DNA from: Anas platyrhynchos
Lineage: Eukaryota; Chordata; Aves; Anseriformes; Anatidae
Assembly (NCBI RefSeq): GCF_047663525.1
Contig: NC_092603.1
Span: forward strand, 785,501-849,500
Length of the DNA stretch: 64,000 bases
Direction of reading: 5' to 3'
Shown piece by piece: positions 1-64,000 of this stretch; position 1 is the first letter of the stretch, and each line of letters opens with the position of its first letter. The notes beneath the pieces were generated by a model. That model saw only the letters and a program-made list of their open reading frames with translations, searched no databases and was not told where the DNA came from. The position numbers were made by a program, and so were the translations under genes.

Positions 1-75
1 AGCCCCGCCCCTAATTTGCATAACCCCACCCACTTCGGATTTAAGCCCCGCCCACTGGGGTTAAGCCCCGCCCAC

Positions 76-3000
76 CTGTTTTTTGAGCTTTTTCTTCTCT
101 TTTTTGCTCACGCGGGCGTCGGGCTCGGCCTTCCTCCCGGCCTCCTCCTCCTCCTCCTCCTCGGAGACCTGCGGGGGGGCATTAGGACCCCTCCCCCCAC
201 CCTAAATCCCCCCTTCCGACCCCAAAATCCGCCCCCAGACCCCAAAATCCGCCCCCAAACCCCAAAATCCCCCCCCAGACCCCAAAATCCCCCATTCCCA
301 CCCCAAAATTTCCCCCTTCTTACAGCCTCGTCGCCCTTCTGGCGCTCTTCGGCCTCCTCCTCTTCCTCCTCTTCATCCCCCAGAGCCGAAAATTTATTCT
401 GGGGGGGGGAAATTTGGGGTCAAAAAGGCCCCACCCTATAAAAATTTTAGGGTTTTTTTATAGGGTCGCCCCCTCCCCGGCCTCACCTTCCCCCCTTTGG
501 GGCCAGCGTCTTCCTCGGAGCCTTCATCCTCCTCCTCCTCGGCTGCTTTTCCCTGCTGGGGGGGGATTTATGGGGTCAGACCCCCTTTTTTAGGATCCCC
601 CCGACCCTAAATGCGCCACCCCCCCGGCCCTAAATGTGTCCCCCCCCCCCTCACCGGCCTCCTGCCCTTGTTCTTCTCGTTCTTGCGGTTCTTCTTCTTC
701 CTCCCGTCCTCCTCTTCCTCCTTCTGCGAAAATAGGGTCATTTGGGGCCCCCACCCCAAAAAAATCCTATAATTTTGGGGTCTTTCCCCCCCCCAAACCT
801 TGTTGCTCTTCCCTTTCCCCGCCCGGGGCCCTTCGGCCTCCTCCTCCTCCTCCTCCTCGCTCTGCTCCTGGTTCAGCGCCGCGAAGACGTTGCCGCCCTA
901 CAAGAAACCCCAAAAACCTCCTTTTTTGCCCCATTTCTGGGTCCCCCCAACCCCCCCCTGCCCTCCTTTGACAGGATTTCCCCCCATTTTGACAGAATTT
1001 CCCCCATTTTTCATAAAATTTCCCCCATTTTTAACACTTTTCCCCCATTTTGGGGCCCCAAACCCCCTTTTCCCACCCCGCTCCTCCTTTTAGGGTTTTA
1101 GGGTCCCCCCCCCTTTGAACACTTCTCCCAGTTGTAAAAAATCCCCATTTTTATCCAAATTTGGGGTTTTTACCCCCAATTTTCCTGTCCTGATTTGGAG
1201 TTCCTTCTCCCTAGTATTTAGGGTTCCCTTCCCCAATCTTTGGGGTCCCCCCCCAGGTATTTGGGGTCCCCTCAGTATTCCCCCCCCAATATTTTGGGGT
1301 TCCCCTCCAACATTTGGGGTCCTCTCCCCCGATATTTAGGATCCCCACCCCAATATTTGCCCCCCCCAATATTTAGGATCCCCTCCCCCCAATATTTGGG
1401 GTCCCCCCCAAACATTTGGGGTCTGCCCCCCTATATTTGCCCCCCCCCACTTTTTAGGGCCCCCTCCCACAATATTTAGGATCCCCCCCGATATTTAGGA
1501 CCCCCTCCCCATGACATTTGGGTCCCCCCCTATATTTTGGGGTCCCCCCCAAACATTTAGGGCCCCCACTCACCTTCCTCCTCCTCCCCCCTTTCCTCGG
1601 GGCTGGCGCTTGTGGGGGGAAAACCCCAAAAAAGAAAAAGAAAGAGTGGGAAAAAAGGGTTCAAAAAAAAAGGAAAAAAAAGGGGAAAAAAAAGAGGAAT
1701 AAAGGGGAAAAAAAGAGGAAAAAGGAAGAAAAAAGGAAAAAAGAGGAAAAAAGAAAAAAGAGGGGGGAAAAGGGAAAAAAGAAAAAAAGGGGCAAAAAGG
1801 GGAAAAAAAGAGAAAGAAAAAGGGAAAAAAAGGGAAAAGAGCATAAAAAAGGGGAAAGGGGAAAAGAGGGGGAAAAAAGGGGAAAAGAGGGGGGAAAAAG
1901 GGGAAAAGAGGGGGGAAAAGGGGGAAAAGAGGGGGGAAAAGGGAAAAGAGGGGGAAAAACAGGAAAAGAGGGGGAAAAAAGAGGAAAAATGGGGAAAAGG
2001 GGGGAAAAAAGAAGGAAAAAAGAGGAAAAAGGGAAAAAAAGGGGAAAAAGGGGAGGAAAAAGGGGGAAAAAAAGGGGGAAAAAGGGGAAGAAAAAGGGAA
2101 AAAAGAGGAAGAAAAACGGAAAAAAGAGGAAGAAAAAAGGAAAAGAGGAAGAAAAAGGGATAAAAAGGGAAAAGAGGGGAAAAAAGGGAAAAGAGGAAAA
2201 AGGGAAAAAAAGGGGGAAAAAGGGGAAAAAGGGGGGAAAAAAGGGGGAAAAGGGAAGAAAAAGAGGGGAAAAAGAAAAAAAGAGGAAGAAAAAGGGAAAA
2301 AGAGGAAGAAAAAGGGAAAAAAGAGGAAGAAAAAGGGAAAAAGAGGAAGAAAAAGGAAAAAAGAGGAAGAAAAAGGGAAGAAAAAGGGAAAAAAAGGAAA
2401 AAAAAGGGAAAAAAGGGAAAAAAATCAACACCAAACCGTCGAGCTGCACCCCCCGCCCAGAGCGCCCCCCCCAGGGGCTGGCGACGCTCCGGGCGGGATG
2501 AGGAAGATGAGGATGATGAAGGGGGGGGGGGGGGGGGGGGAGCCTTCGGCCTCACCTTCCTCCTCCTCCTCCTCTTCCTCGGCTGGCGGCCGCCAGCTCG
2601 CGCAGCCTCCGGCTCAGCTCCTCCTCCTCGGGCTCAGGCTCGGCCCCGGGGCGCCGCCGCTCCTTGCGCCGCTCCCGCTTCCTCCGGGAGGCCTGGGGGG
2701 GGAGAACTCGTTAATTAACTTGCTAATTAACCCCTTAATTAGCCCCTTAATTAGCCCTTTAATTAGCCCCAAACGCTCGGTGTCATCGCGTCCCCCCCAG
2801 CCCCACCCTACTGCCACCCCCATCCCTTACCCCACCCCTTAGCCCCGCCCCCTAATTAGCCCCGCCCCTTAATTAACCACACCCCCTAATTAGCCACACC
2901 CTCCTTAATTAGCCACGCCCCCCTAATTAGCGCTAACGAACCTTCTACCCCCATCCTTTAGCTCCGACCCCCTTTAGGCTTATCCCCCTTTAGCCATGCC

Positions 3001-6000
3001 CCCTTAGGCCACGCCCCTTAATTAGCCATGTTCCCCTTAATTAGCCACGCCTCCCTAATTAGCCACACCCCCCTAATTAGCACTAACAAACCTTCTACCC
3101 CCATCCCATACCCCACCCCTTAGCTCTGCCCCCTTTAGGCTCCTCCCCTTAGCCACGCCCCCATTTGGCCACGCCCCCTTAATTAGCCACGCCCCCTAAT
3201 TAGCCACGCCCTCCTTAATTAGCCACGCCCCCCTGATTAGCGCTAACGAACCTTCTACCCCCATCCTTTAGCTCCGACCCCCTTTAGGCTCATCCCCCTT
3301 TAGCCATGCCCCCTTAGGCCACGCCCCTTAATTAGCCACGCCCCTTAATTAGCCATGTTCCCCTTAATTAGCCACGCCTCCCTAATTAGCCACACCCCCT
3401 TAATTAGCGCTAACGAACCTTCTATCCCCATCCCTTACCCCACCCCTTAGCTCCGCCCCCTTTTAGGCTCCCCCCCTTTTGGCTCCTCCTCCTTTAGGCC
3501 ACTCCCCCTTAATTAGCCACACCCCTAATTAGCCCCGCCCCCCTAATTAGCCCCGCCCCCTTAATTAGCGCTAACGAACCTGCTGGGGCTGCGCTTCCTT
3601 CTCGGGGGGCGGCGGGGCCTCGCTGGGGGCCGGCTTCTCGTCCTCCGCCAGCTCCTCGAAGAACTTTTGGGGGGCAAAGGTCAAAGGTCAGGGGTCAGGG
3701 TTAGGGTTTAGGGTCAGGGTCAGGGTTTAGGGTCAGGGTTTAGGGTTTAGGGTCAGTTTTTGGGGTCAGGGGTCAGGGTTTGGGGTCAGAGCTCACCGAT
3801 TTCTTCCCCCGCCGGTCCTTGCGGCCCTTCTTCACCGGTTGCTCTGTGGGGGGGGATTAATGGGGTCAGCGGCCCCAAAGGGATCCACTTTGGCCCCGTA
3901 GGGATCCACCCCGACCCCATAGGGATCCCCCCTGACCCCATAGGGATCCCCCCACCTCCTCGCCCCATAGGGATCCGCTCTGACCCCAAAGGGATCCACC
4001 CCGGTCCCGTAGGGATCCACCTACCCGCTCCTTACCCCATAGGGATCCCCCCCCTCACCCCATAGGGATCCACCTCGACCCCATAAGGGATCCCCCCTGA
4101 TCCCTAAGGGATCCACCACCCCCCTCACGCCCCATAGGGATCCACTCTGACCCCATAGGGATCCACCCCCCTCCTCACGCCCCATAGGGATCCACCCCAA
4201 CCCTATAGGGATCTGCCCTAACCCTATAGGGATCCACTCACCCCATAGGGATCCACTCTGACCCCCTAAGGGATCCCCCCCTCCTCCTCACGCCCCATAG
4301 GGACCCACCCCAACCCTATAGGGATCTGCCCTGACCCCATAGGGATCCACCCACCCCCTCCTCACCCCATGGGGTCCACCCAGATCCCCTAAGGGATCCA
4401 CCTCACCCCCACCCCACAGGGATCTATGAGGATAGATCCCTGTGGGGTGGGGGTGATCCCTGACCCTATAAGGATCCACCTCAACCCCATAGGGATCCCC
4501 CCGTCACCCCATAGGAATCCCCACCCCCTCCTCAGACCCCATAGGGATCCACCCGCCCCCTCCTCACGCCATAGGGATCCACCCTGACTCCTTAAGGGAT
4601 CCACCCCCTCCTCCATCACCCCATAGGGATCCACTCTGATCCCCTCAGGAATCCACCACCCTCCTCATGCCTCATAGGGATCCACCTTGACCCCATAGGG
4701 ATCCACTCTGACCCCATAGGGATCCACCACCCCTCCTCACCCCATAGGGATCCACCCAGATCCCCTAAGGGATCCACACCCCCTCACCCCATAGGGATCC
4801 ACCCCAACCCCATAGGAATCCCCCCACCTCCTCCTGACCCCATAGGGATCCCCCCTGACCCCATAGGGATCCCCCCACCTCCTCCTCATCCCATAGGGAT
4901 CCACCCTGACCCCATAGGGATCCACCTCGCCCCCACCCCATAGGGATCCCCCCTGACCCCAAAGGGATCCACCCGCCCCCTCCTCACCCCACAGGAATCC
5001 ACCCTGACCCCATAGGGATCCCCCCCCTCCTCCGTCACCCCATAGGGATCCACTCCAACCCCATAGGGATCCACCCCGACCCCCATAGGGATTCCCCCAC
5101 CTCCTCCTCACCCCATAGGGATCCCCCCTGACCCCAAAGGGATCCACCCGCCCCCTCCTCACCCCATAGGGATCCACCCTGACCCTATAAGGACCCACCC
5201 CCACCCCATAGGGATCCCCCCTGTCACCCCATAGGGATCCACCCCAACCCCTAAGCGATCCACCACCCTCCTCACACCCCACAGGGATCCACCCTGACCC
5301 CATAGGGATTCCCCCACCTCCTCCTCACCCCATAGGGATCCCCCTGACCCCATAGGGATCCACCCACCCCCTCCTCACCCCACAGGAATCCACCCTGACC
5401 CCATAGGGATCCCCCCCCTCCTCCGTCACCCCATAGGGATCCACTCTGACCCCATAGGGATCCACCATCCTCCTCACGCCCCATAGGGATCCACTCCCAC
5501 CTCCTCACCCCATAGGGATCCACCCAGAACCCCTAAGGGATCCACCTCACCCCCACCCCACAGGGATCCACCCTGTCACCCCATAGAGATCCACTCTGGC
5601 CCCATAGGGATCCCTGCCCCCCCCCTCACCCCATAGGGATCCACCGTGACCCCATATGGATCCACCCAGATCCCCTAAGGGATCCACCCCCTCCTCCATC
5701 ACCCCATAGGGATCTACCTCAACCCCATAGGGATCCCCCCTGACCCCAAAGGGATCCACCCGCCCCCCCCCTCACCCCATAGGGATCCACCCTGACCCTA
5801 TAAGGACCCACCCCCACCCCAGAGGGATCTACCTCGACCCCATAGTGATCCCCGCCCCCCCCCCCTCACCCCATAACCCCCCCCCCTCCCCCCATAGCGA
5901 TCTCCCCCCTCCCCCCTGCCCCCCCCCACCAGGGATCCCCTCCCCCCCCATAGGGATCCACTGCCCCTCCCCCCCCCCAACCCCCCTCCCCCCCCCATTT

Positions 6001-6120
6001 TCCCCCCCCCCCTCCCCCTCCCCCTCCCCCTCCCCGCCCCCCCCCGGCCTCACCCTGCCCCTCGCCCTCCCCCCGCCATTCCTCCTGCCGGGCCGCCGCC
6101 GGCCGAGCTCCCTTCGGCAT
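76..6120 (-). CDS. ABCF1: ABCF1 (ABC50), N-terminal part, runs off left edge
   Basis: ABCF1 is a cytosolic ABC-F ATPase without membrane domains that binds eIF2 and ribosomes in translation initiation. Only the acidic/basic N-terminal region is here; both ABC cassettes lie beyond base 1. Exons in transcript order: 6120-6054, 3843-3797, 3663-3580, 2692-2556, 1608-1574, 897-799, 723-655, 555-487, 398-324, 168-76. All have AG/GT borders and matching phases. Diagnostic stretches against the human protein as I recall it: MPKGARP start, VKKGRKDRRGKK, FFEELAEDEK, GGNVFAALNQEQSEEEE, NKFSALGDEEEE, SKKEKKKLKKQ. Exon 2692-2556 begins in frame (RRKRERRKERRR) but must leave in another frame to reach the next exon (APAPRKGGRRRK). 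That implies one surplus base near 2581, either an assembly error or a real lesion. The gene is divergent from GNL1. Confidence 0.93.
960..1573. repeat. ABCF1 intron minisatellite
   Basis: Tandem CCCCAATATTTGGGGTCCCC-like units of about 20-30 bp, pyrimidine-rich on the plus strand. No coding exon seen. Confidence 0.7.
1622..2424. repeat. 800-bp polypurine tract (GGGGAAAAA)n
   Basis: Almost uninterrupted purines on the plus strand. On the ABCF1 sense strand it is a polypyrimidine tract ending right before the 3' splice site of exon 1608-1574. The open frames across it are composition artefacts. Confidence 0.9.
2705..3579. repeat. ABCF1 intron array (TTAATTAGCCACGCCC)n with donor copies
   Basis: Short TTAATTAGCC units nested in a higher-order unit of about 150-168 bp. 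Each higher-order unit carries GCGCTAACGAACC at about 2930, 3080 (one variant base), 3240 and 3408. The same motif at 3569-3580 is the real ABCF1 donor (minus strand CAG|GTTCGTTAGC). Confidence 0.85.
3676..3790. repeat. Short (GGGTCAGGGTTTA) array
   Basis: About 115 bp of GGGTTAGGG/GGGTTTAGGGTCAGG units between two ABCF1 exons. It is telomere-like only in composition. Confidence 0.6.
3850..5870. repeat. 2-kb (CCCCATAGGGATCCAC)n minisatellite in ABCF1 intron 1
   Basis: About 100 degenerate copies of a 17-24 bp unit, most with a GGATCC site, grading into plain C-rich DNA up to 6050. It fills ABCF1 intron 1; the ORFs inside are artefacts. Confidence 0.9.
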
Positions 6121-6438
6121 GGCCGGGCGCCTGCGCACTGCGCCTGCGCGACCACCGAGACGAGCCTAGAGCGCCGCTCCCACTTCCGGTCCTCCACGCC
6201 GCTCCGCCTCTCCCATTGGCTCGCCGCCTCTAAGTCCCTCCCCTTCTCCGGCCGAGCCACGCTCCCATTGGCTCCTCCCCGCCCTTCATCCCGCCCCTCC
6301 CTGAGGTGATCTCCTCTCCCATTGGCTGCCGCGCGGCTTCCCTCTCGCCGCCCCCCCATTGGCCCGCGCGAGACCACGTGCCCCGCAGGACGCGATCCAA
6401 TTGGCCGAGGCTGGCCCCGCCCCCTGAGCTTTCCCGGC
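6121..6438. promoter_or_regulatory. Bidirectional CpG promoter of ABCF1 and GNL1
   Basis: The 318 bp between the two divergent start codons form a TATA-less CpG island. It carries five CCAAT boxes (ATTGG at 6215, 6267, 6321 and 6358; CCAATTGG at 6397), an E-box CACGTG at 6375-6380 and an ETS-type ACTTCCGGT near 6182. This is the usual build of a housekeeping bidirectional promoter driven by NF-Y and ETS factors. Human PRR3, which lies between GNL1 and ABCF1, is not seen here. Confidence 0.75.
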
Positions 6439-9400
6439 ATGCCCCGCAAGCGGCCGTTCAGCGCCAAGCAGAAGCGGCAGCAGCTGAAGGAGCGGCGGGA
6501 GCGGCGGAGGGGCGGTGAGGGGGGGGGCGAGGCCCCGGGGGGGGCTTCGAGGGGGTTTTAGGGGCTTGGGGGAGGGGCTTTTAGGGGCCTGGGGGGGGCC
6601 TCGAGGGGCCTGGGGGGCGGTTGAGGGGTCTGGGGGGGGCCTGGGGGGGGCTGGGGGGGTTGAGGGGCCGGGGGGGGTCTTTAGGGGCCGGGGGGGGCTT
6701 TTGAGGGCCTATGGGGGGCTTTGGGGGGGCTTTGAGGGGCTTTGAGGGGCCGGGGGGGGGGTTTGGGGGTCTTGGGGTGGCTGGGGGGGGTTTTGAGGGG
6801 TCTTTTAGGGGCCTTGGGGGGGGTTTAGGGGCCGGGGGGGGGGTTAGGGGACCCGGGGGGCTTTGAGGGGCTTGGGGGGGGGGTTAGGGGCCGGGGGGGG
6901 GGTTTAGGGGCTTGGGAGGGGCTTTTAGGGGCCTGGGGGGGGCCTCGAGGGGCCTGGGGGGCGGTTGAGGGGTCTGGGGGGGGCTGGGGGGGGTTGAGGG
7001 GCCGGGGGGGGGCCTGGGAGGGGCCGGGGGGGGCTTTTGAGGGCCTATGGGGGGCTTTGAGGGGCTTTGAGGGGCCTTGGGGGGGGTTTAGGGGCTGGGG
7101 GGGGCTTTGAGGGGTTTGGCGGGGGGGGGGGTTAGGGGCTTGGGGGGGGTTTAATGGCTTGGGGGGGGGTTAGGGGCCTGGGGGGGGCTTTGAGGGGTCT
7201 TTTAGGGGCCTGGGGGGGGGCTTTGAGGGGCCTTGGGGGGGAGTTGAGGGGCCGGGGGGGGGCTTTGAGGGGTTTTGGGGGTCTTTTAGGGGCCATGGGG
7301 GGGCTTTGAGGGACTTGGGGGGGGGGCTTAAAGGGGCTGGGGGGGGTTTAGGGCCTTGGGGGGGGGCTTTTAGGGGCTTGCGGGGGGGTTTTAGGGGCTT
7401 GGGGGGGGCCTCGAGGGGCCTTGGGAGGGGGTTTAGGAGTCGGGGTGGGCTTTGAGGGGTTTTGGGGGTATTTTAGGGGCCTTGGGGGGGGGTTAGGGGT
7501 CTTGGGGGGGGTTTGGGGACCGGGGGGGGGGGCTTTGAGGAGCCTGGGGGGGCCTTTGAGGGGTTTTGGGGGTCTTTTAGGGGCCTTGGGGGGGCTTTTG
7601 AGGGCCTGGGGGGGGGGTTGAGGGGCCTTGGGGGGGGTTTTGAGGGGCCTTGGGGGGGTTGGGGGGCTTGGGGGGGGCCTTTTAGGGCCCTTGGGGGGGG
7701 GGGGGTTGAGGGGCCTGGGGGGGACTTTTGGGGGCCTGGGGGGGGCTTTAGGGGCCTGGGGGGGGCTTTTGGGGGCCTTGGGGGGGGTTTAGGGGCCGGG
7801 GGGGGGCTTTGAGGGGGCTGGGGGGGGCTTTGGGGGGCCTTGGGGGGGGTTTAGGGGCCGGGGGGGGGGGGTTTAGGGGCTTGGGGGGGGCTTTGAGGGG
7901 CCTGGGGGGGTCTTTAGGGAACGAGGTGGGTTTTTAGGGGCCTGGGGGGGCTTTGAGGGGGGACTTGGGGATTTTGGGGTTGTTTTGGGGAACTTGAGGG
8001 GTCCTGGGGGGGTTGGGGGACTTTTGGGGGTGTCCCGGGGGGGGGTTGAGGGGGATTTGGGGGCTTTTGGGGTTGTCCAGGGAAGTTTGGGGGGGTCCTG
8101 GGGGGTGCTGGGGGGGATTTGGGGGCTTTTGGGGTTGCCTCAGGGAATTTAGGGGGGGGTCCCGGGGGGGTTGGGGGGCTTTGAGGGCGTTTTAGGGGCT
8201 TTTGGGGGGGGTCCTGGGAGACTGGGGGGGGACTTTGAGGGCTTTGGGGGGGGATCCTGGGGGTTTTGGGGGAGGCTTCGGGCGTTTTGGGGGAGTTTCA
8301 GGGGCTTTTGGGTAAGGGCTTGGGGTTTGGGGGGGCCTCAAGAGGTTGAGGGGGGTCCTGGGGCCTTTTGGGGGGGGCTTTGTGGGATTTTTAGTGCATC
8401 CCACAGCCTTTGGGGTCTTTTTGGGGGGGTCCTGAGGCCTTTCGGAGCGGTTTCGAGGGGCTTTTGGTGGCGTTTGGGGATTTTGGGGTGTTCCTGGGGG
8501 ATTTTGAAGGCTTTTAAAGGGGCTTTGGGAGCTTTTTGGGGTCTGACCCCCTTTTTTCCCCCGCCCAGATGCCCCCCAGGGGCCGGATTCTCACCCCGAA
8601 AGCCGCAGCGGGAGCCGGGAGCGGGGCAACGCCGCCCCCCCTACAGACCCTGGGGACCCATCCACGGCCCCACGCCGCCATGACCCCACCAGGTGACCCC
8701 AAAACCCCCCTGGGGGGGTGCCAACGACCCCCCCAGACCCTTTTTAAGACCCCAAATCTTTTTATAGGTTCCGGCTGCAGCTGGGGGGGCCGCGGGCTGA
8801 GGAGCTGGCGCGGCGGCGCCGCCGGGCGCAGGAGGAGCTCGTGGAGCTGCTCCCCGAAACCGCCCTCGAGCTCGACCCCGATACCATTTACGGGCCGGGT
8901 GAGACCCCAAAACGGGGCAAAAAAAGCTAAAAAAGGAGTTTTGGGGGCGTGAAGAGGGTCAGGATTTAGGATTTTTGGGTTTAGGGTTGGATTTCCCCCG
9001 CCGGCCGCCCTGGAGTTACGCCATGAGCCCCGAGGAGCTGCGGGGGAAGGAGGAGGCGGCTTTTGGGGTTTTTCTCGAGGCCCTAAAGGACCAACGGGGT
9101 CGCGACGGGGACGGGGACGTGGCACCCTTCGAGCACAACCTGGAGGTGAGCGCGGCGAGTTTGGGGTGAAAAAAGGGGATTTTGGGGCAGCGGGGGAGGA
9201 TTGGGGATGTGCGGGTTTAAGGGGGTGGAATGAGGAGGGATTGAGGGGGGTTGAGGGGATTTGGGGTGGGGTTTGGGGGTTTTGGGGGTTTTGGGGGGTG
9301 TTGAGGGGGTTTGGGGGAGGTTTTGGGGTGGTGAGGGGGTTTAGGGGGAGGTTTTGGGGTTTTGGAAAGGTTTGGGAGGAGCGTGGTGGGGGGATTTAGG

Positions 9401-12400
9401 AAATTTTGGGGGCGTTGAGGGGATTTGAAGGGTTTTTGGGGGTATTGAGGGGATTTGAAGGGTTTTTGGGGGTGTTGGGGGGGGCTTGGGGGGATTTGGG
9501 AGTTTTGGAAAGGTTTGGGAGGAGCGGGGTGTGTGGATTTGGGGGATTTTGAAGGGATTTGGGGGATTTTTTAGGGTTTTGAATAGGTTTGGAAGGAGGA
9601 AATGGGGAAAGTTGTGAGCTAAGGAAAGAAAAAAGAGGGGAAAAAGGGGGGAAAATGGGCCATTAGGATGCAAAATAACGAATTTTGGGGTATGTTTAGC
9701 GGTGTAGATGATCGAAAAGGGTTTGGGGATGAACAAAAAAACCCTAATTGAACCAAAAAACCTCTTTTTTTCCCCAAACAGACGTGGCGCCAGCTGTGGC
9801 GGGTGCTGGAGATGTCGGACGTCATCCTCCTCATCACGGACGCCCGGCACCCGGTGAGTTCCGTCCCCCCCCGGGGCGGGCTAAAACCCACCCCAAAACC
9901 CTAATTTTGTTTTTTTTTCCCCCAAAACAGGCTCTGAACGTGCCCCCCGCGCTGGCGAAGCACGTGACGGAGGATTTGGGGAAGGGTTTGGTGCTGATCC
10001 TAAATAAAATCGATCTCGCCCCCCCCTCCGTCGCCACCGCCTGGAGCCACCTCCTGCGCGCCCGCCTCCCCTCCGCCCGCGTCGTCCCCTTCACCTCCTC
10101 CCCCCGCCGACCCCAAAAGCCTGGTAGGAGCCCGAAAAGACCCTAAAAGCCTCGATTTTGGGGTCGCGGGGGTTATTTTGTTAATTTTTTGTCTGTTTTT
10201 TTATAGGGTTGCAGCGGAGGCAGCGGCGAGGGGGGGGTTGGAGCCGCGCTGTGGGGCCCTGGCAGCTGCTGGAGGCTTGCGAGAGCATCGTGGGGGGGGA
10301 AGGTGAGCGGGATCCCGAAGGTTTTGGGGTTTTTTTGGGGTGTTCTGTCGTCCTATAGGTGCTGTAGGGTGGCCCTGTGGGTATTATGGGATGTCCTGTG
10401 GCCCTATAGGTGCTATATGGGTGTTGTGGGGCGCCCTATGGTGCTGTAGGGTGGCCGCGTGGGTACTGTAGGGTGTCCCATGACCCTATAGATGCTATAG
10501 GGTGGCCATATAGGACCTGTGGGGTGTCCTATAGGTGCTGTAGGGTGGCCACGTGGGTATTATGGGATGTCTTGGGGTCTTATAGGTGCTATAGGGTGGC
10601 CATATGGGTGTTGTGGGGCGCCCCATGGTGCTGTAGGGTGGGTGTGTGGGTGCTGTAGGGTGTCCCATGACCCTATAGATGCTATAGGGTGGCCCTATAG
10701 AAGCTATGGGGTGTCCTATAGGTGCTGTAGGGTGGCCCTGTGGGTGTTGTGGGGTGTCCCATGACCCTATAGGTGCTGTAGGGTGGCCATATAGGAGCTA
10801 TGGGGTGTCCTGTGGTGCTATAGGGTGGCTATATGGATGCTGTGGGGTGTTTTGTGACCCTATAGGTGCTATAGGGTGGCCATATAGGAGCTATGGGGTG
10901 TCCAGTGGTGCTGTAGGGTGGCTGTGGGGTGTCTTGTGGCCCTATAGATGCTATAGGGTGGCCACGTGGGTATTTTGGGATGTCTTGTGGCCCTATAGGT
11001 GCTATAGGGTGGCTATAGGGGTGCTGGGGGGTGCCTTGGGGTGGTCCTATAGGTGTTGTGGGGTGTTCCGTGACCCTATAGGTGCTGTAGGGTGGCCATA
11101 TAGGAGCTATAGGGTGTCCCGTGGTGCTATAGGGTGGGTATATGGGTGCTGTGGGGTGTCTTGTGACCCTATAGATGCTGTAGGGTGGCCATGTGGGTAT
11201 TATGGGATGTCCTGTGGCCCTATAGGTACTATAGGGTGGCCATATGGGTGTTGTGGGGCGCCCCATGGTGCTGTAGGGTGGGTGTGTGGGTGCTGTAGGG
11301 TGTCCCATGACCCTATAGATGCTATAGGGTGGCCTTATAGAAGCTATGGGGTGTCCTATAGGTGCTGTAGGGTGGCCCTGTGGGTGTTGTGGGGTGTCCC
11401 ATGACCCTATAGGTGCTGTAGGGTGGCCATATAGGGGCTATGGGGTGTCCAGTGGTGCTGTAGGGTGGCTGTGGGGTGTCTTGTGGCCCTATAGGTGCTA
11501 TAGGGTGGCTATATGGGTGCTGGGGCGTGCCTTGGGGTGGTCCTATAGGTGTTGTGGGGTGTCCCGTGACCCTATAGGTGCTGTAGGGTGGCCATATAGG
11601 AGCTATGGGGTGTCCCGTGGTGCTATAGGGTGGGTATATGGGTGCTGTGGGGTGTCTTGTGACCCTATAGATGCTGTAGGGTGGCCATGTGGGTATTATG
11701 GGATGTCCTGTGGCCCTATAGGTACTATAGGGTGGCCATATGGGTGTTGTGGGGCGCGCAATGGTGCTGTAGGGTGGGTGTGTGGGTGCTGTAGGGTGTC
11801 CCATGACCCTATAGATGCTATAGGGTGGCCATATAGGACCTGTGGGGTGTCCTATAGGTGCTGTAGGGTGGCCACGTGGGTATTATGGGATGTCTTGGGG
11901 TCTTATAGGTGCTATAGGGTGGCCATATGGGTGTTGTGGGGCACCCCATGGTGCTGTAGGGTGGGTGTGTGGGTGCTGTAGGGTGGCCCATGACCCTATA
12001 GATGTTATAGGGTAGCCATATAGAAGCTATAGGGTGTCCTATAGGTGCTATAGGGTGGTTGTGTGGGTATTATGGGATGTCTTGTGACCCTATAGGTACT
12101 ATAGGGTGGCCCTATAGAAGCTATGGGGTGCCCTGTAGATGCTATAGGTTGGCCCTGTGGGTATTATGGGATGTCCTGTGACCCTATAGATACTATAGGG
12201 TGGCCATATAGAAGCTATGGGGTATCCTATAGGTACTATAGGATGGTTGTGTGGCTATTATGGGATGTCCCGTGACACTTTAGGGTATCCTGTGGTGCTG
12301 TAGGGGCCATATGGGGTGTCCCATGACCCTATAGATGCTATAGGGTGGCCCTATAGAAGCCATGGGGTGTCCTATAGGTACTATAGGGTGACCGTATGGG

Positions 12401-15400
12401 TATTATGGGATGTCCCGTGACACTTTAGGGTGTCCCATGGTGCTGTAGGGGCCGTGCGGGCCCTGTGGGGTGTCCCATGACCCTATAAGCCCTATAGGGT
12501 GACCCCATAACCCCACAGTGGACCTGAGCAGCTGGCGGGCCCGCCTGGAGCGAGCGGCGGCGCGGGGCGAGGAAGAGGAGGAGGAGGAGGAGGAAGAGCG
12601 GGCGGCCGCCGCCGGGGGGGACACCGAGGCCACCGAGGACGGGGACGACCCCACAGGGCCCCCCCGGCAATGGGAACGCTACCGGCACGGGGTGCTCACC
12701 CTGGGCTGCGTCGGTACGGGACCCTAAAATCACTTCTAGGACCCCAAAACCCCGTATAGAACCCTAAAACCCCGTATAGGATCCTATAGGACCCTAAAAC
12801 CCCATATAGAACTCTAAAACCCCGTATAGGACCCTATAGGACCCTAAAATCCCCTATAGGACCCTAAAACCCCATATAGGACCCTATAGGACCCTAAAAC
12901 CCCATATAGGACCCTAAAACCCCCTCTAGGACCCTATAGGACCCTAAAACCCTCTCTAGGACCCTCTAGGACCCTAAAACCCCCTATAGAACTCTAAAAC
13001 CCCATATAGGACCCTATAGGACCCCAAAACCCCCTATAGAACCCTAAAACCCCCTCTAGGACCCTATAGGACCCTAAAACCCTCTCTAGGACCCTCTAGG
13101 ACCCTAAAACCCCCTATAGAACTCTAAAACCCCATATAGGACCCTATAGGACCCCAAAACCCCCTATAGGACCCTAAAACCCCCTCTAGGACCCTATAGG
13201 ACACTAAAAATCCCGCAGCCTCGCTCTTTATTCTTCCTGGTCCCTATAGGGCCCTAAAATCCACCCCCAGGACCCCAAAATGCCCCCCAAACCCCACTAT
13301 AGGACCCCGAAACCCCCCTATAACCTCACTCTTCATCTTCCCTGGTCACTATAGGACCCCAAAACCTCCCCTTAGGGCCCTAAAATCCACCCCCGGGACT
13401 CCAAAAACCCCCAGGGCCCCCCCAAAACCCTCCCCTGCCCCTATAGGACCCCAAACCCCCCTATAGGACCCCAAAACCCCCTATAGGACCCCAAAACCCC
13501 CTATAGGACCCCAACCTCCCCCCACAGATCCCTCCCACCTGGCGCGGGGTGGGCGTGGCCTCTGGGGGCGGTGGGCGTGGCCTGCGGGTGGTGGGCGGGG
13601 CTTGGGCATTGTGGGCGTGGCCTGATGGCCAAAGGGGGCGTGGCCTCGGGGTGAGCACTGGGAGTGCTCCATTGGGGCTGTCTCAGAGGGGGCGTGGCCT
13701 CCACCGAGTGGGCGTGGCTTCTACCGAAGGGGGCGTGGTTTCCACCGAAGGGGGCGTGGCCTGCAGCGTGTCCCCGCCCCCTCCCAGGCCTGCCCAACGC
13801 GGGGAAGTCGTCGGTGCTGAACGCGCTGGTGGGGCGCAGCGCCGTCAGCGTCTCGCGGGCCCCCGGCCGCACCCGTTACTTCCAGACCCACTTCCTCACC
13901 CCCCGAGTGCGTCTCTGCGACTGCCCCGGCCTCGTCTTCCCCTCCCGAGCACCCCCGGCTCTGCAGGTGAGTCCCAAATTGAGGCTTTTTGGCCCCAAAT
14001 TGAGCCGTTTTCCCCCCTGGTTGCTTCGTTTCCGCCCCAAATTGACCTGGTTTCCCCCCGGGTTGACCCATTTCCACTCCAAACTGACCTGTTTCCATCC
14101 CAAATTGACCCTTTTTCCTCCCAAATTGACCCTTTTCCCCCCAGGTCAACCCTTTTCCATCGCAAATTGACCCATTTTTCCCCCGGGTCGACCCATTTCT
14201 GCCCCAAAGTGACCTTTTCTCCTCCCACATTTAACTTTTTTCCCCCCAAAATTGATCCTTTTTTCACTCAGGTCAACCCCTTTACACCCCGAACTGACCC
14301 TTTTTCCCCCCAAGTTGACCCTTTTCTCTCCCAAATTGACCCTTTTACCCCTGGGGTTGCCGCTTTTCCATCCCAAATTGACCCTTTTCCCTCCAGGTCA
14401 ACTGTTTTCTGTCCCAAATTGACCCTTTTTCCCCTTGGGTCGCCATGTTTCCAATCCAAATTCACCCTTTTTTGCCCCAAATTGGCCATTTTTTCCCCCC
14501 TGGCCGACCCATTTCCACCCCCAAACTGATCCTTTTTCCCCCCAGGTTGACCCCTTTTCCCCTGGCTTGACCTGTTTCCACCCCAAATTGCCCTCTTTTC
14601 CCCCAGGGTTGCCCCATTTCTGCCCCAAATTGACTGTTTTCCCCCCAGATTGACCTGTTTTTGCCCAAAATTGATTCTTTTCCTCGGGTTGACCCATATC
14701 CGCCCCAAATTGACCCTTTTCCACCCCGGGTCGACCCTTTTCAGCCCCAAATTGAGCATTTCTGTTCTAAATTGAACCTTTCTCCCACTGGGTTGACCCT
14801 TTTCCACCCCAAATGGACCCTTTTCCACCCAAATTGCCCCCTTTTCCCTCAGATTGACCTGTTTCCACCCCAAATTGCCCCCTTTCCCCCCAGGTCGACC
14901 CATTTCCACTCCAAATTGCCCCCTTTCCCCTAAGGTCGACCCATTTCTGACCCAAATTGACCCTTTTTTCCTCCAGGCCAACCCGTTTCTGACCCAAATT
15001 GACCCTTTTTCCCCCCGGGTTGACCTATTTCTGCTCCAAATTGAACCTTTTTTCTCCAGGTTGACCCATTTCCCCCCCCAGGTTGACCCTTTTTCGCCCC
15101 AAATTGCCCCTTTTTCCCCCAGGTCAACCCATTTCTGTCCCCCCACCTCCAGTCTGACCCTTTTTCCCCCTGGGTCGCCATGTTTCCAATCCAAATTCAC
15201 CCTTTTTTGCCCCAAATTGACCATTTTTCCCCCCAGGTTGACCCCTTTTTCCCTGGCTTGACTTGTTTCCACCCCAAATTGTCCCCTAAATTGCCCCCTT
15301 TTCCCCTGGGTTGACCTGTTTCTGCTCCAAATTGACCTGTTTTCCCCCCGGGTTGACCTGTTACTGCCCAAAATTGACCCTTTTTCCCTCCGGGTCGACC

Positions 15401-17623
15401 CTTTTCAGCCCCAAATTGAGCATTTCTGCTCCAAATTGAACCTTTCTCCCACCGGGTTGACCCATTTGCTCCCAAATTGACCCTTTTCCACCCCAAATTG
15501 ACCCTTGTCCCCTGGGGTCGATCTGTTTCTGCCCCAAATTGACCCATTTTCCCCCTGGGTTGACCCGTTTCTGCCCCAAATTGACCCTTTTTCCCCCAGG
15601 TCGACCTGTTTCTGCCCCAAAGTCACCCTTTTTGCCCCCAGGTTGATCCTTTTCCACCCCAAATTGACCCTTTTTCCTCCCAGTTTGACCCTTTTCTGCC
15701 CCAAATTGACCCTTTTTCCCCCTGGGTCAACCCATTTCCACCCCAAATGGACCCTTTTCCACCCAAATTGCCCCCTTTTCCCTCAGATCGACCGGTTTCC
15801 ACCCCAAATTGCCCCCTTTCCCCCCAGGTCGACCCATTTCTGCCTGTAACTGACCCTTTTTCCCCCTGGGTCAACCCGTTTCTGACCCAAATTGACCGTT
15901 TTTTCCCCCAGGTTGCCCCTTTTTTGCCCCAAATTGACCCTTTTACCCCCAGGTTGCCCCTTTTTCGCCCCAAATTGACCCTTTACTACTCTGGGTCAAC
16001 CCTTTTTCCCCAAAAATCAACCCTTTTCCCCCCGGGCTGACCCTTTTCTCCCCCAAATTGCCCCGTTTTTCCTCTGGATTGACCCTTTTTCCCCCCAGAT
16101 TGCTTCTTTTTCCCCCAATTGACCCGTTTCTCCCCTTTTTTACCCCAAACTACCCCTTTTTTCCCCCCTACAGGTTCTGGCGGGCGTGTTCCCCATCTCC
16201 CAGCTCCAGGAACCCTACTCAGCCGTGGGCTTCCTGGCCTCGCGCCTCCCCCTCCCCGACCTCCTCCAGCTGCGCCCCCCCACCAACCCCTCAGGCTGGA
16301 CCGCCTGGGACATCTGCGAGGGTAGGTTCCATTTTGGGGCGAATTCACGCAGAATTAGGGCTTTTTTAGTTTATTTCGGGTTTTTTTTTGGCAGCCTGGG
16401 CGGAGAAACGGGGCTACAAGACGGCCAAAGCGGCTCGCAACGACGCCTACCGGGCGGCCAACAGCATCCTGCGCCTGGCGGCCGAGGGGCGCCTCCGCCT
16501 CTGCCTGCGGCCCCCCGGCTACGCCGCGCAGAAGGGTGAGCACCCCAAAAAATATAGGGGATCCTTTTGGGGTGGGGGTTTTTGGGGTCCTGACCCCCTT
16601 TTTTGGGGTCACAGCCTTTTTTTTGGGGTCATTTTGTGTCATTCTGTTACGTCCCTGGAGTATTGAGTGCACCCAGGGGACCTCAGAGGCTATTTAGGGT
16701 GGGGGTTTTGGGGTCCCAGTCCCCCTTTTTGGGGTCCTGACCCTCTTTTTGGGGTCTCAGCTCCCCTTTTATGGAGTCTTGGCCTCCTTTTTTGGGGTCA
16801 CAGCCCTTTTTTGGGGTCATTTTGTGTCCCTCTGTTCTGTCCCTGGAGCACTGGGAGCACCCAAGGGACCTCAGGGGCTTTTTAGGGTGGGGTTTTTGGG
16901 GTGTTGGTTCTCATTTTGGGGTCCCAGTCCCCTTTTTTGGGGTCCTGACCCTATTTTTGGGGTCTCAGCTCCCCTTTTATGGTGTCTTGGCCTCCTTTTT
17001 TGGGGTCACAGCCCTTTTTTGGGGTCATTTTGTGTCATTCTGTTCTGTTGTCGGAGTATTGGGTGACCTCTGGGGTTTTTTAGGGTGGGGTTTTGGGGTC
17101 TTCGTTCTCTTTTTGGGGTCCCAGTCCCCTTTTTTGGGGTCCTGACCCTCTTTTTGGGGTCTCAGCTCCCCTTTTATGGAGTCATAGCCCCCCTTTTTGG
17201 GGTCCCAGCCCTTTTTAGGGTCCCCTCACATCCCTCCCTTCTATCCCCAGAGCACTGGGAGCACCCAGGGGACCTCAGCGGCTTTTTAGGGTGTTTTTTT
17301 GGGGTCCAAGTCCCCTTTTTTGGGGTCCTGACCCCCTTTTTTGGGTTCTCATCCCCGTTTTGGGGTCCTGACCCCTTTTTGGGGTTCTCTCACCCCCTCC
17401 CCATATTCCCGCAGAGCACTGGGAGCAGCACCCCGACACGGCGGCGCTGGCGGCCCTACAGGACCAAGGGGACCCCGAAAACCGGGGCCCCCCCCCCCCC
17501 GAGGCCTTGACCTCGGAGGAGGAGGAGGGGGACAGCGGGGAGGAGGCGGGGCCTGGGGAAGCTCCGCCCCCTGCCAGCACCGCAGCCAATCCGTTCGCTC
17601 TCCTGGCTGAGGATGAGTGTTAG
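6439..17623 (+). CDS. GNL1: GNL1 (HSR1), circularly permuted nucleolar-type GTPase
   Basis: GNL1 is a YlqF/YawG-family GTPase whose G motifs run G4-G5-G1-G2-G3. Twelve coding exons: 6439-6514, 8569-8692, 8768-8898, 8985-9145, 9782-9853, 9931-10123, 10207-10302, 12519-12713, 13788-13966, 16174-16321, 16395-16535, 17415-17623. They join with consistent phases into 574 codons plus stop (human 607 aa), with no frame break. Landmarks: MPRKRPFSAKQK start (basic, nuclear targeting), LDFPRRPPWSY, G4 NKID at residues 213-216, P-loop GLPNAGKSS at 350-358, G3 DCPG at 394-397, EKRGYKTAKAARND, an acidic tail, and the end NPFALLAEDEC, close to human NPYALLGEDEC. Introns 1, 7, 8, 9 and 11 are filled with minisatellite. 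The gene shares its promoter with ABCF1 and converges on RPP21. Confidence 0.97.
6520..8560. repeat. G-rich array in GNL1 intron 1
   Basis: Two kilobases of GGGGGGCTTTGAGGGGCCTG-like units with G runs every 8-12 bases on the sense strand. High G-quadruplex potential; no exon seen. Confidence 0.85.
9170..9600. repeat. G-rich repeat in GNL1 intron 4
   Basis: GGTTTTGGGGGTGTTGAGGGG-type units; the rest of the intron to 9781 is unique and AT-richer. Confidence 0.65.
10330..12500. repeat. GNL1 intron 7 minisatellite (GGTGCTATAGGGTGGCC)n
   Basis: A compound array of about 35-45 bp subunits (CCTATAGGTGCTGTAGGGTGGCC, TATGGGGTGTCC) with higher-order repeats; 10410-10660 recurs almost exactly at 11790-11980. 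It continues to a few bases before exon 8. Confidence 0.85.
12720..13530. repeat. GNL1 intron 8 array (GACCCTAAAACCCCCTATAG)n
   Basis: Units of 20-35 bp; the donor-side sequence of exon 8 (GGGACCCTAAAATC) has the same wording. From 13535 to 13780 it gives way to GGGGGCGTGGCCTC-type units. Confidence 0.8.
13967..16165. repeat. GNL1 intron 9 array of splice-acceptor-like units
   Basis: About 2.2 kb of 30-45 bp units built from CCCCAAATTGACCC plus TTTTTCCCCCCAGGTTGACC. Dozens of units present a pyrimidine tract followed by CAG|GT, resembling the true exon 10 acceptor at 16173. Confidence 0.85.
16540..17405. repeat. GNL1 intron 11 array with partial exon 12 copies
   Basis: Four units of about 190-200 bp built from TTTTTTGGGGTCCTGACCC, each ending in a copy of the beginning of exon 12 (AGCACTGGGAGCACCC) near 16655, 16846, 17055 and 17251. 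The last keeps an intact ccccag acceptor. Confidence 0.8.
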
Positions 17624-17688
17624 CCCCGCCCCCTTCGGCACGGACAGCCAATGGGAGGCCGAGCTGCATGGCACTACAATCTATAGAG

Positions 17689-17694
17689 AATAAA
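17689..17694 (+). terminator. GNL1 poly(A) signal AATAAA
   Basis: AATAAA lies 66 bp past the GNL1 stop. It is only 4 bp from the opposite-strand AATAAA of RPP21, so the two transcripts must overlap at their 3' ends. Confidence 0.85.
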
Positions 17695-17698
17695 GAGC

Positions 17699-17704
17699 TT
17701 TATT
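17699..17704 (-). terminator. RPP21 poly(A) signal AATAAA
   Basis: AATAAA on the minus strand, about 195 bp after the RPP21 stop. Together with the GNL1 signal it forms the near-palindrome AATAAAGAGCTTTATT. Confidence 0.8.
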
Positions 17705-17899
17705 TCCGCAGCTGGCTGCTGATTGGTTCCTGCGAATCGCAGCCAGCCAATGGGGAGCCGCGTCACCACGCTGTTGCCAGGTAGAACTCACTCGGGGGCG
17801 TGGCCTGCACGAGGTGACACCATTCATCAACCAAGCCCCGCCCCCTCCCGCCACAAGCCACGCCCCCTTTCATTCATAAACCCCGCAAGCCCCGCCCCT
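17705..17899. other. RPP21 3' UTR and GNL1/RPP21 convergent gap
   Basis: Short interval with GGGCGTGGCC-type GC boxes and two CCAAT-like motifs. No convincing coding exon; a minus-strand cag|GCCACGCC near 17795 could be an alternative last exon of RPP21, but I cannot support it. Confidence 0.4.
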
Positions 17900-19089
17900 T
17901 TACTCACTTGTGGGCGTGGCCTGGCGGCGGGGGCGTGGCTTGGGCGGGCAGAGGAGGCGGCGCTGGAGGCCGCAGGTCCGGCAGCGCAGCACGATGCGGG
18001 GCTGCCCCCCCCCTGCGGGAAAACGCCCCAAAATCTGCGTTTTTCACCCCAAATTTCTGCTCCCCTCATTCCCAAATTTACCCTTCCCCTTTTTTAGGGT
18101 CCCCTCTTTTTTTTAGGGGGGTCGCACGCACCCCGCAGCCGTTGGCAGCCCAGCAGCAGGGAGCAGCAGCGGCGGCAGACGGCGCGCTTCACCGCCGGGG
18201 CCCTATAAGTAATAGGGGAAATTAAAAAAAGGGGGGGGGTCGACCCTATAAAGAGCCCCCCCACCCCAAATAATTTGGGGTCTCCCCAAACCTCACATGC
18301 GCAGGACCAGGCGGCGCGCGGCCGTGCGCTGGGTGCTGCAGTAGAAGCGGGCGAGGGCCGGGCTGTGGGGGAGCACCCAGTGGGCGGCCTGGGGGGGGGG
18401 AGAAATGGGGTCAGGGTGCAGCCCCCCCGCCCCTATAACCCCATAACCCATCCCACAGCCCTATAAATGGCCCTATAAGCCTCTCTTTGTCCCCCCATAT
18501 CTCCTCCCTGGCCCTATAGGACCCCAAAACCCACCCCATGAGCCCTCAAACCCACCTATAGCCCACCCTAAAGTGTCCCCAGCCCTTATAGGACCCCAAA
18601 ACCTACCCCATGGGACCCCAAAACCCACCCCTAGACCCCTCTTTATTCTCCCTGGTCCCTATAGGACCCCAAAACACCCCATGTGGCCCCAAAATCTACC
18701 CCTGGAGCTCCCAAATCCCCCCATAGTTCCCTGTTACCCCCTGCAATTCATCCCTGACCCCTCTATGCCCCCAAAACCCCTCCGCAGCCCCCATAAATCC
18801 TCCCCAGCCCCTATAGGACCCCCCAAATCCCCTATAGGACCCCCAAAACCACCCCTGGACCCCCCAAATCCCCCCATAGCCCCCCCCTTCCCCCCTCCCA
18901 ATTCATCCCTGGCCCCCATAGGACCCCAAAACCCCCCCCACAGCCCCCCCAAATCCTCCCCAGCCCCTATAGGACCCCCAAACCCCCCTATAGGGCCCCC
19001 AAAATCCCCTATAGGGTCCCCCCACACACCTGGAAGAGGAAGCTGAGCCTCTGCAGGGCCTCGCGGTCCCGCACCGGCGCCGCCGCCAT
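17900..19089 (-). CDS. RPP21: RPP21, zinc-ribbon subunit of RNase P/MRP
   Basis: RPP21 is a protein subunit of nuclear RNase P, which matures the 5' ends of tRNAs. Exons in transcript order: 19089-19030 (MAAAPVRDREALQRLSFLFQ), 18388-18297 (AAHWVLPHSPALARFYC...), 18202-18132 (VKRAVCRRCCSLLLG), 18012-17900 (QPRIVLRCRTCGLQRRLLC). Phases match throughout, giving 111 codons plus TAA (human 154 aa). Both zinc-ribbon CxxC pairs, CRRC and CRTC, are present. The protein is short because the poorly conserved human C-terminal exon is absent. The last codons overlap a strong donor-like GTGAGT at 17908-17903, so a further 3' exon in some transcripts cannot be excluded. The gene is divergent from TRIM39 and convergent with GNL1. 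Confidence 0.92.
18400..19020. repeat. RPP21 intron 1 minisatellite
   Basis: Degenerate tandem CCCTATAGGACCCCAAAACC units fill the first intron of RPP21. No coding signal on either strand. Confidence 0.7.
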
Positions 19090-19299
19090 CGCCGCCGTCC
19101 CCGCTCCCCATTGGCTGCGCCGCCCCGCGGTGGGCGGGGCCGCGGCTCCCCATTGGCCGCTTTTGCCCTGAAGGGGGCGGGGCCGCTGAAGGGCGGCCTG
19201 CGGGTTACTTCCGCCCGGCGCCGGGCAGGCTCGGCGCCTTCACTTTCCGGCGCTGGGTTTTTTTACGTCACTTCCGGCGGCCGGTACGGCGTGGAGGCG
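19090..19299. promoter_or_regulatory. Bidirectional promoter of RPP21 and TRIM39, with probable TRIM39 non-coding exon 1
   Basis: A CpG-rich stretch just upstream of the RPP21 start, with two CCCCATTGG motifs (near 19107 and 19150) and two CACTTCCGG ETS sites (near 19240 and 19270). The second ETS site is joined to a TACGTCA CRE half-site. On the plus strand GAGGCG|GTGAGTG at 19299/19300 is a strong donor and probably ends a non-coding first exon of TRIM39. The transcription start itself is inferred. Confidence 0.6.
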
Positions 19300-19329
19300 G
19301 TGAGTGAGGGCGGGGGAGGGGGGTGGGGG

Positions 19330-20290
19330 GCGCCCTATAGGGACCGGGTCCTATAGCGGCCATATAGGGTCCTATAGGGTCCTATGGGGTTTTATAGCGG
19401 CCCTATAGGGGTTCTATGGGGGTTCTATGGGGTCCTATAGGGGTTCTATGGGGTCCTATAGGGCCCTATAGGGGTCCTGTACGTCCCCGTCCCTATAGGG
19501 GCGCTGCTGTGGGGCTGTCGGCACTGCCCCTTCCTATAGGGGCCCTGTGGGGTGTCCCCTATAGGGTCCTATAGGGCGTCCCCTATATATGTCCCCTATA
19601 GGGTCCTATGGGGTGTCCCCTATAGATGTTCCTTATAGGGTCCTATGGGGTGTACCCTATAGGGTCCTATAGGGCGTCCCCTATACATGTCCCCTATAGG
19701 GTCCTATGGGGTGTCCCCTATACATATCCCTTATAGGGTCCTATAGGGTGTCCCCTATATATGTCCCCTATGGGGCGTCCCCTATGGGGTTTCCCCTATA
19801 GATATCCCCTATAGGGTCCTATGGGGTGTCCCCTATAGATGTCCCCTATAGGGTCCTATAGGGCATCCCCTATAGATGCCCCTTATAGGGTCTTATGGGG
19901 TGTCCCCTATAGATGTCCACTATAGGGTCCTATGGGGTGTACCCTATAGGGCCCTATAGTGTGTTCCCTATGGGGTGTCCCCTATAGATGTCCCCTATAG
20001 GGTTTCTTTAGGGGCTTCCCTATGGGAATCCAGACCCAGCCCCCTTCCTATAGGGTCCCCTATGGGGTGTCCCCTATGGGGTGTCCCCTACAGATGTCCC
20101 CTATAGGGTTTCTTTAGGGTCTCCCTATGGGAATCGGGGCCCAGCCCCCTTCCTATAGGGTCCCCTATGGGGTGTCCCCTATGGGGTGTCCCCTATAGGG
20201 CCCCTATGGGGGCTCCCTTATAGGGATTTGGAGCCAGCCCCCTGCCTATAGGGTCCCCTATAGGGCCCTTTCCATACGCTCTCTCCTATA
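19330..20290. repeat. (TCCCCTATAGGGTCCTATGGGGTG)n array
   Basis: About 1 kb of 20-35 bp units in the probable TRIM39 5' intron. Contains many CCTATAGG palindromes. Confidence 0.8.
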
Positions 20291-20640
20291 GGGCGCCTCT
20301 CACCGGCACGACCCCGAAATCGGGCGGATTTCACCCAAATCGAGCGGATTTTCCCCAAAACTGGGTGGATTTCACCCAAATCGAGCGGATTTTCCCCAAA
20401 ATCAAGCGGATTTCTCCCACATCAAGCGGATTTTCCCCAAAACCGAGCTGATTTCACCCAAATCGAGCAGATTTTCCCCCAAATCAAGCGGATTTCACCC
20501 AAATCAAGCGGATTTTCCCCAAAACCGAGCTGATTTCACCCAAATCAAGCGGATTTCACCCAAATCGAGCGGATTTTCCCCCAAATCGAGTGGATTTTCC
20601 CCAAAACCGAGCGGATTTCACCCAAATCAAGCGGATTTTC
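20290..20640. repeat. (AATCGAGCGGATTTTCCCCAAA)n array
   Basis: About 15 units of 20-24 bp, between two different arrays upstream of TRIM39. Confidence 0.75.
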
Positions 20641-22890
20641 CCCCAGAACGCCGCCGCCCTCACCCCAAATGACGTCATCGCCTGGACCAAACCTGCCCGA
20701 TTTCACCCCAAAACCGCTTTGAATCCACTTCGGGACCATCCTGCCAAAATCCCATTGTGGCTTTGACAGAATCGAGCTGTTTTTCCCCCAAAACTTCTTC
20801 GAACCCACTTCGCACCTTCCTTCCAAAATAAAACTGTAGCTTTGACAGAATCCAGCATTTTTTTCCCCAAAACCTCTTTGAACCCATTTTGGCACCTTCC
20901 TCTGAAAATCACACTGCAGCTTTGACAGAAAACAGCCGTTTTTCCCCCAAAACCTCTTTGAACCCACTTTGGAACTTTCCTCCCAAAATCCCATTGTGGC
21001 TTTGACAGAATTGAGCCGTTTTTCCCTCAAAACTTCTTCGAATCCATTTTGCAACCTTCCTTCCAAAATAACAGTGTGGCTTTGACAGAATCGAGGTGTT
21101 TTTCCCCCAAAACTTCTTCCATTCCACTTAGGGTCTTTCCTTCCAAAATGACACTGCGGCTTTGACAGAAAACAGCCGTTTTTCCCCCAAAACCTCTTGG
21201 AATCCACTTTGGAACTTTCCTTCCAAAATCCCATTGTGGCTTTGACAGAATCGAGCTGTTTTTGCCCCAAAACCTCTTTGAACCTTTTGAACATTTTGGC
21301 ACCTTCCTCCCAAAATTACACCGCAGCTTTGACAGAATCCAGCATTTTTTTCCCCAAAACCTCTTTGAATCCACTTTGGAACTTTCCTCTGAAAATCACA
21401 CTGCAGCTTTGACAGAAAACAGCTGGTTTTCCCCCAAAACCTCTTGGAATCCATTTTGCAACTTTCCTCTCAAAATCCCATTGTGACTTTGACAGAAAAC
21501 AGCCGTTTTTCCCCCAAAACCTCTTTGAACCCCCTTTGGCACCTTCCTTCCAAAATAACACTGTGGCTTTGACAGAATCCAACATTTTTTGCCCCAAAAC
21601 TTCTTTGAACCCATTTTGGCACCTTCCTTCCAAAATAACAGTGTGGCTTTGACAGAAAACAGCCGTTTTGGCCCCAAAAGTGCTTTTCATCCACGGTGGC
21701 ACCTTCCTTCCAAAATGATGCTGTAGCTTTGACGGAATCAAGCTGGTTTTCCCCCAAAACCTCTTTGAATCCACTTTGGAACTGTCCTCCCAAAATCCCA
21801 TTGTGGCTTTGACGGAAAACAGCTGGTTTTCCCCCAAAACCTCTTTGAACCCTTTTTGCCACCTTCCTCTGAAAATCACATTGCGGCTTTGACATAATCG
21901 AGCTGTTTTTGCCCCAAAACCTCTTTGAACCCATTTTGCAACCTTCCTTCCAAAATCACACTTCGGCTTTGACAGAATCAAGCCGTTTTTCCCCCAAAAC
22001 CTCTTCGAATCCAATTTGCAACCTTCCTCCCAAAATCCCATTGTGACTTTGACAGAATCGAGCCATTTTTCCCCCAAAACCTCTTTGAACCCATTTTGGC
22101 ACCTTCCTTCCAAAATAACAGTGTGACTTTGACAGAATCAAGCTGGTTTTCCCCCAAAACCTCTTTTAATCCACTTTGCAACCTTCCTTCCAAAATGACA
22201 CTTTGGTTTTGACGGAATCAAGGTGTTTTTGCCCCAAAACCTCTTTGAACCCTTTTTGGTACCTTCCTCTCAAAATCCCATTGCGGCTTTGACATAATCG
22301 AGCTGTTTTTGCCCCAAAACTTCTTCGAACCAACTTTGCAACCTTCCTTCCAAAATGAGACTTTGGTTTTGACGGAATCCACCCGTTTTCCCCCCAAAAC
22401 ACCTTCGAAACCCTACACCCATTCCGCCGCCTCCCGACCCATAAAAAAAAACAATTTTTTTTTTCCCCGAATCTCCCCGTTTCTCCCCCAAAACTGCTTT
22501 GAATCCACTTTGGAACCTTCCTCCCAAAATCCCATTGTGACTTTGACCAAAAACAGCCGTTTTTGCCCCAAAACCTCTTAGAACCCTTTTTGGCACCTTT
22601 CTCCCAAAATCCCATTGTGGCTTTGACAGAAAACAGCCGTTTTTCCCCCAAAACCTCTTTGAACCCACTTTGGAACTTTCCTCCCAAAATCCCATTGTGG
22701 CTTTGACAGAATCGAGCCATTTTTCCCCCAAAACCTCTTTGAACCCACTTTGCAACCTTCCTTCCAAAATAACACTGTGGCTTTGACATAATCGAGCTGT
22801 TTTTGCCCCAAAACTTCTTGGAACCCACTTTGCAACCTTCCTTCCAAAATGACGCTGTAGCTTTGACGGAATTGCACCGTTTTGTCCCCA
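20640..22890. repeat. 80-bp minisatellite upstream of TRIM39
   Basis: About 27 units of about 79-80 bp containing CCAAAACCTCTTTGAACCC, CTTCCTCCCAAAATCCCATT and GGCTTTGACAGAATCGAGC. At 22399-22492 the array is interrupted by a second copy of the segment lying directly before the TRIM39 start codon (22888-22982). Confidence 0.85.
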
Positions 22891-22992
22891 AAACACCTTC
22901 GAAGCCCTACACCCATTCCGCCGCCTCCCGACCCCAAAAAACCTTCAATTTTTTCCCCGAATCTCCCCGTTTTCCCCCCGAAACCCCCCACC

Positions 22993-25900
22993 ATGTCTTC
23001 CTCCGACCCTCTGGAGACCCTCCGCGTGGAAGCCAGCTGCTCGGTGTGCCTGGGCTACCTTCGGGACCCCGTCCTCCTGGAATGCGGCCACAATTTCTGC
23101 CGCTCCTGCATCACCCGCTGGTGGGCCGAGCTCTCCCGGGATTTCCCCTGCCCCGTTTGCCGAAAAACCTCGCGCCGCCGCGCCCTGCGCCCCAACCGCC
23201 AGCTGGCCAACATGGTCGAGGCCGCCCGGCAGCTCCGCGGCCCCAAAAGGAAAGCCAGCCCCGAAAACCCCGAAATTTGTTGTCAGATCCACGGGAGAGC
23301 CCTGGTGAGGTTTTGTCGCGAGGATCAAGCCCCCGCCTGCCGGCTCTGCGGGATTTCCAGCGCCCACCGCGCGCACCAAATGGTGCCCCTGGAGGAGGCG
23401 GCCCGGGAGTATAAGGTCGGGGGGTTTGGGGTTAGAATGAGGGGTTTTGGGGTTAGTTTGAGGGGTTTTGGGGTCGCTAGAGGGGGTTTGGGGCGGTAGG
23501 AGGGGTTTTGGGAGGGTACGAGGGGTTTTGGGGTTAATTCAAGGGGTTTTGGGGGGGGTACAAGGGGGTTTGGGGTTGCTCCTTCACCCCCCTCCTCTTT
23601 TTTTTCCTTTTTTTTTGTTTTTTCTTCTTTCTTTTTGTCTTTTTTATCTTTTTTTTTTCTCTTTTTCTTTTTTTTCTTTTTCTTTTTTTTCCTTTTTTTC
23701 CCTTTTCCCCTTTTTTCCTTTTTTCTCTTTTTTCTTTTTTTTTCTTTTTCTTTTTTCTTTTTTTCCTTTTTTCTCTTTTTCTTCTTTCTTTTTTCCTTTT
23801 TTTCTTTTTTCTTTTTCTTCTTGTTTTTTTTGTTTTTCTTTTTTTCCCTTTTTTCTTTTATTTCTTTTTTCTCTTTTTCCTCTTTTTTCTTTTTCTTTTT
23901 TCTTTTTCTCTTTTTTCTTGTTTTCTTTTTCTTTTTTTCTTTTATTTTTTCTGTTTTCTTGTTTCCTTTTTTCTTTTTTTCCTTTTTTCTTTTTCCCCTT
24001 TTTTTTCTTTTTTTCCTTTTTTCCTTTTTTCCTTTTTTCTTTTTTCCTTTTTTCTTTTTTCCTTTTTTTCTTTTTTCCTTTTTTTCCTTTTTTCTTTTTT
24101 CCTTTTTTCCTTTTTTCTTTTTTTCCTTTTTTTCTTTTTTCCTTTTTTTTCTTTTTTCCTTTTTTTCCTTTTTTCCTTTTTTTCCTTTTTTCTTTTTTTT
24201 TCCTTTTTTCTTTTTTTCCTTTTTTTCCTTTTTTTCCTTTTTCCTTTTTTTCCTTTTTTCTTTTTTCCTTTTTTCTTTTTCTCTTTTTTCTTTTTTCCCT
24301 TTTTTTTCTTTTTTTCCTTTTTTTCCTTTTTTTTCCTTTTTTTCCTTTTTTTCCTTTTTTTTTCCCTTTTTTCCTTTTTTCTTTTTTCCTTTTTTTCTTT
24401 TTTCCTTTTTTTTTCTTTTTTCCTTTTTTTCCTTTTTTCCTTTTTTCTTTTTTTTTCCTTTTTTCTTTTTTTCCTTTTTTTCCTTTTTTCTTTTTTCCTT
24501 TTTTTCCTTTTTTCTTTTTTTCCTTTTTTTCCTTTTTTTTTTTCCTTTTTTTCTTTTTTCCCTTTTTTTTCCTTTTTTCTTTTTTTCCTTTTTTCTTTTT
24601 TTCCTTTTTTCTTTTTTCCTTTTTTCTTTTTTCCTTTTTTCTTTTTTTCCTTTTTTTCTTTTTTCCTTTTTCCTTTTTTCATTTTTATTTTTTCATTTTT
24701 TCTTTTTTCCCTTTTTTCCCTTTTTTTCTTTTTTTCCTTTCCTCTAATTTTTTAAATTTTTCCCTCTTTCAGGAAAAGCTCCAAAATTTCCTCGAATCCC
24801 TGGAGCGCCGCCTCCAAGCCGTCTCCAGCTGCCGCGCGCGGGAGGAGAAAAAACCCAGCGAGCTCAAGGCAGGTGCGGGGCATTCCCTATAGGGTCGGGG
24901 GGTGGGAACCCCATTTCGGGACCTGCTTTTTAGGGTCTTGAGGCTCTCAAAACCCCCGTCCCCGCCAGAGGAAGGTGGCTTTGAGGCGGGAGAGGATCGC
25001 CCGCGAGTTCCAGGAGCTTCATCAGCTGCTGGAGGAAGAGGAGCGGCTGCTTTTGGGGCGGCTGGAGGAGGAGGAACGGGAAATCCTACAAAGGCTCCAG
25101 GCCAACCTGGAGCTCCTGGGGGAGCAGCGGAGGGCGCTGGGGGCCCTGGTGGCCGAGCTGGAGGAGAAATGTTTGCAGCCGGGGGCTGAGATGCTCAAGG
25201 TGCGACCCCAAAAGGGGGTTTTGGGGTCGGGGAGGGGGAATTTGGGGGATTGGGGGGGGAGCATTAGGAATGGGATCGTTGATTGGGGATGGGGTTGTCG
25301 GGAATGGGGTTGTTGATTGGGGATGGGATCCCCAGGAATGGGGTTGTTGATTGGGGTTGGGGTCATCAAGAATGGGATCATTGATTGGGAATAGGATCAG
25401 CAGGAATGGGGTCGTTGATTGGGTATGGGATTGTCGGGAATGGGGTTGTTGATATGGAATGGGATCACCAGGAATGGGATTCTTGTTTGGGGATGGGATC
25501 GTTGGGAATGGGGTCTTTGGGGATGGGATCAGCAGGAATGGGGTTGTTGATTGGGGTTGGGGTCATCAGGAATGGGATCATTGATTGGGAATGGGATCGC
25601 CAGGAATGGGGTCGCTGATTGGGAATGGGATCATCGGGAATGGGATCATTGAGTGGGAATAGGATCATTGGTAATGGGGTCTTTGGGGATGGGATCAGCA
25701 GGAATGGGGTTGTTGATTGGGGTTGGGGTCATCAAGAATGGGGTCGTTGATTGGGAATGGGATCACTGGGAATGGGGTCTTTGTTTGGGGATGGGATCAT
25801 TGGGAATGGGGTCTTTGGGAATGGGATCAGCAGGAATGGGATCGTTGATTGGGTATGGGATTGTCGGGAATGGGGTTGTTATTTGGGGTTGGGGTCATCA

Positions 25901-28900
25901 GGAATGGGATCATTGATTGGGAATGGGATCGTCAGGAATGGGGATGTTATTTGGGAATGGGATCATCAGGAATGGGATCGTTGTTTGGGGATGGGATTGT
26001 TGGGAATGGGGTCTTTGGGGATGGGATCAGCAGGAATGGGGTTGTTTTTTGGGGTTGGGATCATCAGGAATGGGATCATTGATTGGGAATGGGATCATCG
26101 GGAATGGGATCATTGAGTGGGAATAGGATCATTGGTAATGGGGTCTTTGGGGATGGGATCAGCAGGAATGGGGTCGTTGATTGGGAATGGGATCATCGGG
26201 AATGGGGTCTTTGTTTGGGTATGGGATCATTGGGAATGGGGTCTTTGGGAATGGGATCAGCAGGAATGGGATCGTTGATTGGGTATGGGATTGTCGGGAA
26301 TGGGGTTGTTATTTGGGGTTGGGGTCATCAGGAATGGGATCATTGATTGGGAATAGGATCAGCAGGAATGGGGTCGTTGTTTGGGGTTGGGGTCATCAGG
26401 AATGGGACCATTGATTGGGAATGGGATCATTGGTAATGGGGTCTTTGGGGATGGGATCATCAGGAATGGGATCATTGATTGGGAATGGGATTGTCGGGAA
26501 TGGGGTCTTTGTTTGGGGATGGGATCATTGGTAATGGGATCTTTGGGAATGGGATCATCAGGAATAGGATCGTTGATTGGGTATGGGATTGTCGGGAATG
26601 GGGTTGTTATTTGGGGTTGGGGTCATCAGGGATGGGATCATTGATTGGGAATAGGATCAGCAGGAATGGGGTCGTTGTTTGGGGTTGGGGTCATCAGGAA
26701 TGGGGTCGTTGTTTGGGGTTGGGGTCATCAGGAATGGGACCATTGATTGGGGATGGGATCATTGGGAATGGGGTCTTTGGGAATGGGATCAGCAGGAATG
26801 GGGTTGTTGATTGGGGTTGGGACCACCAGGAACGGGATCATTGAGTGGGAATAGGATCATCGGTAATGGGGTCTTTGGGAATGGGATCAGCAGGAATGGG
26901 GTTGTTATTTGGGGTTGGGGTCATCAAGAATGGGATCATTGATTGGGAATGGGATCATCGGGAATGGGGTCATTTGGGAATGGGATCATTGGGAATGGGA
27001 TCGTTGATTGGGTATGGGATTGTCGGGAATGGGGTTGTTATTTGGGGATGGGATCAGCAGGAATGGGATCATTGATTGGGAATGGGATTGTCGGGAATGG
27101 GGTCATTGTTTGGGGTTGGGATCATCGGGAATGGGATCCCCAGGAATGGGATCCTTGTTTGGGGACAGGACCCCCAGGAACGGGGTCGTTTTTTGGGGTT
27201 GGGATCCCCAGGACTGGGATAAAGGCCACGGGATGACCCCGGGTATGGGATCACCCCGGGATCACCCCAACCAGACCCAATCCCCCCAAAAACCCTTATT
27301 TTATGGGATTTCCCCATCTAACCCCCCTTTTTTCCCCCAAATCCCCCTTTAGGACATCAAGGACACCCTGGCCAGGTAAGCGCCTCGCCGGCTTCTCACC
27401 CGAGCTCCGTTTTGGGGCAAAAAAAGGGCTTTTTAGGGCTTTCCTTTGAACTTTGAGCCCCCCACCCCATAGGTGCGAGGCGGCGGCGGCGGGGGCCGAG
27501 CCCACCTCGGTGCCCAGCGAGCTGGAGAAAAATTTTGGCAGCTTCCCCCGGCAGTACTTCGCCCTCCGCAAGATCACCCGGCGCCTCCTCGGTGAGATCC
27601 CACCCCAAAAAAACCCCATTCCCACCCCAAAAAAACCCATTCCCACCCCAAAAAACCCTTCCCGGCCCCACAAATCCCTCCTGACCCCACAAATCCCTTC
27701 CCGACCCCACAAATCCCTTCCCGACCCCATAAACCCCTCCTGACCCCACAAACCCCTCCTGACCCCACAAACCCCTCCTGACCCTACAAATCCCTTCCTG
27801 ACCCTACAAATCCCTTTCTGTCCCCCCAAACCCCCTTTTATTCCCCCCCAACCCCCATTTTCCCCCCCAGACCCCCTTTTCTCATCCCATAACCCCCTTT
27901 TCCCTCCCCAAACCCCCCTCCTCACCCCATAAACCCCCTTTTTCCCCCAAAAAAAAACTTTTTTCCCCCCAACCCCCCTTTTTTTCTCCCCAAAACCCCC
28001 TTTTTTCCCCTCAAAATCCCCTTTCCCCCCCCAAACCCCCTTTTTTCCCCCTAAACCCCCTCCTCACCCCCCAAAACCCCCCTTTTCCCCCCCCAAACCC
28101 TCTTTTTCCCCCCCAAACCCCCTTTTTTCACCCCAAACCCCCTTTCCCATCCCCCAAACCCCCTTCTTCCCCCCAAAAAACCCTTTTCTCACCCCAAGAC
28201 CCCCTTTTCCCCCCAAAACCCCTGTTTTTTCCCCCCCAAACCCCCGTTTTCCCTCCCCAAACCCCCTTTTTTCCCCCATAACCCCCTTTTTTCCCCCCAA
28301 ACCCCCCCTCTCCCACCCCCATACCCCCTTTTTTCCCCAAAAAAAACCCTTTTCCCCCTCAAACCCCTGTTTTTTCCCCTCTTACCCCATTTTTTCCCCC
28401 CAAATCCCCTTTTTTCCCCCCAAACTCCCCTCTCCCACCCCCAAAACCCCCTTTTCCCCCCCAAAACCCCTTTTCTCACCCCAAAACCCCCTTTTCCCCC
28501 CCCAAACCCCGTTTTTCCCCCCATAACCCCCTTCTTCCCCCCCCCAAAATCCTTTTCTCACCCCATAACCCCCTTTTTTTTCCCCAAAACCCCCTTTTTC
28601 CCCCCCAAAACCCCATTTTCTCCCCCCAAATCCCCGTTTATCCCCCCAAAACCCCCCTTTTTCCCCCCAAATCCCCCTTTTCCCTCCCCAAACCCCGTTT
28701 TTTCCCCCCCGTAATCCCCATTTTTCCAAAAAAACCCCACATTTTTTCCCAATAACCCCCTTTTCTCCCCCAAAACCCCACAGGCGACGTCACCCTGGAC
28801 CCCTCCACCGCCCACCCCAACCTCCTCCTCTCCCCGGACCTAAAAAGCGTCCGTTTCGCCCCAAACCCCCCCGCCGCCTGCCCCACACCCCTCGCCGCTT

Positions 28901-29330
28901 CACCCTCTACCCCTGCGTTTTGGGGTCGAGGGGCTTCACTTCGGGACGCCACTACTGGGAAGTGGAGGTGGGCGACAAAACCCATTGGGCTTTAGGGGTT
29001 TGTAAGGATTCGGTGAACCGTCAGGGCGACCCCCCAAATTTCCCCGAAACGGGATTTTGGAGGGTGAGGCTCTGGAACGGGGAAAATTACGCCGCCACCA
29101 CCCACCCCTTCACCCCGTTGAGGTTGCGGGTGAAACCTAAAAGGGTCGGGGTCTTCGTGGATTACGAGGAGGGGGAGGTGGCTTTCTACAACGTCACCGA
29201 CCGCTCGCACATCTTCACCTTCAGCGGCACCTTCACCGAAAAAATTTGGCCCCTTTTCTATCCCGGCCTCAGGGCCGGCAAAAAAAACGCCGCCCCCCTC
29301 GTCATCCGCTCGCCGACCGATTGGGAATGA
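22993..29330 (+). CDS. TRIM39: TRIM39, RING/B-box/coiled-coil/B30.2 E3 ubiquitin ligase
   Basis: TRIM39 is a RING-type E3 ligase linked to apoptosis and cell-cycle control. Exons: 22993-23415 (RING and B-box, Kozak CCACCATGT), 24773-24868 (96 bp), 24969-25199 (231 bp), 27353-27375 (23 bp), 27473-27591, 28784-29330 (PRY-SPRY). These are the canonical TRIM exon sizes. The RING starts at C16/C19 and runs to CPVC at 53-56; RWWAELSRDFPCPVCRKTS is near-identical to the human gene, as are SELEKNF, FPRQYFALRKI, GRHYWEVEVGDKTHWA and the end PTDWE. The PRY part changes frame at a run of seven C near 28870; an eighth C would keep one frame, so an assembly error is likely. Exon 2 ends AAG|GCAGGT, a GC donor. 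In mammals TRIM39 and RPP21 point the same way; here they diverge. Confidence 0.95.
23590..24765. repeat. 1.2-kb polypyrimidine tract (TTTTTTCC)n in TRIM39 intron 1
   Basis: Almost pure T and C on the sense strand, ending at the 3' splice site of TRIM39 exon 2 (tttcag, 24772). Predicted frames of Phe/Ser/Leu and, on the other strand, Lys/Glu are artefacts. Confidence 0.9.
25205..27235. repeat. TRIM39 intron 3 minisatellite (GGGATCATCAGGAATG)n
   Basis: Two kilobases of about 32-36 bp units (GGGAATGGGATCATTGATTG). No exon found inside; the next exon is the 23-bp one at 27353. Confidence 0.85.
27595..28780. repeat. TRIM39 intron 5 array (CCCCCTTTTTTCCCCCCAAA)n
   Basis: Pyrimidine-rich 17-20 bp units on the sense strand running up to the acceptor of the B30.2 exon at 28783. 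Confidence 0.85.
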
Positions 29331-29334
29331 GGCC

Positions 29335-31130
29335 CCCCGGCCCTATAGAGCCCCCCCGGCCCTATAGAGCCCCCCCAAACCCTACAGACCCCCCCAAATC
29401 CTATAGACCCCCCAAAACCCTACAGATATCCCCAAAACCCTACAGATCTCCCTCCAGCCCTACAGACCCCCCCAAACCCTACAGACCCCCCCAAAGCCCT
29501 ACACCCCACCCCCCAAGTCCCTGGGACCCCCCCAAAGCCCTACAGACCCCCACAAACCCTACAGACCCCCCCCAAACCCTATAGACCCCCCCCAAGTCCC
29601 TGGGACCCCCTCAAACCATACAGACCCCCCCCAAACCCTATAGACCCCCCCAAGTCCCTGGGACCCCCCCCAAGTCCCTGGGACCCCCCCAATCCTACAG
29701 ATGCCCCCCCAATCCTACAGACCCCCACAAACCCTACAGACCCCCCCAAGTCCCTGGGACCCCCCTCAAACCCTACAGACCCCCCCAAAGCCCTACACCC
29801 CCCCCCCAAGTCCCTGGGACCCCCCCAAAGCCCTACAGACCCCCCCAATCCTACGGATGCCCCCCCAATCCTACAGACCCCCTCCAGCCCTATAGACCCC
29901 CCAAACCCTATAGACCCCCCCCAAGTCCCTGGGACCCCCCAAACCCTACAGACCCCCCCAAAACCCTACAAACCCCCCCCAAAACCCTACAACCCCCCCC
30001 CCAAACCCTACAGACCCCCCCGGGGCTGTTTGTCCCCCCCCCCCGTGTGTGTTTGTCCCCCCCCCACGTGGCTGTCACTGTCCCCATGTGTCCCCATTCC
30101 CCCCCCATGTCCCCCCCACATCCTTTTGTGCCCCCCCCATGTCCCCACCTCCCCCCCAATGTCCCCCCCATGTCCCCCCCACATCCCTCTGAGTCCCCCC
30201 CCGTGTCCCCCCCATGTCCCCCTACATCCCCCCAATGTCCCCCCAATGTCCCCGTGTCCCCCCCCATGTCCCTGTGTCCCCCATGGCCCCCCCCATATCC
30301 TTTTGTGTCCCCCCCGTGTCCCAACTCCCCCCCCCATGTCCCCCCAATGTCCCCCTGTGTCCCCCCCCATGTCCCTCCCCATGTCCCTGTGTCCCCCCCG
30401 TGTCCCAATTCCCCCCCAATGTCCCCATGTCCCCCCCATGTCCCAAATCCCCCTGTGTCCCCCCCACATCCTTTTGTGTCCCCCCCATGTCCCCCCACAA
30501 CCCCCCCATGTCCCCCCAGTGTCTCCCCCATGTCCCCCTACATCCCCCCCATGTCCCCCCCATGTCCCTCTGTGTCCCCCCATGTCCCCCCCACCATCCT
30601 TTTGTGTCCCCCCCCATGTCCCTCCATGTCCCCCCCATGTCCCCCTGTGTCCCCCCCATGTGCCCCCCCACATCCTTCTGTGTCCCCCCCATGTGCCCCC
30701 CCACATCCTTTTGTGTTCCCCCCATGGCCCCCCCATGTCCTTCTGTGTCCCCCCCCATGTCCCAATTCCCCCCCAATGTCCCCCCCCACGTCCCCCCAAT
30801 GTCCCCATGCCCCCCCCCATGTCCTTCTGTGTCCCCCCCGTGTCCCAATTCCCCCCCAGTGTCCCCCCCCACGTCCCCCCAATGTCCCCATGTGTCCCCC
30901 CCGTCCCTCAGCGCCCCCCCCATATCCCCCCCATGTCCCCCCATGTCCCCCCAATGTCCCCATGCCCCCCCCATGTCCTTCTGTGTCCCCCCCGTGTCCC
31001 AATTCCCCCCCAATGTCCCCCCCAATGTCCCCCCCCCGTCCCTCAGCGCCCCCCCCACGTCCCCCCACCCCCCCCAATCCCCACCCCTCCCTCTCCCCTC
31101 CCTCTCCCTGCCCCTCCCCCACCCCTTTAG
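29335..31130. repeat. Two adjoining C-rich minisatellites between TRIM39 and the RNF39-like gene
   Basis: 29335-30030 is CCCCCCAAACCCTACAGACC and CCAAGTCCCTGGGACC units. 30030-31130 is CCCCCCATGTCCCC units. The long Pro/Cys and Gly/His frames are artefacts. No AATAAA for TRIM39 is seen before the array. Confidence 0.85.
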
Positions 31131-31214
31131 GGCCCCACCCCAACCCCAAAACCCTCCGCCACCGCCGCCTCCTCGTCCCCAAACCCCCCAGGACCCCCCC
31201 CAAAAACCCCAAAA

Positions 31215-34200
31215 ATGTCCCCTTCGTCCCCTTTGCCCCCCCCCCAGCGGGGTCCTTTGGCCCTATTGGCTTCGGCCACCCGTTGCGGGGTTTGCGGGGG
31301 GGCTTTTCGGGACCCGGTGCTTTTGGGGTGCGAGCACGGCTGCTGTCGCCGCTGCCTCCCCCCCGGGGACCCCGTAAATTGTCCCCAATGTCACCGGGGG
31401 TGGCCCCGAAACCGAATTCGGACCCCGGTGGCTTTGGCCGTCGAGGTTCGCATCGCCGACGCCTGGCGGGGGTCGCCGGGGGGGCCCCGGGGGGGGGACA
31501 GGAGGAGGATGAAGATGAGGAAGAGGAGGAGGAGAGGAGGAAGGGGATGAAGAGGAGGAGGAGGAAGGCGCAGAGGTGGAGGTGAGGGGGTTTTTTGGGG
31601 GGGTTTGGGGGGGTTTAAGGGGGTTTGGGGGGGGTTTGGGGGGGTTAAAGGGGTTTGGGGGGGTTAAAGGGGTTTTAAAGGGGGTTTGGGGGGTTTTGGG
31701 GGGGTTTTAAGGGGGGTTTGGGGGGTTTAAGGGGGTTTGGGGGGGTTAAAGGGGGTTTGGGGGGGTTAAAGGGGGGGGTTTTGGGGGGGAAAGGGGGTTA
31801 AAGGGGGGGTTTGGGGGGGTTAAAGGGGGTTTAAGGGGGGATTGGGGGGGTTAAAAGGGGAATTGGGGGGTTTAAAGGGGTTTTGGGGGGGGTTAAGGGG
31901 GGTTTGGGGGGCTTAAAGGGGGTTTGGGGGGAGTTTTGGGGGGCTTAAAGGGTTTGGGGGGATTTTGGGGGGGTTTAAGGGGGGTTGGGGGGGGGTTGGA
32001 GGGGTTAAAGGGGATTTAGGGGGAGTTTTTTTGGGGGAAAGGGGGTTTTGGGGGGGTTATAAGGGGGTTAAGGGGGGTTTGGGGGGGTTAAAGGGGATTT
32101 AGGGGGAGTTTTTTAAGGATTAAAGGGGGTTTAAGGGGGGGTTGGGGGGTTAAAGTTTTTTTTTGGGGGGGTTAGGGGGGTTTGGGGGGGTAGGGCGGTT
32201 TAAGGGGGTTTAAAGGGGGTTAAAGGGGTTTAGGGGGAGGTTTGGGGGGTTTAAAGGGGGTTTGGGAAGTTTTTGGGGGGATAAAGGGGGTTTGGGGGGG
32301 TTTGGAGGGGTAAAGGGGATTTAGGGGGAGTTTTTTTTGGGGAAAGGGGGTTTTGGGGGGTATAAGGGGGTAAGGGGGTTTGGGGTACGGGGTTAGGGGG
32401 AGTTTTTGGGATTAAAGGGGTTTAGATTGGGGGGTGGGGGTTTGGGGGGGCTTAAAACGCCCGGGGGTATAAGGGGGGTTTGGGGGGCTTAAAGGGGATT
32501 TAAAAGGGGTTAAAGGGGGTTTAAGGGGTAATTAGGGGAGAGGAAAGGGGGTTAAAGGGGGGGTTTGGGAGGGTTAAAGGGGGTTTAAGGGGGGATTTGG
32601 GGGGGTTAAAAGGGGAGTTGGGGGGGTTAAAAGGATTTGGGGGGGTTAAAGGGATTTGGGGGGTTTGAGGGAGTTTGGGGGACTTAAAAGGGATTAGGGA
32701 AGTTTTTGGAGTTTGGAGGATTAAAGGGGAGTTGGGGGGGTTAAAAAGGGATTTGAAGGGGTTAAAGGGGTTTTGGGAGTTTAAGGGAAGTTTGAGGGAA
32801 GTTTGGGGGTTCAGGGAGTTTAGAGAGGTTAAAAGGAATTTCAAAGTTTTGCAATTAAAAGAGATTTAAAGAGAAATTGGGGGTTAAAGGTTTTTTTTGG
32901 GGGGGTTAAGGGGGATTTGGGGGGCTTAAAAGGGGGTTTGGGGGGGTTAAAGGGGGTTTAAAGGGGGTTAAAGGGGTTTTGGGGGTGATTATGGGGGATT
33001 AAAGGGGGACTTGGGGGGGTTAAAGGGGAGTTTGGGGGGTTAAAGGGGGGGTTGGGGGGGCTTAAGGGGTTTTGGGGAGGAGTTAAGGGGGAGTTTGGGG
33101 GATGTTCAAAGGGGTTTGGGGGCGCTAAAGAGGGTTTAAGGGGGTTTGGGGGGGCTTAACGGGAAATTTTGGGGATGTTTAAAGGGGTTTGGGGGGGCTT
33201 AAGGGGGTTTGGGGGGGTAAAGGTATGTTGGGGGGGCTTAAGGGGGAGTTTTGGGGGACATTAAAGGGGTTTTAAGGGGGGGTTTGGGGGGGGTAAAGGG
33301 GGTCTGGAGGGGGGGTTGTAGGGGATTTTGGGGGGGTTAAGGGTGTGGGGGGGAGTTTTGGGGGTCTTGAAGGGGTTTGGGGGGGTCAAAGGGGGTTTGG
33401 GGGGGTCAAAGGGAACTTAGGGGGGATTTAGGGGAAATTTAGGGGATTTCGGGGGTGGGGGGATTAAAGGATTGGGGTCTTTGTGGGGGGGGGGGGGCAT
33501 TTTAGGGCGCTGGGGGGGATCTGTGGGGTCGGGGGGGGGGGGACCCCAAATCCCGGGTGACCTTTTTGTCCCCTTCCTTGACCCCGGTGACCCCCCGGGG
33601 GGGTGACACCGGCCGGGTGACATTTTTGGGGCCAATTTATGGGGTGACACTTTCGGGCCGGGTGACAATTTTTTGGGGTGACACCGGGCCGGGTGACATT
33701 TTTCACGTGCCGCCCCCCGGGCGGTGACACCCGCGGTGACACCGCCTGACGTGGCCGGGGGGGACGGCCCCCGCCCTTGTTTTGGTGTTTTTTTTCCTTG
33801 TTTTGGGTTTTTTCCCCTCGATTTAACGTTTTTCCCCTTGTTTTTGTGGTTTTTCCCCTTTTTTTGGTGATTTTTCCCCTATTTTTTGTGTTTTTCCCTT
33901 TTTTTTGGTGATTTTTCCCCTTGTTTTTGTGCTTTTCCCCTTTTTTTTGGGTGATTTTTCCCCTTGTTTTTGTCTTTTTCCCCTTTTTTTGGTGATTTTT
34001 CCCCCTTTTTGGTGTTTTTCCCCTTGTTTTTGTGTTTTTCCTTTTTTTTTTTGGTGGTTTTTCCCCTTTTTTTGTGTGTTTTTCCCCTTTTTTTGGTGAT
34101 TTTTCCCCTTGTTTTTGTGTTTTTCCCCTTTTTTGGTGATTTTTCCCCTCTTTTTTGTTTTTCCCCTTTTTTTGGTGATTTTCCCCCCCCTCGTTTTGGG

Positions 34201-34867
34201 GTTTATTCCCCTTGTTTTGGTGATTTTTCTATTTTACCCCCCATTTTTTCCCCTTTTCCCCATTTTAGTGCTTTTTCCCCATTTTTTTGCCCCTTTTTCC
34301 CCATTTTAGAGCATTTTCCCCCCATTTTTCCCCTTTTACCCCCCCATTTTTCCCCTTTTTTCCCCATTTTAGTGCTTTTTCCCCCAATTTTTTGCCCCTT
34401 TTGTCCTCCCCACACATTTTTTGCCCAATATTCCCCCAGTTTTTTGCCTTTTACCCCCATTTTTTTCGTCTTTTCCTCCCATTTTTTCCCTTTTCCCCCC
34501 ATTTTTCCCTTTTTCCCCCATTTTTCCCCTTTTTCCCCCATTTTAATGCTTTCCCCCCCCCATTTTAGTGCATTTTCCCTCCCCCCTTTTGCTGTTTTTC
34601 CCCCCTTTTCCCCCATTTTCCCCCCATTTTTCCCCATTTTTTCCCCCAATTTTTCCCTTTTTCCCCCACATTTTTTCCCCCTTTTTCCCCAAATTTTCCC
34701 ATTTTCCCCCAAATTCCCCCCCCCAATTAACCCTTTCTCTCCCCCGCAGCCTGGGGGCCCAGCTCCGCGCCGACACCGCCCCCCCCCGCCCCCCGCCGCC
34801 GCCCCACGAAGACCCCCGGGATGGGGGGGCCCCGGCAGCCGCCCCCCCGTCCCCCTCCCCGGGATGA
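31215..34867 (+). CDS. RNF39: RNF39-like RING protein without B30.2 domain
   Basis: Exon 1 (31215-31581) encodes a C3HC4 RING: CGVCGGAFRDPVLLGCEH, CCRRC, CPQC, then RTPVALAVEVRI. Human RNF39 as I recall it has CPLCGGSFEDPVLLACEH and RSNVRLAVEVRI, and its position beside PPP1R11, tail to tail, is also conserved. An acidic then basic stretch (EEDEDEEEEEERRKG) lies in another frame from the RING, across G runs near 31470-31498. In that second frame the exon ends in phase 2 at GAG|GTGAGG and joins exactly to the last exon, 34750-34867, a proline-rich tail ending PSPSPG. Human RNF39 ends in PRY-SPRY; nothing of that kind lies between 31582 and 34750. Either the gene has lost the domain, or it is a RING paralogue. 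The start codon is the first in frame but not proven. Confidence 0.7.
31590..33450. repeat. G-rich array in the RNF39-like intron
   Basis: GGGGGGGTTAAAGGGGGTTTGG units, strongly G-skewed on the sense strand. 33540-33745 is a separate small region of GGGTGACA repeats. Confidence 0.8.
33780..34740. repeat. T/C-rich array (TTTTTGGTGATTTTTCCCC)n before the last RNF39-like exon
   Basis: Units of 15-25 bp turning into TTTTTCCCCCATTTT, ending at the 3' splice site at 34749. Confidence 0.8.
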
Positions 34868-34879
34868 AGCCCCCCCCCC

Positions 34880-34885
34880 AATAAA
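34880..34885 (+). terminator. Poly(A) signal of the RNF39-like gene
   Basis: AATAAA 13 bp after the stop of the proline-rich last exon, followed by a GT-rich stretch. It supports 34750-34867 as a genuine terminal exon. Confidence 0.75.
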
Positions 34886-34959
34886 CTCCCCGCACCCCAA
34901 AAACGCTCGGTGCCACCTTTAATGCCCACAGGTGCCATGGGAAACGGGTGAGGGGGGGG

Positions 34960-37810
34960 GAATCATTTTTTGGGGGAAATTTCCCCCCCCCCCAGCCCCA
35001 AAAATCCCCCCTTTAGGGGCAGGATTCCCCCCCTAAATTGGGGATGGGGTTTTTGGGGTTGGGGGGGGAGTTTTGGGGCTGGGGGCAGCCCAAAGCAAAC
35101 GTGGTGGGGTTGGGGGGGGGTCAGAAAAATTTGGGAGGGGGGGTCAAGGTGAAGCCAGGCAGACATTTAGGGTTGGGGGCACCCCCCCCGAGGTGATTTT
35201 TGGGGTTGGAAGTTGGAATTTGGGGCAGAAATGGGGACGGACGGGGGGGGGGTGAGAATCCCAAAGTCAGTGCTGGGGGGGGGCTGAGATCCTGGGGGGG
35301 GCGAGATCAGAGGTTTGGGGTCAGGATTCCAAATTTGGGGTCAGAATCAGAGGTTTGGGGTCAGAATTCCGAGGTTTGGGGTCAGGATCCGAGGTTTGGG
35401 GTCAGAATTCCGAGGTTTGGGGTCAGAATTCCAAAGTTTGGGGTTGGGATCTTGATGTTTAGGGTCAGGATCCGGTGCTTCGGGTCGGGATCTTGATGCT
35501 TGGGGTCAAAATTCGGATGTTTGGGGTCATGATCCGATGCTTGGAGTCAAAATTCAGATGTTTGGGGTCAAAATTCGGATGTTTAGGGTCAGAATCTGAT
35601 GCTTGGGGTCAAAATTCGGATGTTTGGGGTCAGGATCTCGATGTTTGGGGTTGGGATCTCGATGTTTGGGGTCAAAATTCGGATGTTTAGGGTCGGGATC
35701 CGATGCTTGGGGTCAGGATCTTGCCGTTTGGGGTCAAAATTCGGATGTTTGGGGTCATGATCCGATGCTTGGGGTCAAAATTCGGATGTTTGGGGTCAGG
35801 ATCCGATGCTTGGGGTCAAAATTCGGATGTTTGGGGTCAGGATCTGATGCTTGGGGTCAAAATTCGGATGTTTGGGGTCAGAATTCGGATGTTTGGGGTC
35901 AGAATTCCAAGGTTTGGGGTGAGGATCTTGATGTTTGGGGTCAAACTTCGCATGTTTAGGGTCAGGATCTCGCCGTTTGGGCTCAAACTTCGGATATTTG
36001 GGGTCAGGATCTCGACGTTTGGGGTCAAAATCCAGATGTTTAGGGTCAGGATCTGATGCTTGTGGTCAAAATTCGGATGTTTGGGGTCAGCATTCCAAAG
36101 TTTGGGGTCAGAATTCTGAAGTTTGGGGTCAGGATCCGATGCTTGGGGTCAAAATTCGGATGTTTGGGGTCAGCATTCCAAAGTTTGGGGTCAGAATTCT
36201 GAAGTTTGGGGTCAGGATCCGATGCTTGGGGTCAAAATTCGGATGTTTGGGGTCAGGATCCGATGCTTGGAGTCAAAATTCAGATGTTTGGGGTCAAAAT
36301 TCGGATGTTTGGGGTCAGGATCTTGATGCTTGGGGTCAAAATTCGGATGTTTAGGGTCAGGATCCGATGCTTGGGGTCAAAATTCGGATGTTTGGGGTCA
36401 GGATCTCGATGTTTGGGGTCAGGATCTTGACGTTTGGGGTCAAAATTCGGATGTTTGGGGTCATGATCCAATGCTTGGGGTCAGGATCCGATGCTTGGGG
36501 TCAAAATTCGGATATTTGGGGTCAGGATCTTGACGTTTGGGGTCAAAATTCAGATGTTTAGGGTCAGGATCCGATGCTTGGGGTTGGGATCTTGATGCTT
36601 GGGGTCAAAATTCGGATGTTTGGGGTCAGGATCTCGATGTTTAGGGTCATGATCTCGACGTTTGGGGTCAAAATTCGGATGTTTGGGGTCAGGATCTCGA
36701 CGTTTGAGGTCAAAATTCGGATGTTTAGGGTCGGGATCCGATGCTTGGGGTCAAAATTCGGATGTTTGGGGTCAGCATTCCAAAGTTTGGGGTCAGAATT
36801 CTGAAGTTTGGGGTCAGGATCCGATGCTTGGGGTCAAAATTCGGATGTTTGGGGTCAGCATTCCAAAGTTTGGGGTCAGAATTCTGAAGTTTGGGGTCAG
36901 GATCCGATGCTTGGGGTCAAAATTCGGATGTTTGGGGTCAGAATCCGATGCTTGGAGTCAAAATTCAGATGTTTGGGGTCAAAATTCGGATGTTTGGGGT
37001 CAGGATCTTGATGCTTGGGGTCAAAATTCGGATGTTTAGGGTCAGGATCCGATGCTTTGGGGTCAAAATTCGGATGTTTGGGGTCAGGATCTCGATGTTT
37101 GGGGTCAGGATCTTGACGTTTGGGGTCAAAATTCGGATGTTTGGGGTCATGATCCGATGCTTGGGGTCAGGATCCGATGCTTGGGGTCAAAATTCGGATA
37201 TTTGGGGTCAGGATCTGACGTTTGGGGTCAAAATTCAGATGTTTAGGGTCAGGATCCGATGCTTGGGGTCAGATATTGATGCTTGGGGTCAAAATTCGGA
37301 TGTTTGGGGTCAGGATCTCGATGTTTAGGGTCATGATCTCGACGTTTGGGGTCAAAATTCGGATGTTTGGGGTCAGGATCTCGACGTTTGAGGTCAAAAT
37401 TCGGATGTTTAGGGTCGGGATCCGATGCTTGGGGTCAAAATTCGGATGTTTGGGGTCAGGATCCGATGCTTGGGGTCAAAATCAGATATTTGGGGTCAGG
37501 ATCTGCCCACGTTTGGGGTCAAAATCCGGATGTTTAGGGTCAGGATCTGATGCTTGTGGTCAAAATTCGGATGTCTGGGGTCAGCATTCCAAAGTTTGGG
37601 GTCAGAATTCTGAAGTTTGGGGTCAGGATCCGATGCTTGGGGTCAAAATTCGGATGTTTAGGGTCATGATCCAATGCTTGGGGTCGGGATCTCGATGCTT
37701 GGGGTCAAACTTCGGATATTTGGGGTCAGGATCTCGCCGTTTAGGGTCAGGATCTCGCCGTTTGGGCTCAAACTCCGGCTATTTGGGGTCAGGCTCTCGG
37801 TTTTTTTGGG
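34960..37810. repeat. PPP1R11 3'-flank array (GGATGTTTGGGGTCAAAATTC)n
   Basis: About 130 units of about 20 bp arranged in pairs, from 35300 to 37800, with higher-order duplication (36060-36560 recurs at 36730-37240). It abuts the stop codon of PPP1R11 and would form its 3' UTR or flank. Confidence 0.85.
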
Positions 37811-37839
37811 GTCAGAATCCCCCTTTTCGGTGCATCCCC

Positions 37840-40747
37840 TCAGTGCTCCATGGGGGCCGTTGACCCCGGAGTCCCGGGGGCCAGTTTGGGGTTCCCCCCC
37901 CGGGGGGATCGGCCCTATTGTCCCCCCCCCCCCTCCCCGCCGCCCCCGGCCCCGTTTGTGACCCCGCACGCAGTGCGCGTTCCCGCAGCCTTCGGCCTCC
38001 TCCTCCTCCTCCTCTTCCTCCTCCTCCTCCGAGCTCTCGGTCGAGCTCTCGCCGAACGCCCGCGGCTTCTCGTAGATGCAGCAGCCTGGGGGGGGGCACG
38101 AAATTTTGGGGGGGGGATGAAATTTGGGGGGGTTAGGGGGGAATTGGGGGGCTTGGGGGGATTTTGGGGGGACTGGAATGATCTTTTGGGGGGCTGGGGG
38201 GATTTTGGGGGATTGGGGGGATTGAAGGGGGGGGAAATTGGGGGTCTGGGGATGATTTTGGGGGGCCAAAATTGGGGGGGCACAAATTTGGGGGGTTGGG
38301 GGGGGAAATTGGGGGGTTGGGGGGGGAAATGGGGGTCTGGGGATGATTTGGGGGGCACAATTGGGGGGGCATGAAATTTGGGGGCTTAGGGGGGGAAATT
38401 GGGGGGTTGGGGGGATTTTGGGGGGGCTGGGGGTGATTTGGGGGGGGATTTTGGGGGGGTCGGGGGGATTTGAGGAGGTTGGGGGGGAAATTGGGGATCT
38501 GGGGATGATTTTTGGGGGGGGCCCGAATTGGGGGGGTGAGGGGGGATTTTGGGGGGTGGGGGGAATTGGGGGGGATTTTTGGGGATGCGGGGGAAATTGA
38601 GGGGTTTCGGGGGAAATTTGGGGGGTTGGGGGGAAATGGGGGGCTGGGGGGATTTTTGGGGGGTTTGGGGGGAAATTGGGGGGCTGGGGGAAAAATGGGG
38701 GGGGCTGGGGATAGTTGGGGGGGTTAGGGGGGAAATGGGGGGGTCAGGGACAATTCGGGGGGGTCCTTATGACTGGGGGGGGTCCTTATCAGTTGAGGGG
38801 GGGCCTTATCAATTTGGGGGGGGTCCAAATTTGGAGGAGCGCCGCCCAGGTGGGGATTGGAGGGGAAAGGGGGGATTGGGGACAATTTGGGGGGGTCCTT
38901 ATCAACTGGGGGGGGGGGTCTTATCAATTTGGGGGGGGCCTTATCAATTGGGGGGGGTCTTATCAGTTGGGGGGGGTCCTTATCAATTTGGGGGGGGGGT
39001 CCAGACTTGGAGGAGCGCCGCCCCCAGGTGGGGACTGGAGGGGAAAGGGGGGATCAGGGACAATTTGGGGGGGTCCTTATCAACTTGGGGGGGGTCTATA
39101 AATTGGGGGGGGGTCTTATCAGTTGGGGGGGGTCTTATCAATTGGGGGGGGGGCCTTATCAATTTGGGGGGGGGTCCAAATTTGGAGGAGCGCCGCCCCA
39201 GGTGGGGATCGGAGGGGAAAGGGGGGCTGGGGGCAATTTGGGGGGGTCCTATCAACTTGAGAGGTGTTCTCAAACTCAATGGGGGACCTTATCAGATCAT
39301 TAAGGGGTGTTGGGTGGGGGGTCCTATAAATTGGGGGGGGGTTCCAATTTTGGGGGCGAGTTTGGTGGCATGGACAAAAAGGGGCATGGGTGAATTTGGG
39401 GGGTCCTTATAAAATGGGGGCCTATATAAATTGGGGGGGGCCTTATCAATTGGGGGGGGCCTTATCAGTTGGGGGGGGCCCTTATCAGTTTGGGGGGGGG
39501 GTCTCACATTTGGAGGAGCGCTGCCCAGGTGGGGACTGGAGGGGAGGGGGAATGGGGACGATTTGGGGGGGTCCTTATCAAATGGGGGGGTCCTTATCAA
39601 CTCGGGGGGGGTCTTATCAGTTGGGGGGGGGCCTTATCAGTTGGGGGGGGCCCTTATCAATTTGGGGGGGGCCTCACACTTGGAGGAGCGCCCCAGGTGG
39701 GGCCTGGAGGGGAAAGGGGGGATCGGGGGCATTTTGGGGGGTCTTATCAATTTGGGGGGGGCCTTATCAATTTTGGGGGGGTCTTATAAGTTGGGGGGGG
39801 GGTCTTATCAATTGGGGGGGGGTCTTATCAGTTGGGGGGGGTCTCACACTTGGAGGAGCGCCGCCCCAGGTGCTCGTTGTCCACGGTGTCGCTCGACCAC
39901 TCCACCTTCTTGTCGGGCTTCCTCTTGCGCAGCTTCAACGTCAGGCTGCGGTTCTCCTAATTAATTAACGCCCCCCGGTAATTAATTAACACCCCCCCGG
40001 GATTAATTAACCCCCCCGGAAATTAATTAACCCCCCCGAGCTTAATTAACCCCCCCCCAAACTAATTAACCCCCCTCCCCGTGTCCTTATTGCCCCCTTC
40101 TCCCCGTCTGTCTTGCCCCCTAATTAACAGCCCCTCCCTAAAACCTAATTAACTCCCCCCTAATTATTACCCCCCTAATTATTACCCCCCTAATTATTAC
40201 CCCCCTAATTAATTACCCCCCTCCCAATTAATTGCCCCCCCCTCAGCCCTCACAGCCCCTAAAACCTCTTAATTGCCCCCAAACCCGCTTAATTAAGGCC
40301 CCCCCTGGTAATTAAGGACCCCCCCCCGGGTAATTAAGGCCCCCTCGCTAATCGAAGCCCCCCCCTCCAGTAATTAAGCACCCCCCGGTTAATTAAAACC
40401 TCCTCCCCCGGTAATTAACCCCTCCCCAGTATTTAAAGCCCCCCCTCCCATAATTAAAGCCGCCCCCTTCGTTAATTAAGGCCCTCCCCGTTATTTATAG
40501 CCCCCTCCATCAGTAATTAAGTCCCCCCGGTTAATTAAAGCCCCCTCCCCCCATAATAAGCCCACTACCGGTTAATTAAGACCCCCCCCCGGTTAATTAA
40601 CCCCCTTCCCGGTTCATAACCCCCTCCCATTATTCACACCCCCCTCCCAGTAATTAAGGCCCCTCCCATTAATACCGGCTCGGCGGTGCCGCTCTGGGTG
40701 ACGGTGGCGGTGCCGCAGCCGCCGCTTTCCGCCGCCGCCTCCGCCAT
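37840..40747 (-). CDS. PPP1R11: PPP1R11 (inhibitor-3 / TCTEX5), PP1 inhibitor and E3 ligase
   Basis: PPP1R11 is a small, heat-stable inhibitor of protein phosphatase 1, also reported as an E3 ligase for TLR2. Exons in transcript order: 40747-40676 ([10 protein letters not shown]... EP), 39956-39848 ([33 protein letters not shown]), 38085-37840 ([18 protein letters not shown], acidic run, [11 protein letters not shown]). The PP1-binding KVEW motif and the cysteine/histidine cluster are intact. The mammalian C-terminus PMQH is matched by PMEH followed by TGA at 37842-37840, but this end is in a different frame from the CVRGH part. A single indel in the C6G8 run near 37905 would reconcile them. 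Introns 1 and 2 are minisatellite; intron 2 holds extra copies of the exon 2 end. The gene is convergent with the RNF39-like gene, as in mammals. Confidence 0.94.
38090..39845. repeat. PPP1R11 intron 2 array with copies of the exon 2 end
   Basis: 38090-38750 is GGGGGGATTTTGGGGGG-type. From 38750 the units are (GGTCCTTATCAATTTGGGG), with a segment matching the last about 25 bp of exon 2 (minus strand GGCGGCGCTCCTCCAA) at about 38831, 39007, 39181, 39511 and 39680, before the real one at 39848. Confidence 0.85.
39960..40670. repeat. PPP1R11 intron 1 array (TTAATTAACCCCCC)n
   Basis: Short TTAATTAA units alternating with C runs, similar in wording to the ABCF1 intron array at 2705-3579. No coding content. 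Confidence 0.8.
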
Positions 40748-40980
40748 GGCCCCGGGGGCCGCCGCCGCCACCGAGGCCCCGTCACGGGCCCGGAAGGGGG
40801 CGGGGTCGACGCTTCGCCGCTTCCGCTTCCCGCTTCCGGTTCCGCCCGGTAACCGGGCCCGCGGTGCGGCGCTTCTATTGGTCCCCCTGAAGGGACTTCC
40901 CGGTGGGGCGCTTCCGGTTGGTGCGGCGGTTAATGGGGTCCCCCACTAGGGGTGCTTCCGCCGTACAGTAGAAGTGCGCA
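40748..40980 (-). promoter_or_regulatory. PPP1R11 CpG-island promoter
   Basis: GC-rich, TATA-less stretch upstream of the PPP1R11 start. It carries repeated CTTCCGC/CTTCCGG ETS-type motifs between about 40815 and 40920, a TATTGGT CCAAT box near 40875, and GCGCATGCGC (NRF1-like) near 40975-40985. The exact transcription start cannot be placed. Confidence 0.6.
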
Positions 40981-40999
40981 TGCGCAGAGCATTAAGGGG

Positions 41000-42330
41000 G
41001 GGGGGTCTTAAAGGGGTAGGTACCGTTTAGGGAGGAGGTAATTAAAGGGGGCAATTAAGGGGGTGAGGGGGGTAATTAAGGGGGTGAGGGGGGTAATTAA
41101 TGTTATTTTGGGGGAAATTAAGGGAATTGGGGTCAATGAGTGTTATTTTTGGGGGAAATTAAGGGGGTTTGGGGGCAATTAAAGGAATTGGGGGGGTAAT
41201 TAAGGGGGTCTGGGGGCAATTAGGGGGGTAATTAAGGGGGTGAGGGGGGTAATTAAGGGAATTGGGGCAATTAATGTTATTTTTGGGGGAAATTAAGGGA
41301 ATTGGGGGCAATTAATGTTATTTTTGGGGGTAATTAAGGGGGTCTGGGGGCAATTAAGGGAATTGGGGGGGTAATTAGGGGGGTGAGGAGGGTAATTAAG
41401 GGGGGAGGGGGGCAATTAGGGAATTGGGGGCAATTGATGTTATTTTGGGGGAAATTAAGGGGGTTTGGTGGCAATTAAGGGGATTGGGGGGGTAATTAAG
41501 GGGGTGAGGGGGGTAATAAAGAGGGTGAGGGGGGTAATTAAGGGGGTGAGGGGCAATTAATGTTATTTTGGGGGAAGTTAAGGGAATTTGGGGCAATTAA
41601 TGGTATTTTGGGGGAAATAAAGGGGGTCTGGCGGCAATTAAGGGGGTGAGGGGGGCAATTAATGGGATTGGGGGGTAATTAAGGGAATTGGGGGCAATTA
41701 ATGTTATTTTGGGGGGAAATTAAAGGGGTTTGGGGGCAATTAATGGGATTGGGGGGGTAATTAAGGGGGTTTGGGGGCAATTAATGGGATTGGGGGGTAA
41801 TTAAGGGGGTCTGGGGGCAATTAAGGGGTGAGGGGGGTTAATTAAGGGGGTGAGGGGGGCAATTAATGTTATTTTGGGGGAAATTAAGGGGGTCTGGGGG
41901 CAATTAATGGGATTGGGGGGGTAATTAAGGGAATGGGGGGCAATTAATATTATTTTTGGGGAAATTAAGGGGGTCTGGGGGCAATTAAGGGGATTTGGGG
42001 GAGTAATTAAGGGGGTCTGGGGGCAATTGGGGGGGTAGGGGGGTATTAAGGGGTGAGGGAGGTAATTAAGGGGGTCTGGGGGCAATTAAGGGGGTGAGGG
42101 GGCAATTAATGTTATTTTTGCGGGAAATTAAGGGGTCTGGGGGCAATTAATGGGATTGGGGGGGCAATTAATGTTATTTTGGGGGGAAGTTAAGGGGGTT
42201 TGGGGGTAATTAATGGGATTGGGGGGGTAATTAAGGGGGTGAGGGGGGCAATTGGGGTGTCAAAGGGGCAATTAATGGGATGGGGGGGGCAAATAGGGGC
42301 AGTTTATAACCTGGGGGGGGCAGTTCAGGG
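41000..42330. repeat. (GGGGGCAATTAAGGGGG)n array between POLR1H and PPP1R11
   Basis: Intergenic, about 1.3 kb of 17-35 bp units including GGCAATTAATGTTATTTTGG. No gene seen. Confidence 0.8.
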
Positions 42331-42529
42331 GTAATTAAGGAGGTGGGGGGGGTGATTTAGGGTCGGGGGGGTAAAAGGGGCAATTAAGGCGCTTGGGGGG
42401 GCAAATATGGGGTGAGGGGGCAATTTGGGGGGGCAAATAGGGGTGAAGGGGGCAATTTATGACCTGGGGGGGGGGCATTATGGGGCGGGGGGGGGCAATA
42501 AAGACACCCACAACGACCCTAAAAACGGT

Positions 42530-42535
42530 TTTATT
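42530..42535 (-). terminator. POLR1H poly(A) signal AATAAA
   Basis: Minus-strand AATAAA about 140 bp downstream of the distal terminal exon copy. It would serve either terminal exon. Confidence 0.7.
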
Positions 42536-42659
42536 CCCCCCAAATAGAGGGGTGGGGGCAAAAAACACCCCAAAAGGGGCAAATAACGAAGGGGGGGGGG
42601 GCAAATAACAAAGGGGGGGGGCAAATAACAAAAGGGGGGGGGCAAATAACAAAGGGGGG

Positions 42660-43335
42660 GGGCAAATATCCCCATCACGAATCCTCCTTCTCCTGAAACC
42701 TGCGGGGAGAAGAGGGGGGGGAGGGAACCTTTTTTGGGGGAAATCCCTGGTTTTTGGGGGGGATTTTTTTTTGGGGGGGATTTTTTTTTTTGGGGGGGGC
42801 TTTTTTTTTGGGGGGGGGCTTTTTTTTTTGGGGGGGGGGGTCAAAAATCCCCATCACGAATCCTCCTTCTCCTAAAAACTTCCGGAGAAAAGAGGGGGGG
42901 GGGTTACGGAGGGAACCTTTTTTTTGGGATCCCATTTTTTTGGGGGGATTTTTTGGGGGGGGGATTTTTTTTTGGGGGGGGGGGCTTTTTTTTTTGGGGG
43001 GGGTCAAATATCCCCATCACGAATCCTCCTTCTCCTAAAAACTTCCGGAGAAAAGAGGGGGGGGTTACGGAGGGAACCTTTTTTTGGGGTTCCCCAATTT
43101 TGGGGGGGGATTTTTGGGGGGGGGGGGGCTTTTTTTTTGGGGGGGGGCTTTTTTTTTGGGGGGGGGGGGGGGGTCAAAAATCTCCCATCACGAATCCTCC
43201 TTCTCTTGAAACCTGCGGGGAGAAGAGGGGGGGAGGGAACCTTTTTTGGGGAAATCCCCGTTTTTTGGGGGGGATTTTTGGGATGGGGGGGGATTTTTTT
43301 TTTGGGGGGGGGGCTTTTTTTTGGGGGGGGGGCTC
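42660..43335 (-). repeat. Four tandem copies of the POLR1H terminal exon
   Basis: The segment holding the terminal exon and its flank is repeated at about 42671, 42851, 43013 and 43184, spacing about 160-180 bp. The outer copies keep gcag|GTTTCAGGAG or gcag|GTTTCAAGAG, coding FQEKEDS. The two inner copies have lost the CAG acceptor and turned the Gln codon into TAG. Between copies lie runs of T and G. Confidence 0.85.
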
Positions 43336-45128
43336 ACCGGCAGCGGGTGCAGGTGTAGAAGACGGTTTGGCCCTCGTCGGCCGAGCGCATCTGCCGGGTG
43401 TGATACGCCATCCCCTCGTGGCCGCAGCGGGGGCAGCGCCGCTCAACCTGGCCCCCCCACCCCAAAAAAAAAATTTGGGGGGGGGGGGGTTTTAGGGTGC
43501 GAACCCCCAGAATCGGGATCGTGGAGGGGTTTGAAGCTCATCCGGGGGGGGGTTATGGGGATGGGGGGGATTTGGGGGGGGTTTAGGGGGTGGGGGGGGA
43601 TTTTGGGGTGGGGGGGGGAGATGGGGGGGGCATAAAAAGGGATTTTGGGGTGGGGGGGGAAAATGGGGGGGGTTTAAAGGGATTGGGGGGGGATTTTGGG
43701 GTGAGGGTCTCAATTTGGGGGGGCTTTATACCCATAAAAGGGGATTTTGGGGTGGGGGGGCCCAAAATGGGGGGGGGGTTATACCCATAAAAAGGGGATT
43801 TTGGGGTGGGGGGGCCCAAAATGGGGGGGGGTTATACCCATAAAAAGGGGATTTTGGGGTGGGGGGGCCCAAAATGGGGGGACTTTAAACCCATAAAAGG
43901 GGGATTTTGGGGTGGGGGGGCCAAAATGGGGGGGGGTTAAAGAGATTGGGGGGGGGATTTTGGGGTGAGGGTCTCAATTTGGGGGGGCTTTAAACCCATA
44001 AAAGGGGATTTTGGGGTGGGGGGGCCCAAAATGGGGGGGTTAAAGGGATTGGGGGGGGTTTTGGGGTGGGGGTGTCAATTTAGGGGGGTTTATACCCATC
44101 CCAGTGGGATTTTGGGGTGGGGGTGTCAATTTGGGGGGCTTTATAGCCATAAAAGGGGATTTTGGGGTGGGGGGGCCCAAAAGGGGGGGGGGTAAAGGGA
44201 TTGGGGGGGATTTTGGGGTGAGGGGGTCCCAAAATGGGGGGGGTTAAAGGGATTGGGGGGGATTTTGGGGTGAGGGTCTCAATCTGGGGGGGCTTTAAAC
44301 CCATTAAAAGGGGATTTTGGGGTGGGGGGGAAAATGGGGGGGGGTTAAAGGGATTGGGGGGGGGATTTTGGGGTGGGGGTGTCAATTTGGGGGGGCTTTA
44401 AACCCATAAAAATGGGATTTTGGGGTGGGGGGGCCAAAATGGGGGGGGGTTAAAGGGATTGGGGGGGATTTTGGGGTGGGGGTCCCAATTTGGGGGGGGT
44501 TTATACCCATAAAAATGGGATTTGGGGTGGGGGGGGCCAAAATAGGGGGGGGTTAAAGGGATTGGGGGGATTTTGGGGTGGGGGTCTCAATTTGGGGGGG
44601 CTTTTAAACCGATAAAAATGGGATTTTGGGGTGGGGGGGCCCAATGTGGGGGGGCTTCAAACCCATCCCAATGGGATTTGGGGCTGAAAATCGCGTTCCT
44701 GGGGGGGTTTCCAGCCACCCCAAGGGGATTTGGGGTCGGTTTTTTTTTTTGGGGTGGGGGGGGGAAATTTTTGGGGTGCCCCCACTCACCACCGGCCCTC
44801 GGCTTGGGGAGGGGGCAGCTTCGGATCCTCGCCCCCCCCCCCCATTTTGCAGGCGGTTGAACTCCAGGGCGCTGCGCACCGCCCGCCCCTCAAATTCTAC
44901 CCCAAAAAAAAAGGGAAAAATTTAGGGTCTGGGGGGTTTTTTGGGATCGGGGGGGATTTTAGGGTCCCCCCCCACCCCAAAATTAAAAACCTCACCGGCG
45001 ATGTCCAGGCGAAGGAGCAGCGGGGGCAGAGGACGGTGCTGGGGGGGCCGGGGCGGGGCAGGACCGAGCCGCATTCGGGGCAAAAATCCAGGCAGGTTTG
45101 GAAACAGGACGAGGGGGGGGGGCTCCAT
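42675..45128 (-). CDS. POLR1H: POLR1H (ZNRD1 / RPA12), RNA polymerase I zinc-ribbon subunit
   Basis: POLR1H is the small Pol I subunit with an N-terminal zinc ribbon and a C-terminal TFIIS-like ribbon used in transcript cleavage. Exons in transcript order: 45128-44996, 44896-44790 ([17 protein letters not shown]... RGPV), 43447-43338 ([35 protein letters not shown]), then a 25-bp last exon (FQEKEDS). The last exon exists twice intact: 43212-43188 and 42699-42675. The catalytic hairpin RSADEGQT is complete. Exon phases sum to 124 aa (human 126). Inside exon 1 the ribbon ([19 protein letters not shown]) is out of frame with both the ATG and the exon end, as if one base were surplus in the C10 run near 45113-45122 and one missing near 45009. 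The start is chosen for its match to the human M-x-SSFQ-LDFC beginning. Confidence 0.92.
43500..44740. repeat. POLR1H intron array (GGGATTTTGGGGTGGGGG)n
   Basis: Units of about 60-70 bp containing CCCATAAAAGGGGATTTTGG and GGGCCAAAATGGGGG, between POLR1H exons 2 and 3. Confidence 0.8.
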
Positions 45129-45239
45129 GGCTTTTTTTGGGGACGGGGGGGGGGTTTTAGGTCGCCCCCGCGCCCCCCTTGTCCTAGTGTTTTGGCCCTA
45201 TTAGGCACGGCGCCCTAATTCTTTCGGAGGAGGGTTTCT

Positions 45240-47465
45240 ACCCCCGTTGTCCAAAATTGCAGTAAATTGCCCCAATTCCCACCCCAATCGCCCCAAATCC
45301 CCCCAAACTGCCCCAAATCACCCCAAATTCCTCCCCCAATTGCCCCAAATAATCCCCATTGCCCCAAATCTCCCCAAATCCCCTCCCAATCACCCCAAAT
45401 CCCCCCCCAATCGCCCCAAATCCCCCCCAAAACTGCCCCAAATTCCCCCCCCCAATCGCCCCAAATCGCCCTAAATTGCCCCAAATTCCCACCCCAATTG
45501 CCCCAAATCCCCCCCAAACTGCCCCAAATCCCCACCCCAATTGCCCTAAATCCCCCCAAACTGCCCCAAATAATCCCCATTGCCCCAAATCGCCCCAAAT
45601 TGCCCCAAATTCCCACCCCAATCACCCCAAATTCCCCCCCAAACTGCCCCAAATAATCCCCGTTGCCCCAAATTGCCCCCAAACTGCCCCAAGTAAGCCC
45701 CGTTGCCCCAAATCGCCCCAAATTGCCCCAAATTCCTCCCCCAATCGCCCAAATTCCTCCCCCAATTGCCCAAATCCCCTCCCAATTGCCCCAAATCGCC
45801 CCAATTGCCCCAAATTCCCACCCCAATCGCCCCAAATACCCCCCCAAACTGCCCCAAATTATCCCCGTTGCCCCAAATCGCCCCAAATTCCACCCCCAAT
45901 CACACCAAATCCCCCCCCAATTGCCCCAAATAATCTCCATTGCCCCAAATCCCTTCCCAATTGCCCCAAATCCCCCCCAAACTGCCCCAAATAATTCCCG
46001 TTGCACCAAATCGCCCCAAATTCCTACCCCAATCGCCCCAAATCCCCCCAAACTGCCCCAAGTAATCCCCATTGCCCCAAATCACCCCAAATTGCCCCAA
46101 ATCCCTTCCCAATTGCCCCAAATAATCCCCAAATTCCCACCCCAATCGCCCCAAATCCCCCTAAACTGCCCCAAATAATCCCCATTGCCCCAAATCCCCC
46201 CAATCAGCCCTAATCCCCCCAAATCGTCCCTGACTGACCCCTCCATTACCCCTAATTGCCCCCAAATCCCCCCCCAAATTGCCCCCATCACCCTAAATTG
46301 ACCCCAATACCCCCCCGTTGCCCCAAATCGGCCCCCCATTAGCCCAAATAGCCCCCCCAGTTGGCCCTAATCACCCCAAAACAGCCCCCTATTGCCCCCC
46401 CATTACCCCTAATCACCCCAAATCCACCCCCCGTTACCCCAAATTACCCCCGCACGGCCCCAAATAGCCCCCCCAGTGCCCCCAATCACCCCAAATCACC
46501 CCCAATCACCCCAAATACCCCCCAATTGCCCCAAAATCACCCCAAATCCATCCCCAATCACCCCCATTGCCCCAAACAGCCCCCCATTGCCCCCAATTAC
46601 CCCAAATCACCCCCCCAGTGCCCCAAATAGCTCCTCTATTGCCCCAAATCATCCCAAATCACCCCCAATCACCCCAAATACCCCCCAATTGCCCCCAAAT
46701 CATCCCAAATCGCCCCCAAATCATCCCAAATCATCCCAAATCGCCCCCAATTGCCCCCAAATCATCCCAAATTGCCCCCAAATCACCCCCAATCGCCCCC
46801 AAATCATCCCAAATAACCCCAAATCATCCCAAATAACCCCAAATCATCCCAAATTGCCCCCAATCACCCCCAATTGCCCCCAAATCACCCCCAATTGCCC
46901 CCAAATCATCCCAAATCGCCCCCAACTGCCCCCAAATCGCCCCAAATCATCCCAAATCACCCCCAATTGCCCCCAAATCGCCCCCAATTGCCCCCAAATC
47001 ATCCCAAATCGCCCCAAATCATCCCAAATCGCCCCAAATTGCCCCCAAATCACCCCCAATCGCCCCCAAATCACCCCCAAATCACCCCCAAATAACCCCA
47101 AATCATCCCAAATTGCCCCAAATCACCCCCAATTGCCCCAAATCACCCCCAATTGTCCCCAAATCACCCCAATTGCCCCCAAATCACCCCCAATCGCCCC
47201 AAATCACCCCCAAATCACCCCAATTGTCCCCAAATCACCCCAAATCACCCCCAATTGCCCCCAAATCACCCCCAAATTATCCCAAATCACCCCCAAATTA
47301 TCCCAAGTCTCCCCCAATTGCCCCCAAATCACCCCCCCAGTGCCCCCCCATCACCCCATATTACCCAAAATCACCCTAAATCACCCCAAACCCTCCCCTA
47401 CTGCCCCCAATCACCCCTCCCAGTGCCCAAATCCCCCCATTTACCCCAAATCCCCCCCAAATCCT
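45240..47465. repeat. (CCCCAAATTGCCCCAAATC)n array upstream of the POLR1H coding exons
   Basis: About 2.2 kb of 10-14 bp units, probably the intron between the untranslated first exon and the first coding exon of POLR1H. ORFs on both strands are artefacts. Confidence 0.85.
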
Positions 47466-47479
47466 CTATAAGCCCCCCC

Positions 47480-47660
47480 CCACCGCCCGGAGCAGACGAG
47501 TCCGACCTCCACCACGCCGCCTAGAGCGGCCGCCTCGCCCCCTTCCGCTACGTCACTTCCGCTCCCCTCACTTCCTGTTACAAAATGGCGGCGGCGAGGC
47601 GCGGCGCGAGCCCCCTGCGGGAGTTCGCCGGCAAAACGCGCGTTTTTCGTCAAAATAACA
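47480..47660 (-). promoter_or_regulatory. Probable POLR1H promoter and non-coding first exon
   Basis: A sharp CpG-rich island after 2.2 kb of intronic repeat. Minus-strand reading contains ETS sites (AGGAAGTGAGG, GGAAGTGACGTA with a CRE half-site) and would yield a short untranslated exon. On the plus strand an ATGGCGGCGGC at 47585 opens a 36-codon frame with no known match, which I do not call a gene. Confidence 0.45.
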
Positions 47661-48290
47661 ACCCCAAAACGCCTTTATTCACATAATTAATGACATTTAT
47701 TTAATAAATGATTAATTATTATTTAATAGTGGCGGTGGGAAGGGAGTTAAAGCGGTTAGGGCGGGTTTCCTGCAGGAAGCCATAGGGATTGCTGGGGGAA
47801 GCAGCCTCTAAATGCTGTTTTCCCCACCCAAATGGACCAAAATCGCAGCTTTTGGACCCAAAATTAATATTTTAGCGTTGATTTTTTTTTATTTGGGAAA
47901 TAAAGATTGAGCTGGTGCTGATTATGGAGGATTTTCATTATGAAGCGCTGAAAATGCGGCGTTACGTTGATTAATTAGCTAGTAATTAGTTAATAAGTTA
48001 ATAAAAACCACTGAGCTCAGCCGCAGGAGGGATGAGAAGCGGTAAAATGGGATAAAAAAACCTTAAAAACTCCCCAAAAATCTCATTTTCACCCACTTTT
48101 AATCCAAATTGTCCAAATTTCCCCAAATTAGAGGCAAAAAACCGCTCCGTGGCCGCGCTGGGGGCGCCGGCGGCTTCGCTCCGGGGGCCTGAGGTGAAAT
48201 TTTGGGGCGATTTCGTGAGAAAATGGGATTTAAAGGCTGTTTTTTAGGAGGGGGGGGGCAGGGGGCGTGGCTTAGGGGAGGGGGGCGGGG
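47660..48290. other. Unique, AT-richer intergenic stretch
   Basis: No tandem repeat and no convincing gene or RNA. It separates the POLR1H and MGAT1 CpG islands. Confidence 0.5.
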
Positions 48291-48420
48291 CTTATGGCAG
48301 GGGGCGTGGCCTCGCCGTTGCCATGGCGGCACTTCCGGTGCCGCGGACCGGAAGTGGCGGCCGCTGCCGGGAGGCGCCGCGGTACCGGAGAGGGGCCCGG
48401 GGGGGGGGTGGGGAGGGGGC
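48290..48420 (+). promoter_or_regulatory. CpG island with paired ETS sites, probable MGAT1 promoter
   Basis: CACTTCCGG and CCGGAAGTG face each other about 48329-48356 in a GC-rich island with GGGCGTGGC boxes. It is the nearest upstream island on the side of MGAT1, about 5.9 kb before its coding exon. Assignment to MGAT1 is inferred from position only. Confidence 0.4.
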
Positions 48421-48819
48421 TTGGGGGGGGCCGGGACCCCCCCATAACGACCCCTATAGGGCCGGGGGACTCCCCTGTGCACCATAAGAGCTCGGAGGGG
48501 CCCTTTTAGCTTTTTTCCCTCCTTTTTTCCTTTTTTTTCCTCATTTTTTCCCTTTTTTTCGTCATTTTTTACCTTTTTTTCATCATTTTTCCTTTTTTTT
48601 TCATCGTTTTTCCCCAATTTCCCTCTTTTTACCCCATTTTGGATAGCAGCAGCCCTCCCCCGTCCCCTATAATATCTCCCTTATTCCCTATGGGCTTTTA
48701 GGGGGGCCCCTTTTCCCCTTTTCTTCCCTTTTTTCCCCTCTTTTTTCACCATTTTCCCCTTTTTTATCCTTTTTTTTCCCTCTGAGGATACCGTGGGGGG
48801 TTTACTGGGGGGCCTTTTG

Positions 48820-49345
48820 GGGCCAGTTTACCCCTTTGGGACATTTTGGGGCCAATTTACCCCTTTTGGGACATTTTGGGGCCAAATTACCCTTTTAGGA
48901 CATTTTGGGGCCAATTTTTGACCCCTTTTGGGATATTTTAGGGCCAATTTTTTACCCCCATGGGGACATTTTGGGGCCGATTTACCCCTTTTGGGGCATT
49001 TTGGGGCCAATTTACCCCTTTTGGGGCATTTTGGGTCCGATTTACCCCTTTTGGGACATTTTGGGGCCAATTTTTTACCCTTTTGGGATATTTTATGACC
49101 AATTTTTTACCCCAATGGGGATATTTTGGGGCCGATTTACCCCATAGGGACATTTTGGGGCCCATTTATTATCCCTTAGGGGGCCAGTTTACCCCTTTGG
49201 GACATTTTGGGGCGAATTTACCCTTTTGGGACATTTTGGGGCCAATTTTTTACCCTTTTGGGACATTTTAAGTCCAATTTTTTACCCCAATGGGGATATT
49301 TTGGGACCGATTTACCCCACAGGGACATTTTGGGGCCGCCCCATA
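48820..49345. repeat. (TTTTGGGGCCAATTTACCCC)n array
   Basis: About 14 units of 32-40 bp including TTTGGGACATTTTGGGGCC, in the probable MGAT1 first intron. Confidence 0.75.
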
Positions 49346-49448
49346 CCCAAAAGGATTTGGGGGACGGGAGGAAAAAGGGCTCCTGCGTGAAAATAACCCA
49401 AAATTTTAACTTTTTTCCCTTTTTTTCCCTTTTTTCTCCAATTTTCAG

Positions 49449-49609
49449 AGTTTGCTACGGCCGGACGGAGGCAGCAGAACCCACAGCTCCCGGCTGACCC
49501 CACACCGAGCCCTCACCCCAAAACCCCGAGGGATCGAGCCCTTTTGGGGGACCCTAAAAAGGGGGGGGGGGGACCCCAGCGACCCCCCTCCCCCTGGCCC
49601 CGCAGCCAG
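49449..49609 (+). other. Candidate untranslated exon of MGAT1
   Basis: Good borders: a pyrimidine-rich tract ending tttcag at 49448, and CCAG|GTAAGC at 49609/49610. It is 161 bp and does not resemble a coding exon. It lies between the CpG island and MGAT1 on the same strand. Splicing is inferred from these signals alone. Confidence 0.35.
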
Positions 49610-50464
49610 GTAAGCGCCAAATTTTCACTTTTTTCCCCCAAAATGAAATCTTTCCCTCGCTTTTCCAGCCCGAAATGCGTTTAATCCCATTAAAAACGGG
49701 GGAAAAAAATAGGATTTTAAGGAAACGGGGGTGGATTTTTGGCACGCCGCCCTCCAGAACCTCGCGAAAAATTTATTCCACCAAAATTATTCAAAAATAA
49801 TTATTAATTTTAATTATTAAATGTATTATTAAACGATTTTTGGGGGATTTGGGGTTTTTATGGGATGCTTCAGACCCCGTTCTGGTGTCCTTATTGAACT
49901 CCGACTTCAGGCTCTTCACGCAGAGCATGGAGGAGCAAAAAAAGTAGGGTAAATATCACTTTTTTGCCCAAATTTGGCAGAAATCGCTTTATTTTTACCC
50001 GTTTTTGAAGCGAAACAGAAAGGAAAGGGACAAACAAGGGGGGAAAAAGGGGAATCTTTGGGATTTCCTGATTCTAATGAGAATTTTTGCCACTTCCTCG
50101 GGCTGTCCCGGGAAGTTTCTCCCTGCCGTGCCTCGTTCCCTTCTCGGATGAAAAAAGGAGCCCGTTTTGGGTAAAAAAACGGAGAATTTGGGGGTGGAAG
50201 AAGGGGTTTTGTGTGCTCGGTGCGGGCGGGATCCCGCTGGCCCTAATCCCCCTTCCCCGGGCTCAAGGGCAGGGGAAAATCCCCGGCTCCGCTTACTCAG
50301 CGCTGACACCTCGTCCTCCCCGGCCCCTTTTTGAGGCAAAAAAAGGCGATTTCGGGACTGGCTGCGAGCGCCGCCGCCTGCTTTTTCCCCTACAGGTACG
50401 GCCGCGACCCTAAAACCCTGCTGGGGGTTAATCCCCATCACCCGGGGCTGCTTTCCCTGCGCAG

Positions 50465-51065
50465 GGACCCCAAATAAGCTAAAAAACTCCCCAAATAAGC
50501 TGAAAACTCCCCAAATAAGCTGAAAACTCCCCAAATAAGCTAAAAACTCCCCAAATAAGCTAAAAACTCCCCAAATAAGCTAAAAACTCCCCAAATAAGC
50601 TAAAAACTCCCCAAATAAGCTAAAAACTCCCCAAATAAGCTAAAAACTCCCCAAATAAGCTAAAAACTCCCCAAATAAGCTAAAAACTCCCCAAATTAGC
50701 TAAAATCCCCCCAAATAAGCTAAAAACTCCCCAAATAAGCTAAAACCCCCCCAAATTAGCTAAAATCCCCCCAAATAAGCTAAAAACTCCCCAAATAAGC
50801 TAAAACCCCCCCAAATAAGCTAAACCCCCCCCCAAATAAGCTAAACCCCCACAAATAACCTAAAAAATATCCCAAATAACCTAAAAAAATCCCAAATAAC
50901 CTAAAAAAAAAGCCAAATAACTTAAAAAAAATCCCAAATAACTTAAAAAAATCCCAAATAACTTAAAAAAAATCCCAAATAACCTAAAAAAATCCCAAAT
51001 AACCTAAAACCCCCCCAAATAACCTAAAAAAAAAAACAAATAACCTAAAAAAAAATCCCAAATTC
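50465..51065. repeat. 20-bp array (CCCCAAATAAGCTAAAAACT)n
   Basis: Very regular 20-bp units to about 50700, then decaying to CCCAAATAACCTAAAAAAA. About 28 copies, in the probable MGAT1 intron. The flanks 49610-50465 and 51065-51840 are unique with no supported gene. Confidence 0.85.
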
Positions 51066-51839
51066 CCCCTTTTTTCCCCCCTTTCCCCCCTTTTGGGGCT
51101 TTTTGGTGCCCCCAACCCCTCCTTTTGGGATCGGGACCCCGCAGCTTCCCCCTCCCCCTGCTCACACCTCCCTTTATTATTATTTTTTTTTTACCCCTTT
51201 TCCCCTTTTTCCCCCTCTTTTCATCCCCGCGCCGTTAACCCTTGAACTGCCGGCGCCCCCCCCTCCCCTTATGGGGTCGAGCAACCCTTTATCTCCTTTT
51301 TTTTTAATATTTTTTAGGTTTTTTTTCCCTTTTTTCCCCCTCTCCGCCCCTTTCCTCCCCTTGCTGACGTGTTCCCTCCGCCGGCAGGAGCCGGGTGAGT
51401 AAAACTCGTGCGGGATCCGGCCCCCTTTTGGGGCTTCAATTTTGGGGTTTTTTAACCCTTTTTCCCCACTTTTTGACCCCAAATCGCTCCCACCCCCTTC
51501 CCGGCCCCAAACCCGGCCCCTTTTGGGTTAATATTTCACTCCGGCGGACTCTGCCCCTCTTCCGAGAGGGAACTCAGCCCCGTGCGGGGTTTTTCGACCT
51601 TTTTTTCCCCTAAATTAATTAATTTTGACTATTTTTTGGGGTTTTGGGATTTTTCTTTGCCCCCTCTTTTAGGGGAAGTTCCCGGGTGAGTTGGGGCCGC
51701 GGGCGTTTCGCTTCCTCTCGGGGTTTCCTCTGCCCTCGTGGCGCGGGGGGGGGGGATCCTAAAAGGGGCTTTTTTGGGGTGGGCTGAGCTTTTCCTGCTT
51801 CCTCGTGCTCCCCTAAATTCACTTTTCCCCCTTTTTATG

Positions 51840-54177
51840 GGATTTCCTGATTTGGGGTGGGCTTTTGGGGCTTGCTGATCCCTTTTCCAAGTCTGTGGTG
51901 GCGGAGTGAGCTTTTCCTGGTACCTTATGTCTCCCTAAAACCATTTTTTACCCCTTTTTTTATGGGATTTCCCGAATTGGGGTGGGCTTTTGGGGTTTGC
52001 TAACCCCTCGTGCGTGTCCCCCTGTAGGTCCATGGTGGCAGAATGAGCTTTTCCTGATGCCTTTTTCCCCAAAAAAATCACTTTTCCCCCCTTTTTATGG
52101 GATTTCCCAAATTGGGGTGATTTTTGGGGGCTCTCTAACCCCTTGTACGTGTCCCCCTGCAGCTCCATAGCAGCGGAATGAGCTTTTCCCAGTCCCTTTT
52201 CCCCCCCTGAAACCACTTTTTCCCCCTTTTTATGGGATTTCCCAAATTGGGGTGATTTTTGGGGGCTCTCTAACCCCTCCTGTGTCCCCCCACAGGTCCA
52301 TGGTGCCAGAATGAGTTTTTCCCGATCCCTTTTCCCCCCCTAAAACCACTTTTTCCCCTATTTTTATGGGATTTCCCAAATTGGGGTGGCCTTTTGGGGT
52401 TTGAAACCCTCTTCTATGTGTCCTCACAGGTCCATGGTGGCAGAATGAGCTTTTCCTGATGCCTTTTTCCCCAAAAAAAACACTTTTCCCCCTTTTTATG
52501 GGATTTCCCGAATTGGGGTGATTTTTTGGGGCTCTCTAACCCCTCATTCGTGTCCCCCTGCAGCTCCATAGCAGCAGAATGAGTTTTTCCCAATCCCTTT
52601 TCCCCCCCTAAAACCACTTTTTCCCCCTTTTTATGGGGTTTCCCAAATTGGGGTGGGCTTTTGGGGTTTGCTAACCCCTTGTGCGTGTCCCCCTGTAGGT
52701 CCATGGTGGCGGAATGACCTTTTCCCAGTCCCTTTTCCCCCCCTAAAATCACTTTTCCCCCCTTTTTATGGGATTTCCTGAATTGGGGTGATTTTTGGGG
52801 CTCTCTAACCCCTTGTACGTGTCCCCCCCCAGGCCCATAGCAGCAGAATGAGCTTTTCCCGATCCCTTTTCCCCCCCTAAAATCACTTTTCCCCCCTTTT
52901 TATGGGATTTCCCAAATTAGGGTGATTTTTTGGGGGCTCTCTAACCCCTCATTCGTGTCCCCCCCCCAGGTCCATGGTGGCAGAATGACCTTTTCCCAGT
53001 CCCTTTTCCCCAAAAAAATCACTTTTCCCCTCTTTTTATGGGATTTCCCAAATTGGGGTGATTTTGGGGGGCTCTCTAACCCCTCATTTGTGTCCCCCCC
53101 CCCAGGTCCATGGTGGTAGAATGAGCTTTTCCTGATACCTTTTTCCCCCCAAAAATAATTTTTGCCCCCTTTTTATGGGATTTCCCAAATTGGGGTGGCC
53201 TTTTGGGGTTTGAAACCTTCTTCTATGTGTCCTCACAGGTCCATGGTGGCGGAATGAGCTTTTCCCAGTCCCTTTTCCCCCCCTAAAATCACTTTTCCCC
53301 CCTTTTTATGGGATTTCCTGAATTGGGGTGATTTTTGGGGCTCTCTAACCCCTTGTACGTGTCCCCCCCCAGGCCCATAGCAGCAGAATGAGTTTTTCCC
53401 AATCCCTTTTCCCCCCTTAAAATCACTTTTCCCCCCTTTTTATGGGATTTCCCGAATTGGGGTGATTTTTTGGGGCTTTCTAACCCCTTGTGCGTGTCCC
53501 CCTGCAGGTCCATGGTGGCAGAATGAGCTTTTCCTGATGCCTTTTTCCCCCAAAAAATCACTTTTCCCCCCTTTTTATGGGATTTCCCAAATTGGGGTGA
53601 TTTTTTGGGGCTCTCTAACCCCTCTTTCCCCCCCCCCCCAGGTCCATGGCGGCGGAATGAGCTTTTCCTGATACCTTTTTCCCCCCAAAAATAATTTTTG
53701 CCCCCTTTTTATGGGATTTCCCGAATTGGGGTGATTTTTGGGGGCTCTCTAACCCCTCGTTCGTGTCCCCCTGCAGCTCCATAGCAGCAGAATGAGTTTT
53801 TCCCAATCCCTTTTCCCCCCCCTGAAACCACTTTTCCCCCTTTTTATGGGATTTCCCAAATTGGGGTGATTTTTGGGGGCTCTCTAACCCCTCCTGTGTC
53901 CCCCCACAGGTCCATGGTGGCAGAATGAGCTTTTCCTGATGCCTTTTTCCCCCAAAAAATCACTTTTCCCCCCTTTTTATGGGATTTCCCGAATTGGGGT
54001 GGCCTTTTGGGGTTTGAAACCTTCTTCTATGTGTCCTCACAGGTCCATGGTGTCAGAATGAGCTTTTCCCAGTCCCTTTTCCCCCCTTAAAATCACTTTT
54101 CCCCCCTTTTTATGGGATTTCCCGAATTGGGGTGATTTTTTGGGGCTCTCTAACCCCTCTTTTTCCCCCCCCCCCAG
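51840..54177 (+). repeat. 134-bp array carrying about 17 copies of the MGAT1 3' splice site
   Basis: Units of about 134 bp: pyrimidine tract, CAG, then GTCCATGGTGGCAGAATGAG or CTCCATAGCAGCAGAATGAG, then TTTTATGGGATTTCCCAAAT. AG positions fall near 52028, 52162, 52295, 52429 and so on to the real 54177. The first unit near 51890 is decayed. Most copies keep the acceptor and the tiny uORF. Confidence 0.9.
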
Positions 54178-54181
54178 GTCC

Positions 54182-54196
54182 ATGGCGGCGGAATGA
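54182..54196 (+). promoter_or_regulatory. Short uORF (MAAE) upstream of MGAT1
   Basis: Just inside the spliced exon, GTCCATGG is followed by GCGGCGGAATGA, a four-codon frame ending 22 bp before the MGAT1 start. Its ATG has G at +4 and would be met first by scanning ribosomes, which would reinitiate or leak to 54219. Confidence 0.5.
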
Positions 54197-54218
54197 GCGG
54201 CGGGGGCGCGGCTGAAGG

Positions 54219-55562
54219 ATGCTGAAGAAGAGCAGCCTGGTGCTGTGGGGGGCGGCGCTCTTCATCGCCTGGAACGGCCTCCTCCTCCTCTTCCTCTGGA
54301 GCCGCCCGCCCTCCTCTTCCTCCTCCTCCTCCTCCTCTTCCTCAGCCGAACGGAGCCGGTTAACGGAGGAGGTGATCCGCTTGGCTCAGGATGCCGAAAC
54401 CGAGCTGGAACGCCAAAAAGAGCTCCTGCGCCAAATCCACCGCTACAGCGGGCTGTGGGGCCGCCGCCGGGCGCCCCCAAAAATCCCCCAAACTCCCTCC
54501 CCGCCCCCCGTAGCGCCCGAAGGGGGCGACACGACGGTGCTCCCGGTGCTGGTGCTGGCTTGCGACCGCAGCACGGTGCGGCGGTGCCTCGATAAACTCC
54601 TCCGCTACCGCCCTTCGGCTCAACGTTTCCCCGTTATCGTCAGCCAGGACTGCGGGCACGCCGAAACGGCGCGGGTCATCGCCTCGTACGGCGACGCCGT
54701 GGCTCACATCCGTCACCCCGAGCTCGGCGACGTCCCCGTCCCCGCCGAGCACCGAAAATTTCAAGGTTATTACAAAATCGCCCGGCATTACCGCTGGGCT
54801 TTGGGGCAAATCTTCCGCACTTTCCGCTACCGCGCCGCGATCGTGGTGGAGGACGATTTGGAGGTGGCGCCGGATTTTTTTGAGTATTTCCAAGCTGCTT
54901 TTCCCCTCCTCCTCGCCGACCGGAGCCTTTGGTGCGTTTCGGCGTGGAACGACAACGGCAAGGAGCAGATGGTGGACGCCGGGCAAGCCGAGCTGCTTTA
55001 CCGCACCGATTTCTTCCCCGGTTTGGGTTGGTTGCTCCTCGCCGAGTTGTGGGACGAGCTGGAACCCAAATGGCCTCGGGCTTTTTGGGACGATTGGATG
55101 AGGCAACCCGAACAACGGCGGGGCCGCTCGTGCATCCGCCCGGAGGTATCCCGCACCATGACTTTTGGCCGCAAAGGGGTGAGCCACGGGCAGTTTTTCG
55201 ACCAGTACCTAAAATTCATCAAGCTCAACGACCGCTTCGTGCCTTTCACCCGCTTGGACCTCTCCTACCTCAAAAAGGAGGAGTACGAACGCTCCTTCTT
55301 GCCCCGCGTCTACGCGGCGCCCGAGGTGCGGGTGGAGGAGCTGCAGGGCAACCAACGCCGCGAGCTGGGCGCCGTCCGCGTGCAGTACACCGGCCGCGAT
55401 TCCTTCAAAGCCTTCGCCAAAGCTTTGGGGCTGATGGACGACCTCAAATCCGGCGTGCCCCGCGCCGGCTACCGCGGCATCGTCAGCTTCGTTTATCGGG
55501 GGCGCCGCGTTTATCTCGCCCCCCCCTCGGACTGGACGGGCTACGACCCCAGTTGGAGTTAG
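54219..55562 (+). CDS. MGAT1: MGAT1, N-acetylglucosaminyltransferase I
   Basis: MGAT1 is the medial-Golgi type II enzyme that adds the first GlcNAc to Man5GlcNAc2 and so opens hybrid and complex N-glycan synthesis. One intact coding exon, 447 aa (human 445). It shows a short cytosolic MLKK, a signal anchor (about residues 6-27), a serine-rich stem, then the GT13 domain. Key pieces: LACDRSTVRRCLDKLL, VSQDCGH, HRKFQGYYKIARHYRWALGQ, the metal/nucleotide-binding EDD at residues 211-213 (same numbering as mammals), WCVSAWNDNGKEQMVD, FFPGLGWLL, MTFGRKGVSHGQFFDQ, VRVQYTGRDSFKAFAKALG and a GYDPSW end. The start gives MLKKSSLVLWGA, close to human MLKKQSAGLVLWGA. The coding exon is preceded by a 3' splice site at 54177, duplicated upstream in a 134-bp array. 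Confidence 0.98.
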   Translation: MLKKSSLVLWGAALFIAWNGLLLLFLWSRPPSSSSSSSSSSSAERSRLTEEVIRLAQDAETELERQKELLRQIHRYSGLWGRRRAPPKIPQTPSPPPVAPEGGDTTVLPVLVLACDRSTVRRCLDKLLRYRPSAQRFPVIVSQDCGHAETARVIASYGDAVAHIRHPELGDVPVPAEHRKFQGYYKIARHYRWALGQIFRTFRYRAAIVVEDDLEVAPDFFEYFQAAFPLLLADRSLWCVSAWNDNGKEQMVDAGQAELLYRTDFFPGLGWLLLAELWDELEPKWPRAFWDDWMRQPEQRRGRSCIRPEVSRTMTFGRKGVSHGQFFDQYLKFIKLNDRFVPFTRLDLSYLKKEEYERSFLPRVYAAPEVRVEELQGNQRRELGAVRVQYTGRDSFKAFAKALGLMDDLKSGVPRAGYRGIVSFVYRGRRVYLAPPSDWTGYDPSWS

Positions 55563-55755
55563 CAGCTCCGTTTATCATCTTTTTTTTGGGGTTGATTTCC
55601 CCCAAATTGCGTTTTTTTGGCGTCTTTTCTTCCAGCCGGGGGAGATTTTAGCCGCGCGGGGTTTTATTTTTTTGGGGGAATTGGGGGGGGGGGTTGGCCG
55701 AATCCGCGGGGATTTGGCCCGAGCGGCGCCGCCAAAGGCAGAAATTATTTTCCAG

Positions 55756-55761
55756 AATAAA
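55756..55761 (+). terminator. MGAT1 poly(A) signal AATAAA
   Basis: First AATAAA after the MGAT1 stop, 194 bp downstream. Confidence 0.7.
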
Positions 55762-55879
55762 AGGAAAAAAGAAAACGACAACAAAAAAATAGAAAACAAA
55801 CCCAAAAGCCTCATTTTTTGTTGTTTTTGCTGTGGCTCTCGGCACATCCTGGACTCTATATGGCCTGGGCCCTATATGG

Positions 55880-56925
55880 CCTGGGCGTTACAGGCCATAA
55901 ATTCCTTTATATGGGTTATATGGGACCATATTGTGTAGGGTCTGGTCCTTATATATGGCTTTAGGGCCTTTATATGGGGTATATGGGACCATATTGTGTA
56001 GGGTCTGGTCCTTATATATGGCTTTAGGGCCTTTATATGGGACCATATTGTGTAGGGTCTGGTCCTTATATATGGCTTTAGGGCCTTCATATGGGTTATA
56101 TGGGACCATATTGTGTAGGGTCTGGTCCTTATATATGGCTATAGGGCCTTTATATGGGTTATATGGGACCATATTGTGTAGGGTCTGGTCCTTATATATG
56201 GCTTTAGGGCCTTTATATGGGTTATATGGGACCATATTGTGTAGGGTCTGGTCCTTATATATGGCTTTAGGGCCTTTATATGGGTTATATGGGACCGTAT
56301 TGTGTAGGGTCTGGTCCTTATATATGGCTATAGGGCCTTTATATGGGTTATATGGGACCATATTGTGTAGGATCTGGTCCTTATATATGGCTTTAGGGCC
56401 TTTATGTGGGTTATATGGGACCATACTGTGTAGGATCTGGTCCTTATATATGGCTATAGGGCCTTTATATGGGTTATATGGGACCATATTGTGTAGGGTC
56501 TGGTCCTTATATATGGCTATAGGGCCTTTATATGGGTTATATGGGACCATATTGTGTAGGGTCTGGTCCTTATATATGGCTTTAGGGCCTTTATATGGGT
56601 TATATGGGACCGTATTGTGTAGGGTCTGGTCCTTATATATGGCTTTAGGGCCTTTATATGGGTTATATGGGACCATATTGTGTAGGGTCTGGTCCTTATA
56701 TGTGGCTATAGGGCCTTTATATGGGTTATATGGGACCATATTGTGTAGGATCTGGTCCTTATATATGGCTTTAGGGCCTTTATATGGGTTATATGGGACC
56801 ATATTGTGTAGGGTCTGGTCCTTATATGTGGCTTTAGGGACTTTATATGGGTTATATGGGACCATATTGTGTAAGGTCTGGTCCTTATATATGGCTTTAG
56901 GGTCTTGGTGTAATATTTTAGGCCC
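55880..56925. repeat. 63-bp minisatellite downstream of MGAT1
   Basis: About 16 copies containing GGTCTGGTCCTTATATATGG, CTTTAGGGCCTTTATATGGG and TTATATGGGACCATATTGTG. Because 63 is a multiple of 3, both strands stay open for 380-420 codons. There is no other sign of coding. Confidence 0.9.
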
Positions 56926-56929
56926 TTTA

Positions 56930-57985
56930 TGGTTTGGGATCCGCATCAGGCGGTCCCTATATGAAATAGGGACCTGGATCCCAAATATAGGGACCTGGAT
57001 CCCAAATACACGGGGCTGTGTCCTATATCCTGCTCCCCTCACTCCATCTGCCCCATCCTACGCCCCGCTCCCTGCCCTATATGTTCTGCACCACCCTTTT
57101 TGTATAGGGGATTTATATTTGGGTCTGGGGGTGTCATTTTTTGAGCCAAAAAGCCCTTTTTATTTTACAAAACCCACATTTTTTTATATCAAATAAACCC
57201 CGAGCTCTGTGGCTTTTTTGAGGCTCGTGGCTTGCCCCGTGCTGAAGCGGGCAGTGAGGGTTTAGGACGAGAAAAAATTGCTCAGTTCTGGTCTTTTTTT
57301 TAGGGAAAAATGCCTCTTTTTGGAGCAGGGAAGGTTATGAAATGGAGCGATGAAATTGGGATAAAAAGAGGGGAAAAGGGCAGCGGGAGGGACTGGGTAA
57401 AGGGGTGAAAACAGGGAAAAGTGATGCAACGAGCTGGGGATTTGCTGCTCCCCAGCAGGTTTTGGGTTAAATCAGGGTGATTTTTAGGGACGAGGAAGAA
57501 AAAAGGGGAAGTATTAGGATTATGAACGCTTTTCAAGCAGTGGCACTGATGTTTTCTTAAACTTCTCCTCGGTTTGGGTTTCTTGCCGAGCTCACCCCGG
57601 GTAAAAGGCACAAATAAAATAAATTATTTAACAGAAAACACCCCTAAATGTAATTTACTCAATTTTAGGGGGAATTTATAAATTTGTATAATTTACCCGT
57701 TACAGCCCCAAATGAGCCTTTTGAGCCGCATTTTTACCCAACCCTCTCCTTTTTTATACAGATCCCACATTTAACCAGCGTCCCCTGTGACCCCGTTCTT
57801 CCTCCTGCTGCCTTTTTCACTAAAAACCCTCCAAAAACGATCAAAAATTTAAAAAAGGCAATTTTAACGCTTCTGAATGGCCGCTCGGGGAGAACGGCGG
57901 CGCAGTCCTCACTCAGGTCCGCTCCCGCCATTGCCCGCCGCGCTTCGCCGCTCTCGCGGGCTTCAATCAGGTCCGCGCCGTGGGG
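56930..57985. other. Unique intergenic stretch upstream of the H3-like gene
   Basis: Mixed composition, rising to a CpG island from about 57870. No gene, RNA or mobile element recognised. Confidence 0.5.
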
Positions 57986-57989
57986 CGGG

Positions 57990-58100
57990 GAGAGCGCCGT
58001 GTGGAGTGACCAATGGGGGCGCCGCTGCGGGGGCGCCGACCAATCAGAGGGCGCCTGGCGCCTATAAAAGGGAGCGCGGCAGAGCGCGCGAGCCATTTGG
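57990..58100 (+). promoter_or_regulatory. TATA/CCAAT promoter of the histone H3-like gene
   Basis: CCAAT boxes at 58010-58014 and 58040-58044 are followed by a perfect TATAAAA at 58063-58069. That places the start site near 58094 and leaves a 5' UTR of about 20 nt. Two CCAAT boxes, TATA and a tiny leader are the layout of replication-type histone genes. It is the only clear TATA promoter in the window. Confidence 0.75.
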
Positions 58101-58114
58101 GTAGCGCAGGGGCT

Positions 58115-58465
58115 ATGGCACGGGTGAAGCAGGCGGTGGGGGCGCAGCCTGGTAAAAAAACAATTAAAAAATCCAAATTAAAACCTCCATCAACATCGCT
58201 GACTCGTCGGGTCTCGGCGCTGCGTAAGAAGCTTCGTTTTTCCCGGAAGCGCTTCTTTTTGAGGCTCCCTACGGCGTTTATTCGCGGGCTGCTGGGGGAA
58301 TTTGGGCTCCACGTGGCCGCCTGGGCAGCACTGTGGGCGGGCTGCGAGGTTCATCTCTTAACTCTGCTTGAAAATTGGGGGCTGTGCGCCCGCCACGCCA
58401 AGCGAGCTGTCGTGGAAGCTGCCGACGTGAGGCTGGTGAGGTGCATTCAGAGGAAAAGAGTCTGA
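58115..58465 (+). CDS. Divergent histone H3-like protein (novel variant)
   Basis: One intronless frame of 116 aa. It begins MARVKQAVGAQPGKK, matching the H3 tail MARTKQTARKSTGGK at A1, R2, K4, Q5 and K14 but with K9 and S10 replaced. The tail is shorter than H3's 135 aa. It then aligns along the histone fold: ALRKKLRF (alpha-N), RLPTAFIRGLLGEF for KLPFQRLVREIAQDF (alpha-1), ALWAGCEVHLLTLLEN for ALQEASEAYLVGLFED (alpha-2), GLCARHAKRAVV for NLCAIHAKRVTI, and DVRLVRCIQRKR for DIQLARRIRGER (alpha-3). Loop 1 is about four residues shorter than in H3. The LCA-HAKR signature points to the H3 proper lineage rather than CENP-A. The ATG lies just after a TATA/CCAAT promoter; an earlier in-frame ATG is upstream of the TATA box. 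Nuclear, nucleosomal function is inferred. A decaying H3 retrocopy is less likely with an open frame and its own promoter. Confidence 0.75.
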   Translation: MARVKQAVGAQPGKKTIKKSKLKPPSTSLTRRVSALRKKLRFSRKRFFLRLPTAFIRGLLGEFGLHVAAWAALWAGCEVHLLTLLENWGLCARHAKRAVVEAADVRLVRCIQRKRV

Positions 58466-58711
58466 TTTTCCCTGGGGGGTCAGCGCCAGCGAGCTGACTC
58501 AGGGCCTGTGGAGCTCTCAGAAAGGCAACTTTTTTTTTGTTTGTGCTTGTTTGCTGCTTGTTTTGGCTTTGATGCTTACAAGTTGAAGCTTTTTTGACGA
58601 AAAGGAGAAGAAATCAGAGCATCGGGAGCTTGTCTCTTGTCGGAGCACGGCGCTGCCAAGAAACAATTTAATTTATTTAATTTATTCACGCAAGGAGCCG
58701 TTGGATGGCGT

Positions 58712-58717
58712 AATAAA
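58712..58717 (+). terminator. Poly(A) signal downstream of the H3-like gene
   Basis: AATAAA 247 bp after the stop. I found no canonical histone 3' stem-loop after the stop, so the mRNA is probably polyadenylated, as for replacement variants. Confidence 0.5.
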
Positions 58718-59460
58718 AGCACGGTACTCGTGCCAAAAGGCTCCCTTGAGCAACCTCTTGTGTTTGGAAAGCGACCTGATGGAAAAAAAAAAAACCTACC
58801 TCGTGGAGAAGAGTGAATTACAAACCCTGGGCTGTAATTTTGGTTTGGCGGAGATCTGAGCCGCTGCGGTTTGTCGATGGCCTGATTTAAGTTTTTGGGG
58901 CCCTGGGGATGAAAGCGGCCGCCCTCCTCGGTGCCTTTTCTGGTGTTTTTTGCTCTTTCCTAGCCTGGTAAGCCGAATTTTTGTGAGTGAGGCACAGCGA
59001 GGAGGTGGTGAAATGGTGATAAAAGCCTGGCCCCACAGCCCAGCAACGATTGTGGCACCGAGCGACCTGGGCAGGACCAGGATGTGGTTTTGGTGCAATT
59101 TCTCCTTTTTATGGGTTGAAAGCGCTCGGTGCGAGCTAAAAATAACCCAAGTCCCCCCCCCCGGCCCCATTTCAGATCCACGAAAGGGATCCCTGAGGGC
59201 TCTGGATCCCTGTTACCGCCTTCACCCACCCTCGTGGTGTTTATTTTCCCTTAAATCTCATAATTTTCCCCTTAAAAATTGCCTTTCCTCCTGTCTCTGG
59301 GCGTCTGTTATCTTATAAAACTCCCTTAAAACCTCATTAGAGCAAATAGCCCCGATCTCACGCTAATTCCACCCAATATCACCACGCGTTTACTCTAATA
59401 CAGCTCCGGGCAATGCCCATTTTAATGGGGAAAATAAATTAATTTGTTTTTTTTTTTCAG

Positions 59461-60141
59461 GGCCTGAGGCGGGTTTTAAAGGATTTCCCCCAGGTAAGAA
59501 GTGGAAAATTTTATTATAAATCCCTTTTTTTCTGGTGAGAAAAACTTCAGGGCTGTGTGAGTTCACAATCCATAAATGGACTTTTTCACTTAAAAAAACC
59601 CTTTTACAACACATCTATTATCTCCTCCATGATAAATTTCTCCTTTTTTGGGGGCATTTCTCCCCATTTTTTGGGTGTGCACGTGGCTGGGTGTGACCTG
59701 ACCTGGGCTCAGTGCTGTGTTGGGGAGGATTTGACCACCCCTGTGCCTGCTCCCGTGGGGAATTTGGTGCTCCAGGTGATGATGAACCAGCTCCTGATCC
59801 TTTTTTTTTAACAAAATAATGAAAAAAAACAACAAGGAAGGGGACAGCTGGAAGGTGCATGCCTCAACCTAGAGAGAAAACCCACCAAGAGAGGCTAAAT
59901 GTGCTAATTCCTTATTTTTTCCTCTTTTTTTTTTTCTGTATTTTTTCCTTTTTTTCAGGCATGTGCCAGTGGAAAATCATCTGAGAATTCAAGAAATCCA
60001 CCAGAACCTGCAGAGGGCAGAGCTGAGATTTCTGCAGGAGGAGGAAGAGGCCAGAATCACCAAAATAGTGGGGAAAAAAAACACAATTTTGGTCCAAACA
60101 GCCACGATGCTACACAGAAAACACCAGGAGCTTGATATCAG
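59461..60141 (+). CDS. Two candidate exons of an unidentified gene
   Basis: 59461-59493 is a 33-bp mini-exon with a long T-tract ending in cag and a CAG|GTAAGA donor. 59959-60141 (183 bp) also has a T-tract acceptor and an AG|GTGGGG donor. In one frame the second exon reads as an amphipathic, coiled-coil-like stretch (LRIQEIHQNLQRAELRFLQ, then EEEEARITKIV and MLHRKHQELDIR). In the frame that continues the mini-exon it is also open but looks non-protein-like. I do not recognise it. It could belong to the H3-like transcription unit or to a separate gene. Confidence 0.3.
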
Positions 60142-60529
60142 GTGGGGAAAACCCCACGGTGCTGAGCTTTGGGACCTAATTTCCTTTTTTTTTCCCCATT
60201 TTTTGCTCTCATTCAGCGCCGGTTTCTTCCTCCAGGATCCTAAAAACACGAGCAAAAGGAGGATTTTTCCCTCAAAAAGCACTTTCTCTGGGAAAATGCT
60301 TCCTGCTGGCCTGGGTGCAATTTCCTTTGTTTTTTTTTTTTTTGTTTTTTTTTTTTCCATTTTCCCCTCTTTCTGGCAAATATTAAATGGTGAAATGGGA
60401 ACCCTGGCGCAGCGCTTCCTACGGGGAAGGGCGGAGATGAGGACACTTCCCCTATTTTGCTGTTTTTAGGACTTATTTCAGCAATTCTGAAACCCGAAGC
60501 AATCGCACTGGGTTTTGGGTCCATTTCTG

Positions 60530-61060
60530 TGCATTTAAGGGGAGTTTGGGGTCTTCCGTTGCATTTAAGGGGAATTTTGGGTCCGTCCTGTTGCATTTAA
60601 AGGGATTTTGGGGTCTTCTGTTGCATTTAAAGGGAATTTTGGGTCCGTCCTGTTGTATTTAAAGGGAATTTTGGGTCCATCCTGTTGCATTTAAGGGGAA
60701 TTTTGGGTCCATCCTGTTGCATTTAAAGGGAATTTTGGGTCCGTCCTGTTGCATTTAAGGGGAATTTTGGGTCCGTCCTGTTGCATTTAAGGCGAATTTT
60801 GGGTCCGTCCTATTGCATTTAAAGGGATTTTGGGTCCGTCCTGTTGCATTTAAGGGGAATTTTGGGTCAGTCCTGTTGCGTTTAAAGGGATTTTGGGTCC
60901 ATCCTGTTGCATTTAAAGGGAATTTGGGTCCGTCCTGTTGCATTTAAAGGGATTTTGGGTCCGTCCTGTTGCATTTAAAGGGATTTTGGGTCCGTCCTGT
61001 TGCATTTAAGGGGAATTTGGGGTCTTCTGTTGCATTTTAGGGGAATTTGGGGTTTGTCCA
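60530..61060. repeat. 31-bp array (GTTGCATTTAAAGGGATTTT)n
   Basis: About 16 units of 31-33 bp ending in GGGTCCGTCCT, downstream of the B30.2 gene. Confidence 0.85.
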
Positions 61061-61170
61061 AGCCTGGCGTGGAGCAAGAGGGTGAAATTTAATTTGGGTG
61101 AATCCTTTCTGCCTGGAAAAAAGAGGTGAAAGAAAAACCAAACGGAGCCGGGGCTGGTTTTTAGGTGCTG

Positions 61171-61176
61171 TTTATT
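61171..61176 (-). terminator. Poly(A) signal of the B30.2 gene
   Basis: Minus-strand AATAAA about 70 bp after the stop codon at 61245-61243. Confidence 0.7.
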
Positions 61177-61242
61177 GAGCGAGTGGCGGGACGCGGCGGC
61201 GGGGAGGCGTTTGGGGTGAAACCCGAGGCTTTTGGGGAATTT

Positions 61243-63399
61243 TTAGGGGCAGAAAGTGAGCAGGGCCGGCCCTTCTCCCAACCACAGCAGGGGTCTCAGC
61301 CTCTCCCCGGCGAAGGCTGCGGGGGGAAAGGCGAAAATCTCCACCTCGCTATCGGCGTCCCGAAAAGCCACCCTCCCTCCCCCGTAATCCAGGGCCACCT
61401 CGATGCGTTTCGGCACCCGGGCCAGGTGCAGGCAGGTGGGACTTGGCCAGGTGAGCGCCCTCAATTGCCCCAACCACTGCCCCACAGCCCAAACGCCCCG
61501 CGCGGGGCTCAACCCGAAACATCCCTTGCGGGGCACGAATTCCCGAGCCACCCCCAAAGCCCAGTCGGGTCCCGGTGACACCTCCACCGCCCAACGGTGC
61601 CGTCCTGCGGCGAAACCCTGGCGGCCCAAAACGCACCGAAGAGCCTCGAAACGCTCCGAGCTCCCCGGAGGAGGGTCCCGAGGGGTTTTGCGCCGCCGGG
61701 CGCTGCGGCCGTCCGGGGACACCAGGATTTGGGGGTGAGCGGTGGCCGGGTCCAGGGTGACGTTCGCTGGGGGGACAAAAGGGTTCGGGGCTTGAGTCCT
61801 GATTATTTGGTGCATCCCGTTATCAGCTCCAAATAGTGCACCCCAATATCGGCTTCGGGTTTTGCTCTAGGGCGTCAGATCCAAATATTGCACCCCAATA
61901 TCAGCTCTGGGTCTTGGTCCCAATTATCGACTCCAAATATTGATCCGGATTATCAATTTTGGGAGTCGAACCCGATTTTCAGCTCCAAATATTGCTCCAG
62001 ATTATCAGTTTTGGGAGCTGAACCCAATTATCAGCTCCAAATATTGCTCCAGATTATCAATTTTGGGAGTCGAACCCAATTATTGGCTCCAAATATTGCT
62101 CCAGATTATCAGTTTTGGGAGTCGAACCCAATTATCAGCTCCAAATATTGCTCCAGAACACCGGTTTTGGGAGCTGAACCCAATTATCAGCTCCAAATAT
62201 TGCTCCAGATTATCAGTTTGGGAGCTGAACCCGATTATCAGCTCCAAATATCGCTCCAGATTATCAGTTTTGGGAGTCAAACCCAATTATCAACTCCAAA
62301 TATTGCACATCCTATCAGCTCTGGATCTTGCACCTGCTCCAGATATTGCTCCAGAATATCAGTTTTGGGAGTCGAACCCGATTACCAGCTCCAAATATTG
62401 CTCCAGATTATCAGTTTTGGGAGTCAAACCCAATTATCAGCTCCAAATATTGCTCCAGATTATTAGTTTGGGGAGTCGAACCCAATTATCAGCTCCAAAT
62501 ATTGCTCCAGATTATCAATTTTGGGGAGCTGAACCCGATTATCAACTCCAAATATTGCTCCAGATTATCAATTTTGGGGAGCTGAACCCGATTTTCAGCT
62601 CCAAATATTGCTCCAGATTATCAGTTTGGGGAGTTGAACCCGATTTTCAGCTCCAAATATTGCTCCAGATTATCAGTTTGGGGAGTTGAACCCAATTAAC
62701 AGCTCCAAATATTGCTCCAGATTATCAATTTTGGGAGTCAAACCTGATTATCAGCTCCAAATATTGCTCCAGATTATCAGTTTTGGGAGTCGAACCCAAT
62801 TATCAACTCCAAATACTGCTCCAGAATCTCAGCTCTGGGTTTTTCAGCCCCAAATATTTGATATTAAACCAGAACTCGAGGTCTAAACGTGGCCCTGACG
62901 CCGGATTTACCTTTCTGGTACCCCCCCAGGTCTTCCTCCAGGGAGCAAGCCAGGACATCTGAAAACAGAGAAAAAACCCAAAGATTTACAGCCCTGCGTC
63001 CAGCCCCTCCTTCCCCACCTCTTCTGGGCATTAAGAACTAATTAATGCCCTGAACACTTAATTAAAGCCCTGATTTAATCACTAATTAATTGTCTGCAGC
63101 TCTCCCTCCCTTAAGGGAGCTATAATGGGTCTCTAGGGTGAAAATTATTATTTTTTTTTAATTTCAATTAACGGGTGTTTGGTGAATTTGGACTTCCCAA
63201 CCCAATTTTGCCAGCTCTTGGGACGCCTGCCCCCCACCCAGGCTTCATTTTCTGCTCATGAAATCACTGTTTTTTGCCCCATTTTCCCCTCCAGGTACCT
63301 TTGAGCCTCTCCACCACCGCTTCCAGGGCGTTGTTTTTTTGGGAGAAGTCCTCGAGCTCCGCTTCGAGCTCCAGCGGCCGCGGCCTCTGCTCCGTGCTC
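61243..63399 (-). CDS. 3' end of a butyrophilin/TRIM-type B30.2 gene, runs off right edge
   Basis: Exons in transcript order: about 63399-63299 (coiled coil: ELEAELEDFSQKNNALEAVV), 62958-62911 (VLACSLEEDLGGYQK), 61766-61243 (PRY-SPRY). Phases agree at every junction. PRY starts ANVTLDPATAHPQILVS; SPRY carries CVLGRQGFAAGRHRWAVEVS, WALGVAREFVPRKG, GVWAVGQW, RIEVALDYGGGRVAF and ends LLTFCP. This style (GVARE.. RKG.. GVWAVGQW) is that of avian butyrophilin and TRIM7/10/27-type B30.2 domains, which bind phospho-antigens or protein ligands. It is not the RNF39 SPRY moved away, as strand and linker exons differ. The upstream boundary of the first exon is uncertain, and RING/B-box or Ig exons would lie beyond 64000. 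Confidence 0.85.
61850..62840. repeat. 52-bp minisatellite in the last B30.2-gene intron
   Basis: About 18 units of 52 bp: CTCCAAATATTGCTCCAGAT, TATCAGTTTTGGGAGTCGAA, CCCAATTATCAG. It lies between the PRY-SPRY exon and the exon at 62911. Confidence 0.85.
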
Positions 63400-63479
63400 C
63401 TCGTTGGGGGGAAAATCAGAATATTTAACACCACCGCTCCTGGCCAGAAAACCCCAAATCCCCCCCAAAAATGTGCTGT

Positions 63480-64000
63480 AAAGCCGGGGAGAAGCAAAAA
63501 ATAGAGGATTTTGTGCCCAAAAATAGAGGGTTTTGTGCCCCAAAATAGAGGATTTCATGGCGCAGAAATAGAGGATTTTGTGCCCCAAAGTAGAGGAGTT
63601 TTGTGCTCCAAAATTGAGTTTTGGTGGTGTTTTTTTTGGTGCCCAAAAATAGACAATTTTATGGCCTAAAAATAGAGGGTTTTATGACCCCAAAGTAGAG
63701 GTATTTGGGCCTCCGAAATAGCAGAGTTTTGTGCCCCCAGAATAGAGGGGGTTTGGAGCCAAAAATAGAGATTTTTTTATGCCCCCAAAATAGTCTTTTT
63801 GTGCCCCCAAAATAGAGGAGTTTTGTGGCCTCCAAGTAGGGGATTTTTGTGGCCCAAAATAGAGGAATTTATGGCCCCAAAATAGAGGTTTTTTTGTGCC
63901 CCAAAGTAGCCAGGTTTGGGGCCCCAAAATGGAGTCCTTTTTGTGCCCCCAAAGTAGAGGGGTTTTGTGCCCAAAAATAGAGGATTTTATGGCCCAAAAA
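63480..64000. repeat. (CCCCAAAATAGAGGATTTTGTG)n array
   Basis: About 20 units of 20-28 bp, in an intron of the B30.2 gene on the minus strand, continuing past the window edge. Confidence 0.8.

Follow-up and report, generated by a model that had tools for sequence, protein, structure and literature searches.

Histone H3 is among the most conserved of animal proteins. A short reading frame in the waterfowl DNA studied here (the window, i.e., the whole 64-kb stretch that was analysed) raises the question of whether it encodes an H3, how far back such a gene can be traced and what its product could do in chromatin. A first, sequence-only reading had proposed an undescribed, divergent H3 variant with a promoter of its own.

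An intact frame for a divergent histone H3

The frame comprises 116 codons plus a stop codon, from the ATG at 58115 to the TGA at 58463-58465, and its translation contains no internal stop, while each of the two remaining forward frames across the same interval carries at least four. It is intact and intronless, as had been claimed, and the H3 hallmarks listed in the sequence-only reading are in place: the ARxKQ-type N-terminus is present as MARVKQ, RLP at the start of α1 occupies residues 50-52, the LCA-HAKR signature appears as LCARHAKR at residues 90-97, and the α3 pattern D(I/V)(Q/R)L is DVRL at residues 104-107. Retention of K14 holds in part: a lysine is literally there, but it sits in a GKK run in a tail that is poorly conserved among family members. 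Residues 9 and 10, counted without the methionine, are alanine and glutamine, so that K9 and S10 are indeed absent from the window protein. The proposed shortening of loop 1 is correct for the anseriform lineage; in the alignment, five anseriform rows lack seven residues at the α1/loop-1 junction relative to other birds.

The best match of the window protein in the PDB is H3.1 (phmmer, E 2.9e-8, residues 6-115), which scores 37 bits compared with 34.3 bits for H3.Y (5ay8). A profile search, suggested beforehand as a check on the H3 assignment, was run against the PDB with six family members and returned H3.1 at E 1.4e-13. With these significant matches to the H3 family, the protein encoded by 58115-58465 is, judged by its sequence, a divergent histone H3. 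The Pfam Histone model (PF00125) matched the window protein at E 2.9e-4 with 21.5 bits, which falls short of the gathering score (26.4); all five scanned relatives (P0003-P0007) lie above it with 32.0-36.0 bits. Over H3 positions 84-135 the identity to H3.1 is 38% for the window protein and 45% on average for the 67 rows of the bird clade defined below. AlphaFold2 predicts four helices for the window protein, with block means above 90 from residue 71 onwards, and in both models the block means for residues 71-110 exceed pLDDT 90. Upon superposition, 47 residues of the model fit onto H3 84-130 at 1.3 Å.

Features of the H3 variant gene and its surroundings in the window
Feature	Position	Strand	Basis
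MMR_HSR1 GTPase exon	13664-14167	+	E 6.7e-12
RING/B-box and SPRY exons and a weak RING frame, upstream	22882-23496, 28920-29327, 31215-31547	+	Domain search
MGAT1-type gene (GNT-I family), intact, single-exon; closest recognised gene upstream of the H3 variant	54219-55562	+	E 4.2e-188
Two CCAAT boxes (58010-58014, 58040-58044)	58010-58044	+	Exact matches
TATA box TATAAAA, 52 bases 5' of the ATG	58063-58069	+	Sequence; presumed promoter role
Frame of the divergent H3 variant, 116 aa and stop	58115-58465	+	Frame, homology and family searches
N-terminal tail, residues 1-28, begins MARVKQ; no ARKS or VKKP	58115-58198	+	Sequence, alignment
Basic αN-like helix, residues 29-48	58199-58258	+	AlphaFold2, low confidence here; family consensus LxKKLRxSxKK-like
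Shortened α1, residues 53-61, followed by the anseriform junction with the seven-residue deficit	58271-58297	+	Alignment and AlphaFold2, low confidence
α2, residues 66-94; W88 = H3 position 107, C91 = C110, H94 = H113	58310-58396	+	AlphaFold2 and column counts
α3, residues 102-113; D104 = H3 D123, L107 = L126, C110 = position 129	58418-58453	+	AlphaFold2, column counts
Polyadenylation signal AATAAA, 247 bases past the stop codon	58712-58717	+	Sequence; presumed use
PRY-SPRY exon, downstream of the H3 variant	61246-61815	-	Domain search

Promoter, 3' end and genomic surroundings

The promoter described in the sequence-only reading, two CCAAT boxes and TATAAAA, was found at 58010, 58040 and 58063. 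TATAAA occurs 39 times in the window (11 sites on the forward and 28 on the reverse strand), and no site other than that at 58063 is preceded by two CCAAT boxes within 110 bases. The region 57860-58120 is CpG-rich, with a GC content of 0.69 and an observed/expected CpG ratio of 1.11. At the 3' end, too, the initial description held, with AATAAA at 58712 in place of a histone stem-loop. An Rfam scan of the whole window yielded no family at its gathering score, and the histone 3' stem-loop was not among the four sub-threshold matches at E<=10 over 58000-59300, the best of which was Xist_exon1 on the reverse strand (E 0.018, 18.9 bits vs 50). Directly past the stop codon, inspection by eye revealed a perfect 6-bp hairpin (GTCAGC/GCTGAC, 8-base loop, 58479-58498, forward strand), which Rfam did not call as a histone stem-loop.

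Genes of TRIM or butyrophilin-like type lie around the H3 variant, which suggests an MHC-linked region; we assume a resemblance to the MHC-linked TRIM/butyrophilin region and take the MMR_HSR1 exon to be GNL1-like. Between the H3 variant and the downstream SPRY exon lies a coiled-coil-looking forward frame (59959-60466) without a Pfam match, probably part of a further gene; a tttttttcag resembling a 3' splice site stands directly before it at 59958. Large minisatellite arrays flank the gene on both sides (55904-56906, 60513-61053, 61875-62839 and 63498-64000), including a 63-bp unit repeated 16 times, a 32-bp unit repeated 17 times and a 52-bp unit repeated 19 times, among others.

A gene family in birds

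A single-sequence search with the window protein gave six matches among 23 candidates. P0002 is 95% and P0003 88% identical to the window protein, followed by proteins from Anser brachyrhynchus (77%), Anseranas (72%), Chauna (68%) and Chordeiles (52%). With a six-row profile, 62 of 7995 scored sequences matched, 54 of them bird-type (E <=1.3e-18) and the other eight H3-like at E 1.7e-9 or worse. A 33-row profile matched 71 of 7998 scored sequences; new among these were 13 bird-type proteins (P0064-P0076), two turtle proteins of 139 aa each (Caretta caretta and Terrapene triunguis) and two more H3-like rows. The bird clade analysed here thus comprises 67 rows, i.e., the window protein and 66 relatives, 62 of which carry bird species names. 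Its range extends from tinamou, rhea and emu (the palaeognath members are Dromaius, Rhea and Nothocercus) through Anseriformes to many Neoaves. The lineages of Anser (Anseriformes), Terrapene (Testudines) and Nothocercus (Tinamiformes) were looked up, and the remaining species are assigned to orders as we presume them to belong. Passerines, parrots, falcons, galliforms and crocodilians are not among the species-named rows, which may reflect the limit of the search. The expectation of a conserved frame in related birds is borne out by the three sequence and profile searches. The sequence-only reading understated the age of the family, which extends to palaeognaths, Anseriformes and a large number of Neoaves and, probably, to turtles.

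In a tree of 48 rows and 95 columns, in which many other forks stay open, the window protein pairs with P0003 and stands beside Anser, followed by Anseranas and Chauna; this group of five is supported at 96/92. The three palaeognaths group together at 99/97. With the palaeognath and anseriform groups recovered and the window protein beside Anser, the gene tracks species descent in these parts of the tree, as predicted by vertical descent; the window itself would most likely come from a member of the duck family.

The database entries found for the family carry automatic names; that of P0076 (Melanerpes formicivorus) is "histone H3.Y-like". This gene model contains seven tandem copies of NGEAVA at loop 1 and the start of α2, which represent either a repeat expansion within the histone fold or an artefact of assembly or model. 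In P0051, P0052 and P0074 (Indicator, Ramphastos and Pogoniulus, presumably all piciform), leucine replaces the near-universal tryptophan at H3 position 107.

Conserved and altered residues of tail and core

The start M[AV]R[AVS]K[QR] is found in 13 of 17 full-length rows, the turtle rows among them; the four exceptions are P0002, in which the same start is internal, and the gene models P0040, P0041 and P0076. The ARTKQ start typical of H3 is therefore kept in relaxed form only. The ARKS motif that surrounds K9 and K27 is absent from the 13 full-length rows with this start and from all 67 bird rows, most of which are tail-less. Beyond the window copy, the loss of K9 stands insofar as ARKS has gone from the full-length relatives, but some lysine is found at position 9 in another context in three of the 13 rows (P0019, P0047 and Terrapene). 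VKKP, the K36 context, is kept only in Terrapene among these rows. With neither ARKS nor VKKP in its tail, the window protein has no counterpart of the K9, K27 and K36 sites. Three to nine lysines remain within the first 40 residues of the 13 full-length rows, so that other marks are possible. The αN motif ALR is preceded by 33 residues in the window protein, 25-44 in other bird members and 46 in H3.1.

Over H3 84-135, eight of 52 columns are invariant in the 67 bird rows, namely A88, L92, C110, A111, A114, R116, D123 and L126. H113 is present in 65 rows, and C96 and E105 in 64 each. Among these columns, we assume, are residues that hold H3 and H3' together at the dyad; α2-α3 and the residues of the H3-H3' bundle, both features of the H3 family, are found here. 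Three exchanges relative to canonical H3 are near-universal: tryptophan at position 107 (T107W, 62/67), valine at 127 (A127V, 64/67) and cysteine at 129 (R129C, 63/67). All three occur together in 56 of the 67 bird rows and in both turtles. None of 12 comparison rows (H3.1, CENP-A and ten other H3-like proteins) has the set, W107 or C129, and V127 occurs in one of them (Brassicogethes). K115 is present in 55 bird rows and replaced by glycine in five. K122 is absent from all 67 (alanine in the window protein); R83 persists in four and T118 in six, and both turtles have R83 and T118. Mean pairwise identity among the 63 bird rows of one alignment amounts to 0.51 for αN, 0.52 for α1 and loop 1, 0.78 for α2 and 0.66 for loop 2 and α3 (1953 pairs for each of the last two regions). 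Together with 0.36 for the tail (78 pairs), these values form the pattern expected of selection on the fold.

Origin of the variant

When aligned with ordinary H3, the turtle protein matches over its whole length at 41% identity and also carries the diagnostic residues of the birds, and therefore looks like an intermediate. A common origin of the bird and turtle proteins has to be weighed against independent recruitment of H3 in the two groups, which would leave the bird variant with only crown-bird age. Independent recruitment draws on the much greater closeness of the turtle protein to canonical H3, on the R83 and T118 that turtles retain and on an AU test that does not reject placement of the turtles with other H3s (p 0.099). 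However, birds and turtles are joined in two trees (99/90 in the 48-row tree and 99/97), both turtles have the W107, V127 and C129 set that the comparison rows lack, and over H3 84-135, 66 of the 67 bird rows resemble the better-matching of the two turtle rows more closely than H3.1 (means 0.52 and 0.45). We thus regard separate recruitment as unlikely, though it retains some weight, and judge the bird-turtle link, as read from these alignments and trees, to be well supported but not proven; in view of the AU value, a common origin is likely. In the 48-row tree, the sister group of the bird-turtle clade consists of two long-branch invertebrate rows; the tree program flagged their joining with each other as possibly false. 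That the variant is a second, CENP-A-like centromeric H3 appears extremely improbable. Fast evolution would suit it, and although the best tree separates the two, kinship with CENP-A is not rejected (AU p 0.434, with one CENP-A row only). The motifs speak against it. CENP-A is characterised by an insertion in loop 1 and by HAGR at the end of α2/loop 2; the window protein has no such insertion and reads HAKR, glycine replaces K115 in the five bird rows mentioned, the ARxKQ-like start is kept, and mean identity over the family is 0.38 to human CENP-A vs 0.45 to H3.1.

A proposed role in chromatin

We consider it probable that the locus is a working single-exon, replication-independent H3 variant gene of waterfowl, belonging to an old and fast-evolving class that is found in many birds and most likely in turtles. 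Transcription from the CCAAT/TATA promoter would yield a polyadenylated mRNA without the histone stem-loop, and expression would hence not be tied to S phase. Because C110, H113, R116, D123 and L126 are kept, the protein is predicted to pair with H4 via the conserved α2 and α3 and to build a four-helix bundle of the H3-H3' type. T107W, A127V and R129C, which we take to lie at the edge of this bundle, may favour self-type pairing. In birds, the loss of R83, T118 and K122 could weaken the grip on DNA and result in labile nucleosomes or tetrasomes, an effect to which the shortened α1/loop 1 of Anseriformes may add. The ARxKQ-like tip would be the sole recognisable canonical mark site in bird tails, so that a K4-type mark is possible and the usual K9, K27 and K36 marks are not; chromatin made of such nucleosomes would be refractory to both heterochromatin and Polycomb marks. 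The germline- or stage-specific role put forward in the sequence-only reading is a guess; rapid evolution suggests use in the germ line or early embryo. A more far-reaching proposal is that of a separate vertebrate H3 class at least as old as the turtle-bird ancestor, which, with a rebuilt H3-H3' interface (W107, V127, C129), would form homotypic, easily opened nucleosomes, probably in germ cells, and whose bird tail would offer K4 only and be immune to the usual K9/K27/K36 marking. We put this forward tentatively, as possible and still doubtful.

Two different fates of the gene must also be considered. The product could be a histone-fold protein that descends from H3 and is no longer nucleosomal, pairing with H4 or another histone-fold partner in a DNA-binding or chaperone-like capacity. 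Such a capacity would fit the scarcity of R83 and T118 and the absence of K122 in bird rows as well as the shortened anseriform α1, and it would agree with structural scores that tie with the MHF1, TFIID and CENP-T folds and with weak sub-threshold Pfam matches to CENP-S or CENP-T in the window protein and three of the five scanned relatives. Yet the ARxKQ-like tip and C110, H113, R116, D123 and L126 belong to the most strongly conserved features of the family, for which a non-nucleosomal protein has no obvious need, and a departure from the nucleosome is in our view quite improbable. Alternatively, the window copy may be a pseudogene in decay, with the family still functional in other birds. 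Its Pfam score is the lowest among the six scanned members, and it carries tryptophan at H3 93 and alanine at 117, neither of which occurs in the other four anseriform rows (overall, W93 is found in three and A117 in 35 of 67 rows). Decay is nevertheless very unlikely, as the frame with its start and stop codons is intact along with the promoter and poly(A) motifs, the near copies P0002 and P0003 are intact as well, and all eight invariant residues are present.

Novelty and significance

The bird-turtle H3 variant appears unstudied. No paper on it was found in the open-access literature, by title and start of abstract, among the matches listed. In the nomenclature paper (PMC3380720) and a 2021 review (PMC8015243), the passages located for bird, avian and chicken deal with linker histones, and none of six bird, reptile or vertebrate terms occurred in PMC13396413 upon a term search. 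The initial label "undescribed" applies to the open-access literature, but automatically named entries, among them "H3 protein, partial" and "histone H3-like", are already present in databases. If our reading is true, an H3 class has been kept through bird evolution with K9 and K27 lost and the core diverged by half or more, which would reveal how few features of H3 suffice for a nucleosome. Such a natural H3, with hardly any site besides K4, would serve to test which elements of the histone code can be taken apart. The genes have already been sequenced in dozens of birds, and the proposal is therefore directly testable.

Comparison with known H3 histones

Like canonical H3 (H3.1/H3.2/H3.3), the variant has an ARxKQ-like start, the helix order αN-α1-α2-α3 and LCAxHAKR, together with C110, H113, R116, D123 and L126. 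Unlike canonical H3, it lacks ARKS and carries T107W, A127V, R129C and K122A, and unlike replication-dependent H3 it has a poly(A) signal and no stem-loop found by Rfam. H3.Y/H3.X of primates and H3.4 and H3.5 of the mammalian germ line are lineage-limited H3 variants as well. They are near-canonical over their whole length, a trait that the window protein with its 38% identity to H3.1 over H3 84-135 does not share; the bird-turtle family is far more divergent and has lost the K9 and K27 contexts. According to the literature, lineage-limited variants such as H3.Y/H3.X and H3.4 are restricted in use (PMC8015243, PMC3380720), and spermatogenesis is often the setting in which tissue-specific H3 variants are expressed, possibly with a destabilising effect on nucleosomes (PMC8015243). 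With CENP-A, another member of the H3 family without ARKS, the variant shares a divergent tail and fast evolution. It differs from CENP-A in that the window protein lacks the loop-1 insertion, has HAKR in place of HAGR and has kept both LCAxHAKR and the ARxKQ-like start.
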